Assembly: GCA_902537615.1 (NCBI GenBank)
Contig: CACBBU010000007.1
Location: 1 to 64,000 of the forward strand
DNA from: an uncultured Alphaproteobacteria bacterium
GTDB lineage: Bacteria > Pseudomonadota > Alphaproteobacteria > Methylaequorales > Methylaequoraceae
Reading direction: 5' to 3'
Length of the DNA stretch: 64,000 nt
The notes below the pieces were generated by a model. The model searched no databases, was not told the DNA's origin, and saw nothing but the letters and a program-made list of their open reading frames with translations. Shown here piece after piece: positions 1 through 64,000 of this stretch. The position numbers and the translations under genes were made by a program. Position 1 is the stretch's first letter. Each line of letters opens with the position of its first letter.

Positions 1-2222
1 TAAAAAAACTTGGAACAGCTGTTGATTGGTCTATAAGTAAGTTTACTTTGGATGATAAATGTAGTGATGCTGTAAAAGAAGCATTTATTGAATTATACCA
101 AGAAGGATATATTTATCAGGATGAAAGGTTAGTCAATTGGGATCCAAAACTTCAAACTGCAGTTTCCGATTTAGAAGTAAATCAGAAAGAAGTTAACGGA
201 AGCCTATGGTTTATCAACTATAAAATAGAAGGAACTGAATATTTTATAGAGGTTGCAACGACAAGACCAGAGACGATGTTTGGAGATGTTGCTATTGCTG
301 TGCACCCAAAAAACAAAGATTTAAAGTCATTAATAGGAAAAAAAGCCATAGTTCCCCTTACAAAAAGACCAATTGATATCATTGCAGATGAGTACGCAGA
401 TCCTTCAAAAGGGTCAGGTGCTGTAAAAATAACACCTGCACATGATTTTAATGATTTTTTGATTGGAAAAAAACATAATTTAAACTTCATAAATATTTTT
501 GATAAACAAGCAAAATTAAATTCTGCAGTTCCAGAAAAATTTATTGGAATGGATAGATATGAAGCAAGAAAACATATAATTGAAGATTTAAAACAAAATG
601 GACAGTTAACTAAAATAAATAATAACAAAATGTTTATTCCTATTGGAGAGAGAACCGGAGTTGTTATTGAACCACTACTAACAAAACAATGGTTTTTAGA
701 TTCAAAAAAACTTTGCACTGAGGTTCAAAGCTCAATTAAAAAAAAAGAAATTAAATTTCATCCTGAATCGTGGATGAATACATTCAAACATTGGATAAAT
801 AATATTGAGCCCTGGTGTATTTCTAGACAAATTTGGTGGGGTCATCGAATTCCTATTTGGTATACTGATGATGGTCACAAAATTGCAGCTAAAGATTTAA
901 ATCATGCTAAAACTATTTTAAAAAAAAAAAAAATTAAAGGTAACATATCTCACCAGGAACCTGATGTTTTAGATACATGGTTTTCTTCAGCTCTTTGGCC
1001 TTTTTCAACTTTAAATTGGCCACAAAAAAATAACATATTATCTAAATATTACCCTTCTGATGTACTCGTAACTGGATTTGATATAATTTTTTTCTGGGTA
1101 GCAAGAATGATAATGATGGGATTATTTTTTTTGAAAAAAGTACCGTTTAAAAATATATATATTCATCCGCTTGTTAAGGATGAAAAAGGAGAAAAAATGT
1201 CCAAATCTAGAGGTAACGTAATTGATCCTATCAAAATAGTTGAAATTTATGGTTCAGATTCATTGAGATTTACTCTTGCTAACCTTTCAACACAGGGAAG
1301 AGATATAAAGTTATCAAATAAACTAGTTGAGAATAGCAGAAATTTTATAACAAAAATCTGGAATGTAGCCAGGTTTTATGAATTTAACAATTTTGTTTTA
1401 GATAAAGAATATGATCTAAAAAAAAATAAACTTCCATTAAATAATTGGATTATTGTCAGATTAAATGAAACTAAAAGAAAAATTCTAAAAAATTTAAGAG
1501 AATACAAATTTAACTTACTATTAAATGAACTATATCACTTTGTATGGAATGATTTTTGTGACTTATATCTTGAGTTTTGCAAAATTTATTTAAAAGACAA
1601 AAAAAATAATAAAGAAATTTCTAGTAATTTTAGTCTAGTTTTTAAAGAAATATTGAATTTTCTTAACCCTATAACACCTTTTGTAACTGAGGAAATTTCT
1701 TTGAAACTGAAATTTGCAAGTAATAGTCTTTTTTCTGAAACTCTTAATAATAAGTTATACGGTAACAATAAATTTTCTGTAAAAGAAATAGCTGATTTCA
1801 ATAAATTTATAAAACTCGTTAAAGATATAAGGTCAGAATTTACAGGAAAAGATTTAGTTAATTCTTCATTATTAATTTTTTCTAAGAAAAAAGTTTCTTG
1901 GATTGATAATCATGATGCATTACTCGTATCGTTATTTAAATTTGATAAAATTATTTATAGAAGTCTTGATAATAAATCAAAATTTATTATAAGTTCTGAA
2001 ATTAAATTTAATGTATCTGAAAATGGTCAAACTATTATTGAAGAATCAAATATTAAAAAGAAAATTGAGTTTTATAAAAAAGAGATCAATTTTTTTGAAA
2101 AAAAACTAAATAACAAAAATTTTGTTACGAAGGCACCATCTAAGGTTGTTGATGAAAATAGAACAAAATTAATTGAGGCAAAGAAGAATTTAGAATATTT
2201 GGAAAAAAATGTACAAGATTAA
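1..2222 (+). CDS. valS: Valyl-tRNA synthetase, 5' end missing
   Basis: This is a class I aminoacyl-tRNA synthetase that charges tRNA-Val in the cytoplasm. The reading frame is already open at the window edge (codons from base 3), so the true start and the HIGH motif lie upstream and roughly the first 130-150 residues are missing. The visible part has the editing domain (TTRPETMFGDVA), WCISRQIWWGHRIP, the LVTGFDIIFFWVARM segment and the KMSKS loop (EKMSKSRGNVIDP). An anticodon-binding domain and a C-terminal lysine/glutamate-rich coiled-coil arm typical of ValRS follow. Its last 14 bases overlap the next gene, which suggests translational coupling. Confidence 0.97.
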   Translation, partial: KKLGTAVDWSISKFTLDDKCSDAVKEAFIELYQEGYIYQDERLVNWDPKLQTAVSDLEVNQKEVNGSLWFINYKIEGTEYFIEVATTRPETMFGDVAIAVHPKNKDLKSLIGKKAIVPLTKRPIDIIADEYADPSKGSGAVKITPAHDFNDFLIGKKHNLNFINIFDKQAKLNSAVPEKFIGMDRYEARKHIIEDLKQNGQLTKINNNKMFIPIGERTGVVIEPLLTKQWFLDSKKLCTEVQSSIKKKEIKFHPESWMNTFKHWINNIEPWCISRQIWWGHRIPIWYTDDGHKIAAKDLNHAKTILKKKKIKGNISHQEPDVLDTWFSSALWPFSTLNWPQKNNILSKYYPSDVLVTGFDIIFFWVARMIMMGLFFLKKVPFKNIYIHPLVKDEKGEKMSKSRGNVIDPIKIVEIYGSDSLRFTLANLSTQGRDIKLSNKLVENSRNFITKIWNVARFYEFNNFVLDKEYDLKKNKLPLNNWIIVRLNETKRKILKNLREYKFNLLLNELYHFVWNDFCDLYLEFCKIYLKDKKNNKEISSNFSLVFKEILNFLNPITPFVTEEISLKLKFASNSLFSETLNNKLYGNNKFSVKEIADFNKFIKLVKDIRSEFTGKDLVNSSLLIFSKKKVSWIDNHDALLVSLFKFDKIIYRSLDNKSKFIISSEIKFNVSENGQTIIEESNIKKKIEFYKKEINFFEKKLNNKNFVTKAPSKVVDENRTKLIEAKKNLEYLEKNVQD

Positions 2223-2979
2223 GTATAAAAATTTAGTTTTAATCTCTAATAAAAAAAGAATTTTATCTAATCATGAAACTATTTTTTTTTTTTATGGCAT
2301 AGGTAATTCTAGCGATGATTTTAACTTTTTAATTAAAAATTTAAATCAAAAGTATCAACTTTTGATTCCAGAGTTACCAGGCCATAATAATGATAAATTT
2401 AATAGTAGATTTTCCTTAATTAATTATGCTAAGTCATTAGTATTACTTATATTAAGAAATAATTTGTGTGATTTAGTTTTTTTTTCGCATTCAGTTGGTG
2501 GCATTATTCCTATACTTATTGCTAAACAAATTAAACAAAAAAAAAAGATTAAAAAGTTTTTTAATTATGAGGGAAACCTTTCTGAATATGATACCGGTAC
2601 AATTACAAAAAAAACCCTTAGTTATAAAATGAACGAATTTGATAATAAATTTAAAAACCTTATTGAAATTTGTGAACAATCTACTCAGACTGCTGTCAGA
2701 TTGTGGTCAAACTCTTTAAAAAAAACTTCTTCACAAGCTTTTTATAAAATATCTGAAGAAACTGTTAAGTTATCAAAAAGAAATATTCTTCTTCAATTCT
2801 TTAGAATTTTTTTTAGAAGAAAATTATATTTATCAGGATCCAATTCATTTTCAAATTTTTCAGAATTTGCTTATGGTTCTGAAAGATTAATTTTAAAAAA
2901 TACGGGACATTTTGCCTTTTATGATGATAAAACAAGTTTCTTAAGTATTTTTTTAAAACTAATTTATAACTGTAAATAA
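2209..2979 (+). CDS. Alpha/beta hydrolase family protein
   Basis: This is a 256-residue probable serine hydrolase of unknown substrate. The fold signature is visible: an oxyanion-type segment near residues 28-34 (FYGIGNS), LLIPELPGHN at 51-60, the nucleophile elbow SHSVGG with Ser95, and a late NTGHFAFYD segment in which His234 is the likely catalytic histidine. The elbow begins with Ser instead of the usual Gly, as in several alpha/beta hydrolases. No signal peptide is seen. It overlaps valS by 14 bases and ends directly before ilvD, so the three genes are probably one transcript. The context does not reveal its role. Confidence 0.72.
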   Translation: MYKIKYKNLVLISNKKRILSNHETIFFFYGIGNSSDDFNFLIKNLNQKYQLLIPELPGHNNDKFNSRFSLINYAKSLVLLILRNNLCDLVFFSHSVGGIIPILIAKQIKQKKKIKKFFNYEGNLSEYDTGTITKKTLSYKMNEFDNKFKNLIEICEQSTQTAVRLWSNSLKKTSSQAFYKISEETVKLSKRNILLQFFRIFFRRKLYLSGSNSFSNFSEFAYGSERLILKNTGHFAFYDDKTSFLSIFLKLIYNCK

Positions 2980-4695
2980 ATGATAGATAAATCTAAATTA
3001 CCAAGTAGACATGTAAGTGAGGGACCAAAAAGTTCTCCTCATAGATCTTATTATTATGCAATGGGTCTCACTGAAGAAGAGATAAGTCAACCTTTTGTTG
3101 GAGTAGCTACTTGTTGGAACGAATCTGCACCGTGTAATATTTCACTCTCTAGGCAGGCACAAGCCACTAAAAATGGTGTTAAAGAAAATAAAGGGACACC
3201 AAGAGAGTTCACAACCATAACAGTAACAGACGGTATAGCAATGGGACACGAGGGGATGAAATCATCATTAGTTTCTAGAGAAATAATTGCTGATTCTGTT
3301 GAAGTTGCTATTCGAGGTCATTGTTATGATGGTCTAGTAGGCATAGCTGGTTGTGATAAATCTTTACCAGGATTAATGATGGCAATGTTAAGGTTAAATG
3401 TTCCATCTGTATTTTTGTATGGAGGTTCAATACTTCCAGGCAAATACAAAAATAAAGAAGTTACAATACAAGATGTCTTTGAAGCTGTCGGTGAATTTGA
3501 TGCGAAGAAAATTTCTGAGAAAGAGCTTTGTGATTTAGAAAAAGTTGCTTGCCCTTCAGCAGGTTCTTGTGGTGGCCAATTTACTGCTAACACCATGGCA
3601 TGTGTGGCGGAAGCTATTGGGCTTGCACTACCAGGATCATCATCAACACCAGCACCATACGAATCAAGAGATGAGTTTGCTTTTGATTCAGGTTTTAGCG
3701 TTATGGAATTAATTAAAAAGCAAATTAAGCCGAGAGATATAGTTACCAAAGATTCATTAATAAATGCAGCAAGAGTTGTGGCTTGTAGTGGTGGTTCAAC
3801 AAATGCAGCTTTGCATTTACCAGCAATTGCAAACGAAATAGGTATAAAATTTGATATTATAGATGTAGCTAAAATTTTTAAAGAAACACCATACATAGTT
3901 GACTTAAAGCCTGGAGGAAAATTTTTAGCTAAGGATCTTTACGAAATTGGAGGAGTCCCAATTGTTTTAAAATCGTTGTTAGACGGGGGTTTCTTGAAGG
4001 GTGATTGCCTTACAGTTACGGGAAAAACTTTAGAGGAAAACTTAAAAAATGTAAAAATTAACTTTGAATCTCAAGAAGTAGTATATTCAACAAAAAAACC
4101 GATTTCTCATACTGGAGGTGTTGTTGGCTTAACTGGAAACCTTGCACCTGATGGTTCAATAGTGAAGATTGCTGGAACAAAATCACTGAAATTTAGAGGT
4201 ACTGCAAGATGTTTCAATTGTGAAGAGGATGCATTTGAGGCGGTAAGTAAAAGAAATTACTCCGAAGGAGATGTAATCGTAATTAGATATGAGGGACCAA
4301 AAGGTGGCCCAGGAATGAGAGAAATGTTGGCAACAACTGCAGCAATATATGGTCAGGGTATGGGTGATAAAGTTGCTTTAATAACTGATGGAAGATTTTC
4401 AGGTGCAACAAGAGGCCTTTGTATTGGACACATAAGTCCAGAGGCTGCAGTTGGAGGACCTATTGCACTTGTTCAAGATGGTGATGTTATTGAAATTGAT
4501 GCAAATAAAGGTTTAATCCATTTAAACGTCAGTGAAAATGAATTGGAAAAAAGAAATAAAAAACTCATAATTAAGGAAAATGATTTTGGATCTGGAGCAT
4601 TGTGGAAGTTTTCTCAAAGTGTAGGGTCGGCAAGATATGGAGCAGTTACTCACCCAGGAGCTTCAAAAGAGAAGAAAACTTACTCAGATATTTAA
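2980..4695 (+). CDS. ilvD: Dihydroxy-acid dehydratase
   Basis: It dehydrates 2,3-dihydroxy-isovalerate and 2,3-dihydroxy-3-methylvalerate to the 2-oxo acids in valine and isoleucine synthesis, using an Fe-S cluster. At 571 residues it has normal length. The three expected cluster cysteines are present: Cys52 (PCNISL), Cys125 (GCDKSLPG) and Cys197 ([15 protein letters not shown]). The C-terminal active-site segment [11 protein letters not shown] is intact. ATG follows the stop of the hydrolase gene directly. The 3' end is three bases from the convergent xth gene. Elsewhere in the window an acetolactate-synthase-like gene (55378) is present, but it is not linked to ilvD here. Confidence 0.97.
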
Positions 4696-4698
4696 AAA

Positions 4699-5478
4699 TT
4701 ACACCTTTAACTTAATCCATAACGGAATATGGTCTGATGGTTTTTCTTTACCCCTATATTCCTTTTCAAAAAAGATACTCTCTATCAAACAAGCAAGCTT
4801 AGGTGAAACTAAAAAATGATCAATCAAAAGACCATAATTTCTCTCCCAACTAGCTTTTTGATAATCCCAATATGAATAAATTTCTCCTGGTTTATAAAAT
4901 AATCTAACAATGTTAGTTAAACCAGAAAATAAAATTTCTCTAAATTTTTTCCTAGATGAAATATGGCCCAAGGCATCTTTTTGCCAATTATCAAAGTCTT
5001 GGACATCATCATGATGCTCAAGTACGTTAAAGTCTCCAGCAAGTATTAAATTAACTTGAGAATTAATAAGTTTTTTTATAATTCTATTAAGTTCACTCAG
5101 CCATTTTATTTTAAATGAAAACTTTTCTTTAGATTCAATTGGGTTTCCGTTGGGGGCATAAATATTTACCAAATGAAGATTCAAGTCATTTTTAATCTTA
5201 ATTCCACAAACTCTAGCTTCACGTTGAAAAATATTAGAATCAAAATTAATTTCTTGAAATTCAAATTTCTTTTTTACAAGAATTGCAACCCCATATTTGC
5301 CTTTTTCACCTTTAATTATAAGATTGTAATTTTTTTTTTGGTAGATTTGTGGAAATTCATTATTTTGACATTTAATTTCTTGCAAAAATATAACATCTGG
5401 GTTTAATGAATTAATTAGCTCTATTAAGAGGCTTTCTCTCATTCTTACTGAGTTGATGTTCCAAGAACATACTATCAT
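4699..5478 (-). CDS. xth: Exodeoxyribonuclease III (AP endonuclease)
   Basis: This is a metal-dependent AP endonuclease/3'-5' exonuclease of the exonuclease-endonuclease-phosphatase fold, acting in base excision repair. The 259 residues contain the family motifs in order: SWNINSVR at 5-12, LQEIK with Glu34, YAPNG with Tyr108, AGDFNV with Asp149 and Asn151, and SDHIP with Asp249 and His250. Length is typical. The gene is read divergently from dgt together with erpA, whose stop lies three bases upstream, so erpA-xth is a two-gene operon. This pairing is common in alphaproteobacteria. Confidence 0.96.
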   Translation of the reverse strand: MIVCSWNINSVRMRESLLIELINSLNPDVIFLQEIKCQNNEFPQIYQKKNYNLIIKGEKGKYGVAILVKKKFEFQEINFDSNIFQREARVCGIKIKNDLNLHLVNIYAPNGNPIESKEKFSFKIKWLSELNRIIKKLINSQVNLILAGDFNVLEHHDDVQDFDNWQKDALGHISSRKKFREILFSGLTNIVRLFYKPGEIYSYWDYQKASWERNYGLLIDHFLVSPKLACLIESIFFEKEYRGKEKPSDHIPLWIKLKV

Positions 5479-5481
5479 TTT

Positions 5482-5799
5482 CTAAACAGAAAAAGATATT
5501 CCACAACCACAGGTAGATGTTGCTTTGGGGTTAGATATTTTAAAATAGGATCCAATCATATCTTCAACAAAATCTAATTTTGCATCATTAATAAATTCCA
5601 GTGAGGTTGAGTCAATTAAAATTTTCACTTCATTAAAATCTAAAACTTTATCATTTTCACTTATTTTATTGTCAAAATCAAATTTGTATGAGAAACCTTG
5701 GCATCCTCCACCATCAACAGAAATTCTAAAAAACTTATTTTTGTTTTTCTTTGAAACTTCAGAAATTTTTTTTATAGCAGATTTAGATACATCAAACAT
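5482..5799 (-). CDS. erpA: Iron-sulfur cluster insertion protein ErpA (A-type carrier)
   Basis: This A-type carrier of 105 residues receives an Fe-S cluster and passes it to apo-proteins. The three ligand cysteines are visible: Cys33 in GGGCQGFSY and Cys97/Cys99 in the C-terminal STCGCGISF. The gene lies between dgt (divergent) and xth (same strand). The alphaproteobacterial xth-erpA-dgt order favours ErpA over IscA or SufA, although the sequence alone cannot exclude the paralogues. Confidence 0.92.
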   Translation of the reverse strand: MFDVSKSAIKKISEVSKKNKNKFFRISVDGGGCQGFSYKFDFDNKISENDKVLDFNEVKILIDSTSLEFINDAKLDFVEDMIGSYFKISNPKATSTCGCGISFSV

Positions 5800-5844
5800 T
5801 ATACAAAAGATAAATTTATGTTAATAATAATTACATAATAGATT

Positions 5845-6984
5845 ATGAAAGAATATTCAAACTTTTCAATAGATTATAAAAAATCTAAGGGTAGAATGTT
5901 TACTGAGAGAAACGATACATTCAGAACATGTTTTATGAGAGACAGAGACAGAATAATCCATAGCTCTGCCTTTAGAAGACTAAAATACAAAACTCAGGTA
6001 TTTGTTTACAATAAAGAAGATTATTTTAGAACCAGACTCTCTCACAGCATTGAGGTGTCTCAATTAGCTAGATCAATAGCAAAAATTTTTAGGGTTAATG
6101 ATGATTTAGTTGAATCTATTTCATTGGCACATGATTTAGGACATACACCTTTTGGACACGCTGGAGAGGATGAACTTGATCATAAAATGAAGAAAAATGG
6201 TGGTTTCAATCACAACTTTCATGCTTTGAAGATTCTTACTAAACTTGAAAAAAAATATCAAGGGTTTGATGGCTTAAATCTCACTTTTGAAACACTAGAT
6301 GGTATTTTAAAGCATAATGGCCCTATTCAATTTAAAGTACCAAAATACATATCAGATTTTATTTCATTTTTTAATGGTGATTTATCTAAAAATGGATCAT
6401 TTGAATCTCAACTTTCAGCAATTTGTGATGATATTGCATATAACAATAATGACATTGATGATGGTTTGCATGCTGGTTTCTTTTCTATTGATGAACTTTC
6501 AGAAATTGACTTAGTTAAATCAGTTTTAAAAGGAATAAAAAAAAATAAATTTAATGATTCATCTAGAATTAGATATGAATTAGTAAGAAATTTGATAAAA
6601 ACCATGATGAATGACTTAATACAAAATACCAAAAAAAACCTTCAAAAATATAAAATTAATTTTTCAGATGATATAGAATGCCAAAAAGTTAAAATTGTGT
6701 CTTTTAGCGATGATATGATAAAAGAAGAAAAAAAATTAAAACTTTTTTTAAAAAATAAGATGTATTTACATCCAAGAATAAGAACTATGACAATTAAAGC
6801 AAAAAAGATAATTTCTGATTTATTTGATTTATTTATTGAAGAACCAACACTGATGCCAGATAATTGGAATGTATTTGATAATAACAAACAAAAATATATT
6901 AATGTTTGTGATTATATCTCAGGAATGACAGATAACTACGCAATTAACATTCATCGTAAATTTTTTGATTTGTATAGTTTTTAA
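5845..6984 (+). CDS. dgt: dGTPase-like HD-domain triphosphohydrolase
   Basis: This 379-residue HD-superfamily protein is predicted to hydrolyse dNTPs to the nucleoside and triphosphate. The metal-binding residues are clear: His67 in RLSHSIEVSQ, the doublet His96-Asp97 in LAHDLGHTPFGHAGE, and an aspartate in ICDDIAYNNND. The short alphaproteobacterial type lacks the inserts of the E. coli enzyme and is usually annotated as a dGTPase-like protein. The last base of its stop is the first base of the argS start codon, so the two are coupled. Confidence 0.93.
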   Translation: MKEYSNFSIDYKKSKGRMFTERNDTFRTCFMRDRDRIIHSSAFRRLKYKTQVFVYNKEDYFRTRLSHSIEVSQLARSIAKIFRVNDDLVESISLAHDLGHTPFGHAGEDELDHKMKKNGGFNHNFHALKILTKLEKKYQGFDGLNLTFETLDGILKHNGPIQFKVPKYISDFISFFNGDLSKNGSFESQLSAICDDIAYNNNDIDDGLHAGFFSIDELSEIDLVKSVLKGIKKNKFNDSSRIRYELVRNLIKTMMNDLIQNTKKNLQKYKINFSDDIECQKVKIVSFSDDMIKEEKKLKLFLKNKMYLHPRIRTMTIKAKKIISDLFDLFIEEPTLMPDNWNVFDNNKQKYINVCDYISGMTDNYAINIHRKFFDLYSF

Positions 6985-8699
6985 TGTTATTTCATGAATA
7001 TTTAAAGAATGAGATTTTTAAAATAGTAAAAAAATTACTAGATGATAATGATCTGGATAGTGATTTTTTAAAAACGAATTCTTTCAATATTGAATTATCA
7101 AATAAAGTTGATTTTGGTGACTTGTCATCAAATGTAGCTTTAGTTTTTTCAAAATTTTTTAAAACATCACCTGAAAAATTAGCAGAAATTATTGCAAGAG
7201 AGCTAAGGCAGAATAAGCACATGCAAAAAGTTGAAGTAATAAAACCTGGTTTTATAAATATTTTTTTCACAAATTTATTTTGGCAGAATCAATTAAGTCA
7301 ATTCATTAAGCTTGACGGCTCGTATAATTACAATATAAAACCTAAATCTATTTGCATTGAATTTGTATCAGCTAATCCTACTGGTTTGATGCATATTGGT
7401 CATGCTAGAGGAGCAGTTTTAGGTGATACTATTTCTTCAGTATTAGAAGAGGTTGGTCATAATATAAAAAGAGAATATTACATAAATGATGCCGGTGAAC
7501 AAATAAAAAAACTCAATAAAACTATTATATTTCATATTGAGAATATTTTAAAAAATACTACTAATGAACTATTTAACGATCTATATCCAGGAGAATATTT
7601 AGAAAATATTGCTAAAGAAATATTTAATAAATTTTCTATAAAAAATTTAAATGAATTAAAAAAATTTGAAAAAAATATTATTGATTTTGTACTGAACGAC
7701 ATAAAAGAAGATTTAGCTGAACTTGGTATAATTCATGACAATTTTGTTTCTGAAAAAAACATTTCTTCATCAGATAACATCAATAAACTTAAAAATAAAT
7801 TATTGGAGTCAGAATTAGCCTATTATGGTTTTCAAGAAAAGCCAAAAAATATTTCCGATAAAGATTGGGAAAAAAAAGAGCAACTGCTTTTTTGTTCTAA
7901 GAAATTTGGTGATGACTCAGATAGATCTTTGATGAAGCCAGGTGGAGAAATAACTTATTTTATGTCTGATTTACTTTACCATATTAATAAAATTGAAAGA
8001 AACTTTGATGTTTTAATCAATATATGGGGAGTGGATCATTTTGGTTATGTTAAACGTTTACAAAATGCATTATATGCTCTTTGTAAGGAGAACTTCCTTT
8101 TAGATATTAAACTTACTTCTTTAGTGAATTTGATAAAAAATGGTGAAAAACTTAAGATGTCTAAACGCAAGGGAAATTATATTACGATGCGTGAAGTAAT
8201 TAAAGAGGTGGGGGTAGACGCATTAAGATTTATGATGATTTCAAGAAATGCTGATAAAACAATTGATTTTGATTTTGATTCATTAAAAATTAAAAATAAA
8301 GATAATCCTGTATTTTATGTTCAATATGCTTACGCAAGGTGCATGTCAATATTAGAAATCTCAAAAAAGAAAATTAAAGAAATTGAAAAAGGCGATTTCA
8401 AATTAGATTATTTGACTTTATATGAAGAAAAAATGCTTATTAAGTATATTTGTAACTTTTATAATGTGATTAAAAGCTCTGCTGAATATTTTGAACCTCA
8501 TAGAATTACCAATTACCTCTATGATCTTTCAAAAATTTTTCACAATTATTGGGGTCTTGGAAAAATTAATAAGGACAAAAAAATAATTTCAGGGGATGAT
8601 GATTTGACAAAATCAAGACTTGTATTAGTACAGATTATTAGTTTGACACTTAACAAAGGTTTATCTCTTTTAAAAATAAGCTCACCCAAAAGTATGTAA
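6984..8699 (+). CDS. argS: Arginyl-tRNA synthetase
   Basis: This class I synthetase of 571 residues charges tRNA-Arg. It has the N-terminal Add-1 domain, the sequence ANPTGLMHIGHARG with a canonical HIGH at residues 137-140, and a KMSK motif in GEKLKMSKRKGNY. A C-terminal DALR anticodon-binding domain with VQYAYAR follows. The length is normal. It overlaps dgt by one base upstream and the SPOR gene by one base downstream, so it sits in a tight run dgt-argS-SPOR-nagZ-scpA-scpB. Confidence 0.97.
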   Translation: MLFHEYLKNEIFKIVKKLLDDNDLDSDFLKTNSFNIELSNKVDFGDLSSNVALVFSKFFKTSPEKLAEIIARELRQNKHMQKVEVIKPGFINIFFTNLFWQNQLSQFIKLDGSYNYNIKPKSICIEFVSANPTGLMHIGHARGAVLGDTISSVLEEVGHNIKREYYINDAGEQIKKLNKTIIFHIENILKNTTNELFNDLYPGEYLENIAKEIFNKFSIKNLNELKKFEKNIIDFVLNDIKEDLAELGIIHDNFVSEKNISSSDNINKLKNKLLESELAYYGFQEKPKNISDKDWEKKEQLLFCSKKFGDDSDRSLMKPGGEITYFMSDLLYHINKIERNFDVLINIWGVDHFGYVKRLQNALYALCKENFLLDIKLTSLVNLIKNGEKLKMSKRKGNYITMREVIKEVGVDALRFMMISRNADKTIDFDFDSLKIKNKDNPVFYVQYAYARCMSILEISKKKIKEIEKGDFKLDYLTLYEEKMLIKYICNFYNVIKSSAEYFEPHRITNYLYDLSKIFHNYWGLGKINKDKKIISGDDDLTKSRLVLVQIISLTLNKGLSLLKISSPKSM

Positions 8700-9229
8700 T
8701 GAAAGATATAAAGTTAAAATATTCTTTATTAGCACTAAGCTACCTACTTCTAATTTTTTTAATTATTGTTTCATATGTATCTATTATCCCTGAAGACAAT
8801 GTGCCAATCTTAGAAAATACAGAAATAATAATAAAAGAAGAAAAAGACAATTTTAAAAACAAAGAAAATACAGTTTATGAAATTCTTGAAAAAAAAAAAG
8901 CTAAATCAATAGAAGAAATAATTGAAAAGGAGGTTGAAAATAAACAAAAGATTGATACGAAAGGAGAAAAAAATAATATTAAAAAATTTAGAATTCAAGT
9001 CGCATCATTTAAAGAAAAGAAAAAGAGTTTAGAGGTTTCAAAAAAATTAACGAAAGAATTTTCTTCAGATAAATTTATAAACTTTGAAGTAAAGCAAATA
9101 GTTTTAAAAAATGATGAAATTTTTTTTAGAGTAATCAATGATGTGACATTGACTTTAGAGGACGCAAAAAAACTTTGTAAAAAAGTTTTGGATAAAAAAT
9201 ATCAATGTTTAATTGTAATGGACACATAA
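8699..9229 (+). CDS. SPOR-domain inner-membrane protein
   Basis: This is a 176-residue bitopic protein. A single hydrophobic segment near residues 9-31 anchors it in the inner membrane. A charged Lys/Glu linker rich in low-complexity repeats follows. The C-terminal SPOR domain (from about FRIQVASFKEKKKS) is of the kind that binds denuded glycan strands at the division septum. In alphaproteobacteria a SPOR gene is commonly found between argS and nagZ, which supports the reading and suggests a role in septal peptidoglycan. Single-base overlaps join it to both neighbours. Confidence 0.85.
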   Translation: MKDIKLKYSLLALSYLLLIFLIIVSYVSIIPEDNVPILENTEIIIKEEKDNFKNKENTVYEILEKKKAKSIEEIIEKEVENKQKIDTKGEKNNIKKFRIQVASFKEKKKSLEVSKKLTKEFSSDKFINFEVKQIVLKNDEIFFRVINDVTLTLEDAKKLCKKVLDKKYQCLIVMDT

Positions 9230-10239
9230 TGCCTTCACCTGATGGCATAATTTGTTCAATTGAAGGAGATTCAATTTCAAAAAAAGAATACAGTTTTTTT
9301 AAACAAACGAACCCTTTGGGATTTGTATTATTTTCTAGAAACTACAGTAATAGGAACCAAGTAATTGATTTAATAAATGAATTGAAAAACCTTACTTTAA
9401 ATAAATCTTCTTTTATTTTTATTGATCAAGAAGGAGGAAGAGTTCAACGATTAAAAAATTCAAGTTTTACTAAATTTCCAGAACAAAGGTTTTTTGGTGA
9501 AATTTATAAAAAAAATAAAGCAAGGTCTAAGAAACTTTCATATTTAAGTTCCTATCTTCTAGCCAATGAATTAAAAAGTATTGGAGTTGACGTTAACTTT
9601 TCACCAGTCTGCGATTTATATTTTAATTACGCTAATGACATTATTGGTGACCGTTCATTTAGTTCAGACCCCGGAATAGTTAAAGATTTAGCTATTCAAT
9701 ATTGTAAGGGTTTTAGAGATTCTGGGATCTTGCCTGTTATGAAGCATTTTCCAGGACATGGAAGGTCTCTGGTTGACACTCATTTGGAGCCATCTGAAGT
9801 AAATGTAACACTAGATATCTTAAAAAAGAATGATTTTATTCCTTTTGAAAACTTAAAAACAGAAAGCCTTATGATGCTCGCGCATATTTTTTATCCTAAG
9901 GTTGATAAAGAGATTGCTACCTATTCCAAAAAAATTAACAAGATAATAAGAGAGGAATTGCTTTTTAAAGGGTTAATATTAACTGATGATATATCAATGA
10001 AAGCTTTAAGCGATGATTCAAATACTATTATAAAGAAATCTTACAGTGCAGGCTGTGATGTAATTTTACATTGTAGCGGTAAACTAGATGAGGTAAAAAA
10101 AATTTATAACTTTACAAAAAAAATTAAAAAAAAATATTATGATTACTTTATTAATGATATTTTTAATTTGAAGCTACAAAAACTAAATATTTTAAATATT
10201 AAAAAAATACTTTCTTCTAATAATGTAATAAAGAATTAA
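9229..10239 (+). CDS. nagZ: Beta-N-acetylhexosaminidase NagZ (GH3)
   Basis: It removes N-acetylglucosamine from anhydromuropeptides in cytoplasmic peptidoglycan recycling. From this start the protein has 336 residues. The GH3 signatures are present: IDQEGGRVQRL at 65-75, KHFPGHG at 172-178 followed by DTH, and the TDDISM segment near 252-257 that carries the nucleophilic aspartate. An in-frame ATG at 9205 would add eight residues. I prefer 9229 because it overlaps the SPOR stop by one base, like the other junctions in this operon. Confidence 0.93.
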   Translation: MPSPDGIICSIEGDSISKKEYSFFKQTNPLGFVLFSRNYSNRNQVIDLINELKNLTLNKSSFIFIDQEGGRVQRLKNSSFTKFPEQRFFGEIYKKNKARSKKLSYLSSYLLANELKSIGVDVNFSPVCDLYFNYANDIIGDRSFSSDPGIVKDLAIQYCKGFRDSGILPVMKHFPGHGRSLVDTHLEPSEVNVTLDILKKNDFIPFENLKTESLMMLAHIFYPKVDKEIATYSKKINKIIREELLFKGLILTDDISMKALSDDSNTIIKKSYSAGCDVILHCSGKLDEVKKIYNFTKKIKKKYYDYFINDIFNLKLQKLNILNIKKILSSNNVIKN

Positions 10240-10952
10240 TGCAACTAAATCTGAATATAAGTGGATATGAAGGACCTTTGGATTTACTTTTGGAACTCTC
10301 AAAAAAACAAAAAGTTGATATACGAAAAATTTCAATTTTAGAATTAGCTAATCAATATTTAAATTTTATTGACCAAAATATTAATCAAATAAAATTATCT
10401 GCTGACTATTTAGTAATGGCTTCGTTATTAGCCCTATTAAAATCAAAGCTGTTATTACCTGAGGATGAAAAAATAGAGGATGAAGATCTTCAAGAGGACT
10501 TAACGCAAAGACTTATTCATTATGCAGGTATAAAAAAATTATCAAAAAAAATTTTTGATTTACCCCAAAATGGTAAAGATTTCTTAACAATAAAAATTAA
10601 AAATAATTTTACTATTAGTAGTAAAATTGTCCCAAGAGTTGATTTGCAGGATTTAATATTAAAATATCTAATTATAAACAACAGAGGAAAAACAATAAAA
10701 ATGCTTGCCGATGAAACAGACCTTTACTCAGTTGAAGATGGTATTAAATGGTTAAACCAAATTTTTCAAATAAAAGAAGATAATTGGTTTGCTCTTTTTG
10801 ACTTTTTACCCAGAATCTTTAATAGCTCAAAAAAAAGAAAATCAGCAATTGTATCTTTACTTTTGGCCTCATTAAACGAGGTTTCAAATGGTAATTTGTT
10901 ATTAAACCAAGAGAATCACTTTGCAAAAATAATGGTTAAGGAGAGAAAATGA
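10239..10952 (+). CDS. scpA: Segregation and condensation protein A
   Basis: This kleisin subunit bridges the SMC heads with ScpB in the condensin-like complex. It has 237 residues. The N-terminal signature YEGPLDLLLELSKKQKVDIRKI is clear in part (YEGPLDLLLEL at 9-19), with a following ADYLVMASLLALLKSKLLLP helix typical of ScpA. It begins one base inside the nagZ stop and overlaps scpB by four bases. Confidence 0.94.
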   Translation: MQLNLNISGYEGPLDLLLELSKKQKVDIRKISILELANQYLNFIDQNINQIKLSADYLVMASLLALLKSKLLLPEDEKIEDEDLQEDLTQRLIHYAGIKKLSKKIFDLPQNGKDFLTIKIKNNFTISSKIVPRVDLQDLILKYLIINNRGKTIKMLADETDLYSVEDGIKWLNQIFQIKEDNWFALFDFLPRIFNSSKKRKSAIVSLLLASLNEVSNGNLLLNQENHFAKIMVKERK

Positions 10953-11470
10953 ATGTAAAAGATATAAAAAATTTAGTTGAATCTCTGATTTTCTCAGCAG
11001 ATGAGCCCTTATCTAAAAATGATATTAATAAAATATTATTGCAGTATGGTAAGTTTGATCTTGATAAAATTTTAAATGAGCTTGCTTTTGATTACAAAGA
11101 TAGAGGTATAGTGTTATATTCCTCAGATAATAAGTTTTATTTTAAGACTTCTGATAGTCTTCGTGACTTTTTGACTATACAAACAAAAAAAACAAAAAAC
11201 CTTTCCAATGCTGCTATGGAAACTTTAGCTATAATTTCATATCATCAACCAGTGACAAGAGCTGAAATTGAAAAAATAAGAGGAAAGCCTGTATTTAGAG
11301 GAACTCTTGATTCTCTACTAGAAATTAAATGGATTAAACCTGCAGGAAGAAGAGAAACTCCAGGGAGACCAGTAACTTGGGTTACTGATATTGATTTTCT
11401 AAAACATTTTGGGTTAAAATCTATAAAAGATTTGCCAAAAGTAGATGAATTAGAATCTATAATCTTGTAG
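10949..11470 (+). CDS. scpB: Segregation and condensation protein B
   Basis: This is the ScpB subunit of the SMC-ScpAB complex, 173 residues with two winged-helix domains. The family core is clear: NLVESLIFSADEPLS near the N-terminus, LSNAAMETLAIISYHQPVTR, then IRGKPVFRGTLDSLLE and GRRETPGRPVTW. The start ATG lies within the last codons of scpA (ATGA overlap) and is preceded by a purine-rich AAGGAGAGAAA stretch. Confidence 0.95.
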   Translation: MNVKDIKNLVESLIFSADEPLSKNDINKILLQYGKFDLDKILNELAFDYKDRGIVLYSSDNKFYFKTSDSLRDFLTIQTKKTKNLSNAAMETLAIISYHQPVTRAEIEKIRGKPVFRGTLDSLLEIKWIKPAGRRETPGRPVTWVTDIDFLKHFGLKSIKDLPKVDELESIIL

Positions 11471-11494
11471 TATCATTAAAGATAGGATTTTTAT

Positions 11495-11659
11495 ATGTTT
11501 GGATTAGGTCATTGGGAAATTATATTAATACTTGTAATAGTGTTAATTGTTTTTGGAGCTGGAAAATTGCCTAAAGTTGCTGGAGAGTTGGCTAAGGGAA
11601 TCAAGTCTTTTAAACAAGGTTTAAAAGATGAAAAAAAAAAAGATGAAGAAAAAAATTAA
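11495..11659 (+). CDS. tatA: Twin-arginine translocase subunit TatA (54 aa)
   Basis: This pore-forming Tat subunit is only 54 residues long, so it is easily missed by length cut-offs. It starts MFGLGHWEIILILVIVLIVF, a periplasmic stub plus one membrane helix. The FGAGKLPK hinge follows, then an amphipathic helix (AGELAKGIKSFKQGLK) and a short charged tail. These are the classic TatA features. The start is 25 bases after scpB. The last base of its stop is the first base of tatB. Confidence 0.95.
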   Translation: MFGLGHWEIILILVIVLIVFGAGKLPKVAGELAKGIKSFKQGLKDEKKKDEEKN

Positions 11660-11880
11660 TGTTCAATATTGGTTTATTTGAGCTTTTAGTAATTTTTTTT
11701 TTTTTGATTCTTTTTATAAAACCAGAAGAGATTCCCAAGATAACAAAAAATTTGGGACTTTTTTATAGAAAGATAAACAGATATATATTTAATTTAAAGT
11801 ATGAGTTAGATGAAGTTGACTTGATTTCAACTGATTCCAAAGTTTCCAAAAAAAACTTAAAAAAAAAAAAAGATAAATGA
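11659..11880 (+). CDS. tatB: Sec-independent translocase TatB
   Basis: This receptor-complex subunit has 73 residues, short for TatB. It has a membrane helix (FELLVIFFFLILFIKPEEIP), then an amphipathic helix in which the Pro of the hinge and KITKNLGLFYRK are visible, and a lysine-rich tail. I call it TatB from its position between tatA and tatC. The glutamate in the membrane segment (FELLV) and the P-E-E-I-P hinge also match TatB rather than TatA. It overlaps tatC by four bases. Confidence 0.88.
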   Translation: MFNIGLFELLVIFFFLILFIKPEEIPKITKNLGLFYRKINRYIFNLKYELDEVDLISTDSKVSKKNLKKKKDK

Positions 11881-12614
11881 AGTATCTTGTATATCTAAAA
11901 GAGTTGAGAAACAGATTATTATTTAGTTTTTCATTCATGTTTCTTTGCTTTTTGTTTTTTTTCTTTAATGTTAGTTTAGTTATTGAAGCTCTCACTAACC
12001 CTTTGTATGAGCTTCTAAATAATCAAGAAAATAAAAGAATGATTTTTACCGGTCTCCCTGAGGTTTTCGTTTCTAACCTCAAAGTATCTTTTTTTGTTGC
12101 TTTTTTATTTTCTTTACCAATTTTTATCATTCAATTAATTCTTTTTACCTCTCCAGCTTTATATAAGAAGGAAAAAAAAGTATTTGTTTTGGTGTCTATT
12201 ATGTCAATTATATTTTTCTTTCTGGGGATATTATTTGCATATTTCGTTTTAATACCTATGATATGGTCTTTCTTTATATCTTATGAAAGTTTTGTAGACG
12301 GCTCCTTGCCAGTACAACTGGAATCAAGATATTCAGAATATATGAAGCTAACAATGTTTCTGCTTCTTGCTAGCGGTTTATCATTTGAATTTCCAATTAT
12401 AATAATTTTTCTTACAAAAATAGGTATTTTTAATGAACTTTTCCTTAAAAAAAATAGAAAATTCTTCCTTATTGGTATTTTAATTTTCTCTGCTTTATTC
12501 ACTCCTCCCGATATAATTTCACAGATAGGGATTGCTATTCCGCTGATAATCTTTTATGAATTTTCAATATTGTTCATCAAGTTTTTTTTTAAAAAGAAAG
12601 TAAAAAATGCATGA
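11877..12614 (+). CDS. tatC: Sec-independent translocase TatC
   Basis: This polytopic subunit recognises twin-arginine signal peptides. The 245 residues contain about six hydrophobic segments and the TatC landmarks: an N-terminal YLKELRNRLLFS (equivalent of HLxELRxRL), the periplasmic-loop FTSPALYKKEKK segment, and FEFPIIIIFLTKIG. The order tatA-tatB-tatC with overlapping starts indicates one transcript supplying the whole translocase. The 3' end overlaps serS by eight bases. Confidence 0.96.
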   Translation: MKYLVYLKELRNRLLFSFSFMFLCFLFFFFNVSLVIEALTNPLYELLNNQENKRMIFTGLPEVFVSNLKVSFFVAFLFSLPIFIIQLILFTSPALYKKEKKVFVLVSIMSIIFFFLGILFAYFVLIPMIWSFFISYESFVDGSLPVQLESRYSEYMKLTMFLLLASGLSFEFPIIIIFLTKIGIFNELFLKKNRKFFLIGILIFSALFTPPDIISQIGIAIPLIIFYEFSILFIKFFFKKKVKNA

Positions 12615-13881
12615 TATTAAATTTATAAAAGATAATAGTTCACTTTTTGATCAAATATTAAAAAAAAGAAATATTTCGTCTTCTTCAAGAGAAATACTAG
12701 TTTTACATCAAGATTATTTAGATCATTTAAAAAACACTCAAAGCTTACAAGAAAAGAAAAATTCTTTATCAAAAATGTTTTCTCCACAGTTAAGTCTTAA
12801 AGACTTAGAAAAAATTAAAAATGATGTTGCTAAAATTAAAACTGAATTAGAAGAATCAAAAAAACAAACTGATGAAAAAAAAATAAAAATAAACAAAATT
12901 CTGCTTGAAATCCCTAATTTAGTTGATGATAGGGTTCCAGTTGGTAAGTCTGAGAATGATAACAAAATTATTAAAGAAGTTGGTACAATAGACAAACCAG
13001 AGTTTGAAGTGAAAAATCATGTAGAAATTTTAGAAAGGCATAATTTATTAGATTATAATAAAGCATCTAAACTTTCTGGTAGTAGGTTTTCAGTTTTAAG
13101 ATCAAGTCTAGCTACTTTACATCGAGCCTTAGTAAATTTTATGATAGACACGAATGTGATAAACTTTCAATATGAAGAATGTGTAGTTCCAGAATTAGTA
13201 AAAAGTGATTGTTTAATTGGCACAGGACAATTACCAAAATTTAATGAGGATTTATTTAAAGCTGATTTTAATGATTTATGGTTAATACCTACTGCCGAAG
13301 TACCTTTGACCAATTTTCATAGAGAAGAAATTATTGACTCAACTACACTCCCACTTCGCTATACATCTTTTACAAATTGTTTTCGTTCAGAAGCAGGTGC
13401 TGCAGGCAAAGATACAAAAGGATTAATGCGAGAGCATCAATTTGGCAAAGTTGAATTAGTTTCTATAACTGAGCCTAATAAATCAATGGTTGAAATGGAA
13501 AGAATGACTGGATGTGTTGAAACGATTTTAAGTAAACTAAATATTCCTTATCGTTTGGTTGAGTTATGTACTGGAGATTTAGGCTTTTCGTCCTCCTACA
13601 CAATTGATATAGAAGTTTGGATGCCTGGACAAAAAAAATTTAGAGAAGTTTCAAGTTGTTCAAACTGCAAGGATTTTCAAGCTAGAAGAATGAAAATGAG
13701 AGTTAAAAATCATAGTACCGGAGAGATTTATTATCCTCACACATTGAATGGTTCCTCAATAGCAGTTGGAAGAATTTTAATAAGTATAGTAGAAAACTAT
13801 CAAAAAGAAGATGGTACTATTTCAGTACCTGAAATTTTAAAAAATTACATGAAAGGGATAACAAGTATTGGTAATAAATGA
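12607..13881 (+). CDS. serS: Seryl-tRNA synthetase
   Basis: This class II synthetase of 424 residues charges tRNA-Ser. It has an N-terminal antiparallel coiled coil (about residues 30-105) that grips the long variable arm. Class II motifs follow: motif 2 FRSEAGAAGKDTKGLMREHQF and motif 3 near LNGSSIAVGRILISIVENYQ, each recognisable in shorter pieces. Length is normal. It lies between tatC and pcm with small overlaps on both sides. The surE gene that usually sits between serS and pcm in alphaproteobacteria is absent here. Confidence 0.97.
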   Translation: MHDIKFIKDNSSLFDQILKKRNISSSSREILVLHQDYLDHLKNTQSLQEKKNSLSKMFSPQLSLKDLEKIKNDVAKIKTELEESKKQTDEKKIKINKILLEIPNLVDDRVPVGKSENDNKIIKEVGTIDKPEFEVKNHVEILERHNLLDYNKASKLSGSRFSVLRSSLATLHRALVNFMIDTNVINFQYEECVVPELVKSDCLIGTGQLPKFNEDLFKADFNDLWLIPTAEVPLTNFHREEIIDSTTLPLRYTSFTNCFRSEAGAAGKDTKGLMREHQFGKVELVSITEPNKSMVEMERMTGCVETILSKLNIPYRLVELCTGDLGFSSSYTIDIEVWMPGQKKFREVSSCSNCKDFQARRMKMRVKNHSTGEIYYPHTLNGSSIAVGRILISIVENYQKEDGTISVPEILKNYMKGITSIGNK

Positions 13882-14522
13882 AAAAAATAAAAAGATTTGG
13901 AAAGTTTGATTTACTCCTTGATCTAAAAAAACAAGGAATATCAGATATAAATGTCCTTAATGTAATTGAGGAGGTTGATAGATCATTGTTTATTGATACT
14001 AATTTAAAAGAAAAGTCTAATCTTAACGTCGCACTTCCAATTGAGTGTGGTCAAACAATTTCTCAACCTTTAATTGTGGCTCATATGACACAAATACTTG
14101 AAATTGATAAAAGAATGAGAATTTTGGAGATAGGAACAGGAAGCGGTTATCAATCATGTGTATTATCAAAACTATCCAGATTTGTTTATACTATTGAAAG
14201 ACATAATATATTGCTAAAGAGAGCAAAAAACCTTCTTCAAAGTCTTAATATTAATAATGTTTTTTTTAAACATGCTGACGGCGGTTTGGGATGGTCGGAT
14301 CAAGCTCCTTTTGACAGAATAATTGTTACAGCTAGTGCACCAGAAATTCCTAAAAAGCTTCTTAGTCAACTTGTAGATGAGGGTATTATGATCATACCAG
14401 TTGGTGAAGAGAATGATAATCAAGTTTTAAAAAAAATAATAAAAAAAGGTGATAGAATTATTGTAAAAAATATAATGAACGTTCGATTTGTTCCATTACT
14501 AGAAGGTAAAGTAGAGTATTAA
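13878..14522 (+). CDS. pcm: Protein-L-isoaspartate O-methyltransferase
   Basis: It repairs isoaspartyl damage in proteins using S-adenosylmethionine. The protein has 214 residues. The family's active-site segment GQTISQPLIVAHMTQ is present at about 55-69, followed by the SAM-binding motif ILEIGTGSGYQ and the downstream DRIIVTASAPEIP. The ATG overlaps the serS stop by four bases. Its stop is three bases before nlpD. Confidence 0.95.
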   Translation: MKKIKRFGKFDLLLDLKKQGISDINVLNVIEEVDRSLFIDTNLKEKSNLNVALPIECGQTISQPLIVAHMTQILEIDKRMRILEIGTGSGYQSCVLSKLSRFVYTIERHNILLKRAKNLLQSLNINNVFFKHADGGLGWSDQAPFDRIIVTASAPEIPKKLLSQLVDEGIMIIPVGEENDNQVLKKIIKKGDRIIVKNIMNVRFVPLLEGKVEY

Positions 14523-14525
14523 ATT

Positions 14526-15407
14526 ATGAAACTATTTTTAGCATTTATAATTATCTTTCTTTCAGGTTGCGAAAGTATTTTTTTTCAAGAATATAAAATA
14601 AAATCCTATAAGTTTAAAAAAAAAGACAATTTATATTATACTGTAAATAAAGGTGACAATTTATATTCAATATCAAAAAAATATAATGTAACAATTTCAA
14701 AATTAGTAAATTTCAATAACATTGATTCACCCTATAAAATTTTTCCTAACCAAAAAATTTTTATACCAAAAAAAAGAATTCATATTGTAACAAGAGGGGA
14801 TACACTATATTCAATTTCAAGGAAATATAGAACTGATGTTTTTACAATTTCAAGATTTAATAATCTTAAAAATGTAAATCAAATTTATACAAATCAAAAA
14901 TTAACAATACCAGATCAGTTTGAGACACCAAAAAAAGTTGTTAAAAATCAAAAAAAGAAAGAAACTCAAAAAGCAAAAAAAAAAATAATTGCTAAGAAAA
15001 AAAATTATAAAAAAAAAAATAATAAAATCATTAAAGAAAGCTTTATATGGCCAGTTCAAGGTAAAATTTTATCAAAATATGGTAGCAATGATCCAGGTTT
15101 TTTTAATGATGGAATTAATATTGAGTCAGTTTCTGGTAAGGATGTAAAAGCATCAAGTGGAGGTGAAATTGTTTATAGTGGCAATGAGATTCCAGGTTAT
15201 GGTAATTTAGTTTTAATTAAACATTCAAAAAATTGGATAACAGCTTATGCACATTTAAAAAAAATATATAAAAAAAAAGGAACTTTAGTTAGAAGAGGTG
15301 AGTCAATTGGAGCTGTTGGAAACAGTGGCAATGTTAAAATACCTCAGTTACATTTTGAAATTCGAAAAGGAAAGGAAGCTGTTGATCCATTAAAATATTT
15401 ATCCTAA
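14526..15407 (+). CDS. nlpD: NlpD-like LysM/M23 lipoprotein (degenerate peptidase)
   Basis: This is a 293-residue envelope lipoprotein. The N-terminal signal ends in a lipobox (FLSGC, Cys15). Two LysM repeats follow at about 38-82 and 86-130 (YTVNKGDNLYSISKKY and IVTRGDTLYSISRKY), then a lysine-rich linker and a C-terminal M23/LytM domain. Of the zinc ligands the terminal LHFEIR is kept. The first His and Asp sites read FNDGINIE instead of HxGxD, as in NlpD-type activators that do not cut peptidoglycan themselves. It therefore probably activates a septal amidase. Placement after pcm matches the alphaproteobacterial order. Confidence 0.87.
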   Translation: MKLFLAFIIIFLSGCESIFFQEYKIKSYKFKKKDNLYYTVNKGDNLYSISKKYNVTISKLVNFNNIDSPYKIFPNQKIFIPKKRIHIVTRGDTLYSISRKYRTDVFTISRFNNLKNVNQIYTNQKLTIPDQFETPKKVVKNQKKKETQKAKKKIIAKKKNYKKKNNKIIKESFIWPVQGKILSKYGSNDPGFFNDGINIESVSGKDVKASSGGEIVYSGNEIPGYGNLVLIKHSKNWITAYAHLKKIYKKKGTLVRRGESIGAVGNSGNVKIPQLHFEIRKGKEAVDPLKYLS

Positions 15408-16177
15408 TTTTTTTTTAAATTAACAATAAACTGATACGCAGTTCTGCCTGAAAAGTTTCCTTTTTCCAAGGACCACTCTGAAGCTTTGATAAGCTGCTCT
15501 TTTTTTAAAATTATGCCGTTTATTTCTGCATAATGTTGAATAATTTTTAAATAATTTTCCTTACTATTTTCAAAAAAACCTAAACGAAGTCCAAAACGAT
15601 CAGATAAAGAAACTATGTTTGAGTAGTTGTCTTTTTTGGTAATTTCATCTAATTTTTCATCAATCAAATCTTTATTTGAAAGGTGACGTAAGTTTGAGGT
15701 TACATAAAACCTCACATTTTTAGTATCACTAATTAGGCTTCCATCTAAAATACTTTTAAAAAGTTTGAATTCATTTTGAGAATTATCTAAAGTTATATCA
15801 TCTATGAAAATTATAAATTTATAATCTAAATCTTTCAAAAAATAAATTATTTCTGGTAAGTATCTTAAACTGTAATTTAAAATTTCAACAAATTTTATTG
15901 TAAAGGATGTATTGTCGTTGATTTTTTTTACTGCATATTTAATCAAAGACGATTTTCCCATCCCCCTCGCACCCCAAAGGAAACAGTTGTGTGAATTTTG
16001 ATTTTTAGAGAATTTTTTAATATTTTCAAACAATTTTTTTTTTTGATCTTCTACAAAAAGAATATCATCAAAATTGATTTTAAAGTCTTGCTTCCAATTC
16101 ACAATTTCCATCAAATTAGGAAGTAACAAGAAAAAATTATTTTCTTTAAAAATTTTTTTATTATTTAGAAATTTCAT
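15404..16177 (-). CDS. DUF815-type AAA ATPase
   Basis: This 257-residue P-loop ATPase belongs to a family of unknown function. Walker A is clear (GARGMGKSS at about 73-81), as is Walker B (FIIFIDDITLDN), followed by a sensor-like YVTSNLRHL. The C-terminal GNFSGRTAYQFIVNLKK is characteristic of DUF815 proteins. It is convergent with nlpD (four-base overlap) and divergent from yajC, its usual alphaproteobacterial place. The substrate or partner is not known. Confidence 0.82.
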   Translation of the reverse strand: MKFLNNKKIFKENNFFLLLPNLMEIVNWKQDFKINFDDILFVEDQKKKLFENIKKFSKNQNSHNCFLWGARGMGKSSLIKYAVKKINDNTSFTIKFVEILNYSLRYLPEIIYFLKDLDYKFIIFIDDITLDNSQNEFKLFKSILDGSLISDTKNVRFYVTSNLRHLSNKDLIDEKLDEITKKDNYSNIVSLSDRFGLRLGFFENSKENYLKIIQHYAEINGIILKKEQLIKASEWSLEKGNFSGRTAYQFIVNLKKN

Positions 16178-16229
16178 ATTTTGCTTGATGCTTTTTCTGA
16201 TTTTCTTATTTTATACTTGTATTAAATAA

Positions 16230-16285
16230 GTTTTAATATAATGAAGTTAAGTATTATTAATTAATTTTTTTTTTCAAGAGGTTTT
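16230..16285 (+). promoter_or_regulatory. Probable yajC-secD-secF promoter and ribosome binding region
   Basis: The 108-base gap between two divergently read genes must carry both promoters. On the plus strand TATAAT occurs at 16237-16242, about 44 bases before the yajC start. A CAAGAGG purine stretch lies just upstream of the ATG and is a plausible Shine-Dalgarno site. No well-spaced -35 box could be fixed, so only the -10 and the ribosome binding site are suggested. Confidence 0.35.
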
Positions 16286-16588
16286 ATGTTTAATCCTGCT
16301 TTTGCTCAATCTGCTGCTCAACAGCCTTCAATGTTTGCTTCTTTCATTCCTTTAATTCTTATTTTCCTAGTTTTTTATTTCTTATTAATAAGACCGCAGC
16401 AAAAAAAACAAAAAGAGCACAAGATTCTTTTAGATGCTATTAAAAGAGGAGATGAGATTCTCACGAGTGGGGGCATAATTGCGAAAGTGACAAAAGCTGA
16501 AGGTGAAAAACTCAATGTTGATATTGCCCCTAATGTGAATGTTGTAGTTTATAGGTCCACAGTTGCTGATGTTATAAAGAAAAAGTAA
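16286..16588 (+). CDS. yajC: Preprotein translocase subunit YajC
   Basis: This small inner-membrane protein of 100 residues is associated with SecDF. One hydrophobic segment (about residues 18-37, FIPLILIFLVFYFLLIRPQQ) is followed by the diagnostic RPQQKKQKEH and a small domain with GDEILTSGGIIAKV. It is the first gene of the yajC-secD-secF run, with four bases before secD. Confidence 0.96.
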   Translation: MFNPAFAQSAAQQPSMFASFIPLILIFLVFYFLLIRPQQKKQKEHKILLDAIKRGDEILTSGGIIAKVTKAEGEKLNVDIAPNVNVVVYRSTVADVIKKK

Positions 16589-16592
16589 TTTT

Positions 16593-18170
16593 ATGCTAAG
16601 TTTAAGTAAGTGGAGAATTTTTTTTGTTTGTCTTGTATGTATTTCTGGAATATATTTTTTATATCCCAATTTTTTTAACAAAACTGAGGTAACGGCATTA
16701 CCAGATTACTTTTCCAAAAAACAAGTAAATCTTGGTCTAGATCTTCAAGGTGGATCACATCTACTTTTGGAGGTAGACACAAAATCTGTTCTGAAAGAAA
16801 AGTCAGAATACTTAGTTGATGACATAAGATCAGCCTTAAGAAAACAAAAAATAAAATATAGTAATCTTGGCTCAAAGTTAAGCGGGGCTGTTGTTACAAT
16901 TACTGATAAGGAAAAAATAGATTTAGCAAGAAGAAGCATCAGAGAAAATATTGAAAAGGGAATTCAAATTGATACTCAACAAAATAAATTAAATTTATCT
17001 TTTTCAGACGAATATATTATTGATTCAAATATAAAAACTGTTGATCAATCAATTGAGGTTGTTAGAAAAAGAGTTGATGAATCTGGTACCAAAGAGCCAG
17101 TTATACAGAAACAAGGTGAAAAGAGGATAATTGTTCAACTTCCTGGTATTAAAGATCCTGAAAGGATTAGGTCACTTATTGGAAGAACAGCAAAGTTAAA
17201 TTTCCATTTATTAGATCCAACCACAGTAGAGCTAGCTCAACAAAGAGGTAAACTTCCTCCGGGCACATTCAGAGTTTCTAACGCTGACCCGACTGCATAT
17301 GAAAAAGAATTTTTAGTTAAAAAAAGAATTTTGTTAACTGGTGATAATTTAGTAAATGCTGCTGCTACAGTTGATCCTCAATCAGGTAAATATGTTGTAG
17401 CATTTGAGTTTGACAGAAAGGGAGGTAAAAAATTTGCAAAAATTACTACAGAAAATGTTTATCAAAGACTCGCTATTCTTTTAGATAGCAAAGTAATAAG
17501 TGCCCCTCAGATTAGAGAACCTATTACTGGGGGACAAGGAAATATAAGTGGTAATTTTTCTCCTGAAACTGCAAATGATTTGGCAGTTTTATTAAGAGCT
17601 GGTTCCCTTCCTGCTCCAATTGAAGTTTTGGAAGAAAGGACAGTTGGTCCTAGCTTAGGTCTAGATTCAATTGAAGCTGGAAAAAAAGCTTTAGTTGTTG
17701 GTTTTGTCTTAATTATTTTGTTTATGATCTTTCGTTATAGAATTTTTGGTCTTATTGCTGATTTTGCAATAATATTTAATATAATATTACTAGTTTCTCT
17801 TTTGAGCCTTATTGAGGCGACTCTCACAATGCCTGGAATTGCTGGAATAGTGTTAACTGTTGGTATGGCAGTTGATGCAAATGTTCTTGTTTTTGAAAGA
17901 ATTAAGGAAGAACTTAGGTCGGGGAGGTCAATAATGAATTCAATTGATTTAGGATATAAATTTGCTCTTAAGACAATATTAGATGCTAATTTCACAACTT
18001 TAATTGCCGCTCTTCTCCTTTATAATTATGGGTCAGGACCAATCAAAGGTTTTGCTGTAACACTCAGTATTGGCATTGTAACGTCAATGTTTACTGCTTT
18101 GATTTTAACAAAGCTAATTGTTAGTTTATGGGTGGTAAAACTTAAACCAAGTAGGCTTTTTTTAACTTAA
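16593..18170 (+). CDS. secD: Protein translocase subunit SecD
   Basis: This RND-type membrane component drives late steps of Sec export with the proton-motive force. The 525 residues have one N-terminal membrane helix, the conserved LGLDLQGGSHLLLEVD, a long periplasmic domain, and five C-terminal helices. These contain LPAPIEVLEERTVGPSLG and the motif GMAVDANVLVFERIKEEL with the functional aspartate. The C-terminus is complete. The next gene begins six bases on. Confidence 0.97.
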   Translation: MLSLSKWRIFFVCLVCISGIYFLYPNFFNKTEVTALPDYFSKKQVNLGLDLQGGSHLLLEVDTKSVLKEKSEYLVDDIRSALRKQKIKYSNLGSKLSGAVVTITDKEKIDLARRSIRENIEKGIQIDTQQNKLNLSFSDEYIIDSNIKTVDQSIEVVRKRVDESGTKEPVIQKQGEKRIIVQLPGIKDPERIRSLIGRTAKLNFHLLDPTTVELAQQRGKLPPGTFRVSNADPTAYEKEFLVKKRILLTGDNLVNAAATVDPQSGKYVVAFEFDRKGGKKFAKITTENVYQRLAILLDSKVISAPQIREPITGGQGNISGNFSPETANDLAVLLRAGSLPAPIEVLEERTVGPSLGLDSIEAGKKALVVGFVLIILFMIFRYRIFGLIADFAIIFNIILLVSLLSLIEATLTMPGIAGIVLTVGMAVDANVLVFERIKEELRSGRSIMNSIDLGYKFALKTILDANFTTLIAALLLYNYGSGPIKGFAVTLSIGIVTSMFTALILTKLIVSLWVVKLKPSRLFLT

Positions 18171-18176
18171 AGTATT

Positions 18177-19055
18177 ATGAATATAATTAATTTTTATAAA
18201 TATAGAATAACAGCTTTCATTTTTTCTTTTCTCCTAATTCTATTCTCAGTTTTTCTATTTATAAAAGATAATCTTAACTTGGGCATTGACTTTAAAGGAG
18301 GCATACTTATTGAAGCTAATTTTAGTACTCCTCCTAGTTTGTCTGATTTACGTGAAAAATTAATTGGTATATCGGTTGGAAATGTTGAAATTCAAGAATT
18401 TGGGTCCCCAGAGAATATTTTGATAAGAATTGAGAAAAATTCTGAAAAAAAAGAAGAACAAAATGCTTTAATTAATAATATAAAAAATGAACTACCATCT
18501 GAAATTGATTACAGAAGAATAGAATTTGTTGGACCTAAAGTTGGTAAAGAGTTGCAAATAATGGGTATTAAGGCTGTTTTATTTTCTTTGATTGCTATGT
18601 TTTCTTACATATGGTTTAGATTTTCAGGATGGCAATTTGGTCTAGGAGCTTTAGTAGCACTGTTTCATGATGTTCTTTCAACAATTGGCTTTTTCTCCTT
18701 AACACAAATAGAGTTTAATTTGGCGTCAATAGCAGCAATCCTTACGATAGCAGGATATTCTATAAATGACACCGTCGTTGTTTTTGATAGGATTAGAGAA
18801 AATTTAGCAAAAAAAGAGTCTCCTTTTTCTGAACTTCTCAACTTGTCAATAAATCAAACACTTTCAAGAACACTCATGACTTCATTAACGACGTTATTAG
18901 CTCTTTTAGCACTTTATATTTTTGGGGGAGAAGTAGTCAGAGGGTTCGTAAGTGCAATGATGTGGGGAGTTTTAATAGGAACCTATTCTTCTATATTTAT
19001 TGCATCCCCACTTATTGCATTGTTAGGTTTTAAGATAATTAAACAAGATCAATAG
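18177..19055 (+). CDS. secF: Protein translocase subunit SecF
   Basis: This is the SecD partner, 292 residues, with one N-terminal helix, the signature GIDFKGGILIE, a short periplasmic domain, and five C-terminal helices. These carry FVGPKVGKEL and GYSINDTVVVFDRIRENL. Fusion to SecD is absent, so both subunits are separate. Its final seven bases overlap the convergent gene at 19049. Confidence 0.96.
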   Translation: MNIINFYKYRITAFIFSFLLILFSVFLFIKDNLNLGIDFKGGILIEANFSTPPSLSDLREKLIGISVGNVEIQEFGSPENILIRIEKNSEKKEEQNALINNIKNELPSEIDYRRIEFVGPKVGKELQIMGIKAVLFSLIAMFSYIWFRFSGWQFGLGALVALFHDVLSTIGFFSLTQIEFNLASIAAILTIAGYSINDTVVVFDRIRENLAKKESPFSELLNLSINQTLSRTLMTSLTTLLALLALYIFGGEVVRGFVSAMMWGVLIGTYSSIFIASPLIALLGFKIIKQDQ

Positions 19056-19642
19056 AGATTTTGCGCTGCTACCATACAGTATAACATTGGTATGGATAAT
19101 AAAGTATTCGTTCTAGAAAATAGCATTGCTCTTTTTGCAGAAGCAGCCTTTTGTTCTGCTGAAGCTTCTACTAAACCTAAAGCTTTTTTTTGATTGGGCC
19201 AAATTACTCCCCATACATTAAAAGCCATAATGGTTCCTAGCCACATACCAATTCCAATCATTAGACTTTTGCCATCCGATGAATCAAGAGTGAGAGCGCT
19301 ATGAAGATATCCATTAATATGTCCTAAGATTAGACCAGTAATCAATGTTGCCAATGCAGCCCAACGAAACCAAAATAACGCTTCAGGAGCAATGAACTTT
19401 GAAATTGCTGGCTTTTGTTCATTTGGGATGTTAGGCATACTTGGAATTTGAACAAAATTAAAATACCATAATAAACCAATCCACATAACACCAGAGAGAA
19501 CATGCAACCATCTAAAAAAAAACGATAGATATGAGTAATCAAAATAAAAATCAGATGCTGAAGAAATAATTAGCATTATTATAAAAAGTAATATAAAACC
19601 GCTAATAACGGTTTTTAACAGTGATGATAAAATATTAGACAT
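19049..19642 (-). CDS. Membrane protein related to the PuuD urate oxidase N-terminal domain
   Basis: This 197-residue polytopic membrane protein has about five hydrophobic segments. The stretch FRWLHVLSGVMWIGLLWYFN and the later FNVWGVIWPNQKKALG resemble the membrane domain at the N-terminus of PuuD-type urate hydroxylases. The C-terminal cytochrome c domain of PuuD is absent and no CxxCH is present. Stand-alone proteins of this kind occur in marine alphaproteobacteria, and urate oxidation should not be assumed. The gene is single, convergent with secF and divergent from 19683. Confidence 0.6.
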   Translation of the reverse strand: MSNILSSLLKTVISGFILLFIIMLIISSASDFYFDYSYLSFFFRWLHVLSGVMWIGLLWYFNFVQIPSMPNIPNEQKPAISKFIAPEALFWFRWAALATLITGLILGHINGYLHSALTLDSSDGKSLMIGIGMWLGTIMAFNVWGVIWPNQKKALGLVEASAEQKAASAKRAMLFSRTNTLLSIPMLYCMVAAQNLY

Positions 19643-19682
19643 AAGACTCCCAAGATTATTATATTAATATTTATAGGTTCAA

Positions 19683-20282
19683 GTGATAACTAATTCAAGA
19701 GATCTTTTTTTTGTTCGAAAAGTTCAAATCAATTTTTATTTTAAAAAAAATCATGTTGTTCAAAGTTTATTTTTTTTAGAAAATATTTTATTTAAATCTT
19801 ATTCCACGAAAAATGAAGTTTTTTTGGCAAATATAAAGTTAAAATGGCTTATTGATCAAATCTCTAAACCGAATGAGATAGATAAATCCTTACTAAGTCT
19901 AACACCTTTAATTGATAATCAAGAAATAAAAAAATATCTACTAAACTTGTTAGAAGATTTTTCAAATATTATTAATTTTTCCAACAAAAACAACTTCATA
20001 CAAGATTTTAAAAAATTTAACTCAACTTTTAATAAAATAATATTTTTAGTTAATGAAAGCTTTGTAACATCCTATGAATTTCAAATATTATTTTTTTTTT
20101 ACATAACTAAAAAAAATAAAATAGACGAATATAGAAGTTTTTTACTTAAAACCAAAGAAAAAATTGATATTGCAGAAAGGGTTTTTATTGAAATTTTTTT
20201 AAATAATTATAATTTTAACTCAACAAAAATTTCAAAAGTTCATTATTTATTTAATTTACTAAAGGAACTTATTAGAAAATGA
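19683..20282 (+). CDS. Hypothetical, possibly degenerate squalene/phytoene-synthase-like protein
   Basis: This is a 199-residue AT-rich protein without signal peptide or membrane segment. The only suggestive stretch is FFLENILFKSYSTKNEVFLANIKLKWLIDQI. It resembles the opening of the squalene/phytoene synthase fold, where an acidic helix precedes an R/KLxWW motif. The position after secF is also where many alphaproteobacteria carry such a gene. The aspartate-rich catalytic motifs (DxxxD) are not seen, so it would be a non-catalytic relative, similar in idea to the NDUFAF6 assembly factors. This is tentative. It overlaps the next gene by four bases. Confidence 0.45.
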   Translation: MITNSRDLFFVRKVQINFYFKKNHVVQSLFFLENILFKSYSTKNEVFLANIKLKWLIDQISKPNEIDKSLLSLTPLIDNQEIKKYLLNLLEDFSNIINFSNKNNFIQDFKKFNSTFNKIIFLVNESFVTSYEFQILFFFYITKKNKIDEYRSFLLKTKEKIDIAERVFIEIFLNNYNFNSTKISKVHYLFNLLKELIRK

Positions 20283-20521
20283 TTTTGCAAGTAGTAATTT
20301 TTTTTATAATTGTTTTTGTTTTAAATTTCCTTTTGTATTTATCAATTAATATTAACGAAAATATATCTTATTTAATTTTGAATCTAATAATTTTTTTGAA
20401 TTTCATAAGTTTTCATTTACATAAAAATTCAAAAAATACAAATCAGCCCCAGGTCAAAAAAGAAAATACAGCAGAGGATCATCCAATTATTAAGGCAGCT
20501 AGAGAAAGATTAAAAAAATAA
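20279..20521 (+). CDS. Small hypothetical membrane protein
   Basis: This is an 80-residue protein with two hydrophobic stretches (about residues 2-22 and 30-47). A polar tail ends in DHPIIKAARERLKK, a positively charged amphipathic helix. It overlaps the upstream hypothetical gene by four bases, so the two are likely co-translated. Its stop touches the convergent uvrA stop. I do not recognise the family. Confidence 0.55.
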   Translation: MILQVVIFFIIVFVLNFLLYLSININENISYLILNLIIFLNFISFHLHKNSKNTNQPQVKKENTAEDHPIIKAARERLKK

Positions 20522-23356
20522 TTACTGTTTCAAAAATGTTTTTAAGCATAAAGCTGTATCATTTTTTTCTTCATTTAATAAACCCTCTACTGTTCCTTCA
20601 TAGAGAACAAAGCCACCTTTATCGCCACCCTCGGGACCTAAATCAATTACCCAATCGGAAGAGTTTATCACATCAAGGTTGTGTTCAATAACAACAACTG
20701 TATTTTTTTTATCTACAAAGCTATGTAAAATTTCTAAAAGTTTACTTACATCGTGTGTATGTAAGCCTGTTGTCGGTTCATCTAAAATATATATTGTTTT
20801 TCCAGTAGATCTTTTTGACAATTCTTTTGCTAATTTTATTCTTTGCGCTTCTCCACCAGAGAGTGTTGTTGCCGATTGACCTATTTGAATATACCCTAAA
20901 CCAACATCTTTAAGCGTCTTTAGTTTTGCGGAAATTGAGGGTATTGCTTTAAAAAAAATAAGTCCTTCATCAACCGTCATTTTTAAAACATCACTAATAC
21001 TTTTATTTTTAAACTTTATTTCTAAAGTTTCCCTATTAAACCTGTTACCTTTACAAATATCGCATTTAACAAATACATCTGCTAGAAAATGCATTTCTAT
21101 TCTTATCATACCATCACCTTGACAATTCTCACATCTGCCTCCTTTCACGTTAAATGAAAATCTACCAGGTTTATATCCTCGCATCTTTGACTCTGGAAGA
21201 TTCGCATACCAGTCTCTTATAAATGTAAAGCAACCTGTGTAAGTTGCAGGGTTAGACCTAGGTGTTCTTCCAATGGGACTTTGATCAATCTCAATAATTT
21301 TATCAACAAATTCATCCCCTATTAGTGAGTCAAATGGAAGTGATTTTAAATTGGAGTTATTTATTTTTTTAGATAATGCTTTATATAGAGTTTCAATTAT
21401 TAGCGACGATTTGCCACCACCAGAAACACCAGTTATACAGATAAAATTATTTAAGGGGAATTTAATATTTATATCTTTTAAATTATTTCCCTTTGCTCCT
21501 TTAATTTGTATAAAATTGTTCAGCTCAAGATTTCTTTTTTTTGTCACTTTTACGTCTAATTCGCTAGATAAATATTTGGCAGTAATACTTTTTTTATTTT
21601 TAATAATTTTTTCTAAACTTCCTTCTGCAATGACATTTCCTCCGTTAATTCCTGCCTCAAGACCAATATCAATAATATAATCTGAGGCACGAATTGTTTC
21701 TTCGTCATGTTCTACCACAATTACCGAATTACCAAGGTCTCTAAGTTTTTTTAAAGTTTTAATTAACTTCTTGTTATCTCTTTGATGAAGACCAATTGAG
21801 GGCTCATCTAAAACATAAAGAACTCCTGTTAACCCTGAACCAATCTGTGAAGCAAGTCTAATTCTTTGGCTTTCACCACCGGATAATGTAGTTGAACTTC
21901 TTGAAAGCTGTAAATAACCTAGTCCAACATTGTTCAAAAAAGAAAGACGGTCAATTATTTCTTTAACAATTCTTGATGAAATTATTTTTTGGTATTCTGA
22001 TAGACTCTCTTCTAATTCTTTGAACCATTTTAATGCTTTATCAATTGATAGTTTCGTTATATCAAATATATGTTTTTTGTTAATTTTAACTGCTAATGCC
22101 TCTTTCTTCAATCTGGTTCCCGAACAGGCTTCACACTGAAACTTATTCATATATTTTCCTAACTCTTCCCTTTGCCATAAATCAGATTTTCTAAGTTTTT
22201 TTTCCAAAAAACCAATCACACCAAAATAGTCTTCACTATAGCTCCAGCCGTTGTAGGAATTGAAAAAACTTAGATTTTTTGAATCTCCAAACATAATCAG
22301 CTTTCTCTTATCTCTAGGTATTTCTTTCCATTTTGTTCTTGGGTTAACTGAACAATGTTTTGATACTTCCAAAATAAGATCCCTGTAAAATTGATTATTT
22401 TTATTCCAGGGTGATATCACTCCTTCAATCATTGAAAGATTTTCATTAGTAATAATTAGATCAGGGTCAAACTTTTCTTTAAAACCTAATCCGTCACATT
22501 CGTTACAAGCTCCATTAGGGCTATTAAATGAAAATAATCTTGGTTCAATCTCCTCAATTGTGAAACCTGATATTGGACAAGCAAACCTAGAAGAAAAAAT
22601 ATGATTAACTGAGTTGTCAACATCAAAGAAATAGATTAACCCATCAGAGAGGTTCAATGCAGTTTCAACAGACTGCGAGATTCGAGATTTATATTTATCT
22701 TGAATCTGAACTCGGTCAATAACAACTTCAATGTTATGTTTGAAGTTTTTTTTTAAGATAGGTAGGTTCTCTGATGTATAAATTTCATCATCAATCCTGA
22801 ATCTTATATAACCTTTTTTTACTAAATCTGATAATTCTTTTTTGAATTCGCCCTTTCTGTTTCTTACTATAGGTGAAAGTAAATAATAGAAACTTTTTTT
22901 TTCTAATTTAAAAAAATCATCAATAATTTCTTGAACACTCATAGATTTGATTTCTTTTCCTGTCTCAGGAGAATATGGTTTACCGATTCTGGCAAATAAA
23001 ACCCTAAAATAGTCATATATTTCTGTTACAGTTCCAACTGTTGAACGTGGATTTTTTGATGTGGTTTTTTGATCAATTGATATTGAAGGGGATAATCCCT
23101 CAATCAGATCAACATCAGGTTTTTCCATCATATTTAAAAATTGTCTGGCGTATGAAGATAGACTTTCAACGTATCTTCTCTGCCCCTCGGCATATATAGT
23201 ATCAAAAGCTAACGAAGATTTTCCTGAACCAGATAAACCAGTAATAACAACAAATTGATTTTTTGGAATTTGTAAGTTAATATTTTTAAGGTTATGTTGT
23301 CTTGCTCCAATAATTTTTATACAATTCGTTGATATTTTATTACTTAACTTTTTCAT
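20522..23356 (-). CDS. uvrA: Excinuclease ABC subunit A
   Basis: This damage-recognition ATPase of nucleotide excision repair has 944 residues. It has two ABC modules, with Walker A GLSGSGKSSLAFDT near residue 41 and GVSGGGKSSLIIETL in the second half. There are two LSGGE signatures (TTLSGGESQRIRLA and TTLSGGEAQRIKLA), zinc-finger pairs CNECDGLGF, CEACSGTRLK, CENCQGDGM and CDICKGNRF, and a C-terminal DLGPEGG. The second Walker A has Gly where Ser is usual. The gene is divergent from ssb. Confidence 0.97.
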   Translation of the reverse strand: MKKLSNKISTNCIKIIGARQHNLKNINLQIPKNQFVVITGLSGSGKSSLAFDTIYAEGQRRYVESLSSYARQFLNMMEKPDVDLIEGLSPSISIDQKTTSKNPRSTVGTVTEIYDYFRVLFARIGKPYSPETGKEIKSMSVQEIIDDFFKLEKKSFYYLLSPIVRNRKGEFKKELSDLVKKGYIRFRIDDEIYTSENLPILKKNFKHNIEVVIDRVQIQDKYKSRISQSVETALNLSDGLIYFFDVDNSVNHIFSSRFACPISGFTIEEIEPRLFSFNSPNGACNECDGLGFKEKFDPDLIITNENLSMIEGVISPWNKNNQFYRDLILEVSKHCSVNPRTKWKEIPRDKRKLIMFGDSKNLSFFNSYNGWSYSEDYFGVIGFLEKKLRKSDLWQREELGKYMNKFQCEACSGTRLKKEALAVKINKKHIFDITKLSIDKALKWFKELEESLSEYQKIISSRIVKEIIDRLSFLNNVGLGYLQLSRSSTTLSGGESQRIRLASQIGSGLTGVLYVLDEPSIGLHQRDNKKLIKTLKKLRDLGNSVIVVEHDEETIRASDYIIDIGLEAGINGGNVIAEGSLEKIIKNKKSITAKYLSSELDVKVTKKRNLELNNFIQIKGAKGNNLKDINIKFPLNNFICITGVSGGGKSSLIIETLYKALSKKINNSNLKSLPFDSLIGDEFVDKIIEIDQSPIGRTPRSNPATYTGCFTFIRDWYANLPESKMRGYKPGRFSFNVKGGRCENCQGDGMIRIEMHFLADVFVKCDICKGNRFNRETLEIKFKNKSISDVLKMTVDEGLIFFKAIPSISAKLKTLKDVGLGYIQIGQSATTLSGGEAQRIKLAKELSKRSTGKTIYILDEPTTGLHTHDVSKLLEILHSFVDKKNTVVVIEHNLDVINSSDWVIDLGPEGGDKGGFVLYEGTVEGLLNEEKNDTALCLKTFLKQ

Positions 23357-23409
23357 GTTTTTTCAGATAGTTTATAAATATATAATATGTTATTATTTAG
23401 CTAATTAGT

Positions 23410-23874
23410 ATGGCAGGTTCAATAAACAAAGTTATATTGTTAGGAAGGTTGGGTGCTGACCCAGAAATTAGGGTGTCTCAAGAAGGTAACAAAATAGCTA
23501 GATTTTCGATTGCTACAAGTGAAACTTGGAAGGATAAAAATACAAATGAAAAAAAAGATAGGACCGAATGGCATAAGATCGTTATATTTTCTCCTGGTTT
23601 GTCAGAAATAACAGAAAAATATCTTAAAAAAGGTTCTCTTATTTATATAGAAGGTCAGTTAAGGAATAGAAAATATACAGACCAAAGTGGTATGGAGAAA
23701 AATATTTCTGAGGTCGTGCTTCAAGGCTACAATACAACCTTAACGATGATAGATAACAGAAGTAACTCTGATATAAACGAATTATCCTCACCAAGTCTTG
23801 ATAACACCTCAACAGAAAAAAATATAACCTCAGATTTCAATAATATTGATATTGAAGACGAAGTTCCTTTTTAG
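23410..23874 (+). CDS. ssb: Single-stranded DNA-binding protein
   Basis: This OB-fold protein coats single-stranded DNA in replication and repair. It has 154 residues, with [16 protein letters not shown] near the start, EWHKIVIFS, and [16 protein letters not shown]. An acidic C-terminal tail ends DIEDEVPF, the protein-interaction tip. It is divergent from uvrA across 53 bases, the common uvrA-ssb arrangement, and is followed eight bases later by gyrA. Confidence 0.97.
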
Positions 23875-23882
23875 AATTAATA

Positions 23883-26537
23883 ATGATTGACGACTTTACA
23901 CCAGAAGAACCAAATTTAAAGGATAACGAGCGTATAAATATTGAAAAGGAAATGGAAAGCTCCTTTTTAGATTACGCCATGAGTGTGATTGTTTCAAGAG
24001 CACTTCCAGATGTATGTGATGGTCTTAAACCTGTTCATAGAAGGATTATTTATGCAATGAATGAAGCAGGTTATGTCTCAGGAAAACCTTCAAGAAAGTC
24101 TGCCAGAATTGTAGGAGATGTTATGGGTAAATATCATCCTCATGGAGATTCAGCAATTTATGATGCTATGGTAAGGTTAGCTCAGGAATTTAGTATGAGA
24201 GTTCCACTTGTTGATGGACAGGGAAATTTTGGTTCAATGGATGGAGACTCAGCTGCTGCAATGAGATATACAGAGGCAAAACTGTCCCCTATATCCTCCT
24301 TTCTTGTTAATGATATTGATCATGAGACTGTTGCATACAAAGAAAACTATGATGGAACAACTTTAGAGCCAGAATTACTTCCGGCAGAGTTCCCTAATTT
24401 ATTAATTAATGGGTCTGAAGGTATTGCAGTTGGAATGGCAACTAAAATTCCTCCACATTGTCCTTCAGAAATAATTAATGCATGTTGTAAGTTTGTAGAA
24501 GACCCAGAAATATCAGATGATAATTTATTGAATTATGTTAACGGACCAGACTTTCCAACTGGTGGAATAATAGTTGGTAAATCAGGAATTCGTAGTGCGT
24601 ATCTAACAGGAAAAGGCTCAATTTTAATTAGGGGAAAGACAAATATTGAAACAAATAAAAAAGGAAGAAGCTCAATTATTATTAATGAGATCCCATACGC
24701 CGTTAAAAAATCAAATTTAATTGAAATGATCGCAAAAGTTTCAAGAGATAAAATAATTGAAGGAATTTCAGAACTAAGAGATGAATCAAATAGAGAAGGC
24801 GTTAGAGTTGTTATTGATCTTAAAAGAGACGCTCAAGCAGAAGTAATTCTTAATCAGTTGTTTAAATTTACGCCATTACAGATTTCTTTTGGAATAAATA
24901 TGCTAGCTCTTAACAAAGGAGTTCCCGAGCTTTTAAATTTGAAAAAATCAATTAAACTTTTTGTAGAATTCAGACAAGATGTAATTTTTAAAAGAACAAA
25001 GTTTCACTTAAAAAAAACTAGAGAGAAAGCTCACGTGCTTTTAGGCCTTTCAATAGCTTTAGAAAATATAGATAAGGTTATAGAAATTATTAGATCATCA
25101 AAAGATACAAATGAGGCTAAAGAAAATCTGTTGGGTCAAAAATGGTCTCTTCCTAAAGATAAATTTATTCTTTCTTTTATTGATTCAGAAAATGATAATT
25201 CTTTAATAGAAAAAAACTTTTTTAAACTCTCTGATATTCAAGCTAAGTCAATTTTAGAAATCAGATTAAGCAGGCTAACTAACCTTGAAAGATCAAAACT
25301 CTCAGAGGATCTTTATGAATGTGTAAAAATGATTGAGGATTATCTAGAAATACTTTCTTCACCAAAAAGATTAAATTCTGTGCTTATCAATGAACTAAAT
25401 GAAATAAATTCAAAAATTAATTCTCCAAGAAAAACTGAAATATCTGATAATGAAGAAATTATTGATGATGAATCGCTCATAACCTCAGAGGACGTTGTAG
25501 TAACATTAACTAATACTGGTTATATAAAAAGAGTACCTTTAAACTCATACAGAGCACAGAAAAGAGGAGGTAAGGGTAGAGCAGGAATGACTACGAAGGA
25601 GGAAGATTTTGTTAATGAAGTTTTTGTTGTTAACACACTAACTCCTTTGTTATTTTTTTCATCAATGGGTATTGTTTACAAATTAAAAACTTACAAAATT
25701 CCATCTGGTAGCCCAACTTCAAAAGGAAAGGCCCTAGTTAATTTACTACCTTTGAGATCTGGTGAGAAAATTACTACAACTATGCCGTACAACCTTTCCG
25801 ATAAAAAAAATAATATTATTTTTGCTACTTCTCTAGGAAATATAAGAAGAAATAAGTTAAATGATTTTCATAATATCAATGCAAATGGAAAAATTGCTAT
25901 GAAACTAAAAGAAAAAGACAGTCTAGTAAATGTTGTGGTATGCTCAGATAAAGATAATATTTTTATGTCAACACGTTTAGGAAAATGTGTACGTTTTTCA
26001 TGCAAGGATCTGAGAGTATTTTCTGGTCGCTCTTCAGTTGGAGTTAGGGGAGTTAAACTTTCTAACACAGATTCAATTATTTCACTTGCCATACTTAATG
26101 GTTTTGATTTTGTTGTAGAAGAAAGAGATGAATATTTGAAAATCTGCTCTGCCGAGAGAAAAAATGAAAAACTGGAAGGAGAAATACTCGATGAAACTAA
26201 GTTTAATTTGTTAAAAGAAAATGAAGAATTTATTTTGAGCGTTACTGATAAGGGTTTTGGAAAAAGAAGTTCCTCATATGAGTATAGAAAAACAAGTCGA
26301 GGTGGAGTAGGTATTGCAAACATGCAGTTAACAGAAAGAAATGGGAATGAAGTTGTTGCCTCATTTCCAATTTCAAATAAGGATCAACTGATGTTGGTAA
26401 CAGATAAAGGAAAATTAATAAGATGCCCTGTAAATGATATAAGAATTGCAGGCAGACAAACTCAAGGTGTTACATTATTTAATGTTTCTGATGGCGAAAG
26501 AGTTGTTTCTGTAGCAAAACTTGAAGAAAATGAATGA
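23883..26537 (+). CDS. gyrA: DNA gyrase subunit A
   Basis: This is the breakage-reunion subunit of gyrase, 884 residues. The N-terminal winged-helix domain has [18 protein letters not shown], the [11 protein letters not shown] region and MRYTEAKLS with the catalytic tyrosine. The C-terminal pinwheel shows repeated blades. The GyrA-box [10 protein letters not shown] (near residue 558) separates gyrase from topoisomerase IV ParC. The gene follows ssb closely and overlaps coaD by eight bases. Confidence 0.96.
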
Positions 26538-27036
26538 TCATCAAACTATAACAGGTATTTATCCAGGTACTTTTGATCCGGTTACTTTTGGACATTTAGA
26601 TATCGTTCAGAGAGCATGTAATATTGTTGATAAATTGATTATAAGCGTTGCAGAAAATATTCATAAAAAACCTTTTTTTACAGTTGAAGAAAGGGTCTCA
26701 ATGATCAAAGAATCGTTAGATCTTATTGAAACAAATAAATGTTTGATTGAAGTTCTAGGTTTTGATAATTTATTGGTAGATCATGCTAAAAGATTTAATG
26801 CAAAAGTAATTATAAGAGGTTTAAGAGCAGTAGCTGATTTTGAATATGAGTTTCAAATGGCGGGTATGAATTCAAAATTAGCGCCTGATGTTGAAACTAT
26901 ATTTTTAATGGCTTCTGAAAACCTTCAACTTACCTCTGCTAGATTCGTCAAGGAGATTGCATTTCATAGTGGAAAGATTAATAATTTTGTGCCTGATCAT
27001 GTTATAAAAATGTTTAAAAAGAAGGAAAATAGTTAA
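26530..27036 (+). CDS. coaD: Phosphopantetheine adenylyltransferase
   Basis: It catalyses the penultimate step of coenzyme A synthesis. From the ATG at 26530 the protein has 168 residues. The nucleotidyltransferase motifs are [17 protein letters not shown] near the N-terminus (a GHLD form of HxGH) and the conserved [16 protein letters not shown] and [14 protein letters not shown] at 26521 is in frame but would only add three residues. The ATG, overlapping gyrA by eight bases, is preferred. Confidence 0.95.
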
Positions 27037-27563
27037 TGCCAAAATTTTTAGTGAATTTATTATTAATTTTTTGTGGATTTTTTATTGGCAGTTCAAAAGC
27101 CGTAGAACCAGTTACAATTCAGATGCTTTTGGAAAAAGGAATTGTTGTTATAGAAACCTACCCCGAAAAAGCACCAAAGACAGTAAAAAGAATCACTGAA
27201 TTAATAGAACAAGGTTTTTATGATGGCCTTACTTTTCATAGAGTGATTTCGGGATTTATGGCACAAGGTGGTGATCCTGAAGGCAATGGAACAGGTGGAA
27301 GTGGAAAAAATATTGTTGCCGAATTTAATGATATAAAGCATGAAAGAGGTATAGTATCAATGGCACGAAGCAGCAACCCAGATTCCGCAGATAGTCAATT
27401 TTTTATTTGCTACGACTCGCATCCTTTTCTTGATGGTCAGTACACAGCATGGGGTAAAGTTATTGAGGGCATGAATATTATTGATAGAATACCGGAAGGA
27501 AAAGGACCTAATGGTCAAGTGCTTAGCAATGCAACAAAAATAATAACCATGAGAATCAAATAA
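27036..27563 (+). CDS. Periplasmic cyclophilin-type peptidyl-prolyl isomerase
   Basis: This is a 175-residue cyclophilin with an N-terminal signal peptide (hydrophobic residues 4-17, probable cleavage after SSKA, about 22), so it probably folds exported proteins in the periplasm. Catalytic-core segments are plain: LTFHRVISGFMAQGGDPEGNGTGG, readable as FHRV and FMAQGGDP, then SMARSSNPDSADSQFFI and FLDGQYTAWGKV. The start ATG shares a base with the coaD stop. It is followed by tRNA-Lys. Confidence 0.93.
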   Translation: MPKFLVNLLLIFCGFFIGSSKAVEPVTIQMLLEKGIVVIETYPEKAPKTVKRITELIEQGFYDGLTFHRVISGFMAQGGDPEGNGTGGSGKNIVAEFNDIKHERGIVSMARSSNPDSADSQFFICYDSHPFLDGQYTAWGKVIEGMNIIDRIPEGKGPNGQVLSNATKIITMRIK

Positions 27564-27621
27564 AAAAACTTTTTTGTTGTTAAATATCTAATATTTCATT
27601 ATATCCTATTAAAGAAATTAA

Positions 27622-27697
27622 GCGCCCGTAGCTCAGCTGGTAGAGCACTCCCCTTTTAAGGGAGTTGTCATGAGTTCGAACCTCATCGGGCGTGCCA
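27622..27697 (+). tRNA. tRNA-Lys (anticodon TTT)
   Basis: This is a 76-base cloverleaf. The acceptor stem GCGCCCG pairs with CGGGCGT (one G-T pair), the D stem is GCTC/GAGC, and the anticodon stem CTCCC/GGGAG encloses the loop CTTTTAA, giving anticodon TTT. The T stem is ATGAG/CTCAT with loop TTCGAAC. The 3' CCA is encoded in the DNA. It lies between the cyclophilin gene and the DUF502 gene. Confidence 0.97.
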
Positions 27698-27713
27698 CAC
27701 TGGATAATAAGGT

Positions 27714-28334
27714 ATGTTAGCCAAGATTAAAAATTATTTCCTGACAGGAGTTTTAGTTTCTGCTCCAGTCTTCATCACTTTCTGGATAGTTTTTTCTCTT
27801 GTTAAGTTTTTTGATCAATTAATAACCCCACTTATACCCTTTTACATTAATCCTAATTACTATCTACCAAGAGATGTTCCCGGCCTAGGGCTAATAATAC
27901 TTGTAACATTACTTGTTTTTATAGGATTTATTACAGCTAGCTTTTTTGGATCTCTTATATTACGAAAAACAGAGTCTTTAATTAGTAAAATTCCTTTAAT
28001 TAAAATCTTTTATAAAACAATTAAACAAATAATTGAGACAATTTTTAAAAATAACTCCAATGCATTTAGAGATGTTGTATTGTTAGAGTATCCAAGAAAA
28101 GGTGTATGGGTTTTGGGCTTTACAACCGGTGAAGTCAAAGGTGTTGTTAAACAAAAAATTAATAAACAGGTAGTAAATGTTTTTGTTCCAACAACCCCCA
28201 ACCCAACCTCAGGTTTTCTTTTAATGGTTCCTAAAAACCAACTTAAATATTTAAATACAAAGGTTGACGATGCTGTAAAAACGATAGTTTCAGCAGGAAT
28301 TATTGATTTAAAATCTAAGCAGAAAAGTAATTAA
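27714..28334 (+). CDS. DUF502 family membrane protein
   Basis: This 206-residue protein has two strong membrane helices (about residues 8-30 and 53-77). The conserved DUF502 elements follow: an LTGVLVSAPVFITFWIV start, IPLIKIFYKTIKQI after the second helix, and a C-terminal soluble domain with VPTTPNPTSGFLLMVP. Molecular function in bacteria is not established. It is convergent with recG, overlapping by 20 bases at the 3' end. Confidence 0.88.
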   Translation: MLAKIKNYFLTGVLVSAPVFITFWIVFSLVKFFDQLITPLIPFYINPNYYLPRDVPGLGLIILVTLLVFIGFITASFFGSLILRKTESLISKIPLIKIFYKTIKQIIETIFKNNSNAFRDVVLLEYPRKGVWVLGFTTGEVKGVVKQKINKQVVNVFVPTTPNPTSGFLLMVPKNQLKYLNTKVDDAVKTIVSAGIIDLKSKQKSN

Positions 28335-30378
28335 GAAGTTCTTTCTCACCGTAAAATGTATTAATTAAAAAATCAATTTTTTGTTTATTTATTTTTGAAC
28401 TATCAAGTAAAAACTTACAATCTTTTTTTACATTTTCCAAAAAATCAATATCTTCATAAGGTAAAAAAAATTTCCATTTTGGTAGTCCTGATTGATTAGT
28501 TCCAAAAAAATCTCCTGATCCTCTTAAAAACATGTCTTTTTCGGAAATTTCAAAACCATCGTCAGTGTTTCTTAAAATTAAAAGTCTTTTTCTAGATATT
28601 TCAGATAAATTATCATTGTGCATAAGGACACAATTAGATTCTTTATTACTTCTTGAAATTCTTCCTCTTAATTGGTGCAGTTGAGCTAAACCAAATTTAT
28701 TAGCTTGTTCCACTATCATAAGAGTAGCACTAGGAATATTAATTCCAACTTCAACCATTGTGGTTGAAATTAAAATCATTTTTTTTCCAATTTGAAACTC
28801 ATGCATATTTCTTATAATTTTTTCATCTGTCATTTTACCATGAATTAAACTTACATTATCTTTGAAAATATCTTTAAGATAATTAAATCTAGATAAAACT
28901 GTGTCACTATCACTTTCAATAAATTCTTCATTATTACCTATGTTTGGCAAAATCCAAAACACTTGCTCCTTCTTTTTTATTTTTCTCTCTATTCCATTTA
29001 TTAGGTTATCAATATTTTTTTTACTTATAATGGAAGTTATTACTTTCTTTCTATTTTTTGGCTTTGTTTTAATTTTAGATATATCAATTTCTCCATAAAG
29101 TGCAAAAGATAAACTTCTAGGGATTGGAGTTGCAGACATTATTAACATATGACAATTTACTGACTTTTCCAAAAGTTTAATTCTTTGATTCACTCCAAAT
29201 TTATGTTGCTCGTCAATCACCACTAAACCTAATTTTTTAAAATGAAGTGACTTGTTATAAACAGAGTGGGTTCCAATTAATAGTTGAATTTCATTTCTAG
29301 TAACTTTATCAATGATAAATTGTTTCTTTTTTGACTTACTAGTTAATAATTCTGTTTGAATATTGTATTTTTCAAAAATTTTATTGAAATAATTAAAATG
29401 TTGTTTGGCAAGTAGTTCAGTAGGAGCCATTAGTACACATTGATAACCTGACTTTATTACGTCAGCAATTACTAAAAGAGAAACAATTGTCTTACCAGAA
29501 CCAACATCGCCTTGAATTAATCTATAAATTTGTTTTTTATTTAAAAATTCATTATTAATTTCTTCAATGGTGCTTTGTTGATCTTTAGTTAATTTAAAAT
29601 CCAATGATTTAATTATTTTTTTTGATAATGAAAAGTCTTTCACATGGAAATTATTTTTTTTTTCTTTATGTTTTTTTAATTTATCAAAAATTAGAAAATT
29701 TGAAAGCAGCTCGTCATAAGCAAGTCTTTCTCTATAAATTTTTAAATTATTACACTCTTTTCTTGGACAATGTAAATTAACAAGAGAAGTTTTAAAACTT
29801 TGCCATTCATTTTTTTCTAATACATTGTTATTAATCCACTCTGAAGGTAGAGATTCGTTTTCAAAAACTTTTAAACTTTGTAATACTACTTTTCTAAAAT
29901 ATTTTTTATTAATTCTTTTTCTTGCTAAATTATATTGCGGCTCAAATTCCTCAAATATTTTAATATTCTTTTCATTTATTACTTCATAAGGATGGATGAA
30001 TTGATATGTATTAGAAAAGAAATAAAGTTTACCAGATACCCTGTAAGACAAACCAATATTAAACTTATTATACATAAATTTTTTAAAACTACCAAAATAA
30101 AGAATATTAATTTTTTGGTTGAATTTACTTGTAGCAATAATTTTATAAGGAGATTTGCTATTAAATGGTTTTACATGATTTGTAATTTTTAAATCCAGAG
30201 TAATTATATTATTTACGTCTCCTAATTCTATTTGATTTTTGAGATTTTTTTCAATTACTTTAAGCGGTCTTTGAGTTAATATATCAATGTTCCTATTTCC
30301 AAAGTTATTTTTGATGTTTTTTATTTGTAAGCTTTTTCCCTTTATTTCATGAAAAATATTTTGTTTTATAAAATCCAT
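28315..30378 (-). CDS. recG: ATP-dependent DNA helicase RecG
   Basis: This branch-migrating SF2 helicase of 687 residues rescues stalled forks. It has an N-terminal wedge/OB domain, Walker A QGDVGSGKTIVSLL, the DEQH box (VVIDEQHKFGVNQR), the SATPIPRSL motif III, and the C-terminal QLRGRISRSN with FLRGSGDFFGTNQSG. The protein is diverged in its N-terminal third but complete. It is divergent from sdhE-mfd. Confidence 0.95.
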   Translation of the reverse strand: MDFIKQNIFHEIKGKSLQIKNIKNNFGNRNIDILTQRPLKVIEKNLKNQIELGDVNNIITLDLKITNHVKPFNSKSPYKIIATSKFNQKINILYFGSFKKFMYNKFNIGLSYRVSGKLYFFSNTYQFIHPYEVINEKNIKIFEEFEPQYNLARKRINKKYFRKVVLQSLKVFENESLPSEWINNNVLEKNEWQSFKTSLVNLHCPRKECNNLKIYRERLAYDELLSNFLIFDKLKKHKEKKNNFHVKDFSLSKKIIKSLDFKLTKDQQSTIEEINNEFLNKKQIYRLIQGDVGSGKTIVSLLVIADVIKSGYQCVLMAPTELLAKQHFNYFNKIFEKYNIQTELLTSKSKKKQFIIDKVTRNEIQLLIGTHSVYNKSLHFKKLGLVVIDEQHKFGVNQRIKLLEKSVNCHMLIMSATPIPRSLSFALYGEIDISKIKTKPKNRKKVITSIISKKNIDNLINGIERKIKKKEQVFWILPNIGNNEEFIESDSDTVLSRFNYLKDIFKDNVSLIHGKMTDEKIIRNMHEFQIGKKMILISTTMVEVGINIPSATLMIVEQANKFGLAQLHQLRGRISRSNKESNCVLMHNDNLSEISRKRLLILRNTDDGFEISEKDMFLRGSGDFFGTNQSGLPKWKFFLPYEDIDFLENVKKDCKFLLDSSKINKQKIDFLINTFYGEKELLNYFSA

Positions 30379-30414
30379 TAAATATACTAGTTCTTTTATT
30401 TATTATTATCATTA

Positions 30415-30675
30415 ATGACAAAAAATCTCTTTAAAAAAAAAATTTTACATAGAGCTAAATATAGAGGTATTAAAGAACTTGATATAATTTTTTATAATTT
30501 TTTACTTGAGTATGAAGATAAGATATCTGACGAAGAACTCTATGAACTTGAAGAAATTTTAAATCTTCCAGACAGTGAATTATTAGAAATTATTTATAAA
30601 AAAGATAACATACCATCAAATTTAAAAGATGGTATTTTAAAAAAAATTCTGAAAAATTGTTATGCTGAAGATTAG
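30415..30675 (+). CDS. sdhE: FAD assembly factor SdhE (DUF339)
   Basis: This small protein of 86 residues promotes covalent flavinylation of succinate dehydrogenase. The family motif RGxxE appears as KYRGIKELD near residue 16, followed by the LEEILNLPDSELLEII helix region. Position between recG and mfd is the usual alphaproteobacterial one. The mfd start overlaps its 3' end by 14 bases. Confidence 0.9.
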   Translation: MTKNLFKKKILHRAKYRGIKELDIIFYNFLLEYEDKISDEELYELEEILNLPDSELLEIIYKKDNIPSNLKDGILKKILKNCYAED

Positions 30676-33600
30676 TATTAATGAAAAAATAAAAAAAATA
30701 AATCTTTATGATGATTCCATTCAAATTTTTTTATCACTAATTTCAAATACGAAAAAAAAAATTGCTTTTTTCGCTTCTAATCATAAAGAAGCGATAATTC
30801 TCAAAAATAAAATTAAGTTATTTGATCCTTCAATCAAAATTTTAATCTTTCCAGACCTTGATTGTTCTTTTCTTTCAAATGTTTCTCCTACAAAACCAAT
30901 ATTACTTGAACGTATAACAACATTATTCAATTTGGTCGCTAACAAAAAAGAAAAAATAATTCTTATTGCAACAATAAATTCTCTAGTAACTAAAACTATT
31001 GTAAAAGAAAAACTAAGTTTTTTTGACGTATTTGATCAATCTAAAAATAGTTATGAAAAAGTAAATAATTTTTTAAAACAAAATAACTATGAATTCGTTG
31101 ATACAGTCAGAAGCAAAGGTGAATGTTGTGTTAGAGGACAAATAATTGACATTTTTTCACCATTAGAGAACAAACCTATCAGAATTTTATACAATTTTGA
31201 AGAGGTTGAAACTGTAAATTATTTTGATGTATATAGTCAAAATAATTGTGGAGTTGTTAAAAATTATTTTATATGTCTAACATCTGAAATAATTTTTGAT
31301 TCTAACTCTATCAAATATTTTAGAGAATCATTCAGAAAACTTAAAATTTCAGATAAAAACGATTTTTATAAATCAATTTCCAGCGATAATATTATACCAG
31401 GCTCTGAACAGTTTTATCCAATACTTTATGATAAGTATGATTCTATTATTGATTATTTAGATGGTTATAGTTTTTATTTCAGGGAGGAATCAATTAATGA
31501 GTTTGATGAGAAACTGAGTCACGCAATTACTGAAATTACAAATCTTGAAAATAATGTAATTAAGGAGTCTAAATTCTATGAAGAGAAAAATTTCATTAAG
31601 AAGCAACTTAATAAAAAAAATACATTTATTTTTTCAAGGATAAGCAATAACTCTGACACACATTTCTTTTCTGAAACTTTTTTTTTGAGTGAAGATAAAA
31701 ACGTTAATTTTAAAAAATTAAGTAATTTTTTGTCTTCTCCAGAATATGAAAAATTTTTTTTTTGTTATGACAGTTTTGTTAATAAAAAAAAAATAGAAAA
31801 ACTTTTTGGAAGTTTAAACATTAAGTATAAAAAATTATTATTTCTCAATGATAGCTCCGGAAAATATAATATAATAAATCTTTCAATCAATTCTAGTTTT
31901 ATATTAAAACAGGAAAAGAAATTCTTATTTCTTTCAGATTATGACTTTTTTAAAAAAATAATAAAAAGAAAAACATCGTCTGAAATACAAAATAATAATA
32001 TAATAAGTGAATTCAGTCAGTTAAATCTTGGCGAATTAGTCGTTCATGTTGATCATGGAGTTGGAAAATTTAATTGTCTAACCAAAAAAAAAATTAACGA
32101 CTTAGAGCAAGAATTTATTGAACTTCTTTATTATAACAATGATAAACTTTTAATTCCTATTGAAAACTTAGAGTTAATATCAAAGTATGGGTTTACCAAT
32201 AAAACTGTAAAGTTAGATAAACTTGGACTACAAAACTGGCAATTTAAAAAAGCAACATTAAAGAAAAAAATTAAACAAATTGCTGCTGAGTTGATTAATA
32301 CTGCAGCAAAAAGAGAAATAGCAAGATCTTTAGAAATTAAACACAATAAAATTGAATATGAAAAATTCTCTTCACTTTTTGAATTTACTGAAACCTCTGA
32401 TCAAATGAAAGCAATTCAACAAATAGAAAATGACTTTAACTCCTCAAAAGCAATGGACAGGCTAATTTGTGGTGATGTTGGGTTTGGGAAAACAGAAATT
32501 GCAATGAGGACTGCATTTTTAGTTTTATCTTCAGGTTATCAAGTTGCAGTTATCTGTCCAAAAGTTTTATTAGTAAACCAACATTTTAAGACATTTACAA
32601 AAAGATTTTATGATTTTGATTATACAATTGAAAAAATATCCAGGTTTGAAACAATAAGCAAAAAAAAAAAGGTTAAAGAAAAACTCAAACTTGGTTTAAT
32701 TGATTTAGTTATTGGAACTCACGCAATATTATCTGATAATATTAGTTTTAATAATCTAGGACTTATTATAATTGATGAGGAGCAAAGTTTTGGTGTTGAA
32801 CAAAAAGAAAGACTAAAAAAAAAACAACCTAACGCACATATTTTAACTCTGACTGCAACCCCTATACCTAGAACACTTCAAGCCTCACTTCTAAAAATGA
32901 GAGATATAAGTCTTATTAAGACTCCACCTCTTAATAGACGAAATGTAAAAACCTATTTGATGTTTTATGAAGATAATTTATTTAAGAATATTATAAATAA
33001 GGAACTTGACAGAAAGGGACAAATTTTTTTTGTAACTCCTAGAATAAAAGAAATCCAAGATTTAGAAAAAAAATTAAAAAAAAATTTTTCATCAATTAAT
33101 TATGCAATTATACATAGTAAGTTAAATGCAGTTGAAATAGAGAATATTTATACAAACTTTTTTGAAAAAAAAATCGATCTTTTATTATCAACCGCTATGA
33201 TTGAATCGGGTCTAGATATTTCCAACGTTAATACTATTATAATTAATAAACCCTATTTATTCGGTTTGTCTCAGCTTTATCAACTTAGAGGAAGAGTAGG
33301 GAGATCGTCAACTCAAGCTTATGCTTATTTATTATTAGAAAAGAATACAGTTTTGAGTGAGGAACGACTAAAAAGGTTACAACTAATTTCTAAAATAGAT
33401 AGTCTTGGTGCCGGACTTTCAATTGCTACGAATGATTTGGATATAAGAGGTGCCGGAAATATTGTTGGTTCGGAGCAATCTGGACACATTAAAGAGGTTG
33501 GAATTGAACTGTATTATAAAATGTTAAATGAGGCGATAAGTGAATTAAAAAATGAAAAAATTTCATCAAATGATTGGTCTCCGGTAATCAACTTAGGATT

Positions 33601-34018
33601 TTCTTATAATATTCCTGATAACTATATAATAAATTTAGATTTAAGAATGCAAATTTACAGAGAGATTGCAGGTATAAATGAAATTTCAGAACTAAAAAAA
33701 ATTATTAGCAACCTAGAAGATAGATTTGGTAAATTCCCAAAGTTGTTCAATAATCTATTCAAGATAATAGAAATAAAAATATTATGTAAAAAACTTGATA
33801 TTTTAAAAATTGATAACTCTCCGAATGGTTTCGTTTTAAAACTAAGAAATGTTGAAATAAATTATATTGATAATCTGATAATTCTTGCTAAAGATAATTC
33901 AGAAAAAATTAAACTTTTACCTAATTCAAAGTTAATTTACATTAGCAAAAAATATGATAATTTTGATAGGGTGTTGGATTTGAAAAAATTTTTAGAATCT
34001 TTAATTAAATATGTCTAA
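30662..34018 (+). CDS. mfd: Transcription-repair coupling factor
   Basis: This translocase removes stalled RNA polymerase and recruits UvrA. The 1118 residues show the UvrB-like N-terminal module, the RNA polymerase interaction domain (LGELVVHVDHGVGKF), and the RecG-like motor with Walker A CGDVGFGKTEIAMRTA. The DEEQ box is IIDEEQSFGVEQK, followed by TLTATPIPRTLQAS and YQLRGRVGRSS. The C-terminal domain is present. UvrA is in the same window, so two members of the repair pathway are close together. Confidence 0.96.
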   Translation: MLKISINEKIKKINLYDDSIQIFLSLISNTKKKIAFFASNHKEAIILKNKIKLFDPSIKILIFPDLDCSFLSNVSPTKPILLERITTLFNLVANKKEKIILIATINSLVTKTIVKEKLSFFDVFDQSKNSYEKVNNFLKQNNYEFVDTVRSKGECCVRGQIIDIFSPLENKPIRILYNFEEVETVNYFDVYSQNNCGVVKNYFICLTSEIIFDSNSIKYFRESFRKLKISDKNDFYKSISSDNIIPGSEQFYPILYDKYDSIIDYLDGYSFYFREESINEFDEKLSHAITEITNLENNVIKESKFYEEKNFIKKQLNKKNTFIFSRISNNSDTHFFSETFFLSEDKNVNFKKLSNFLSSPEYEKFFFCYDSFVNKKKIEKLFGSLNIKYKKLLFLNDSSGKYNIINLSINSSFILKQEKKFLFLSDYDFFKKIIKRKTSSEIQNNNIISEFSQLNLGELVVHVDHGVGKFNCLTKKKINDLEQEFIELLYYNNDKLLIPIENLELISKYGFTNKTVKLDKLGLQNWQFKKATLKKKIKQIAAELINTAAKREIARSLEIKHNKIEYEKFSSLFEFTETSDQMKAIQQIENDFNSSKAMDRLICGDVGFGKTEIAMRTAFLVLSSGYQVAVICPKVLLVNQHFKTFTKRFYDFDYTIEKISRFETISKKKKVKEKLKLGLIDLVIGTHAILSDNISFNNLGLIIIDEEQSFGVEQKERLKKKQPNAHILTLTATPIPRTLQASLLKMRDISLIKTPPLNRRNVKTYLMFYEDNLFKNIINKELDRKGQIFFVTPRIKEIQDLEKKLKKNFSSINYAIIHSKLNAVEIENIYTNFFEKKIDLLLSTAMIESGLDISNVNTIIINKPYLFGLSQLYQLRGRVGRSSTQAYAYLLLEKNTVLSEERLKRLQLISKIDSLGAGLSIATNDLDIRGAGNIVGSEQSGHIKEVGIELYYKMLNEAISELKNEKISSNDWSPVINLGFSYNIPDNYIINLDLRMQIYREIAGINEISELKKIISNLEDRFGKFPKLFNNLFKIIEIKILCKKLDILKIDNSPNGFVLKLRNVEINYIDNLIILAKDNSEKIKLLPNSKLIYISKKYDNFDRVLDLKKFLESLIKYV

Positions 34019-35213
34019 TAAAAACCAAAATAGTTTTCTTGAGTTTAATAGATTTAATTTTATCCCTTTTATCGAAGGCGTTGATCTTTTTTTAAACTTT
34101 TCAATAGTTACATTTTTATCCATTTTTTTTCTGGTTGAATATGACGATAAATATACCTTGCCTGTAATCATCTTTTTTATTTGCCTTTCTTTCTTTTCTA
34201 GGATTTTTTTAATTCCTTTTCTTAAGAAATTCTCTCATTTGGTGAAAAAAAGAAAATTTAATTGCCTATTTTTTTTAAGTATTATCTATTTAGTACCTAT
34301 TTTTCTTCCAAGTAGTTTTATATATTTTTCTCTTTTAATTTTTATGCTTTGTAGATTTTGTCTTGGTTTTTTATTTTCCTCTATCAGTTTAAATTATTTA
34401 AGTTCAAATCTTGAAAAAAACGAAGACTCATATTTTATTAAAAACTCACTTTTCATGATGTTAGGAATGATTTTAGCTAGCTTTATTTATCTGTTTATAG
34501 ATGATCTTTATTCAAATAATCAACTTAATACTTGGGCTTGGAAAGTGGTTTATATATTACTTTTTTTGATAACGGCTTTTTTGTGTATAATTTTAAAATT
34601 TAAAGAAAAATCTATATATATTGATCTAAATATAATTGATAATTACGAAGAAGAATTTTTTAAAAAAAAAATAAAAAAATTCTTTTCCAGTAATATTTAC
34701 GTATTGATTCCTTTATTATCGTTTATATTCTTTTCATCAAACAGATGGTTGCCAAAATTTGCTAATCCTGAAAATATGCAGTTTCTAGAATTTAATATCG
34801 TATTCTTGATGATTATTTTTTTAATCTCAGTTTTTATTTTTCCTTTAATAAAGTTAGTTGGTAAAAAAAGGCTTAGTAATTTTTTAAGTGTTAGTATAGT
34901 TATAATTTGTTTTATTTCTTTTTTCTTTGAATATTCCTCTAGTTATAGCATAAATCTTCTAAAGTTTTTTATTTCAATTGTATCTAGTTTTTCATTATGT
35001 ATTTTTTTTATGAATACTAAAAACCTTAAAGATTTTGGAGTTTTAAGTGCCAATTTTATCCAAAATTTGTATTTTTTATGTTTGTCTATAATTACACCTT
35101 TGTTATTTTATTATTTCATTAACAATTCAATTAGTTATAATAGTGTATATTTAATAATAGGTTTATTTTTTTTTGTAAGTTTAGCCTCAATTTTTTATGT
35201 CAAAGATAAGTAA
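34011..35213 (+). CDS. Major-facilitator-like permease of unknown substrate
   Basis: This is a 400-residue, very hydrophobic protein with about eleven or twelve membrane helices split by a charged central loop near residues 195-235, the layout of an MFS transporter. CRFCLGFLFSSISLNYL, after the third or fourth helix, matches the GxxxG-rich motif C area. No substrate can be read from the sequence. It overlaps mfd by eight bases and the parvulin gene by 17 bases. Confidence 0.65.
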   Translation: MSNKNQNSFLEFNRFNFIPFIEGVDLFLNFSIVTFLSIFFLVEYDDKYTLPVIIFFICLSFFSRIFLIPFLKKFSHLVKKRKFNCLFFLSIIYLVPIFLPSSFIYFSLLIFMLCRFCLGFLFSSISLNYLSSNLEKNEDSYFIKNSLFMMLGMILASFIYLFIDDLYSNNQLNTWAWKVVYILLFLITAFLCIILKFKEKSIYIDLNIIDNYEEEFFKKKIKKFFSSNIYVLIPLLSFIFFSSNRWLPKFANPENMQFLEFNIVFLMIIFLISVFIFPLIKLVGKKRLSNFLSVSIVIICFISFFFEYSSSYSINLLKFFISIVSSFSLCIFFMNTKNLKDFGVLSANFIQNLYFLCLSIITPLLFYYFINNSISYNSVYLIIGLFFFVSLASIFYVKDK

Positions 35214-35526
35214 AATTTCTGCATCTCATATTCTAATAATGCATAAAGAATCTCAAAGTTCAAGATCCGAACTGTCAGTTAATGAAGCAAAAAAAAAAAT
35301 TGATAGTTTACACAATGATATTACAAATGGAAAAATTAAATTTTCAGATGCAGCTGTTCAACACTCCAACTGTTCCTCTGGTCAAACTGGGGGCAGCTTG
35401 GGAGAGTTTACAAAGGGTATGATGGTTAAAGCATTTGAAGACGTAGCTTTTGAATTGGATATTGACCAAATAAGTGAACCTTTTGAGTCTGAGTTTGGTT
35501 TTCATATAGTAAAAAGAGATAATTAA
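35197..35526 (+). CDS. Pin1-like single-domain parvulin (peptidyl-prolyl isomerase)
   Basis: This is a 109-residue rotamase without signal peptide or chaperone domain, so probably cytoplasmic. The parvulin fold is clear: ASHILIMHKES, HSNCSSGQTGGSLGEFTKGMM with the catalytic-region Cys, AFEDVAFELD, and FGFHIVKRD. The loop after the first strand is extended and contains SSRSE, and the cysteine block reads CSS, both reminiscent of eukaryotic Pin1 rather than E. coli PpiC. The start lies inside the end of the permease gene. No membrane anchor is present. Confidence 0.9.
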   Translation: MSKISKISASHILIMHKESQSSRSELSVNEAKKKIDSLHNDITNGKIKFSDAAVQHSNCSSGQTGGSLGEFTKGMMVKAFEDVAFELDIDQISEPFESEFGFHIVKRDN

Positions 35527-35762
35527 GTAATCAAAAGGTTTTAAAGGGTAAGAAAAAAATCAATTTTGTCTCAATTTTTCAGTGTTTTAGTTAATACAAA
35601 TTAACATCATCTTGAATCTAGGTTAAATTTTTTAAATCTTGCTTTAATAGTATGTTTTTAAAAAAAAGGCATTTAATATTTATAAAAATTTAAATTTTTA
35701 ATGAAAAATGTTAATACATACACATGATTGTATTTAGGAACAACACAATTTAATTTATTTAT
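35527..35762. other. Intergenic stretch without recognisable content
   Basis: This region of 236 bases follows the parvulin gene. It is extremely AT-rich with A-runs and T-runs. No open frame, tRNA or strong hairpin was found. It may contain the promoter of the small gene at 35763. Confidence 0.5.
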
Positions 35763-35942
35763 ATGTCAAATAGAAATTACATAATTTTATTTCTTTTGTT
35801 GCTAACTATTATGTTATTTGATTTTTTTCAGTTAAATAGTTTTAAAAATAATGTTGCTGAACGTTTAGATCTTATTAGCTCTCAGATTGGAGATTTAGAT
35901 GAGGATATTCATACATTGGAGGATTCAATTAACAAAGATTAA
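35763..35942 (+). CDS. Small single-pass membrane protein (59 aa), hypothetical
   Basis: This is an open frame of 59 codons. A hydrophobic stretch ([17 protein letters not shown], residues 6-22) is followed by a polar tail with heptad-like leucine and isoleucine spacing (ERLDLISSQIGDLDEDIHTLEDS), suggesting a bitopic protein with a short coiled coil. No strong Shine-Dalgarno is visible. It lies about 90 bases before pqqA but a functional link is not shown. Confidence 0.5.
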   Translation: MSNRNYIILFLLLLTIMLFDFFQLNSFKNNVAERLDLISSQIGDLDEDIHTLEDSINKD

Positions 35943-36035
35943 TATTAACGTAATATGAATATCACACTCAGATTTGATTAAGATAATTCTGATACTTTGG
36001 GGACAATTATATTAATTTTTATTAAGGAGTAAATA

Positions 36036-36113
36036 ATGGCTTGGACAAAACCAATGATTTCTGAAATCTCTGTTGGTCTTGAAATCAACTCTTATGCTTG
36101 CGCTGAGAAGTAG
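36036..36113 (+). CDS. pqqA: Coenzyme PQQ precursor peptide PqqA
   Basis: This 25-residue peptide starts MAWTKPMISEISVGLEI and continues NSYACAEK. It matches the PqqA family: a W-x-x-P opening, a short amphipathic middle, and the glutamate and tyrosine that become PQQ, here Glu16 and Tyr20, with the required E-x3-Y spacing. AAGGAG lies seven bases before the ATG, and a rho-independent terminator follows after about 30 bases, so it is a free-standing short transcript. The processing genes pqqB, C, D and E are not in this window. A similar PqqA-like RiPP precursor cannot be excluded, but PqqA is by far the best reading. Confidence 0.85.
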   Translation: MAWTKPMISEISVGLEINSYACAEK

Positions 36114-36141
36114 ATTCATACAGTATTTCAATCTTTAATTC

Positions 36142-36175
36142 AAAAGCCCAGCTAATTGGTTGGGCTTTTTTTTTT
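36142..36175 (+). terminator. Rho-independent terminator after pqqA
   Basis: An inverted repeat (AAAAGCCCA ... TGGGCTTTT, nine pairs) around a ten-base loop is followed by an unbroken T-run to 36175. It closes the short pqqA transcript and separates it from the open frame at 36181. Confidence 0.88.
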
Positions 36176-36180
36176 GTAAA

Positions 36181-36387
36181 ATGTTAAATACAAAAAAAAT
36201 AAAAAAACTGACTCTAGTTGTTTCTCACAGTTCATGGTGGAAGAGAAAAAAATATAGAAAAGAAACCTTTTTCATATTAAAAAAATATAAAGAGGACGGT
36301 TACAAATTAATAAAAACAAAAAATATTGAACATAATTCATTGACTGTTGATTCAAGAGTTTTTAAACAATATTTTCTCTTAAAATAA
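36181..36387 (+). CDS. Small basic hypothetical protein
   Basis: This is 68 residues from the ATG at 36181. An in-frame TTG at 36160 lies within the pqqA terminator and is rejected. The protein is lysine-rich with VVSHSSWWKRKKYRKETFF and no membrane segment or signal peptide. I do not recognise it. It sits between the pqqA terminator and a DUF2784 gene, 16 bases downstream. Confidence 0.45.
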   Translation: MLNTKKIKKLTLVVSHSSWWKRKKYRKETFFILKKYKEDGYKLIKTKNIEHNSLTVDSRVFKQYFLLK

Positions 36388-36403
36388 CTTTATTTCAAAC
36401 TTT

Positions 36404-36772
36404 ATGTATGAATTTTTAGCCAAGACAGTATTAATAACTCATCTCCTCTTTATTTTTTTTGTTGTTGTTGGGGCATTTTCTTACTTCATAAACCCTAAAT
36501 TTCTCTATTTACATTTACCAGCAGTTGCTTGGGGTGTTTATATTCAATTTACAAATTCAATCTGTCCTTTAACGTATGTTGAAAATTGGTTATTAGTTAA
36601 AGATAATGCAACCTTCTATGATGGTGGTTTTATTGAAAATTATATTATGAAAGTCGTTTATCCCTCCGGTATTAGCACCAACATTCAAACCATTCTTGGT
36701 TCAATATTATTAATAATAAACCTGAGTATTTATTTTTTTATTTTTAATTTAAAAATTCTGAAAAAAAAATAG
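36404..36772 (+). CDS. DUF2784 family membrane protein
   Basis: This is a 122-residue protein with three to four hydrophobic segments. The DUF2784 landmarks are visible: LHLPAVAWGVYIQF, then CPLTYVENWL, GGFIENYIMKVVYPSG, and a closing helix with N-L-S-I-Y. Function is not established. It is convergent with coq7, their stops touching at 36772/36773. Confidence 0.85.
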   Translation: MYEFLAKTVLITHLLFIFFVVVGAFSYFINPKFLYLHLPAVAWGVYIQFTNSICPLTYVENWLLVKDNATFYDGGFIENYIMKVVYPSGISTNIQTILGSILLIINLSIYFFIFNLKILKKK

Positions 36773-37288
36773 TTAAATTTTATATGAAATCATTACCGCT
36801 GTTTTTGAACCCATCTCTACAATATTGCCCCAAACTTTTAACAAAAAACTTAATTTACCAAACCTTTGTACTGATTCTTGCTTATGAGAGATTTCGTCAT
36901 TTTTAAGTTTTTCAAGTAATTTTATAAGTTCTTCCTGTTTGCTTTTTTTTCTTAACTTAATTATTTGTTCTTCGTAATGTTTTTCTACAAAACTTTCTAC
37001 AAAATATATAGTAGCGTAAATAAGTTTTTTTCCTGCTAAAGCTGGTATTAACCCAGTTAAAAAACCAAGAAATTTCCATAAAAATAAGAGTTTACTTCTT
37101 TCATCATTGGGTAATATTTGTTCTATTAGTTCTAGATGTTTTTTTTCGGTTTTAAGATGGCTTTGAGCGAACTTTATGATTTCCTTGTTTTTTGAAACGA
37201 ATAAAATTCCTTTGTAAATGTTAACTGCACCTGTTTCACCAGCATGATCTGTTCTTAAATCTGGTATGATAAAATGTGGTATATTCAT
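36773..37288 (-). CDS. coq7: Demethoxyubiquinone hydroxylase Coq7
   Basis: This di-iron hydroxylase of ubiquinone synthesis (3-demethoxyubiquinol to 3-demethylubiquinol) has 171 residues. The carboxylate/histidine ligands fit the COQ7 pattern: Glu18 in DHAGETGAVNIY, Glu48 and His51 in EKKH, Glu102 in FVEKHYEEQ, and Glu132 with His135 in DEISH. The gene stands alone between DUF2784 and a region with a decayed pqqA copy. It indicates a ubiquinone-based respiratory chain. Confidence 0.95.
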   Translation of the reverse strand: MNIPHFIIPDLRTDHAGETGAVNIYKGILFVSKNKEIIKFAQSHLKTEKKHLELIEQILPNDERSKLLFLWKFLGFLTGLIPALAGKKLIYATIYFVESFVEKHYEEQIIKLRKKSKQEELIKLLEKLKNDEISHKQESVQRFGKLSFLLKVWGNIVEMGSKTAVMISYKI

Positions 37289-37399
37289 AATGTAACTAAT
37301 TGTAACAGTTAGGCCTATTTCATGAAAAAAGGTTTATGTATTGTAATTAAGAAAATTAGTTAAAATTACAAGACAATTTTGTTAATAAAGCACATCCAA

Positions 37400-37468
37400 G
37401 CTTTGAAAAAAAAGATGATTTTTGAAATTCATGTTGTGCTTGAAATCAATCCCGTCGCTAATATCTAG
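37400..37468 (+). pseudogene. Decayed second pqqA-like sequence
   Basis: Reading from 37400 gives 22 in-frame codons, ALKKKMIFEIHVVLEIN followed by PVANI and a TAG stop. They align without gaps to residues 2-23 of the PqqA peptide at 36036, with about 12 identities, including the MI.EI.V.LEIN core. The codon in the place of the start is CAA, and the tyrosine that would form PQQ is Val, while the glutamate is kept. The only ATG (37415) lacks a good ribosome binding site. It is best read as a dead duplicate. No terminator like that of the first copy is seen. Confidence 0.6.
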
Positions 37469-37568
37469 TTTAACTTAAAATATTTCAATTCTAATTTAAA
37501 TTTGAGTAAAAAAGATATTTTTTTTTAAGTAGCTTTCTTAAATTCAAAGTTGAACTATTATTATTTTA

Positions 37569-38276
37569 ATGATCAAAATAAGTAGATACGCAGTAGAAAA
37601 GTTTCTGAATTGCAAAAGATGTTTTTTTCTTGAGCAAAAACATAGAGTTAGATTACAAAGCTTACCTTTTACTTTAAATAATGCAGTAGATAATCTTTGT
37701 AAAAATGAATTTGATTATTACAGAAGAAAACAGCTACCTCACCCAATTTTTATAGAAAACAACATTGATGCAGTACCTTTTAATCATCCTAACATAGATG
37801 AGTGGAGAAATAATAGGAAAGGTATTAATTACAATGACTCAATTAATGAGTTTCATTTTTATGGTGCTGTTGATGATGTATGGGTCAAACCCAACGGTGA
37901 ACTAATAATATCCGATGTAAAGGCAACAGCAAAAAAAGAATTTAATTGGTTTGAAACTTATAAGTATGAATATGCTAAGGGATATAAACGTCAAATTGAA
38001 ATGTATCAATGGTTGTTCAGAAAAAATGGTTTTAAGGTCTCAAATGATGGATTTTTAGTTTACTTTAATGGCTTGAGAAATGAGCCAATGTTTAATAAAC
38101 AATTAAATTTTGAGCTTCATCTTATAAAACTGGAATGCAGTGATGAATGGGTTGAAGAAACAATAATTAGAGCAATAAAATTGCTGAAGACTGATGATCT
38201 ACCGTCTGCATCAAAAAGTTGTAGTACATGTTCATATTTAAAAGATCGTTGGAAGGTTAAACAAAAAATTGATTGA
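37569..38276 (+). CDS. PD-(D/E)XK nuclease-like protein with two CxxC pairs
   Basis: This is a 235-residue protein of the RecB/Cas4-type nuclease fold. The core reads GAVDD (Asp102/103), then IISDVKAT (Asp116-x-Lys118) and GYKRQIEMYQWLF with Gln142, matching the D, DxK and Q motifs. Cysteines flank the core: Cys15-x-x-Cys18 near the N-terminus and Cys218-x-x-Cys221 near the C-terminus. This placement resembles the iron-sulfur staple of Cas4 and AddB, although those usually have one plus three cysteines. No Cas genes, helicase or CRISPR array are adjacent. The substrate is unknown. Confidence 0.72.
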   Translation: MIKISRYAVEKFLNCKRCFFLEQKHRVRLQSLPFTLNNAVDNLCKNEFDYYRRKQLPHPIFIENNIDAVPFNHPNIDEWRNNRKGINYNDSINEFHFYGAVDDVWVKPNGELIISDVKATAKKEFNWFETYKYEYAKGYKRQIEMYQWLFRKNGFKVSNDGFLVYFNGLRNEPMFNKQLNFELHLIKLECSDEWVEETIIRAIKLLKTDDLPSASKSCSTCSYLKDRWKVKQKID

Positions 38277-38287
38277 ATTATTTTTTT

Positions 38288-38668
38288 TTATTCGTCCTCG
38301 CTTTTAAGGCTTGTATGTAATGAATTATCTAAGTTAGTTAATCTAATACAAGTAGACCGCAATATTGCTCTAATTAATGATGATGATTTTCTATATTCGC
38401 TAATTAAGGTATTTTTTGGAATTTTTATTGCAAGGCAGTCTTTTACAGCTTTTGTTGTAACAGTTCTTTTTGTATCAAGCAATATTGATTGTTCACCAAA
38501 AACCTCTTCTTCGTTAATAAAACCGACTGTGGTGCCTTTCTTTGAAATGATTTCAACTTCTCCCTTTTTTAAAAAATAAGCACAATCTGACTGTTCATCA
38601 AAATTATAAATCACCGAACCAGCCTTAAACTGTACACTATTTTCATCATCAAAGTCTGAATCTAACAT
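38288..38668 (-). CDS. Cyclic nucleotide-binding domain protein
   Basis: This 126-residue protein is made almost only of a CRP/FNR-type cyclic nucleotide-binding domain. It has GSVIYNFDEQSDCAYFLKKGEVEI at the start, EVFGEQSILLDTKRTVTTKAV in the phosphate-binding-cassette position, and a short C-terminal helix. The DNA-binding helix-turn-helix of CRP is absent. The classic cassette arginine appears as R in TKRTVTT, so nucleotide binding is possible. It is probably a small regulator or partner protein. Confidence 0.75.
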   Translation of the reverse strand: MLDSDFDDENSVQFKAGSVIYNFDEQSDCAYFLKKGEVEIISKKGTTVGFINEEEVFGEQSILLDTKRTVTTKAVKDCLAIKIPKNTLISEYRKSSSLIRAILRSTCIRLTNLDNSLHTSLKSEDE

Positions 38669-38817
38669 ATTTATAACTGTAACTATCCTTAATAATTTAG
38701 TATAGTAATAAATAAAAAATCAAAAATTAATAAAATTTTAATTTTTCTAACATCTTTTGGTTAATATTAGTTTTTAAAACCTAATCTAATAAGCATTTTA
38801 GAAATAAAAATTTTGGC

Positions 38818-38865
38818 ACCACCTTGCTTTTGCTTCAATCATAAGACCTACTGTTACAAGGTGGT
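38818..38865. repeat. Inverted repeat in a 230-base intergenic region
   Basis: ACCACCTTG at 38818-38826 and CAAGGTGGT at 38857-38865 are perfect reverse complements separated by 30 bases. They lie 34 bases before the small secreted protein gene at 38899. The pair could form a hairpin in the 5' leader of that gene, or act as an operator. There is no T-run directly after it. Confidence 0.5.
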
Positions 38866-38898
38866 ATAATTAAATTAATAATTAAATTAAAAATTTAA

Positions 38899-39246
38899 AT
38901 GATTAAGTTTCTTTTTATCTTTCTTTTTATTTTTGAAGCAAATGCAAAAGACAATTGTGAAATTTATAACATTTTTGATGAGCCAGTAAAAAGTAACTTA
39001 TGTCAAAAGGGTCAAAGATTATTTGGTTATCATCAGTTTGATTCAGAAAATAGTCAGTTTAAATACGAATTTAATAAAAAATTTAATGTACATTTATTAA
39101 AATTGTATAAAAGTGAAACACTAAATTTTTTAGAAAAATTTTGTACAAATGACAATAACTTAAAAATAAAAGAAATTATCAATTTCAATAAAAAAAGAAA
39201 TTCAAAGTTCACAACAAAGGTTATAATTTCATGTAAGTTAAAATAA
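38899..39246 (+). CDS. Small secreted protein, hypothetical
   Basis: This is a 115-residue protein with an N-terminal signal peptide (FLFIFLFIFEANA, probable cleavage near residue 16). The mature part has four cysteines, enough for two disulfides in the periplasm. No known domain is recognised. It is followed after two bases by the small zinc-ribbon gene on the same strand. Confidence 0.6.
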   Translation: MIKFLFIFLFIFEANAKDNCEIYNIFDEPVKSNLCQKGQRLFGYHQFDSENSQFKYEFNKKFNVHLLKLYKSETLNFLEKFCTNDNNLKIKEIINFNKKRNSKFTTKVIISCKLK

Positions 39247-39248
39247 AT

Positions 39249-39395
39249 ATGAAGGAAAATATTGAATTAAGAGTATGTAAGGGGTGTGATGCTCCATTAC
39301 CATGTAGTCCTGAAAGTGAGAGCTTTTTTACCAAGGGTCGGGATATATGTGATGATTGTGTAAAGTACGAAAGGGAGAGTAAGGTTAAAAGATAA
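39249..39395 (+). CDS. Small zinc-ribbon-like protein (48 aa)
   Basis: This is a 48-codon open frame. Two CxxC pairs are present: Cys10-x-x-Cys13 (VCKGCDAPLPC) and Cys34-x-x-Cys37 (ICDDCVKY), separated by 20 residues, with an extra Cys19. Such spacing is typical of a treble-clef or zinc-ribbon knuckle, so it is probably a real metal-binding microprotein. It begins two bases after the secreted protein gene, and its 3' end lies within a strong hairpin that terminates the unit. Confidence 0.7.
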   Translation: MKENIELRVCKGCDAPLPCSPESESFFTKGRDICDDCVKYERESKVKR

Positions 39396-39415
39396 AACTT
39401 TTAACCTTACACTCT
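39376..39415. terminator. Bidirectional terminator hairpin between convergent genes
   Basis: An 11-base perfect stem (AAGGTTAAAAG / CTTTTAACCTT) around the loop ATAAAA is extended by AGAGT/ACTCT after a two-base bulge. It lies exactly where the plus-strand zinc-ribbon gene ends and the minus-strand gene at 39419 stops, so it can serve both directions. The T-tract is short, so efficiency is uncertain. Confidence 0.65.
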
Positions 39416-39418
39416 AAG

Positions 39419-39664
39419 TTACTTATTTTTAAATAAAGCTAAAGCTCTATCAAAGATTTCTTCAGCATTGTCAAGCTCACCAATTCTTAACTTCTCTTCA
39501 CCTTGTGTTCTAAGGTTAGAAATTTTAGCAAAGGTTTGTGAGCTAATTTGACTATCATCTGAGAAAAGCTTTGAGTCTAACTCTGTCATTTTCTGATAAG
39601 GACAGGCTTCAACATTTAATGAGAAGGCTAAAGCAAAACAAAAACAAAAGATGATTTTTTTCAT
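39419..39664 (-). CDS. Small secreted protein, hypothetical
   Basis: This is 81 residues with a clear signal peptide (KKIIFCFCFALAFSLNVEA). The mature part is short and helical (AKISNLRTQGEEKLRIGELDNAEEIFDRALALFK), with a tetratricopeptide-like single helix pair. A single cysteine follows the cleavage site. No family is recognised. An AGGAGT Shine-Dalgarno-like sequence precedes the start. Confidence 0.65.
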   Translation of the reverse strand: MKKIIFCFCFALAFSLNVEACPYQKMTELDSKLFSDDSQISSQTFAKISNLRTQGEEKLRIGELDNAEEIFDRALALFKNK

Positions 39665-39730
39665 AATTACTCCTATATTAAATAATAATTTAATACTCTA
39701 AATATTAATTTCAAATCTTTTATTAAATTT

Positions 39731-40204
39731 ATGCAAAAAATTATCCCTTTAAGTTTCTTTTTTATTTTTGCGATATTAAATATTAACAAATCCTTTTCAA
39801 AAGGTGATTTAACAAGACAGACAGTTATTGAAGTTGAAGTGAATCTCAAAGGAGAAACAGGAAAGGTTCACTTTTTCCAACCGCCAGTTCTAAAGTTCAA
39901 AACCGGTAAACTTTATAAGCTTAAGCTAATAAATTTAAGTGACAGTAAACACTATTTTACCTCAGAAAAGTTTTCTAACTCTATTTTCACAAGAAAAATT
40001 CAAATTAACAAAAATAATAAAAAAATTGCTGAAATTAAAGGTATTATTAAGGAGGTTGAGGTTTTTCCAGACAATATTGTTGAATGGTGGTTTGTTCCAA
40101 TTAAAACTGGAGAATTTAATGATTTATTTTGCAAGATTGTAGACAAAAAAACAAAAAAAACTCATAAACAAATGGGTATGAGTGGTAAAATTATAATTGA
40201 ATAA
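39731..40204 (+). CDS. Cupredoxin-like periplasmic protein
   Basis: This is a 157-residue protein with signal peptide (residues 1-23) followed by a small beta-rich domain. Likely type-1 copper ligands are in the right order: His in DSKHYFTSEKF, Cys in DLFCKIVD, then His and Met in KTHKQMGMSGKIIIE at the C-terminus. This fits an electron-transfer or copper-binding cupredoxin. It has no membrane anchor beyond the signal. It stands alone between a divergent secreted protein gene and the thermonuclease gene. Confidence 0.75.
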   Translation: MQKIIPLSFFFIFAILNINKSFSKGDLTRQTVIEVEVNLKGETGKVHFFQPPVLKFKTGKLYKLKLINLSDSKHYFTSEKFSNSIFTRKIQINKNNKKIAEIKGIIKEVEVFPDNIVEWWFVPIKTGEFNDLFCKIVDKKTKKTHKQMGMSGKIIIE

Positions 40205-40273
40205 AAGATAAACTTAAATTTATAACCCTTAATAATAAACTTATCACAAATTATTTGATTTATTCATATCGCA

Positions 40274-40774
40274 ATGCACAAAACTAAAAATTTATATCTT
40301 GTTTTGTTTTTAGCTATTATTTTTAAAATTGATTTAGTCAAATCTGAAGACAATATAATTAATCCAAATAGAAATTTTTTTAAAGTGGTTGATGGTGATA
40401 CTATACATATAATGGGAAAAAGGTATAGACTTCATGGGATTGACGCTCCTGAGGCCACACAAAAATGTGAAAGAAATGACAAAATTTATTTTTGTGGGAC
40501 TGAGGCCACAGAACATTTAAAATCACTTATAAAAAACGAGAAAAAAGTATGGTGCAAAAAAAAAGCTGTTGATAGGTATAAAAGAATTGTTGCAGTTTGT
40601 TATTATAATAAAAAAAACCTTAATAAACTTATGGTAAGGAATGGATGGGCTATTGCTTATCAAAAATATTCAAAAGATTATGTTGACGATGAAAATTATG
40701 CAAGAAAAAATAAACTTGGAATGTGGGAAGGCCGATTCATTGAGCCCTATAAATGGCGAGAAAAAAATAGATAA
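40274..40774 (+). CDS. Thermonuclease (SNase-like) family protein, exported
   Basis: This is 166 residues with a signal-peptide-like N-terminus (residues 5-24). The staphylococcal-nuclease fold is clear: FKVVDGDTIHIMGKRYRLHGIDAPE, including the metal Asp and the RLxGIDAPE arginine and glutamate region. The downstream VDRYKRIVAV with the second catalytic arginine and GWAIAY follow. It probably degrades nucleic acids in the periplasm or outside the cell. Confidence 0.92.
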   Translation: MHKTKNLYLVLFLAIIFKIDLVKSEDNIINPNRNFFKVVDGDTIHIMGKRYRLHGIDAPEATQKCERNDKIYFCGTEATEHLKSLIKNEKKVWCKKKAVDRYKRIVAVCYYNKKNLNKLMVRNGWAIAYQKYSKDYVDDENYARKNKLGMWEGRFIEPYKWREKNR

Positions 40775-40802
40775 TTTTACTTCATTATAATAAAACTAAA
40801 AA

Positions 40803-41075
40803 ATGAATTATCAAAAAATCATTCAAAATAAAATCAGCTTGAAAAATATCAAATACTGGCGATGGCTAGGCTTTATTTTAGCTGTAGTTGGAGCTTACAT
40901 TTTAGGTAATGCCGATGTTTCATCTCAATGGCTCGGTTGGACTATTTGCTCAGTATCCTGCTTTATTTGGATTATCATGGGAATAAAAGATAGAGACGTA
41001 CCTAGAACCTTAATGGAGGTTATGTACTTTGTTATTGGAATTAGAGCAATTATTAACTGGGTTAAATTTTATTAA
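40803..41075 (+). CDS. Small membrane protein, hypothetical
   Basis: This is 90 residues with three hydrophobic helices (about 22-37, 44-60 and 70-86). Conserved-looking features are WLGWTICSVSCFIWIIMGIKD and RTLMEVMYFVIGIRAIINW. These resemble short PnuC-like or amino-acid-transporter-like membrane proteins of marine bacteria. No function is assigned. Confidence 0.6.
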   Translation: MNYQKIIQNKISLKNIKYWRWLGFILAVVGAYILGNADVSSQWLGWTICSVSCFIWIIMGIKDRDVPRTLMEVMYFVIGIRAIINWVKFY

Positions 41076-41292
41076 AATTTCTATTTTGATAAGGTAATTT
41101 TAACAGATAATCAATTTCATCAGTTTAATAAAAATTAGAAATACTGAAATTTTTGAATAGTATTCAATTAATAAGGCTATAGGTGGCGGTAAGGCCTATA
41201 AAGTACTAAGAGAGATTATATTCATTTTTTTGTTTGGTTTAAGTAAAATTTAGTTTGACCATTTTATATTAGGGTGATTTAATCCAAATATT

Positions 41293-43314
41293 ATGTTGAA
41301 AATACTATTTGGTGACCTAAGACATGGAACAATTGGTTATCATTCCGCTACTATGCCTCTTGCAGTTAGTTTTCTCGCTACCTATACTGAGTCGTTTTTA
41401 AAGAATAAAGTAAAAACAAAAATTTTTATTGAACCTGAGAAATTAATTTCAAGTATTCAAAAAGACAAGCCTGATGTAATTGCGTTATCTAATTATGTTT
41501 GGAATTGTGACCTTGGAAAATATATTTTTGAGGTAGCGAAGGAATTAAACCATAATGTTATCTCAATTGCTGGAGGTCCGGAATTTCCAAGAGATGAGAT
41601 TGAAGGGGCTGATTATCTTAGGGAAAGAAATGAGATTGACTTTTATGTTTATCAAGAAGGTGAAATAGCCTTTCTAAATCTTGTAAAATTAATTATTAAA
41701 TCAAAAAAAATTGAAGATTTAAAATCTAATCCCATTAAGGGAGTAAAATTTATTAACCCCAATAATAAAGAGTTAATAACTGGAATTCCCCATGAAAGAC
41801 TTAAAGAGTTAGATAACATTCCTTCGCCATATCTTTCTGGTAAGATGGATCAATATCTTGATGGTAGGTTTCAACCATTTATTGAATCCGCTAGAGGTTG
41901 TCCTTATGCATGTACTTTCTGTGAAGCAGCGTCATCCTGGTATAATAAGGTTAATAGTTTTACTGTAGAAAGGGTTAAAAAAGAACTTCTTTATATTGCA
42001 AAGAGAATGAAAAATTTTCCGGACGTCCCACTTGCAATTGCAGACTCAAACTTTGGAATGCTTAAACGAGATGAAGAAATCTCTGATTATATTGGTATTT
42101 TACAAGACAAATATAACTGGCCTAATTATTTTAGTGTTTCAACTGGAAAATCCCAACACGAGAGAATAATTAAGGTTGCCAAAAAACTTAAAAATAAATT
42201 AGTAGTTTCACTTTCTGTTCAATCGTTGAACGAAAAGACTTTAAGTCAGATAAAGAGAAAAAACTTAGGAGATGGAAACTTTGAAAGAGTCTATGACGCG
42301 CTCAGAGAAATTGGAATACATTCATACTCTGATATTATTTTTCCAATGCCTTATGAAACAAAAGAAACCTTTTTTGAAGGAATAAGAAAATTATCTCATG
42401 CAAATATAGACAGATTTATTCCTTATACGACGATGATGCTCAAAGGAACAGAATTTGCCTCTTCAAGTAATAGAAAAAAATTTGGTATGAAAACTAAATT
42501 CAGAGTGTTGCCTAATCAATTTGGTGAATATAATAAAAAAAAAATAATTGAGACAGAGGAAGTTTGTATAGAAACAAATACAATGTCCTTTTCAGAGTAT
42601 TTAGAGTGCAGAGGTTTTTCATTTGTAATAAAAGTTTTTAGTGAAGTGCAATTTGACGTAATGGTCCGTTTATTAAGAAACTTTAAGGTTGATCCTTTTG
42701 ATTTTTTTGTAACTGTTTGGAAAAAAATTCAAAACAAATCGTTAAATATTTCAAAAGCATATTATGACTTTATAGATGAAACAAAATCAGAATTATTTGA
42801 TACAAAAGAGTCTTGTCAAAAATTCTATGAAAAAGAGGAAAATTATAGGGATCTTCTAGAGGGATTAACTGGAAATAATGTCATGAGGAAGAGCTATGCT
42901 AATGTACTAATTGATCATAATGTAGAGGCTATCAACCTTGGTTTTAATTGTTTAAAAGAAATCTTAAAGCCTAGGCTTGATAAAGAAGCTATTTCAGCTA
43001 TTGAGGATGTAAGAGTATGGACATTAGTTACGAGAAATATTGATGATGTTTTTAAGATAAAAAAAAATGCATTTGATATCAAAACACTTAACCTAAATTT
43101 TGATGTCCCTTCTTGGTATAATAGTACAGTAGATTCTGGAAATATCCTAACCTTTAAAAAAAAGGCGATGGGAAAGGTAACATATAATACTGAAAAAATA
43201 TTATCTGTAGTTAACTCTACTAAAAGAATGTATAGTCAAAATATCTATCACTGGGTTCCTAAAGCCATTGAAAAAACCAGTTTAAGAATTTTTTGGGGAA
43301 ATTTTAATAGATAA
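41293..43314 (+). CDS. B12-binding-domain radical SAM enzyme
   Basis: This is a 673-residue enzyme. The N-terminal half (to about 135) is a Rossmann-like cobalamin-binding domain with DVIALSNYVWNCDLGKYIF and SIAGGPEFPRDEIEGADY. The radical SAM cluster motif is Cys203, Cys207 and Cys210 in ARGCPYACTFCEAA. A TIM-barrel core and a long C-terminal region of unknown type follow. Members of this class methylate unreactive carbons or rearrange skeletons, but the substrate here is unknown. It stands alone, 253 bases before an ABC exporter. It is not a PqqE homologue, because PqqE has a SPASM cysteine domain that is absent here. Confidence 0.85.
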   Translation: MLKILFGDLRHGTIGYHSATMPLAVSFLATYTESFLKNKVKTKIFIEPEKLISSIQKDKPDVIALSNYVWNCDLGKYIFEVAKELNHNVISIAGGPEFPRDEIEGADYLRERNEIDFYVYQEGEIAFLNLVKLIIKSKKIEDLKSNPIKGVKFINPNNKELITGIPHERLKELDNIPSPYLSGKMDQYLDGRFQPFIESARGCPYACTFCEAASSWYNKVNSFTVERVKKELLYIAKRMKNFPDVPLAIADSNFGMLKRDEEISDYIGILQDKYNWPNYFSVSTGKSQHERIIKVAKKLKNKLVVSLSVQSLNEKTLSQIKRKNLGDGNFERVYDALREIGIHSYSDIIFPMPYETKETFFEGIRKLSHANIDRFIPYTTMMLKGTEFASSSNRKKFGMKTKFRVLPNQFGEYNKKKIIETEEVCIETNTMSFSEYLECRGFSFVIKVFSEVQFDVMVRLLRNFKVDPFDFFVTVWKKIQNKSLNISKAYYDFIDETKSELFDTKESCQKFYEKEENYRDLLEGLTGNNVMRKSYANVLIDHNVEAINLGFNCLKEILKPRLDKEAISAIEDVRVWTLVTRNIDDVFKIKKNAFDIKTLNLNFDVPSWYNSTVDSGNILTFKKKAMGKVTYNTEKILSVVNSTKRMYSQNIYHWVPKAIEKTSLRIFWGNFNR

Positions 43315-43567
43315 TATTAGAGAATTTTCTATTTAGGAGATAATCTTAAAAATTGCCTAATTCTCAAGATAAAGTTTATGAAGTAAATGCCTTGATATCC
43401 CGTCATACTTAGTTATACAAGAAAAGTTAAAATGTATATAATTTAAAAATATTTACAATTAGACTACCATCTCGGATAGTAAAATAATTGATTCACTACT
43501 AATTATACTTGGTAATCATATTTCAAAAGAAATCTTGTCTAAAAGAGACTATATTAATATCAAACCA

Positions 43568-44479
43568 ATGACTGCAATATTAGTTAAAAAATTAAACAAA
43601 TATTATGATAATGGCTTTAAAGCTCTATCAAATATTAATTTAGAAATAAAAAAAGGCGAAATATTTGCACTGCTTGGTCCTAATGGTGCTGGCAAGTCAA
43701 CATTAATCAATATTATTTGCGGAATTAACAAAAAAAAGGATGGCGAAATATCTGTCTTTGGACATGATATTGAGAAAAGTTATAAGATGGCCAGGTCAAA
43801 GATTGGACTTGTGCCTCAAGAAATTGCGACTGACTCTTTTGAAAAAGTAATAGATACACTTAAATTTAGTAGAGGATTATTCAATAAAAAAAGTTCAATA
43901 GAATACCTAGAAATGGTTTTAAAGTCATTGGAGTTATTTGAAAAAAGAAATCAACAAATTAGAACATTGTCAGGTGGAATGAAAAGGAGAGTAATGATTG
44001 CCAAAGCAATGTCTCATGAACCTAATATTCTTTTCCTTGATGAACCAACTGCAGGAGTAGATGTGGAGTTGAGGCAGTCGTTGTGGAAAAATCTTCATCA
44101 TTTAAAAAAAAATGGAGTTACAATTTTTCTTACAACTCACTACATTGAAGAAGCAGAAAGACTAGCTGATAGAGTTGGTATTATTCATCAAGGTGAGATA
44201 ATTATGGTTGAAAAAAAAGATAAAATACTTGAGAAATTAGGGGATAAAAGAGTTATTATAACAATCAATAAAACTTCAAAAAATTTGAAAAATATTCTAG
44301 CTAAATATAATTTTCAAAAGAGAAAGAATAAATTAATATTTTCACTAGACTTGAAAAATAATACAAACTCTGTGTCTGATTTATTTAAAGATTTAATAAA
44401 AAATTCAATAACTTTTTATGATGTAGAGATTAAAAAAAATAATTTAGAAGAAATATTTCTTAATTTGATTGATCAATGA
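43568..44479 (+). CDS. ABC-2 type exporter, ATP-binding subunit
   Basis: This is 303 residues from the ATG at 43568. An upstream in-frame TTG at 43535 would add eleven residues unlike the family. Walker A GPNGAGKST is at 37-45, the signature is LSGGMKRRVMIAKA, and Walker B is ILFLDEPTAGVD. A C-terminal extension typical of drug/antibiotic ABC-2 exporters follows. It overlaps the permease gene by four bases and resembles the YadG type. The substrate is not known. Confidence 0.93.
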   Translation: MTAILVKKLNKYYDNGFKALSNINLEIKKGEIFALLGPNGAGKSTLINIICGINKKKDGEISVFGHDIEKSYKMARSKIGLVPQEIATDSFEKVIDTLKFSRGLFNKKSSIEYLEMVLKSLELFEKRNQQIRTLSGGMKRRVMIAKAMSHEPNILFLDEPTAGVDVELRQSLWKNLHHLKKNGVTIFLTTHYIEEAERLADRVGIIHQGEIIMVEKKDKILEKLGDKRVIITINKTSKNLKNILAKYNFQKRKNKLIFSLDLKNNTNSVSDLFKDLIKNSITFYDVEIKKNNLEEIFLNLIDQ

Positions 44480-45237
44480 ATATAAAGGGTATTATTGCAA
44501 TTTATAAGTATGAGATGTCTAGAACATACAGAACATTTGGTCAAAGTATCGCTTCACCCGTCTTATCTACAGCCTTATATTTTATTGTTTTTGGTACCGC
44601 AATAGGTTCTAGAATTGGAGACATTGATGGAGTAAGTTATTCCTCATTTATTGTTCCAGGTTTAATTATGCTGACTGTCCTAACACAAAGTTTATCAAAT
44701 GCTTCATTTGGAATATTCTTCCCAAAATTCAGCGGTACTATTTATGAAGTTTTATCAGCTCCTATTTCACCATTTGAAATAACTACTGGATATGTAACAG
44801 CAGCAACTACAAAATCAGTAATTGTTGGAACTATAATTTTAATTACCTCCACTTTTTTTGTAGATTTAAATATAAAATATCCCTTTGAAATGTTTTGTCT
44901 GTTAATTCTAATTAGCCTAACCTTTAGTCTGTTTGGTTTTATAATTGGTATTTGGGCAAATGACTTTCAAAGAATTCAATTAATTCCTTCATTTATTATT
45001 ACTCCCTTAACATTCTTAGGTGGAAGTTTCTATTCCATAAGTATGCTTCCTGAAATATGGCAAAAAATCTCCTATTTTAATCCAATTGTTTATTTAATAA
45101 GTGCTTTTCGATGGAGTTTTTATGGTGAAGTAGAAATAGATATATACATTTCAATTACTACGATTTTTATTTTTTTATTAGCTTGCCTTTTGACAATACA
45201 CTTTATTTTTAAAACAGGTTATAGAATAAAATCGTAA
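44476..45237 (+). CDS. ABC-2 type exporter, permease subunit
   Basis: This is a 253-residue membrane protein with about six helices. It has an N-terminal amphipathic segment (YKYEMSRTYRTFGQSIASPVLSTALYF), the SFIVPGLIMLTVL segment and the PLTFLGGSFYSISMLP motif typical of the ABC-2 YadH family. It overlaps the ATPase gene by four bases, so the two form one transporter. The neighbouring radical SAM gene is on the same strand, but its role in supplying an exported product is only a guess. Confidence 0.92.
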   Translation: MNIKGIIAIYKYEMSRTYRTFGQSIASPVLSTALYFIVFGTAIGSRIGDIDGVSYSSFIVPGLIMLTVLTQSLSNASFGIFFPKFSGTIYEVLSAPISPFEITTGYVTAATTKSVIVGTIILITSTFFVDLNIKYPFEMFCLLILISLTFSLFGFIIGIWANDFQRIQLIPSFIITPLTFLGGSFYSISMLPEIWQKISYFNPIVYLISAFRWSFYGEVEIDIYISITTIFIFLLACLLTIHFIFKTGYRIKS

Positions 45238-45330
45238 TCACAATAAACAAAATTTTAATGATGAAAAGGATTTTAGGGTATAGGTGGGGATAGAGCATTC
45301 AGCGTATAATAGAAAGGCTACAAAATTATT

Positions 45331-45825
45331 TTAGGATTTTTCTTCAACTTTTTTATTAGAATAGTGTTTAGTAAATTTGTTTTTTTCATATGACCATACT
45401 TCAATTTCAATATCTTGAGTCTTTTTTCTTGGACGAATACTTTCGGTAAATACCTCATTCTTTTTAAAATTCAGAACCAATCCTATTTTAATTTTTTTTA
45501 TGATAGCATTGTCGTTTTTTACGGCTGAACGCAGATAGTTTCGAAGTTGCTGACGATGTTCTTCTGCAATACCTGAGCTAACTTTTGTTTCAATAATAAT
45601 TGGTTCTTTTAAATCCATACATGAAAGAACGAGAAAATCAAGTTCGTGAAGAGCTATAGGATGATTATCATAGAAGACTTCAAGCCCTGCTTCACGCATA
45701 AAATCAATTTTATTTTTACGAAATTCAATGCCAAGAGCGGTTTGAAAATCCTCTTCTTTTAGTCCTGAGAGTTGTTTAAAAACTTTTTTTGAAATATCCT
45801 CTAGTTTGTATAAGAACTTATGCAT
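45331..45825 (-). CDS. GxxExxY family protein (PD-(D/E)XK-like)
   Basis: This 164-residue protein matches the GxxExxY family. A GLKEEDFQTAL segment (here with Phe instead of Tyr) precedes a nuclease-like core with Asp63 (LHELDFLVL), Glu79-x-Lys81 (IIIETK) and HRQQLRNYLRS. Six of its seven arginine codons are CGN, unlike the AGA/AGG of most neighbours, a hint of recent transfer. It stands alone with no toxin-antitoxin or phage partner visible. Activity is not established for the family. Confidence 0.78.
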   Translation of the reverse strand: MHKFLYKLEDISKKVFKQLSGLKEEDFQTALGIEFRKNKIDFMREAGLEVFYDNHPIALHELDFLVLSCMDLKEPIIIETKVSSGIAEEHRQQLRNYLRSAVKNDNAIIKKIKIGLVLNFKKNEVFTESIRPRKKTQDIEIEVWSYEKNKFTKHYSNKKVEEKS

Positions 45826-45886
45826 AAATTTTTCTTTTATTATAATAACATCAATTCATGATATTCATTCCGAACTTTGAGATAAT

Positions 45887-46192
45887 TTATTTTTGAAGTT
45901 TTCTTAATTCCATCCAAATATTACTATATGCCTTTTTTCTATCAATTTCTTTAACAGAGTTTTTAAAATTATCATAGTTAATTTCTGTCATCCTAAGCAT
46001 CATTTTAGCTGCCACTTTAGCTTTAGAAATTATAGCTCTATATTTATAATCTGCACTTTCATCTTCAAAGACATCAGCCTCAGGAAAAATTTTCTCAATG
46101 TCACCTTTAATACGAGCTCTGACTAATAACTCTAATTTATTATCTCTATTTTCTACTATTGATAAGAAGGCATTATTGAATTGGATCCACAT
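45887..46192 (-). CDS. Hypothetical protein
   Basis: This is 101 residues without signal or membrane segment. The start MWIQFNNAFLSIVENRDN and the stretch LVRARIKGDIEKIFPEADVFED, with DYKYRAIISKAKVAAKMM later, suggest a compact soluble domain. It is seen as a stand-alone protein in many bacteria but is not assigned. I do not recognise a function. It is 60 bases from the GxxExxY gene. Confidence 0.55.
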   Translation of the reverse strand: MWIQFNNAFLSIVENRDNKLELLVRARIKGDIEKIFPEADVFEDESADYKYRAIISKAKVAAKMMLRMTEINYDNFKNSVKEIDRKKAYSNIWMELRKLQK

Positions 46193-46215
46193 ACCTAACC
46201 TTATCTATTTATTAA

Positions 46216-46498
46216 AAGGAAGGGAAGAGGGAACTTGTATTTGAGGCAGATGCTTATCATAAAAAGTACCAAACAGTTATTGAAGTTGAAGCAGGCAGAG
46301 CATTTGTAAATTATCAATTTCTCAAAGATATTTTCCAAGCAAGCATGATGGTTGAAACTGATTATTTGGTGGCTTGCTGTTAGAAACTTATATAATGAAA
46401 CAAAAGATTTTCAAAAAATTAGTAACCTTATTGAAACAATGTATTTGACCAGAAAGATTCAATTTGACTTAAAATGTATATTATTGATTGGTTATTAA
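46216..46498 (+). pseudogene. Frameshifted, N-terminally truncated gene remnant
   Basis: Frame from 46216 to 46383 reads KKYQTVIEVEAGRAFVNYQF and then LKDIFQASMMVETDYLVA before a stop. A shift of one base at about 46375 lets the next frame continue without a break, AVRNLYNETKDFQK to a final CILLIGY at 46498. Neither part has a plausible start and an in-frame stop lies just upstream. The pieces read as the C-terminal part of one protein, which I do not recognise. The VIEVEAG element is restriction-enzyme-like. A sequencing error cannot be excluded for the shift, but it would not restore the missing N-terminus. Confidence 0.65.
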
Positions 46499-46751
46499 AG
46501 GTATCAACAATAACCTACGAAAAGTTTCTATCAAATATCCTTAGTTTATTGCACTATTGTTTCCTTTATTTATTAAAAAAGTAAATCCTCTGAGACCCTT
46601 TGTAGTTGCTATCTAAAACAAACAAGGGCGAACAATTATCCGCCCTTGCCGATTAGACTTCTGTATCCCGGTTTATGGTCAGAATCCTTTTATAACAAAA
46701 AGTTTCTTAAAAAGTGAGTTACAAATGAGTTTTTTTTTAAGGAATCAAGAC
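46499..46751. other. Intergenic region with terminator, no other gene
   Basis: These 253 bases contain the terminator described above and the 3' leader of the microprotein operon (46649-46751). No convincing open frame or tRNA was found on either strand. Confidence 0.5.
46613..46648 (-). terminator. Rho-independent terminator of the microprotein operon
   Basis: On the minus strand CAAGGGCG pairs with CGCCCTTG (eight pairs, ten-base loop, 46623-46648) and is followed by TTTGTTTTAG (46622-46613). It lies about 100 bases beyond the stop of the last microprotein gene and would end that transcript. The same hairpin has no T-run on the plus strand. Confidence 0.7.
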
Positions 46752-46880
46752 TTAATTTTTACTCCTTGCTGACTTTTCAACAAATTTCCACCCATTTGCA
46801 ATGAGAGATTTTTTTATTACTTCAATAGTTTCTTTTCTTGTTTTATTTCTAGGAATAGAGAAAAAAGATAATTTATTCAT
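46752..46880 (-). CDS. Microprotein C of a three-gene operon (42 aa)
   Basis: A 42-residue basic protein beginning MNKLSFFSIPRNKTRKETI and ending with a lysine/arginine-rich tail. AAAGGAG lies about eight bases before the ATG, a good Shine-Dalgarno site. The start overlaps the stop of microprotein B by two bases (ATGA). No homologue is recognised. Confidence 0.6.
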   Translation of the reverse strand: MNKLSFFSIPRNKTRKETIEVIKKSLIANGWKFVEKSARSKN

Positions 46881-46993
46881 TTTTTATCTCCTTTTCTTTT
46901 TTTATTAAAGTTTAGTTTTGGGTTTGAGATTATAAATCCAGTTTTGAAGATGAGGTCATCTTCTTTAGGTTCTTTCCAAATGATTTTAACCAT
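46877..46993 (-). CDS. Microprotein B of a three-gene operon (38 aa)
   Basis: A 38-residue protein beginning MVKIIWKEPKEDDLIFKTG with a basic C-terminal tail. AAGGTGAG precedes its ATG and its start lies within the last codons of microprotein A (ATGGTTAA, eight-base overlap). The stop TGA overlaps the ATG of C. Overlapping starts and stops with ribosome binding sites support translation of all three. Confidence 0.6.
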   Translation of the reverse strand: MVKIIWKEPKEDDLIFKTGFIISNPKLNFNKKRKGDKK

Positions 46994-47150
46994 TGTTTCT
47001 CACCTTAATTTTAATTCTTGGAACAAAAGTAATTTTTGATTTTCCATTATCTATAGGTTCTAAAGTTTGTACTTTTCTACCATTACTTTGTAATTCTTGA
47101 ACGAGTCTGTTAGTTGCTTCTTCAAGATAATTTTTTTGTTTCTTTTTCAT
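46986..47150 (-). CDS. Microprotein A of a three-gene operon (54 aa)
   Basis: A 54-residue protein beginning MKKKQKNYLEEATNRLVQEL, with a basic start, an amphipathic helix and a beta-prone KITFVPRIKIKV ending. AAAGGAG lies seven bases before the ATG. It is the first gene of the minus-strand operon, 186 bases from the divergent gene at 47336. No family is recognised, and no homology to B or C is seen. Confidence 0.6.
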   Translation of the reverse strand: MKKKQKNYLEEATNRLVQELQSNGRKVQTLEPIDNGKSKITFVPRIKIKVRNNG

Positions 47151-47163
47151 TTATTTCTCCTTT

Positions 47164-47179
47164 GTTAATTATTATTAAC
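47164..47179. promoter_or_regulatory. Palindrome near the microprotein operon start
   Basis: GTTAAT and ATTAAC form a perfect inverted repeat with a four-base gap, 14 bases upstream of the microprotein A start codon. It might be an operator or promoter-overlapping site. At this AT content chance occurrence is possible. Confidence 0.35.
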
Positions 47180-47220
47180 CAAGAAAATTTGAATGTATGG
47201 AAACTTTTACTGTTTGAGAC

Positions 47221-47269
47221 AGAACGATTAGGTCGTTACTATTCCAGAACGGTAGGTCGTTACTATACC
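47221..47269. repeat. Tandem direct repeat in a divergent control region
   Basis: Two adjacent units of 25 and 24 bases share AGAACG, AGGTCGTTACTAT and a final CC. They read AGAACGATTAGGTCGTTACT ATTCC and AGAACGGTAGGTCGTTACTA TACC. They are more GC-rich than the surroundings. They lie between the divergent microprotein operon and the gene at 47336, where a repressor could bind twice. Confidence 0.65.
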
Positions 47270-47335
47270 CCAAATTAATTTGGATATTTTATTTCTATCA
47301 AACATATATTAATCTGATATGAACAAGGAGTATTA

Positions 47336-47533
47336 ATGTACGATCAAGTTATGGTTGAGGTATGTAATTGGTGTATTCGTTTTCTTTATAAAGCTAGTGA
47401 CTATTTGGGAATATCCTATGAGGAGATAAATGTCTGGTTGTTTATAATTATTCAACCTGGGCTGATCATTTATTTTTTTTTGAGTTCAAGTAAATGGAAA
47501 AAAAAATATTTAAAATTAAAAATAAATAGATAA
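47336..47533 (+). CDS. Small membrane protein, hypothetical
   Basis: This is 65 residues with an N-terminal amphipathic part (CNWCIRFLYKASDYLGISY), a hydrophobic helix (VWLFIIIQPGLIIYFFL) and a basic tail. The ATG is preceded by AAGGAG at a normal distance. The LGISYEEINVWLF segment resembles short marine proteins of unknown function. It is divergent from the microprotein operon and two bases before a further tiny frame. Confidence 0.6.
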   Translation: MYDQVMVEVCNWCIRFLYKASDYLGISYEEINVWLFIIIQPGLIIYFFLSSSKWKKKYLKLKINR

Positions 47534-47535
47534 AA

Positions 47536-47646
47536 ATGACAACTATATTTCCAGCCCCTAATAGAAAAAACATTGAGTTAGAAAAAGAATTTGAAGAGGT
47601 TGCGCATTTAGAATATGAATTTAATAATTGTAAAAAATCTCTGTAA
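47536..47646 (+). CDS. Possible microprotein (36 aa)
   Basis: This 36-codon frame begins two bases after the previous stop (MTTIFPAPNRKNIELEKEF). It is acidic and helical with no membrane segment. No clear ribosome binding site of its own is seen, and translation could be coupled to the upstream gene. Weak support. Confidence 0.35.
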   Translation: MTTIFPAPNRKNIELEKEFEEVAHLEYEFNNCKKSL

Positions 47647-47832
47647 TACAAAAAAAATAATTAAAATATTGATTATATAAATGAATATCCAAGTGAAACC
47701 ACTACAATCTTAGGCTGAGAGGTTTCTGTATCAGTCCTGTGTTAATTTCTTGAATTATATTGAAAAATAGATTGAATTATGAAAAAAACTGAATAGTGTT
47801 GATAATTTTTTTTTTGTTAATATATGTTTATT

Positions 47833-48045
47833 ATGAAACTCTTTTCCTTTTCTTTAATCCTTTGCCTTGTAATTTTTTTTTCTGAGACAAGTGCTAATTT
47901 TGTAAATGATGTCAGGGATAAATTTGGTAATTCTGATAAATCTTATTCAATAAAAATGAAACCCGCTTCTAAAGATACTAAGAAAAATGAGTCTAATGAG
48001 AAAAAATCAAAAAAGTTAGATTCAAAGAAAGGTGGATACAGATAA
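47833..48045 (+). CDS. Small secreted, highly charged protein
   Basis: This is 70 residues from the ATG at 47833. An in-frame ATG at 47824 would add three residues. A signal peptide (KLFSFSLILCLVIFFSETSA) is followed by a lysine/serine-rich low-complexity tail. No domain is recognised. Confidence 0.5.
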   Translation: MKLFSFSLILCLVIFFSETSANFVNDVRDKFGNSDKSYSIKMKPASKDTKKNESNEKKSKKLDSKKGGYR

Positions 48046-48213
48046 CTATTGGAAAATAGAAAGAGGAGTTTTCTTCATTACTAATAATACGACCCGGTAA
48101 TATCCCTAACCTAACATTCCTTGATGGTGTAATAATAACCTCACAGAAATAAATGTACCCCAATGATAATAAATGTTTTTGTATCATTAATTCAATTTTA
48201 AAAGGAAAGTTTG

Positions 48214-48270
48214 AACAATCCACTAGACTTTTTTCAACTAACTTCTACAACTTTTGAAGGTAGGGGGGAG
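48214..48270. repeat. Dispersed repeat, copy 1
   Basis: This 57-base sequence aligns without gaps to 50159-50215. Shared blocks are AACAATCCAYTAGAYTTT, CAACT and ACTTTTGARGGTAGGGG. The GC-rich GGTAGGGG end stands out from the AT-rich surroundings. Confidence 0.65.
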
Positions 48271-48296
48271 AAAAAAAATTGGTAATTCCTAATCAA

Positions 48297-48332
48297 AAGG
48301 TATCACCATTGGTTACATTTTCTTGATACCTT
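48297..48332. repeat. Inverted repeat upstream of the lipoprotein gene
   Basis: AAGGTATCA (48297-48305) and TGATACCTT (48324-48332) are perfect reverse complements around an 18-base spacer. They lie 60 bases before the ATG at 48393 and could be a leader hairpin or an operator. Confidence 0.5.
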
Positions 48333-48392
48333 GTTAAATAAGTATCATATCATTGCTTGAGTTTTATAATTTGTATTCATATATAATTAAAT

Positions 48393-49016
48393 ATGAAAAA
48401 TTTCCTTTCGTTTCTAGTAATTACAATCCTTCTTTCATCATGTGCAATAGAAAAAGAAAAACTTACAGAAAATGTTGGTAAATATGTTCCACCAAATATT
48501 GACGATACTAATTTTAAAAATTCCGTAATTACTAATAAAAATTTTGACGAAACTTGGACCTCTGTAACTGATTTTGTAAATGATTCTTTTTTTAAAATTG
48601 AAAACCTTGATAAAGATTCTGGATTATTAACGTTATCATTTGGTTCAAAAGAACCTGAAAATTTTATAGATTGTGGTGATTTTGAATATACACTTTTCTT
48701 TACTGGTGAAGAATTTAAAGGTTCTTATATTGATTATGTTAAAAGTGGCTTACTGGCAGTTCTTGAAGCAAAAATGAATATCAATATGCAAAAAATTGAT
48801 AATGAATCTACAAAAATAAGTATTAACACAAATTATACGTTTTCAACACAACACGCACTTGGGTATTATGACCCTAAGCTAAATCAAACTTATAGTTTTG
48901 TATCAGGTGGTCACCAAACAATAGATGTTATCAACCCTATTTCAGGCAGTATTCCAACAAGAACTTGCAAATCAACTAACTTTGCTGAGAATGCAATTCT
49001 TAATCTAATTAAGTAA
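48393..49016 (+). CDS. Outer-membrane-type lipoprotein, hypothetical
   Basis: This is 207 residues with a signal peptide ending in a lipobox (LLSSC, Cys17). The mature part begins acidic and flexible. A domain with FDETWTSVTDFVNDSFFKIENLDKDSGLL follows. This resembles the general layout of BamC-like repeats, where a sequence about D-E-x-W precedes a short beta domain, but the similarity is weak. Function is unknown. Confidence 0.7.
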   Translation: MKNFLSFLVITILLSSCAIEKEKLTENVGKYVPPNIDDTNFKNSVITNKNFDETWTSVTDFVNDSFFKIENLDKDSGLLTLSFGSKEPENFIDCGDFEYTLFFTGEEFKGSYIDYVKSGLLAVLEAKMNINMQKIDNESTKISINTNYTFSTQHALGYYDPKLNQTYSFVSGGHQTIDVINPISGSIPTRTCKSTNFAENAILNLIK

Positions 49017-49075
49017 TGTTTCTTATTATGAATATACCTTTTGTGTTACAGAGCTTATTCAATTATGGTTAGAAA

Positions 49076-49663
49076 ATGCATATAATATTTATTTTTATTT
49101 TTTTATTTTCTTCAGATTTGTTTTCAAAAGAAAATAACGTGTACGATATTATTTCTAAAAACTCTAATTTATCAACTTTCAAAGATTATCTTGATAAAAC
49201 TGGACTTGACAGTGTTTTACAAAAAAAAATTCCATATAATTGGACAATTTATGCCCCATCTAATAAAGCTTTTGAAAATACACCAAAACAATTAGAGAAA
49301 TTAATATTGAAAGATATTGATTATTCAAAAAGACTCTTCACCGACCATATCTTAACGAAAGAAATTTTAGCTTCAGATTTTACAGAAAAAATAACCACTG
49401 AAGTAACAGTTAGTAACAAACCAATTAAATTATATAGAAGTGAAAATTTATTTGTTAAAGATGTAGTTGTAGTAAAAGAGGATCTAATTGCAGAAAATGG
49501 GGTTATACACATAATTGATTGTATAATGTTTATTCAACCAAGCTTTCAAGATAGTAGGTTAAGTCAAAGTCAAAAGGATTCATTTCCAATAACTTCGTGT
49601 TGTATGCAAACTGAGAACGAAGTTTTATTATGGAAACAAAATACCAAAAAAATAGTTTATTGA
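49076..49663 (+). CDS. Fasciclin-domain secreted protein
   Basis: This is 195 residues with a signal peptide (HIIFIFIFLFSSDLFS) and one FAS1 domain. Segments are LSTFKDYLDKTGLDSVLQ, WTIYAPSNKAFENTP, LFTDHILTKEIL and DLIAENGVIHIIDCIM. FAS1 domains usually mediate adhesion or periplasmic interactions. A short C-terminal extension has two adjacent cysteines (SCCMQ). Confidence 0.88.
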   Translation: MHIIFIFIFLFSSDLFSKENNVYDIISKNSNLSTFKDYLDKTGLDSVLQKKIPYNWTIYAPSNKAFENTPKQLEKLILKDIDYSKRLFTDHILTKEILASDFTEKITTEVTVSNKPIKLYRSENLFVKDVVVVKEDLIAENGVIHIIDCIMFIQPSFQDSRLSQSQKDSFPITSCCMQTENEVLLWKQNTKKIVY

Positions 49664-49806
49664 TTTTAATTCTTTAAATTAAATCATGTATTATGATTAT
49701 TTGCCATACGGACTTCTAAATTTTAAATCTCTGAATCAAATGAAGGTTTATTATATTTAGCGAAACAAAGAATCGTGTAAGACTATCTTTAGAAAATTTG
49801 ACTCGT

Positions 49807-50121
49807 TTACAACTCATTTCTGTTTTTCTGTTTAGAATTTAAATTTAATTTTACACCTTCACTTTCAAGGAGTCTCTTCTTTCTTTCTATTCCTTTTTTT
49901 CCCATATATCCACCCATTTTTCCATCACCTCTTATGACTCTATGACAAGGAATAATTTCTAATAATGGATTTTTAGCACATGCATTAGCTACAGCACGAT
50001 AGGCTTTCGGCTTACCTATCTTTATCGCAAGTTCTTTGTAAGTAATTGTCTTCCCTTTAGGGATTTTTTTTATCTCATTCCAGACCATTTTCTGAAAATC
50101 AGTACCCTTTAAATTCTTCAT
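49807..50121 (-). CDS. MGMT-type alkyltransferase, DNA-binding domain only
   Basis: This 104-residue protein has the C-terminal, DNA-binding and catalytic domain of methylguanine-DNA methyltransferases. It has FQKMVWNEIKKIPKGKTITY, AYRAVANACAKNP and IIPCHRVIRGDG with the active-site cysteine. The N-terminal domain of full-length Ogt/Ada is missing. The acceptor Cys is kept, so it is not an ATL with Trp there. Arg codons are mostly AGA like the genome. Confidence 0.9.
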   Translation of the reverse strand: MKNLKGTDFQKMVWNEIKKIPKGKTITYKELAIKIGKPKAYRAVANACAKNPLLEIIPCHRVIRGDGKMGGYMGKKGIERKKRLLESEGVKLNLNSKQKNRNEL

Positions 50122-50158
50122 CTATAACTCGTAGTAAAAGTTTAAACTAGTAAAATAA

Positions 50159-50215
50159 AACAATCCATTAGATTTTCCACAATCAACTCCTTTAACTTTT
50201 GAGGGTAGGGGAAGG
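50159..50215. repeat. Dispersed repeat, copy 2
   Basis: This copy of the repeat at 48214 lies upstream of the GIY-YIG gene. The GGTAGGGG end is about 25 bases before its start codon, so the element might provide its promoter region. Confidence 0.65.
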
Positions 50216-50225
50216 GAAAATAATG

Positions 50226-50231
50226 TATAAT
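50226..50231 (+). promoter_or_regulatory. -10 promoter element of the GIY-YIG/recQ unit
   Basis: TATAAT at 50226-50231 is preceded by no perfectly spaced -35. The GIY-YIG ATG begins only eight bases later, so a transcript starting at the normal distance would be leaderless or nearly so. Confidence 0.4.
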
Positions 50232-50239
50232 AGTGAAAT

Positions 50240-50497
50240 ATGAATAACTGGTGGGTCTATATAATCCAATGTCGTAACAAAAGTTTATATACAGGTATTA
50301 CCACTGACGTTGAACGACGATTTGATGAGCACCAAAATGATGACAAAAAAGCTTCCAAATATTGTGTACGACTTCGTCCTTTAAAATTAGTTTATAAAAG
50401 TTCAGCTTATGAAAATAAAAGTGATGCATCTAAAGAGGAATATCGTATAAAACAATTAAGCCACAAAGATAAACTTAACTTTATAAAAACAAATTAA
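50240..50497 (+). CDS. GIY-YIG nuclease superfamily protein
   Basis: This is 85 residues, the size of a YhbQ-like single-domain GIY-YIG protein. The motif VYIIQCRNKSLYTGITTD is at residues 6-23, followed by ERRFDEHQ with the catalytic arginine region and a conserved KEEYRIKQLS. All six arginines are coded by CGN, unlike the host's AGA/AGG. It overlaps recQ by one base. Confidence 0.88.
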   Translation: MNNWWVYIIQCRNKSLYTGITTDVERRFDEHQNDDKKASKYCVRLRPLKLVYKSSAYENKSDASKEEYRIKQLSHKDKLNFIKTN

Positions 50498-52302
50498 TGA
50501 GCCAACTCCATAAAACCCTTGAAAATGTATTTGGATACACATCCTTTAGAGCAGGACAAGAAGAAGTCATTAATCATTTAATGCAGAAAAAAAAACTGTT
50601 AGCTGTAATGCCAACAGGGGCAGGTAAATCTTTATGCTATCAACTCCCAGCTTTACTATTTGAAAACCAAACTATTGTCGTGTCTCCACTTGTCGCTCTA
50701 ATGGATGACCAAGTTATTGACCTAAAAGATTTAGGTGTTAAGGCTGAACGTGTTCACTCTGGAATGCCTGAATTTAAACGTACACAAATATGGGAGGATT
50801 TTAAAAATAGACAAATTAAAATTTTATACATCTCACCTGAATCTTTGATGCGTAATGAAATGTTAAGTGCATTAAAACCGTTGAATATTAGTATGTTTGT
50901 TGTAGATGAAGCTCATTGTATTTCTAAATGGGGGAGTGATTTTAGACGAGAGTATGAGTTGTTAAAGGAACTTCAAAATCATTTTCCTGAAGCAATTATT
51001 TCAGCTTTTACGGCAACAGCTGATGAGGAAACACGAGCTGACATCAATAATAAATTAACCAATGGTAAAGGTAAGATATTTCTGTATGGATTTAATCGTC
51101 CTAATCTGTCGTTAGCCGTACAACAAAAAACCAATAACTGGAAAGTTCAGCTGTTAGAGTTTTTAGCCAATAGAAAAAATGAGTCAGGTATTGTGTATTG
51201 CTTATCTCAAAAGTTAACCGAACAATGTGCTGAATTTTTACAATCACAGGGGTTTAATGCCTATCCGTTTCATGCTGGATTAGATACGCAAGTAAAGATA
51301 GATACTCAAGATAAATTTATGACTCAAGACAATGTTGTAGTTTGTGCAACAATTGCCTTTGGCATGGGTATAGACAAAGCTGATGTGCGTTATGTTGCTC
51401 ATATAAGTTTGCCCAGTAGTATGGAAGCTTTTTATCAAGAAATTGGGAGGGCAGGGCGTGATGGTTTAGAGGCTGATACACTTCTTATTTTTGGTTTACA
51501 AGATTTGTTTCAACGTAAACGTTTTATTGATATGAGTGATGCTCATGACAGTTTTAAAATAAAAGAACATAAACGATTAGATGCACTGATTGCTTATTGT
51601 GATTCAGCTACGTGTAGACGACAAACATTATTGTCTTATTTTAAAGAAACATGTGAGCCATGTGGCAAGTGTGATAACTGTCTAAATCCACCTCAAATGA
51701 TTGATGGAACAGAATACGCTCAAATGGTTTTATCAGCTATTTATCGTACAGGACAATATTTTGGTTCAGGACATATTGTTGATGTGCTACGAGGAGTTGA
51801 TAGCTATAAGTTAAAAGCCAAAGGGCATGACAAGATTAAAACCTTTGGAGTGGGACGAACAGCTACGGCTGATTTTTGGAAAATATTTATTCGTCAGATG
51901 GTTTCAGCTAATTATTTGCTGATTAATATTCAACGTTATGGTGCATTACAAATTACTAAAAAAGGTGAAAAAGTTCTGAAGGGTGAAGAGGAATATTTTT
52001 ATCGTAAGATTGAATTTAATACTCCAATTAAAGAAAAAAAAATCAAACCTGAAACCATAGATACAGACACACTTGATGATGAAAAAGAATTATTCTCAGC
52101 ACTAAAATCTAAACGTATGGAACTGGCTCGTAAACGACGCGTTCCTGCTTACATAATATTTCCTGACGCCACTCTTCATCAAATGCTACTCCATAAGCCC
52201 CAAACTCTTGAAGAGATGAGAAGAATTAATGGAGTGGGACCACAAAAGTTAGAAAAATATGGTGAGGCCTTTTTATCTGTAATAATTGGTTACAACAGTT
52301 AA
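50497..52302 (+). CDS. recQ: ATP-dependent DNA helicase RecQ
   Basis: This 3'-5' SF2 helicase of 601 residues acts in recombination and fork repair. Walker A MPTGAGKSLCYQLPA, DEAH box VVDEAHCISKWG, SAFTATAD, ATIAFGMGIDKADVRYV and IGRAGRDGLEAD are present. The zinc-binding CRRQTLLSYF with CEPCGKCDNC, a winged helix, and a C-terminal HRDC domain follow. Arginine codons are mainly CGT/CGA (about 22 CGN to 8 AGR by eye), in contrast to gyrA or mfd, which argues for import together with the GIY-YIG gene. Confidence 0.96.
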   Translation: MSQLHKTLENVFGYTSFRAGQEEVINHLMQKKKLLAVMPTGAGKSLCYQLPALLFENQTIVVSPLVALMDDQVIDLKDLGVKAERVHSGMPEFKRTQIWEDFKNRQIKILYISPESLMRNEMLSALKPLNISMFVVDEAHCISKWGSDFRREYELLKELQNHFPEAIISAFTATADEETRADINNKLTNGKGKIFLYGFNRPNLSLAVQQKTNNWKVQLLEFLANRKNESGIVYCLSQKLTEQCAEFLQSQGFNAYPFHAGLDTQVKIDTQDKFMTQDNVVVCATIAFGMGIDKADVRYVAHISLPSSMEAFYQEIGRAGRDGLEADTLLIFGLQDLFQRKRFIDMSDAHDSFKIKEHKRLDALIAYCDSATCRRQTLLSYFKETCEPCGKCDNCLNPPQMIDGTEYAQMVLSAIYRTGQYFGSGHIVDVLRGVDSYKLKAKGHDKIKTFGVGRTATADFWKIFIRQMVSANYLLINIQRYGALQITKKGEKVLKGEEEYFYRKIEFNTPIKEKKIKPETIDTDTLDDEKELFSALKSKRMELARKRRVPAYIIFPDATLHQMLLHKPQTLEEMRRINGVGPQKLEKYGEAFLSVIIGYNS

Positions 52303-52309
52303 TGTATTC

Positions 52310-52441
52310 TTATCGCCCAAAAGATGATGACTCTTTATTTTTAAACCCAAAAACACCTTTATCCTGAACATAACTATCTGCAAAAGGGCTAGTATCCTGG
52401 ATATAACCATCAGCAAATGGATTTGTTCTTTTGAGAGTGGA
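52310..52441 (-). pseudogene. Repeat-bearing gene remnant beside tRNA-Thr
   Basis: A frame without a start codon lies between the recQ stop and tRNA-Thr. It reads TNPFADGYIQDTSPFADSYV and then QDKGVFGFKNKESSSFGR and stops at 52310. It looks like the C-terminus of a protein with an 11-residue repeat. An upstream stop in the same frame lies just downstream of the tRNA. I do not recognise the parent protein. Confidence 0.4.
52360..52425. repeat. Two tandem 33-base units in the gene remnant
   Basis: Units 52360-52392 and 52393-52425 share TATCCTG, ATAAC, ATC, GCAAA and GG in the same places. The period is 33 bases (11 codons), and both encode (D)-x-(N/S)-PFAD-x-Y-x-Q on the minus strand. Confidence 0.65.
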
Positions 52442-52447
52442 TTAGAG

Positions 52448-52523
52448 TGGTGCCGCTTGAGAGATTTGAACTCCCGACCCACTGATTACAAATCAGTTGC
52501 TCTACCAACTGAGCTAAAGCGGC
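52448..52523 (-). tRNA. tRNA-Thr (anticodon TGT)
   Basis: This is a 76-base cloverleaf on the minus strand. The acceptor stem is GCCGCTT/AAGCGGC, the D stem GCTC/GAGC, and the anticodon stem ACTGA/TCAGT around TTTGTAA gives anticodon TGT. The T stem is GGGAG/CTCTC with loop TTCAAAT. The 3' CCA is encoded. Its 3' end faces the gene remnant and the foreign-looking recQ, a place where elements often integrate. Confidence 0.97.
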
Positions 52524-52581
52524 ATTTGTCTTTTAATGACATAAAAAAATAATTTAATCAATATCTTTATTGAAGGTTTTG

Positions 52582-52797
52582 TTATTGTGGTTCTTCATAA
52601 TTGTCAGACTCAATTTCTGAATTTATTTCACTTGGCTGAGAAAACGAGCTTGGTGTACATTTTTTAAAAACCACTTGTTCAAATAATGATTCTTTACACT
52701 TCACCCAAGGGGGGGCACTTTTGTTTTTAGAAAACCAGTATGAACTAATCATCAGAATTGTGATTAGAATTATGATTATCCACATACTTCTAGACAT
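52582..52797 (-). CDS. Small single-pass membrane protein, hypothetical
   Basis: This is 71 residues. One hydrophobic helix near residues 6-22 (WIIIILITILMISSYWF) is followed by a soluble tail with two cysteines and a long acidic, serine-rich end. It begins two bases after panD on the same strand, so it is probably expressed with panD. No function is recognised. Confidence 0.5.
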   Translation of the reverse strand: MSRSMWIIIILITILMISSYWFSKNKSAPPWVKCKESLFEQVVFKKCTPSSFSQPSEINSEIESDNYEEPQ

Positions 52798-52799
52798 AA

Positions 52800-53198
52800 T
52801 TACAGTGAAATAACGTTATTTTTTTGGATGGGAATTTGTGACTTAATTTCATTAATAATATTTGAATTATCTTTAAAGTAAATAAGTTTAGGTTCGTGCT
52901 CCTTTGCTTTGTTTTGATCAATTTCTGCGTATGTACAAATAATTAATAGATCATCTTTATTACCTTGGTAAGCTGCAGCGCCGTTAAGCGAAATAGTTTT
53001 TGAACCTCTCTCCGCCTTTATAGCATAAGTTGTAAATCTGTTCCCATTGTTAAGGTTATAGATATGAACCATTTCATATTCGTTAATTGAAGCAGCTTCT
53101 AACAATTCTTCATCTATAGCACAAGAGCCCTCATAATCAAGATAAACCCCAGTAATTTTGGCTCTATGAAGCTTTGATTTTAATATTTGAATCTTCAT
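52800..53198 (-). CDS. panD: Aspartate 1-decarboxylase (pyruvoyl enzyme)
   Basis: It makes beta-alanine for pantothenate. From the ATG at 53198 the protein has 132 residues. The self-cleavage site Gly24-Ser25 in DYEGSCAID is exactly where it should be, Lys9 (LKSKLHRAK) is in place, and NGAAAYQGNKDDLLII is typical. An upstream in-frame ATG at 53216 would add six residues unlike the family. It is divergent from the helicase gene at 53263. Confidence 0.94.
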   Translation of the reverse strand: MKIQILKSKLHRAKITGVYLDYEGSCAIDEELLEAASINEYEMVHIYNLNNGNRFTTYAIKAERGSKTISLNGAAAYQGNKDDLLIICTYAEIDQNKAKEHEPKLIYFKDNSNIINEIKSQIPIQKNNVISL

Positions 53199-53262
53199 TA
53201 AATATACTAAAAACATAAAGCTAATGGATAATCAATAAAAAATATATTAAAATCTATGGTTC

Positions 53263-55080
53263 ATGAAATTACGTAGATGGCAACAAAAAGTTATAGATGA
53301 ATTTCCTGATATAATTAAAAATTATCGGAAGTTCATTCTTAAAGCACCGACTGGGGCAGGAAAGACAGTTCTTGCTAGTGAACTTATAAACATGTTCTAT
53401 AAAAATAAAAAAATTGTTGTGCTCTGCCATAGGCTTGTTTTATTAGAGCAACTAGAAAAAGGCTTATCAAACGAACATAAAGTAAAAAAACTTGGATTAT
53501 CTGAAACGGGAAGGCCATTTAGTGATTATGATGTTTTAATCTCTACAAATCTTAGGTCCAGAGACTTTTTAATGAAAGCCATTGGCGATTGTGATCTTTT
53601 GATTATTGATGAGGCTCATAGAGTGTCACCAAACGGTCAGGCCTACAAGGAGTTGTTAGATCAATTTGATGCTAAAGCAGGTGAACAGTCTAAACTATTA
53701 GGTTTAACAGCTTCACCTGAAAGAAGAACTGGTGATCAGAAAGATCAACTAGGTTTAGCTTTTGATGCAATTATTGATTGTGCTGATATTGAAGAATTAA
53801 TTAGAGAAGAAGTATTAGTTCCCGCAGAATATAAGTCTTTTTTTATTCATGACTTGGAACTAGAAAAAATGGATATTTCAACAGGTGACTTTCCTGTAGA
53901 GCAACTTTCAAATGCAATTATAAAATCTTCTATGATTGATTATGCATGCAAAATTTATATGGAAGAGAGAAAAAGTATAAAAGGTAAACCAATATCTGCT
54001 TGGTTCTGCCCTGACGTTCTAGTTGCTGAAGAAACGAAAAGACAAGTGCTAAAATATGATTTAAACGTTGAGTTGATCACTGCAAAAACACCGATTAAAG
54101 AAAGGTTAGTGATATTAGAAAAACATGAAAGTGGGGAAATAGAATCATTGATTTCTGTTGGAGTTTTGTCAGAGGGTTGGGATAACCCCAATTGTAATAT
54201 AATTGTACACCTTAGACCAACATTATCAAAAGTTTTTTGGGGTCAATCAGTTGGAAGAGGTCTTAGATCTGCAGAAAATAAAGAAAAATGCGTTGTAATT
54301 GATGTAAGTTCAAACTTTACGACTTTTGGACCGGTTGAGAAATTAAAATGGAAATTATGGAATCATAGAAAATCATATTTAGAGTTTAAAAATAGATTTA
54401 ATTGGATTAGTAAAGAACAATTTGTTGAAAATAGAGATTATACTTATTTACTTTGTGAGGGAATGAACAAAGATGATTTGAGATGCTCATTAGTTTACAA
54501 GAAAAAAATATTATCAGATCAACCTTGCCCAGTATGCCAATCATATGCATCAACAGATTTATATAAGGATAATAAAATTGAAAAACCGAAAAATGACAAT
54601 AGCCTACACAAAGTTTTTTTTGAAAGAGTTCCAAAAATATTTTCAGATATGAATACAAATATTTGGAAAAACATGGAATCATCAGCCTGGAGAGATGCTA
54701 ATATTTACGAAAAACTTTTTTTAAGTTTTTGTTTAGCTTTTGATTTTGTTTCAGGTGAATCTACAAATTCAGAAAATGAGTTTTGGAATTTAACTTTACA
54801 AGCTGAAAAAAAAGTTCGTACTTTTCTGTATGAAAGAGAAATTGTAATTCCACAACAGGAGGAATTTATCTTTACACATTTAAGTGATGGTTTAAGTAAA
54901 GGTAGAGTTATACGACCAGTTCAAACAAACTACGGAGTTTCTATATGTGGAGAAAATTTCTCAAAAAACACTAGTGACGTTAATGAAAGAAAGTTTCAAA
55001 AAGCTCTTCAGGTTGTTGAGAGAATAGCTGCAATGGGGGTAACAAACACTGAAGAACTCCCATACTATAAAATTAGTTAA
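53263..55080 (+). CDS. SF2 helicase with DEAH box and zinc-like cysteines
   Basis: This is 605 residues of the ResIII/DEAD superfamily. The motor has APTGAGKT (Walker A, near 28-35), LLIIDEAHRVSPNG (DEAH), LLGLTASPERRTGD, then ISVGVLSEGWDNPN and the motif VI GQSVGRGLRS. A cysteine set near the middle (CEGMNKDDLRC and CPVCQ) suggests a zinc-binding insert. The C-terminal third is unlike known helicases. No nuclease or methylase gene is adjacent, so a restriction system is not supported. The role is unknown. Confidence 0.78.
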   Translation: MKLRRWQQKVIDEFPDIIKNYRKFILKAPTGAGKTVLASELINMFYKNKKIVVLCHRLVLLEQLEKGLSNEHKVKKLGLSETGRPFSDYDVLISTNLRSRDFLMKAIGDCDLLIIDEAHRVSPNGQAYKELLDQFDAKAGEQSKLLGLTASPERRTGDQKDQLGLAFDAIIDCADIEELIREEVLVPAEYKSFFIHDLELEKMDISTGDFPVEQLSNAIIKSSMIDYACKIYMEERKSIKGKPISAWFCPDVLVAEETKRQVLKYDLNVELITAKTPIKERLVILEKHESGEIESLISVGVLSEGWDNPNCNIIVHLRPTLSKVFWGQSVGRGLRSAENKEKCVVIDVSSNFTTFGPVEKLKWKLWNHRKSYLEFKNRFNWISKEQFVENRDYTYLLCEGMNKDDLRCSLVYKKKILSDQPCPVCQSYASTDLYKDNKIEKPKNDNSLHKVFFERVPKIFSDMNTNIWKNMESSAWRDANIYEKLFLSFCLAFDFVSGESTNSENEFWNLTLQAEKKVRTFLYEREIVIPQQEEFIFTHLSDGLSKGRVIRPVQTNYGVSICGENFSKNTSDVNERKFQKALQVVERIAAMGVTNTEELPYYKIS

Positions 55081-55381
55081 AAAGTTCTTTGGTAGGATCA
55101 TATATGCATATAATCGTTGCTCCACTTTTTCTTTTATGAACTATTTTAGACTCTTCTTTAAAAATAACAGTATCTTTGAGGCTACATAAATTTACAATTA
55201 ATTCCTCGCCAACAATTTTTATATCATAATTAAGATAAAGCTTATCTCCTTTATCACATATTTTAATTTTTTCTTTTAAGTCTTTAAAAGATTTTACAAT
55301 AGGAATTTCGCATACTTTACTGTAAGAGTTGAAAGAAAAAAGCAAAAATAAAAAAAAGATTATACATTTTATAAACATCAA
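55073..55381 (-). CDS. Small secreted protein, hypothetical
   Basis: This is 102 residues with a signal peptide (IKCIIFFLFLLFSFNSYS). The mature part has four cysteines and a beta-rich look (KLYLNYDIKIVGEELIVNL). It overlaps the synthase gene upstream by four bases and is convergent with the helicase (eight-base overlap). No family is recognised. Confidence 0.6.
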   Translation of the reverse strand: MMFIKCIIFFLFLLFSFNSYSKVCEIPIVKSFKDLKEKIKICDKGDKLYLNYDIKIVGEELIVNLCSLKDTVIFKEESKIVHKRKSGATIICIYDPTKELFN

Positions 55382-57048
55382 ATTATTGCTGAAACTTTTC
55401 CTAGATGTTCTGTTAATCTCATATTTTCTGAATAGTCAACAGGAACACCAATAATTGCCGGTCCTTTCTGTTTGAATGCTTCTTGTAGTGCTGGTAAAAA
55501 ATCTTTCGCACTGTTAATTTGTGTGCCCCACATATTCATTGATTTCGCAAGTTCTCCAAAGTCAGGATTATCAAACTTTAAGTCTGAATGCTCTCCACTA
55601 AATTGAATTTGCTGTTTCCATTTAATCAATCCATATTCTCCATCTAACCACACCACTGCAACAACATTTAGGTTTTGTCTCACGGCTGTTTCTAAATCTT
55701 GTACATTCATTAAAAATCCTGCGTCTCCATTAATTGATAAGACTTTCTTATTAGGAAAAACCATCTTTGCTCCCATTGACCCAGGTAATGCAAAGCCCAT
55801 TGTACAAAACCCGTTTGAAATAAGACATGTATTTGGTGAATTACAATTATACTCTCTGGCTACCCACATTTTATGAGCACCAACATCTGATAAAACTATA
55901 TCATCATCATTCATAACTTTTCTTACATCAGCTAAAACTCTTTGTGGCTTCATCGGAAAAGAATCATCATCATTGTTTTGATTTAGATGGTTAAGCATAG
56001 TCTCCCTTGCTTTTTGAATTGTATTTACATTAAATATTGGTAGATTTTTCCTTCCAACTTTTTCAATTAATGCATTATTTAATTGAAAAAGAGCTCCAGC
56101 TAAATCTGCTATTATTTCTACATTAGGAAGATAATCTCTGTCTACTTCAGCAGGAGTATAATCAATGTGAATTACTTTTTTTTTCCCTTTTTCAATCCTG
56201 TTCCAAGCTGATGGACTATACTCAACTAAATCATAACCAATCGCAATAACTAGATCAGATTCATCTATTGCTAAATTGTTATAATCTCCACTACCTAATC
56301 CTATTGTAAATAAACTATGCTTGTCACTTGATGATATGGAACCTTTGCCCATAAAAGTATTAATTACTCCAATTCCAAGGTTTTCAACTAAAACCCTTAA
56401 TCTATTTGATGCCCTCTTTCTGATTGTACCGTTACCTGCCAAAATAATCGGATTTTTAGAATTCATAATCAAGTCAACAGCCTCATTTATAGCTCTGTTG
56501 TCTGCCGCAGGTCTTCTTGTCAAAGTTGGTTTGATTGGTTGATCTTTAATTTCCTCTTTTGCAATATCTTCAGGTAATTCAATAACTGTTACTCCTGGTT
56601 TTTCTGTTTCTGCTACTTTAAATGCTTTTCTTACAACCTCTGTAATATTCCTAGGAGATAGAATTGTTTGAGCCCACTTAGATATTGGAGCTACCATACT
56701 TATTGAGTCCATAATCTGATGACTCTCTTTATGAAGTCTATTTGTTGAACCTTGACCAATTATTGCAACAACTGGCGCTCTATCCATGTTTGCGTCAGCA
56801 AGCCCAGTCATTAAGTTTGTTACGCCAGGGCCCAAGGTAGCTAAACATACCCCGGCTTTACCTGTCAATCTTCCATAAACATCAGCCATAAAGGCTGCTG
56901 CTTGTTCATGTCTACATAATATAAATTCTATTTTTTTACTATTTTTAAGAGAAATCATGAAGTCAGCATTTTCTTCACCAGGAATACCAAAAATCTTGGT
57001 AACACCTTCCTCTTCTAAACATTTTATAAATAAATCTGATGCTTTCAT
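55378..57048 (-). CDS. Acetolactate-synthase-like thiamine-diphosphate enzyme
   Basis: This is 556 residues of the ThDP-dependent family, with FGIPGEENADF at the N-terminus, a conserved glutamate (CRHEQAAAFMADVYGR) and GPGVTNLMTGLADA. The C-terminal ThDP motif is INGDAGFLMNVQDLETAVRQ. The central FAD-type domain of acetolactate synthases is present. It lacks a small regulatory subunit in this window and is followed by an aldehyde dehydrogenase, a pair seen in other proteobacteria. It could act in catabolism rather than branched-chain amino-acid synthesis. An AGGAG site precedes the ATG. Confidence 0.87.
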   Translation of the reverse strand: MKASDLFIKCLEEEGVTKIFGIPGEENADFMISLKNSKKIEFILCRHEQAAAFMADVYGRLTGKAGVCLATLGPGVTNLMTGLADANMDRAPVVAIIGQGSTNRLHKESHQIMDSISMVAPISKWAQTILSPRNITEVVRKAFKVAETEKPGVTVIELPEDIAKEEIKDQPIKPTLTRRPAADNRAINEAVDLIMNSKNPIILAGNGTIRKRASNRLRVLVENLGIGVINTFMGKGSISSSDKHSLFTIGLGSGDYNNLAIDESDLVIAIGYDLVEYSPSAWNRIEKGKKKVIHIDYTPAEVDRDYLPNVEIIADLAGALFQLNNALIEKVGRKNLPIFNVNTIQKARETMLNHLNQNNDDDSFPMKPQRVLADVRKVMNDDDIVLSDVGAHKMWVAREYNCNSPNTCLISNGFCTMGFALPGSMGAKMVFPNKKVLSINGDAGFLMNVQDLETAVRQNLNVVAVVWLDGEYGLIKWKQQIQFSGEHSDLKFDNPDFGELAKSMNMWGTQINSAKDFLPALQEAFKQKGPAIIGVPVDYSENMRLTEHLGKVSAII

Positions 57049-57066
57049 TACTTCTCCTTTTTAAAA

Positions 57067-58446
57067 TTAATTTCTTAAAACCATCATTTTTTCAATTTGC
57101 ATTTCGTGCATTGTGTACTTTATACCCCCCACGCCATGACCAGAGTGTTTAAGTCCTGCAAAAGGCATCCAATCAACCCTAAACGCAGTATGATCATTAT
57201 GAAAAACGGCAGATGCATTAATCTTTTTGTAAAAAGTCATAGTTTCGTCAATATCATTTGAAAAAATTGATGCTTGAAAAGATACCTTAGTGTCGTTTGC
57301 AATTTCAATCGTCTTTTCTAAATCATTGTATGAGTATATATTAACAACAGGACCGAAGATTTCCATTCTAGAGACTTTATCTGATAAACTTGGGTTAATT
57401 AGTACAGTTTTGTCAAAACAAGTCTCTGATATTTTATTTCCCCCACATAGTAACTTGGCTCCTTTTGAGGTAGATTCATTTACCCAAGCTTCAACCCTAT
57501 CAACTTCAGATGGTCGTATTAACGGACCAATTTCTGTTTTGTTATCTAATGGATTTCCTATTTTAAGTGGTTTTAAGTTTTTTTCAAAAATACTTAAAAA
57601 TTCGTCAAAAATATTTTTATGAACAAAAATTCTCTGAACAGAAACGCATACCTGACCTGCATGATAAAAACCACCTTTAACCAACAGCTTGGCAGCATTA
57701 TCTAAATTAGTACTTTCAGTTAAAAAAGTTGGTGCCATACCGCCATGTTCTAAGGCGCATCTTGTACCGGGAGAAAGTTTTGATCTTAACATCCACCCAA
57801 TTTTTGCTGAACCTATGAAGCTAAAAAAATCAATTCTCTCATCAGATACTAATTTTTCTGCTAATTTAAGATTTTCTGGCATACAAAAATAACATCTATC
57901 TTCAGGAAGTCCTGATTCAAAAAGCATTTCTAGAATTTTCATACAAGAGAGTGGGGTATCTTCAGCGGGCTTAACTATTACAACACAGCCAGATGCAATT
58001 GCAGGAATAATTTGGTGAATAATGAGATTAAATGGATGATTAAATGCACTTATTGCTAAAACTACTCCTATTGGTTCTTTTTGAGTAAAAGCTACTCTGT
58101 TACTTGATGCTTCATTAATATTCATTGGAATTACATTACCTGCGTCTGATTTTAAAATCTCTACAGCAGCATCAACACCTTCAGCTCCTCTGTTTATTTC
58201 AATTATTGAATCTTGAAGGGGTTTGCCTCCTTCGCTAGTGGCTAATTTAGCCAAGTCATTAATGTTCCCTCTTATCTTTTTTGAAAAATTATTTAGAACT
58301 TCAATTCTATCTTTCTTTTGAAAACTTTCTGCTTTTTCAAGGGCTGTTTTATGTGCAGAACTTATTATTTTTTCAATCTCATTTTGATCTTGACACTTTA
58401 TTTTTTTTATAATTTCTAAATTCCAAGGAGATCTTACTTCTAACAT
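57067..58446 (-). CDS. NAD-dependent aldehyde dehydrogenase
   Basis: This is 459 residues of the ALDH family. The catalytic pair is clear: Cys in GGFYHAGQVCVSVQRI and Glu in CALEHGGMAP, with the substrate-side Asn in SAFNHPFNL. The cofactor-binding FIGSAKIGW and a C-terminal FAGLKHSGHGVGG are typical. It lies 18 bases upstream of the ThDP enzyme and shares its operon, so the two probably act in one pathway that makes or consumes an aldehyde. The aldehyde itself cannot be told. Confidence 0.92.
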   Translation of the reverse strand: MLEVRSPWNLEIIKKIKCQDQNEIEKIISSAHKTALEKAESFQKKDRIEVLNNFSKKIRGNINDLAKLATSEGGKPLQDSIIEINRGAEGVDAAVEILKSDAGNVIPMNINEASSNRVAFTQKEPIGVVLAISAFNHPFNLIIHQIIPAIASGCVVIVKPAEDTPLSCMKILEMLFESGLPEDRCYFCMPENLKLAEKLVSDERIDFFSFIGSAKIGWMLRSKLSPGTRCALEHGGMAPTFLTESTNLDNAAKLLVKGGFYHAGQVCVSVQRIFVHKNIFDEFLSIFEKNLKPLKIGNPLDNKTEIGPLIRPSEVDRVEAWVNESTSKGAKLLCGGNKISETCFDKTVLINPSLSDKVSRMEIFGPVVNIYSYNDLEKTIEIANDTKVSFQASIFSNDIDETMTFYKKINASAVFHNDHTAFRVDWMPFAGLKHSGHGVGGIKYTMHEMQIEKMMVLRN

Positions 58447-58534
58447 TATAAATTACTTACTTGTTTACTTAACAGACAATTTAATTTTATAATAGACACT
58501 TATAATTACAACTAATTAATAATTTGGAATATTG

Positions 58535-59020
58535 ATGCCATCTTTTGATATTGTCTCAAAAACTGACCTTGCTGAAGTAGATAATGCGATAAATAGTGCA
58601 ATGAGAGAAATCACTACGAGGTACGACTTTAAAAATAGTCAATCAAAGATCTCAAGAGAATCTGATGAAATTGAACTAATGGCTGAGGACCAATATAAAA
58701 TTGATCAAGTTCAACAAATATTTAGAACACATTTAGTAAAAAGAAAAGTTTCTACTGGAGCATTTGATTTTTCAAAAATTGAAGATGCCAAAGGAGGAAT
58801 GTTAAGGCAAAAATCAAAAATTATTCAAGGAATTGATAGAGAAATATCTCAACAAATAAATAAAATCATTAAAAACAGTAAATTTAAGGTTCAATTTTCC
58901 ATTAGAGGAGAAGAGCTTAGGATTACCGGAGCAAAAAGAGACGTGCTTCAAGAGGTAATTCAAACCATAAAAAACTTAGAAATTAAGCAGCCCCTTCAAT
59001 TTATAAATTTTAGAGATTAA
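58535..59020 (+). CDS. YajQ family nucleotide-binding protein
   Basis: This is 161 residues from the ATG at 58535. An upstream TTG would add one residue. The family's opening MPSFDIVSKTDLAEVDNAIN and TRYDFKNSQSKI, with KDVLQEVIQ-like ending, are plain (here RDVLQEVIQTIK). YajQ proteins bind nucleic acids and, in some species, cyclic di-GMP. Its role here is not shown. It is divergent from the dehydrogenase gene. Confidence 0.92.
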   Translation: MPSFDIVSKTDLAEVDNAINSAMREITTRYDFKNSQSKISRESDEIELMAEDQYKIDQVQQIFRTHLVKRKVSTGAFDFSKIEDAKGGMLRQKSKIIQGIDREISQQINKIIKNSKFKVQFSIRGEELRITGAKRDVLQEVIQTIKNLEIKQPLQFINFRD

Positions 59021-59054
59021 TTTATTTTTGGCATTAATCTTTCATAATAAAATT

Positions 59055-59207
59055 ATGAAAAAAAATAAAAATAATAACATAAAACAGCATTTAAAAGATT
59101 CTTCTGACACTTTTGTGGATAAATTAGCATCTTTAAAATACGTTACAAAAAAGGATACTTCATTGATTTCATCTGTAATATCAGATGCTCTTAAAAAAAA
59201 AAAGTAA
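59055..59207 (+). CDS. Small hypothetical protein (50 aa)
   Basis: A 50-codon frame beginning MKKNKNNNIKQHLKDSSDTF. It is basic and helical, with a lysine-rich end and no membrane segment. It lies 34 bases after yajQ and its stop touches the convergent methyltransferase stop. Support is limited to the open frame and its fit between neighbours. Confidence 0.4.
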   Translation: MKKNKNNNIKQHLKDSSDTFVDKLASLKYVTKKDTSLISSVISDALKKKK

Positions 59208-59981
59208 CTATTTTTGTATTACAAAAAAACAATATCCCTGATGCCAGTCACTGTTTTGACCCATCATGAGAGCATTTGATCCATCCTGGGTTGTTCTGAT
59301 CTCAAGTTTTGATATAACATTAAGTTTGAGATGTTTTAAAGCAGAGATCGTGCCTTCACGAACCTGATTCCAATTCCAATCATCAATAATGAGAATAAAT
59401 TTTTCAGTAAGTGCTGGCTGAGCAAGCACTATTCCATCAAAGTGGTCCTCATAATGATGTGGCCCGTCAAAAAGATAAATATTATGCTTACCAATGGATG
59501 AAAAATCTATTTTTCTAAAATCATTATTTATAAAATTGTACTTTGAGTCCCTGCCTAAGCATTTCTCAATATTTTCTTTAAAAATTTTTTCAGGATCAGG
59601 AAATTCTTTTTCAAAAAAAACCTGACTCCAGTTATCTATACACGTTATTGTTAAGTTATTCTTAAAAACTGCTGAACATGCAGTAGATCCCAACCAAGAT
59701 CCAATTTCTAAATACGAGGGGTTTTTAACTTTATTAATAAGACTATTTATTAATGATCTATATTTTCTACCTGATAATCCGTCCATTTTTAAAACATCTT
59801 TACTGATTTTTCTATTCAGGGATAAAGAATCCATGAGTGCACCTTTAATCTTTATTATAGATTCATCATCTTCTTTTCCTGAAAAAGTAATGCTAGTTTC
59901 ATCAACTAAAGAAGAGAAATTTACAATTTGGTTAGCATTTTTGTCTTTTTTAATTAAAAGTTTTCGTTGAATATTATCCAT
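59208..59981 (-). CDS. Class I SAM-dependent methyltransferase-like protein
   Basis: This is 257 residues. An N-terminal extension of about 80 residues precedes a Methyltransf_24-like domain: YLEIGSWLGSTACSAV (motif I), ITCIDNWSQ, LFDGPHHYEDHFDG and LIIDDWNWNQVREG. The substrate is unknown. Such proteins are often sugar- or small-molecule-modifying. It is divergent from the 2-hydroxyacid dehydrogenase gene, 21 bases apart. Confidence 0.75.
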   Translation of the reverse strand: MDNIQRKLLIKKDKNANQIVNFSSLVDETSITFSGKEDDESIIKIKGALMDSLSLNRKISKDVLKMDGLSGRKYRSLINSLINKVKNPSYLEIGSWLGSTACSAVFKNNLTITCIDNWSQVFFEKEFPDPEKIFKENIEKCLGRDSKYNFINNDFRKIDFSSIGKHNIYLFDGPHHYEDHFDGIVLAQPALTEKFILIIDDWNWNQVREGTISALKHLKLNVISKLEIRTTQDGSNALMMGQNSDWHQGYCFFVIQK

Positions 59982-60002
59982 AGCGTATTATTAATTAAAT
60001 AA

Positions 60003-61148
60003 ATGAAAATATCTAGTTGTAATAATGTTAACGATTTTAGAGAACTTGCAAGAAAAAACTTGCCTTCACCTATATTTCACTATATTGATGGTGCTGCTGA
60101 TGATGAGGTTACCTGTAAAAGAAACACTGCAGCTTATGAAGACTGTTTTTTAGTTCCAAGAGTTCTTAGATCAGTTGAAACAGTTGATTTAGGAACTAAA
60201 ATTCTTGGAAAAAAAATTAGTTTACCTTTTTTTTTATCACCTACAGCTCTTCAAAGACTTTTTCATCACGAGGGTGAATTGGCTGTTGCAAAAGCAGCCC
60301 AAAAATTTAATACTTTTTTCGGTATTTCCTCCTTATCAACAATTCCAATAGAAGAAATAAAATCAATTTCCTCACCAAAAATTTTTCAATTATATTTTCA
60401 CAAAGATAAAGGATTAACAAATTCCATGATTGATAAATGTAAGTCAAATAGCATTGACGCAATTGCTCTTACAGTTGATACAATTACTGGGGGAAACAGA
60501 GAAAGAGATATTAGAACAGGGTTTACATCTCCACCTAGGCTTACATTAAAAAGTTTTTTGAGTTTTATGTTTAAACCCAAATGGGGACTTAACTATATTT
60601 TTAGAAAAAAATTTGATTTGCCTTTTCTTAGTGACTTTATCAAAGAAGGAACAGATATCAAAATTTCGGTCTCTGACTATTTTACAAATATGTTAGATCA
60701 AAATATGAGTTGGAAAGATGCAGAAAATATTAAAAAAAAATGGGGAGGAATCTTTTGCTTAAAAGGTATTATGTCAAAGGAAGATGCCAAAAAAGCAGTG
60801 GATATTGGAGCTGATGCGATAATGATTTCTAATCATGGTGGAAGACAACTTGATGGTTCACGCTCTCCTTTTGATCAGTTAGATGAAATTATAGATGCTG
60901 TTGGTGGAAAAATAGAGATCATTTGTGATGGTGGAATAAGGAGGGGATCTCATATTCTTAAGGCACTTTCAAAAGGTGCTAATGCTTGCTCTGGAGGAAG
61001 GCTTTACTTGTATGCCCTGGCATCTGGAGGAGAAGTTGGTGTAACCAAAGCAATTGAAAACTTAAAAAATGAAGTTGAAAGAGATATGAAGCTAATGGGT
61101 GTAACAAAAATAAATCAGTTAAACCGATCAAATCTAAGATTTAAGTAA
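60003..61148 (+). CDS. FMN-dependent alpha-hydroxyacid dehydrogenase
   Basis: This is 381 residues of the lactate dehydrogenase (cytochrome)/glycolate oxidase family. It has IFHYIDGAADDEVTCKRN near the start, LPFFLSPTALQRLFHHEGE, the active-site block MISNHGGRQLDGS with catalytic His and Arg, and ICDGGIRRGSHILKALSKGA for the FMN phosphate. It resembles LldD-type L-lactate dehydrogenase, although the substrate could be another 2-hydroxyacid. It ends one base before the transglycosylase gene. Confidence 0.9.
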   Translation: MKISSCNNVNDFRELARKNLPSPIFHYIDGAADDEVTCKRNTAAYEDCFLVPRVLRSVETVDLGTKILGKKISLPFFLSPTALQRLFHHEGELAVAKAAQKFNTFFGISSLSTIPIEEIKSISSPKIFQLYFHKDKGLTNSMIDKCKSNSIDAIALTVDTITGGNRERDIRTGFTSPPRLTLKSFLSFMFKPKWGLNYIFRKKFDLPFLSDFIKEGTDIKISVSDYFTNMLDQNMSWKDAENIKKKWGGIFCLKGIMSKEDAKKAVDIGADAIMISNHGGRQLDGSRSPFDQLDEIIDAVGGKIEIICDGGIRRGSHILKALSKGANACSGGRLYLYALASGGEVGVTKAIENLKNEVERDMKLMGVTKINQLNRSNLRFK

Positions 61149-61149
61149 A

Positions 61150-62133
61150 ATGAAAATAATATTAATTTTAATATTAATTTTTACTCATCAATTAGTTTTT
61201 TCAAAAAGTAATGATTCTCCTGACCTCAATTTTGAAAAAGTTCAAGGCCAAAGCTGGAAAGAATGGAAAAAGGAGTTGAAAGAACATTTAAAAAAAGAAA
61301 ATCTTAAAGAATCTACTATTAAACTTATTGATAGGGTGGATTTTAATCCAAAAGTTATAAAATATGATAGAAAACAACCTGAATTCAAATTAACATTTCA
61401 GAAATATTTGCAAAGAAATATTAATAAAAAAAAAAAAAAAGAGCTCAATTTTTATTACAAACAGAACAAAGAATTATTGTCGCTATTGAATGAAAAATAT
61501 AAAGTTGACCCGACTATATTGGTGTCATTGTGGGGAATAGAAACTTCTTTTGGCAAGCATATCGGTAAGCTTGATATATTAAGCTCTCTCCTTTCATTAG
61601 CTTATGACGGCAGAAGGCAAGAATTTTTCCTGAAAGAATTTAAGCTAGCATTAAAAATTCTTGAAGATGGTCACATTTTACCAAAAGATTTCAAAGGCTC
61701 ATGGGCGGGAGCGTTTGGACAAACACAGTTTATGCCAAGTACATTTCACAAATTTGCAATTGATTTTGATAACGATACTAAAATTAATCTTTTTAAAAAG
61801 GCTGATGCATTAGCCTCTGGAGCTAATTATTTAAACCAAGTTGGCTGGAATAATAATTTAGTATGGGGAGAGGAAGTTAAAATAACTCTTACAAATGAAT
61901 TAAAAAACTTATCTCAAAAAAAAAAATATAAAACAAAAGAATTTTGGGAAAGAATTGGTATTTCTTTTAAAAATAACTACAATGAAAAAGTTCTTTTGAG
62001 ACTTGTTATACCTGACTTAGAAGAAAAACAGTTTTTTTTAGTAACAAAAAATTTTGATGTTATATTAGATTGGAACAGATCAAATTACTTTGCTTTAACC
62101 GTTTTTTTATTATCCGATGAAGTTATTAAATAG
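61150..62133 (+). CDS. mltB: MltB-type lytic murein transglycosylase
   Basis: This is 327 residues with a signal peptide (KIILILILIFTHQLVFS) and no lipobox. The MltB (GH103) core is clear: catalytic Glu in LVSLWGIETSFGKHIG, SLLSLAYDGRRQEFF, then GSWAGAFGQTQFMPSTFHKFA and GANYLNQVGWNN. It cleaves peptidoglycan to 1,6-anhydro products, feeding the NagZ pathway seen at 9229. It overlaps rlpA by 17 bases. Confidence 0.93.
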   Translation: MKIILILILIFTHQLVFSKSNDSPDLNFEKVQGQSWKEWKKELKEHLKKENLKESTIKLIDRVDFNPKVIKYDRKQPEFKLTFQKYLQRNINKKKKKELNFYYKQNKELLSLLNEKYKVDPTILVSLWGIETSFGKHIGKLDILSSLLSLAYDGRRQEFFLKEFKLALKILEDGHILPKDFKGSWAGAFGQTQFMPSTFHKFAIDFDNDTKINLFKKADALASGANYLNQVGWNNNLVWGEEVKITLTNELKNLSQKKKYKTKEFWERIGISFKNNYNEKVLLRLVIPDLEEKQFFLVTKNFDVILDWNRSNYFALTVFLLSDEVIK

Positions 62134-63016
62134 TACTATATTGAAAAGAAATTTTTTTTTACTCTTTTTAATGTTAATGGTTAGTAGTTGTTCAGAAACG
62201 ACTTTTTTAATTAATTCTGCTAAAAGAATAGGTACTTGGGGAGATAATCCAACATATAAAGTAGGAAACCCATATAAAATAAATGGTAAATGGTATTATC
62301 CAGCAATTAATTATGAGTATGATGAAGTTGGGTATGCTTCTTGGTATGGTCCAGGTTTTCATGGAAAAAAAACTGCTAATGGAGAAATCTTCAATCAAAA
62401 TAAAATTTCTGCTGCTCACAGAACCTTACCACTTCCGTCCATTGTAAAGATAACTAATTTAGAAAATGGTAAAATACTTCCTTTTGTGAGAGTTAATGAT
62501 AGAGGTCCATTTGCTAGAAACAGAATAATAGATTTATCAAAGGAAGCAGCAAAAGAACTAGGTTTTGTGAATAAAGGTGTTACAAAGGTTAGAGTTGAGA
62601 TACTTGAAGACGAGTCCAGAAAGTTTGCAAACGATTTAATTCAAAATAAAAATATAGCTAAATCAGCTAAAGTTCAGAACATTGAGAAAAAAAATATAAC
62701 TTCACCTGTAAAAGAAGTTAAAAATGAAGATAAAGAAAATAAAATAAAAAAAGTTAACGATGAAACTAATGAAAATTTTGTTTTAAAGGACAATAAGATA
62801 GCTATTCAAGTTGGTGCATTTACAGACCACAGAAACGCAAAATCACTTATTGACAAACTTTCAGAATTCAAGGCCTATATAAAAAGAGAGTTTATTGAAA
62901 ATAAATACATTTATAGAGTCAGAATAGGACCATTAAAAAACATTAGTTCAGCAAATGAATTACAAGAAAAACTTTTTGAACTTGGGTATACATCCTCACA
63001 TCTAGTAATGAATTAA
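62117..63016 (+). CDS. rlpA: RlpA-type septal lytic transglycosylase with SPOR domain
   Basis: This is a 299-residue lipoprotein. The signal ends in a lipobox (MVSSC), followed by the DPBB domain with GYASWYGPGFHGKKTANGE, ISAAHRTLPLP and VRVNDRGPFARNRIIDLS. A Lys/Glu-rich linker leads to a C-terminal SPOR domain (AIQVGAFTDHRNAKSLIDKL). It acts at the septum on naked glycan. A later TTG at 62141 is possible but the ATG at 62117 fits the overlap with mltB. Confidence 0.93.
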   Translation: MKLLNSTILKRNFFLLFLMLMVSSCSETTFLINSAKRIGTWGDNPTYKVGNPYKINGKWYYPAINYEYDEVGYASWYGPGFHGKKTANGEIFNQNKISAAHRTLPLPSIVKITNLENGKILPFVRVNDRGPFARNRIIDLSKEAAKELGFVNKGVTKVRVEILEDESRKFANDLIQNKNIAKSAKVQNIEKKNITSPVKEVKNEDKENKIKKVNDETNENFVLKDNKIAIQVGAFTDHRNAKSLIDKLSEFKAYIKREFIENKYIYRVRIGPLKNISSANELQEKLFELGYTSSHLVMN

Positions 63017-64000
63017 TGATGAAAAAAATCTTAGTTATTTTATTTTTAATTTTAAAAAATTCACACATTCAAGCAATTGAAACTCCAGCTAAGCAGGGTA
63101 TTCTTTATGATTACGAAACTAAGTCTATTCTTTTTGAGAAAAACGCTGATGAACTTATGTCACCCAGTTCCATGAGCAAAATAATGACAATTTATTACAT
63201 ATTTAGAAAAATTAAAGATGGAGAAATTTCCATTGATGATGAATTTGAAGTTAGTAAAAAAGCATGGAAAAAAGGTGGATCTAAAATGTTTGTCAATGTG
63301 AAATCAAAAGTGAGGGTAGAAGATTTGATAAGAGGAATAATTGTTCAATCAGGAAATGATGCTTGTATTGTTATAGCAGAGGGAATATCAGGTAGTGAGG
63401 AGATTTTTGCTGATGAATTAAATGATTTAGCTAATGAAATTGGTTTAGAGAATTCAAACTTTACGAACTCAACTGGATGGCCTGATAAAGATCATTTAAT
63501 GACTGTTAATGACCTACTTAAACTAACCATTAGGACAATTGAAGATTTTCCTGACTTATACAAATATTATTCTGAGAAAGAATTTACATATAATAATATT
63601 AAGCAGTTAAACAGGAACCCATTGCTTTTTAAAACTATAGGCTCAGATGGATTGAAAACTGGACATACATCTTTAGGCGGATTTGGCCTTGTAGCATCAG
63701 TAAAAAATAAAAACAGACGATTAATACTTGTTTTAAACGGTTTAAAATCTAGTGCCCAAAGGTCAAAAGAATCTGAAAGATTAATGAGAATTGGTTTTAA
63801 CCAATATAAAAGTATCAGAGTTGCAGATTCAGAAAAAGAGTTAGGGCAAATACCTATTTGGTCTGGGAAAAAAAAACAAGTTAGTTTTTATACTAAAGAT
63901 CAGATTTCTATAACTGTGCCAAAGAGTTTAATAAAAAAAATAAACTTTAAGATTAGATATCAGTCACCATTAATTGCACCAATCAAAGAGGATCAATACA
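63016..64000 (+). CDS. D-alanyl-D-alanine carboxypeptidase, 3' end missing
   Basis: This penicillin-binding-protein-5 type enzyme trims pentapeptides in the periplasm. It has a signal peptide (KKILVILFLILKNSHIQA), then SSMSK (SxxK, Ser at about 55), SGND (SxN) and KTGHT (KTG) in order, and a partial C-terminal domain. The frame runs through the window end, so the membrane anchor is not visible. ATG at 63016 overlaps the rlpA stop by one base. A second ATG follows at 63019. The cluster mltB-rlpA-carboxypeptidase is typical for alphaproteobacteria. Confidence 0.93.
   Translation, partial: MMKKILVILFLILKNSHIQAIETPAKQGILYDYETKSILFEKNADELMSPSSMSKIMTIYYIFRKIKDGEISIDDEFEVSKKAWKKGGSKMFVNVKSKVRVEDLIRGIIVQSGNDACIVIAEGISGSEEIFADELNDLANEIGLENSNFTNSTGWPDKDHLMTVNDLLKLTIRTIEDFPDLYKYYSEKEFTYNNIKQLNRNPLLFKTIGSDGLKTGHTSLGGFGLVASVKNKNRRLILVLNGLKSSAQRSKESERLMRIGFNQYKSIRVADSEKELGQIPIWSGKKKQVSFYTKDQISITVPKSLIKKINFKIRYQSPLIAPIKEDQY

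Follow-up and report, generated by a model that had tools for sequence, protein, structure and literature searches.

The gene for the PQQ precursor peptide, pqqA, is already known from methylotrophs both in multiple copies and as a free-standing gene. Members of the Methylophilaceae carry three to 12 copies of pqqA but only a single set of the remaining pqq genes (PMC4109929). In Methylosinus trichosporium OB3b, a stand-alone, unannotated pqqA is expressed ~30-80 times above pqqB, pqqC and pqqE, at ~11,900-13,900 units compared with ~160-370 for pqqB, pqqC/D and pqqE (PMC3615186). The latter case is a published precedent for the suggestion, made in the first-pass annotation of the locus described here, that gene finders can easily overlook so short a unit.

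Here, we focus on a pqqA gene in a window of 64,000 nucleotides, by which we mean the whole stretch of DNA that was analysed. The gene encodes the peptide MAWTKPMISEISVGLEINSYACAEK, and its features are collected in Table 1. Judged by its sequence, it is a true PqqA gene in a small transcription unit of its own. The peptide exceeds the cut-offs of two PqqA models, with 36.7 bits (E 2.6e-9; cut-off 20) against the equivalog TIGR02107 and 30.8 bits (E 2.9e-7; cut-off 21.1) against PF08042, and none of 14 control genomes gave a match. Glu16 and Tyr20, in E-x3-Y spacing, are invariant across 54 copies from the family, and a ribosome site of the GGAG type is retained in nearly all family copies. 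The terminator folds with a minimum free energy of -16.9 kcal/mol (z -4.85), a stability equalled by none of 200 shuffles, and the terminator scan returned one structure where 0.2 were expected. Hence the reading frame, AAGGAG site, terminator and E-x3-Y pair on which the first-pass annotation had based its reading of a PqqA-type precursor are all confirmed, apart from the terminator stem, which has 12 pairs and not nine. That annotation made no mention of the promoter box at 35944-35982.

A sigma-70 consensus scan of the pqqA region gave a result no better than shuffles and lends no support to the possible -10 region, and an Rfam search of the same region returned sub-threshold matches only. 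Upstream lies a 59-codon open reading frame (35763-35942), apparently for a small protein anchored in the membrane. It stops 2 bp short of the pqqA box, and the two relatives from the genus have reading frames of 60-62 residues in the same position. As no terminator was seen in the stretch between this small reading frame and pqqA, read-through transcription into pqqA is possible.

Table 1. Features of the window pqqA gene and examples of the leader hairpin found at operonic copies
Feature	Position	Strand	Basis
pqqA, PQQ precursor peptide, 25 aa	36036..36113	+	PF08042 and TIGR02107 above cut-off; ATG to TAG
Shine-Dalgarno AAGGAG	36024..36029	+	sequence; 6-nt spacer to ATG
Intrinsic terminator, 12-pair stem and T run	36142..36173 (stem 36142-36169)	+	folding energy compared with shuffles
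Conserved pqqA promoter box ATTAAC-N5-ATGAAT-N7-TCAG-N6-TTAAG	35944..35982 (core 35955-35981)	+	pattern search
Possible -10 region TGATACT	35990..35996	+	suggested by a conserved T/A-rich element in aligned upstream regions
Leader hairpin, examples	L008 14833-15016; operonic copies in L043-L081	L008 minus	folding

The window belongs to a metagenome-assembled genome (MAG) of 1.23 Mb in 46 contigs, which is 79% complete. A search of this assembly found the identical 25-residue peptide again on contig C15, as the first gene of pqqABCDE, with pqqB, pqqC, pqqD and pqqE all above equivalog cut-offs; the genome has two pqqA genes and one pqqE. Facing the operon are genes for a PQQ alcohol dehydrogenase (667 bits), a XoxJ-like binding protein and a methanol-metabolism-related cytochrome c, the last with a score below that family's own cut-off. 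The dehydrogenase carries a DYD motif, read from the sequence, which is typical of lanthanide XoxF enzymes. With both pqqABCDE and xoxF found, the genome therefore holds the core PQQ pathway and a PQQ user. The earlier proposal that the organism makes PQQ agrees with this gene content. Neither of the two findings named as refuting it, a genome lacking pqqD/E homologues and a peptide not conserved in close relatives, was made, as pqqB, pqqC, pqqD and pqqE are all present and the peptide is strongly conserved in relatives. The description of the gene as an orphan has to be given up in view of the second copy heading the operon on C15, and a precursor peptide lacking maturation genes is ruled out by the same complete operon. 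The further idea of a related modified peptide instead of PQQ is unsupported, the window and operon peptides being identical.

The host is probably a marine alphaproteobacterium of the HIMB59/AEGEAN-169 type. In a named sequence collection, most matches to the same peptide pattern come from MAGs and single cells of marine alphaproteobacteria, among them 'HIMB59-MED-G10'. One sequence binned as Verrucomicrobia TMED40 (NHCT01000051.1; locus L093) also carries a HIMB59-type pqqA peptide, probably through a binning error.

Multiple pqqA copies are frequent across the family. The gene is present in 31 of 32 family genomes, with a total of 78 copies and one to five per genome (one copy in seven genomes, two in eight, three in ten, four in five and five in one), so that 24 of the 31 pqqA-bearing genomes have at least two; these counts are lower bounds, because the family genomes are incomplete. 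PqqE above cut-off never occurs more than once per genome. Of the 54 family copies analysed in detail, 34, about two thirds, stand alone, and the other 20 are located at the pqq operon. These copies are under purifying selection: residues 10-25 of the peptide are invariant among them, and their mean pairwise difference is 5.4 synonymous compared with 1.8 nonsynonymous changes, on ~15.7 and ~59.3 sites, respectively. The window and operon genes of the same genome differ at five coding positions, all of them synonymous. At one contig end (G022:C19; L062 1-530), two operonic-type pqqA genes stand in inverted orientation, and the upstream gene accompanies both of them; this arrangement may be an assembly chimera.

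Nearly every pqqA copy, operonic or stand-alone, is preceded by the promoter box ATGAAY-N7-TCAG-N6-TTAA or a close variant, located at about -73 to -84 in stand-alone and at -93 to -98 in operonic copies. The exact box has 72 matches in the 32 family genomes, where the reversed control pattern has none, and is present in 31 of them. Of these matches, 64 precede a pqqA recognised by the family model and two a pqqA truncated where its contig ends; one lies before a decayed cassette and five apparently lie inside coding sequence. The sensitivity of the box is circular, because it was first seen in pqqA upstream regions; its specificity is not, nor are the eight hold-out genomes that were not used for its derivation, in which 18 of 18 matches lie at pqqA. 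In the genome of the window, the exact box occurs at the two pqqA promoters only, one of them in the window, which has no other site of this kind, and a search allowing one mismatch added just two matches, no more than the control pattern.

The two kinds of copies differ in some details. The first repeat reads ATTAAC at most stand-alone copies and ATGAAT at operonic ones. Furthermore, operonic copies have a short leader hairpin just upstream of the ribosome site, which the stand-alone copies lack (mean z -1.8 versus +0.2). Its pairing is kept while its sequence varies (CTCAC/GTGAG, CTCGA/TCGAG, GCCC/GGGC). Operon copies also have a stable hairpin directly 3' of pqqA, which could limit read-through into pqqB and thereby raise PqqA over the enzyme, an excess to which stand-alone cassettes would add.

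A link to xoxF comes from the upstream half of the operonic box, in which TGAAT recurs after 11 bp. At all 11 readable loci, TGAAY-N6-TGAAY is found on the other strand between xoxF and a divergent gene for a SoxYZ-like carrier. TGAAY repeats in these intergenic regions comprise 18 sites at an 11-bp period and one at 14, and none was found at periods of 8-10, 12, 13, 15 or 16 bp in the 11 loci. In the genome of the window, the exact pattern ATGAAY-N5-ATGAAY occurs six times (control: 0), twice at xoxF and once each at the pqq operon, rpoH, rpoD and within a coding region. The TGAAY-N6-TGAAY sites just upstream of rpoH and rpoD (L167 and L168, 1501-1517; G000:C16:17980 and C18:8109) stand before genes that we named by eye from the sequence and presume to be these two.

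Because the direct repeats at the operonic pqqA and xoxF promoters are spaced by about one helical turn, as for OmpR/PhoB-type regulators, they suggest a regulator of the OmpR type. The assembled genome encodes four response regulators, two of which have an OmpR-type DNA-binding domain, namely PhoB (C5) and an unassigned protein on contig C13. We prefer the C13 protein as candidate regulator of the box. PhoB is less likely, since some HIMB59 genomes reportedly lack PhoR-PhoB (PMC10734472), whereas the box is nearly universal in the family.

Stand-alone copies form promoter-pqqA-terminator cassettes of ~240 bp, often at genus-specific sites. The window gene has a PpiC-like gene on one side and a DUF2784/COQ7 pair on the other, and each of the three genomes of the genus carries a pqqA at this site. 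One genome of another genus (G004) also has a pqqA within 1.5 kb of the PpiC gene, and in 18 other genomes none was found within the flank examined, which was at most 1.5 kb. Where two stand-alone copies in one genome are still similar (L067, L074 and L049), their alignment begins ~92-115 bp upstream of the start codon, at the promoter box, and extends to the terminator, ~135-146 bp downstream of it; similarity is lost beyond. The copied unit therefore seems to be the transcription unit, because flanks copied along with it should still align at the 94% identity of the L067 pair, although selection on the cassette could also contribute. In one genome (G006:C1; L145, from 50682), box and terminator of a cassette are recognisable and the reading frame is broken; this decayed sequence fits a birth and death of copies.

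We consider it very likely that the stand-alone cassette is an additional source of PqqA for the single PqqB-C-D-E machinery, co-regulated with xoxF. A complete cassette, with box, promoter, ribosome site, PqqA gene and terminator, would yield extra PqqA peptide and thereby feed the machinery encoded on the other contig. There, PqqD/PqqE would cross-link Glu16 and Tyr20, presumably also in the peptide of the window copy, and the cross-linked peptide would then be converted to PQQ for use by the XoxF alcohol dehydrogenase. The operon pqqA, its stand-alone counterparts and xoxF probably share a regulator that binds at the TGAAY repeats, and the extra copies would be beneficial through dosage. 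Each PQQ made uses up one PqqA peptide, whereas the Pqq enzymes act catalytically; therefore, the precursor must outnumber the enzymes, and selection should favour extra precursor genes rather than extra enzymes. We also propose, with slightly less than even confidence, a broader concept for HIMB59-type ocean bacteria, in which PQQ supply would be set by the number of ~240-bp cassettes copied to new sites as whole transcription units, and a single regulator on the TGAAY-repeat box would tie all copies to lanthanide-dependent xoxF.

The main competitor of additive supply is differential regulation, in which the stand-alone copy would be switched on in conditions other than those for the operon and serve as a backup or as a condition-specific source of the same peptide. 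We regard it as the less probable reading but as one with about a one-in-three claim, as the stand-alone copies have the variant first repeat and lack the leader hairpin, and the copies of Methylovorus MP688 reportedly differ in the stimuli that they respond to (Ge et al., 2015, as cited in PMC6520949). The core box, however, is common to both kinds of copies and specific to pqqA.

Two other explanations fare worse. Decayed cassettes such as that in G006:C1 and copy sites that differ between genera would be expected of non-functional duplication remnants which are retained only briefly, but at the window site none of the three genomes of the genus shows damage to gene, box or terminator, despite flanking DNA of only ~80% identity, and all changes there are synonymous, making a remnant very improbable. 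Even harder to sustain is the reading of the window peptide as substrate of another radical-SAM enzyme and precursor of a new RiPP. Weak matches to other radical-SAM/SPASM-like genes do exist in the genome, and a radical-SAM gene is located ~5 kb downstream (41293-43314); yet the peptide is letter-for-letter the operon PqqA, a real PqqE is encoded in the genome, and a consistent neighbour gene or local maturase of the stand-alone copies was sought and not found. On the identical peptide and the lack of a consistent local maturase, we rejected this alternative.

Several implications follow. A widespread marine lineage with small genomes appears able to make PQQ for XoxF, as indicated by its gene content. 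Several precursor genes are kept under one control element despite streamlining, and precursor supply is therefore a plausible limiting step. The box predicts pqqA genes missed by annotation and narrows the candidate regulators of the XoxF/PQQ system to a few. The part of the HIMB59/AEGEAN-169 literature covered mentions neither PQQ nor methanol nor Xox, and we found no report of a shared box joining all pqqA copies to xoxF, or of cassette structure and dispersal in a streamlined ocean lineage, in a literature search in which subscription journals were thinly represented.

Among described systems, M. trichosporium OB3b resembles the present case as an alphaproteobacterium, there with a PQQ-dependent methanol dehydrogenase, whose small free-standing pqqA lies away from pqqBCDE and was missed by annotation; in contrast to the situation here, where an operonic pqqA exists too, the stand-alone gene is the only pqqA described (PMC3615186). 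Beijerinckiaceae bacterium RH AL1 is likewise a lanthanide/XoxF alphaproteobacterium with multi-copy pqqA; it has three pqqA genes, and copies respond to lanthanide supply, while the portion of that study covered here describes neither promoter elements nor a cassette structure (PMC10848612). Methylophilaceae (PMC4109929) and Methylovorus MP688 (Ge et al., 2015, as cited in PMC6520949) likewise combine several pqqA genes in one genome with a single set of the remaining pqq genes. They differ from the lineage described here, which consists of Alphaproteobacteria with streamlined marine genomes, in which the peptides encoded by most copies are identical or nearly so and one promoter box is common to the copies and to xoxF.
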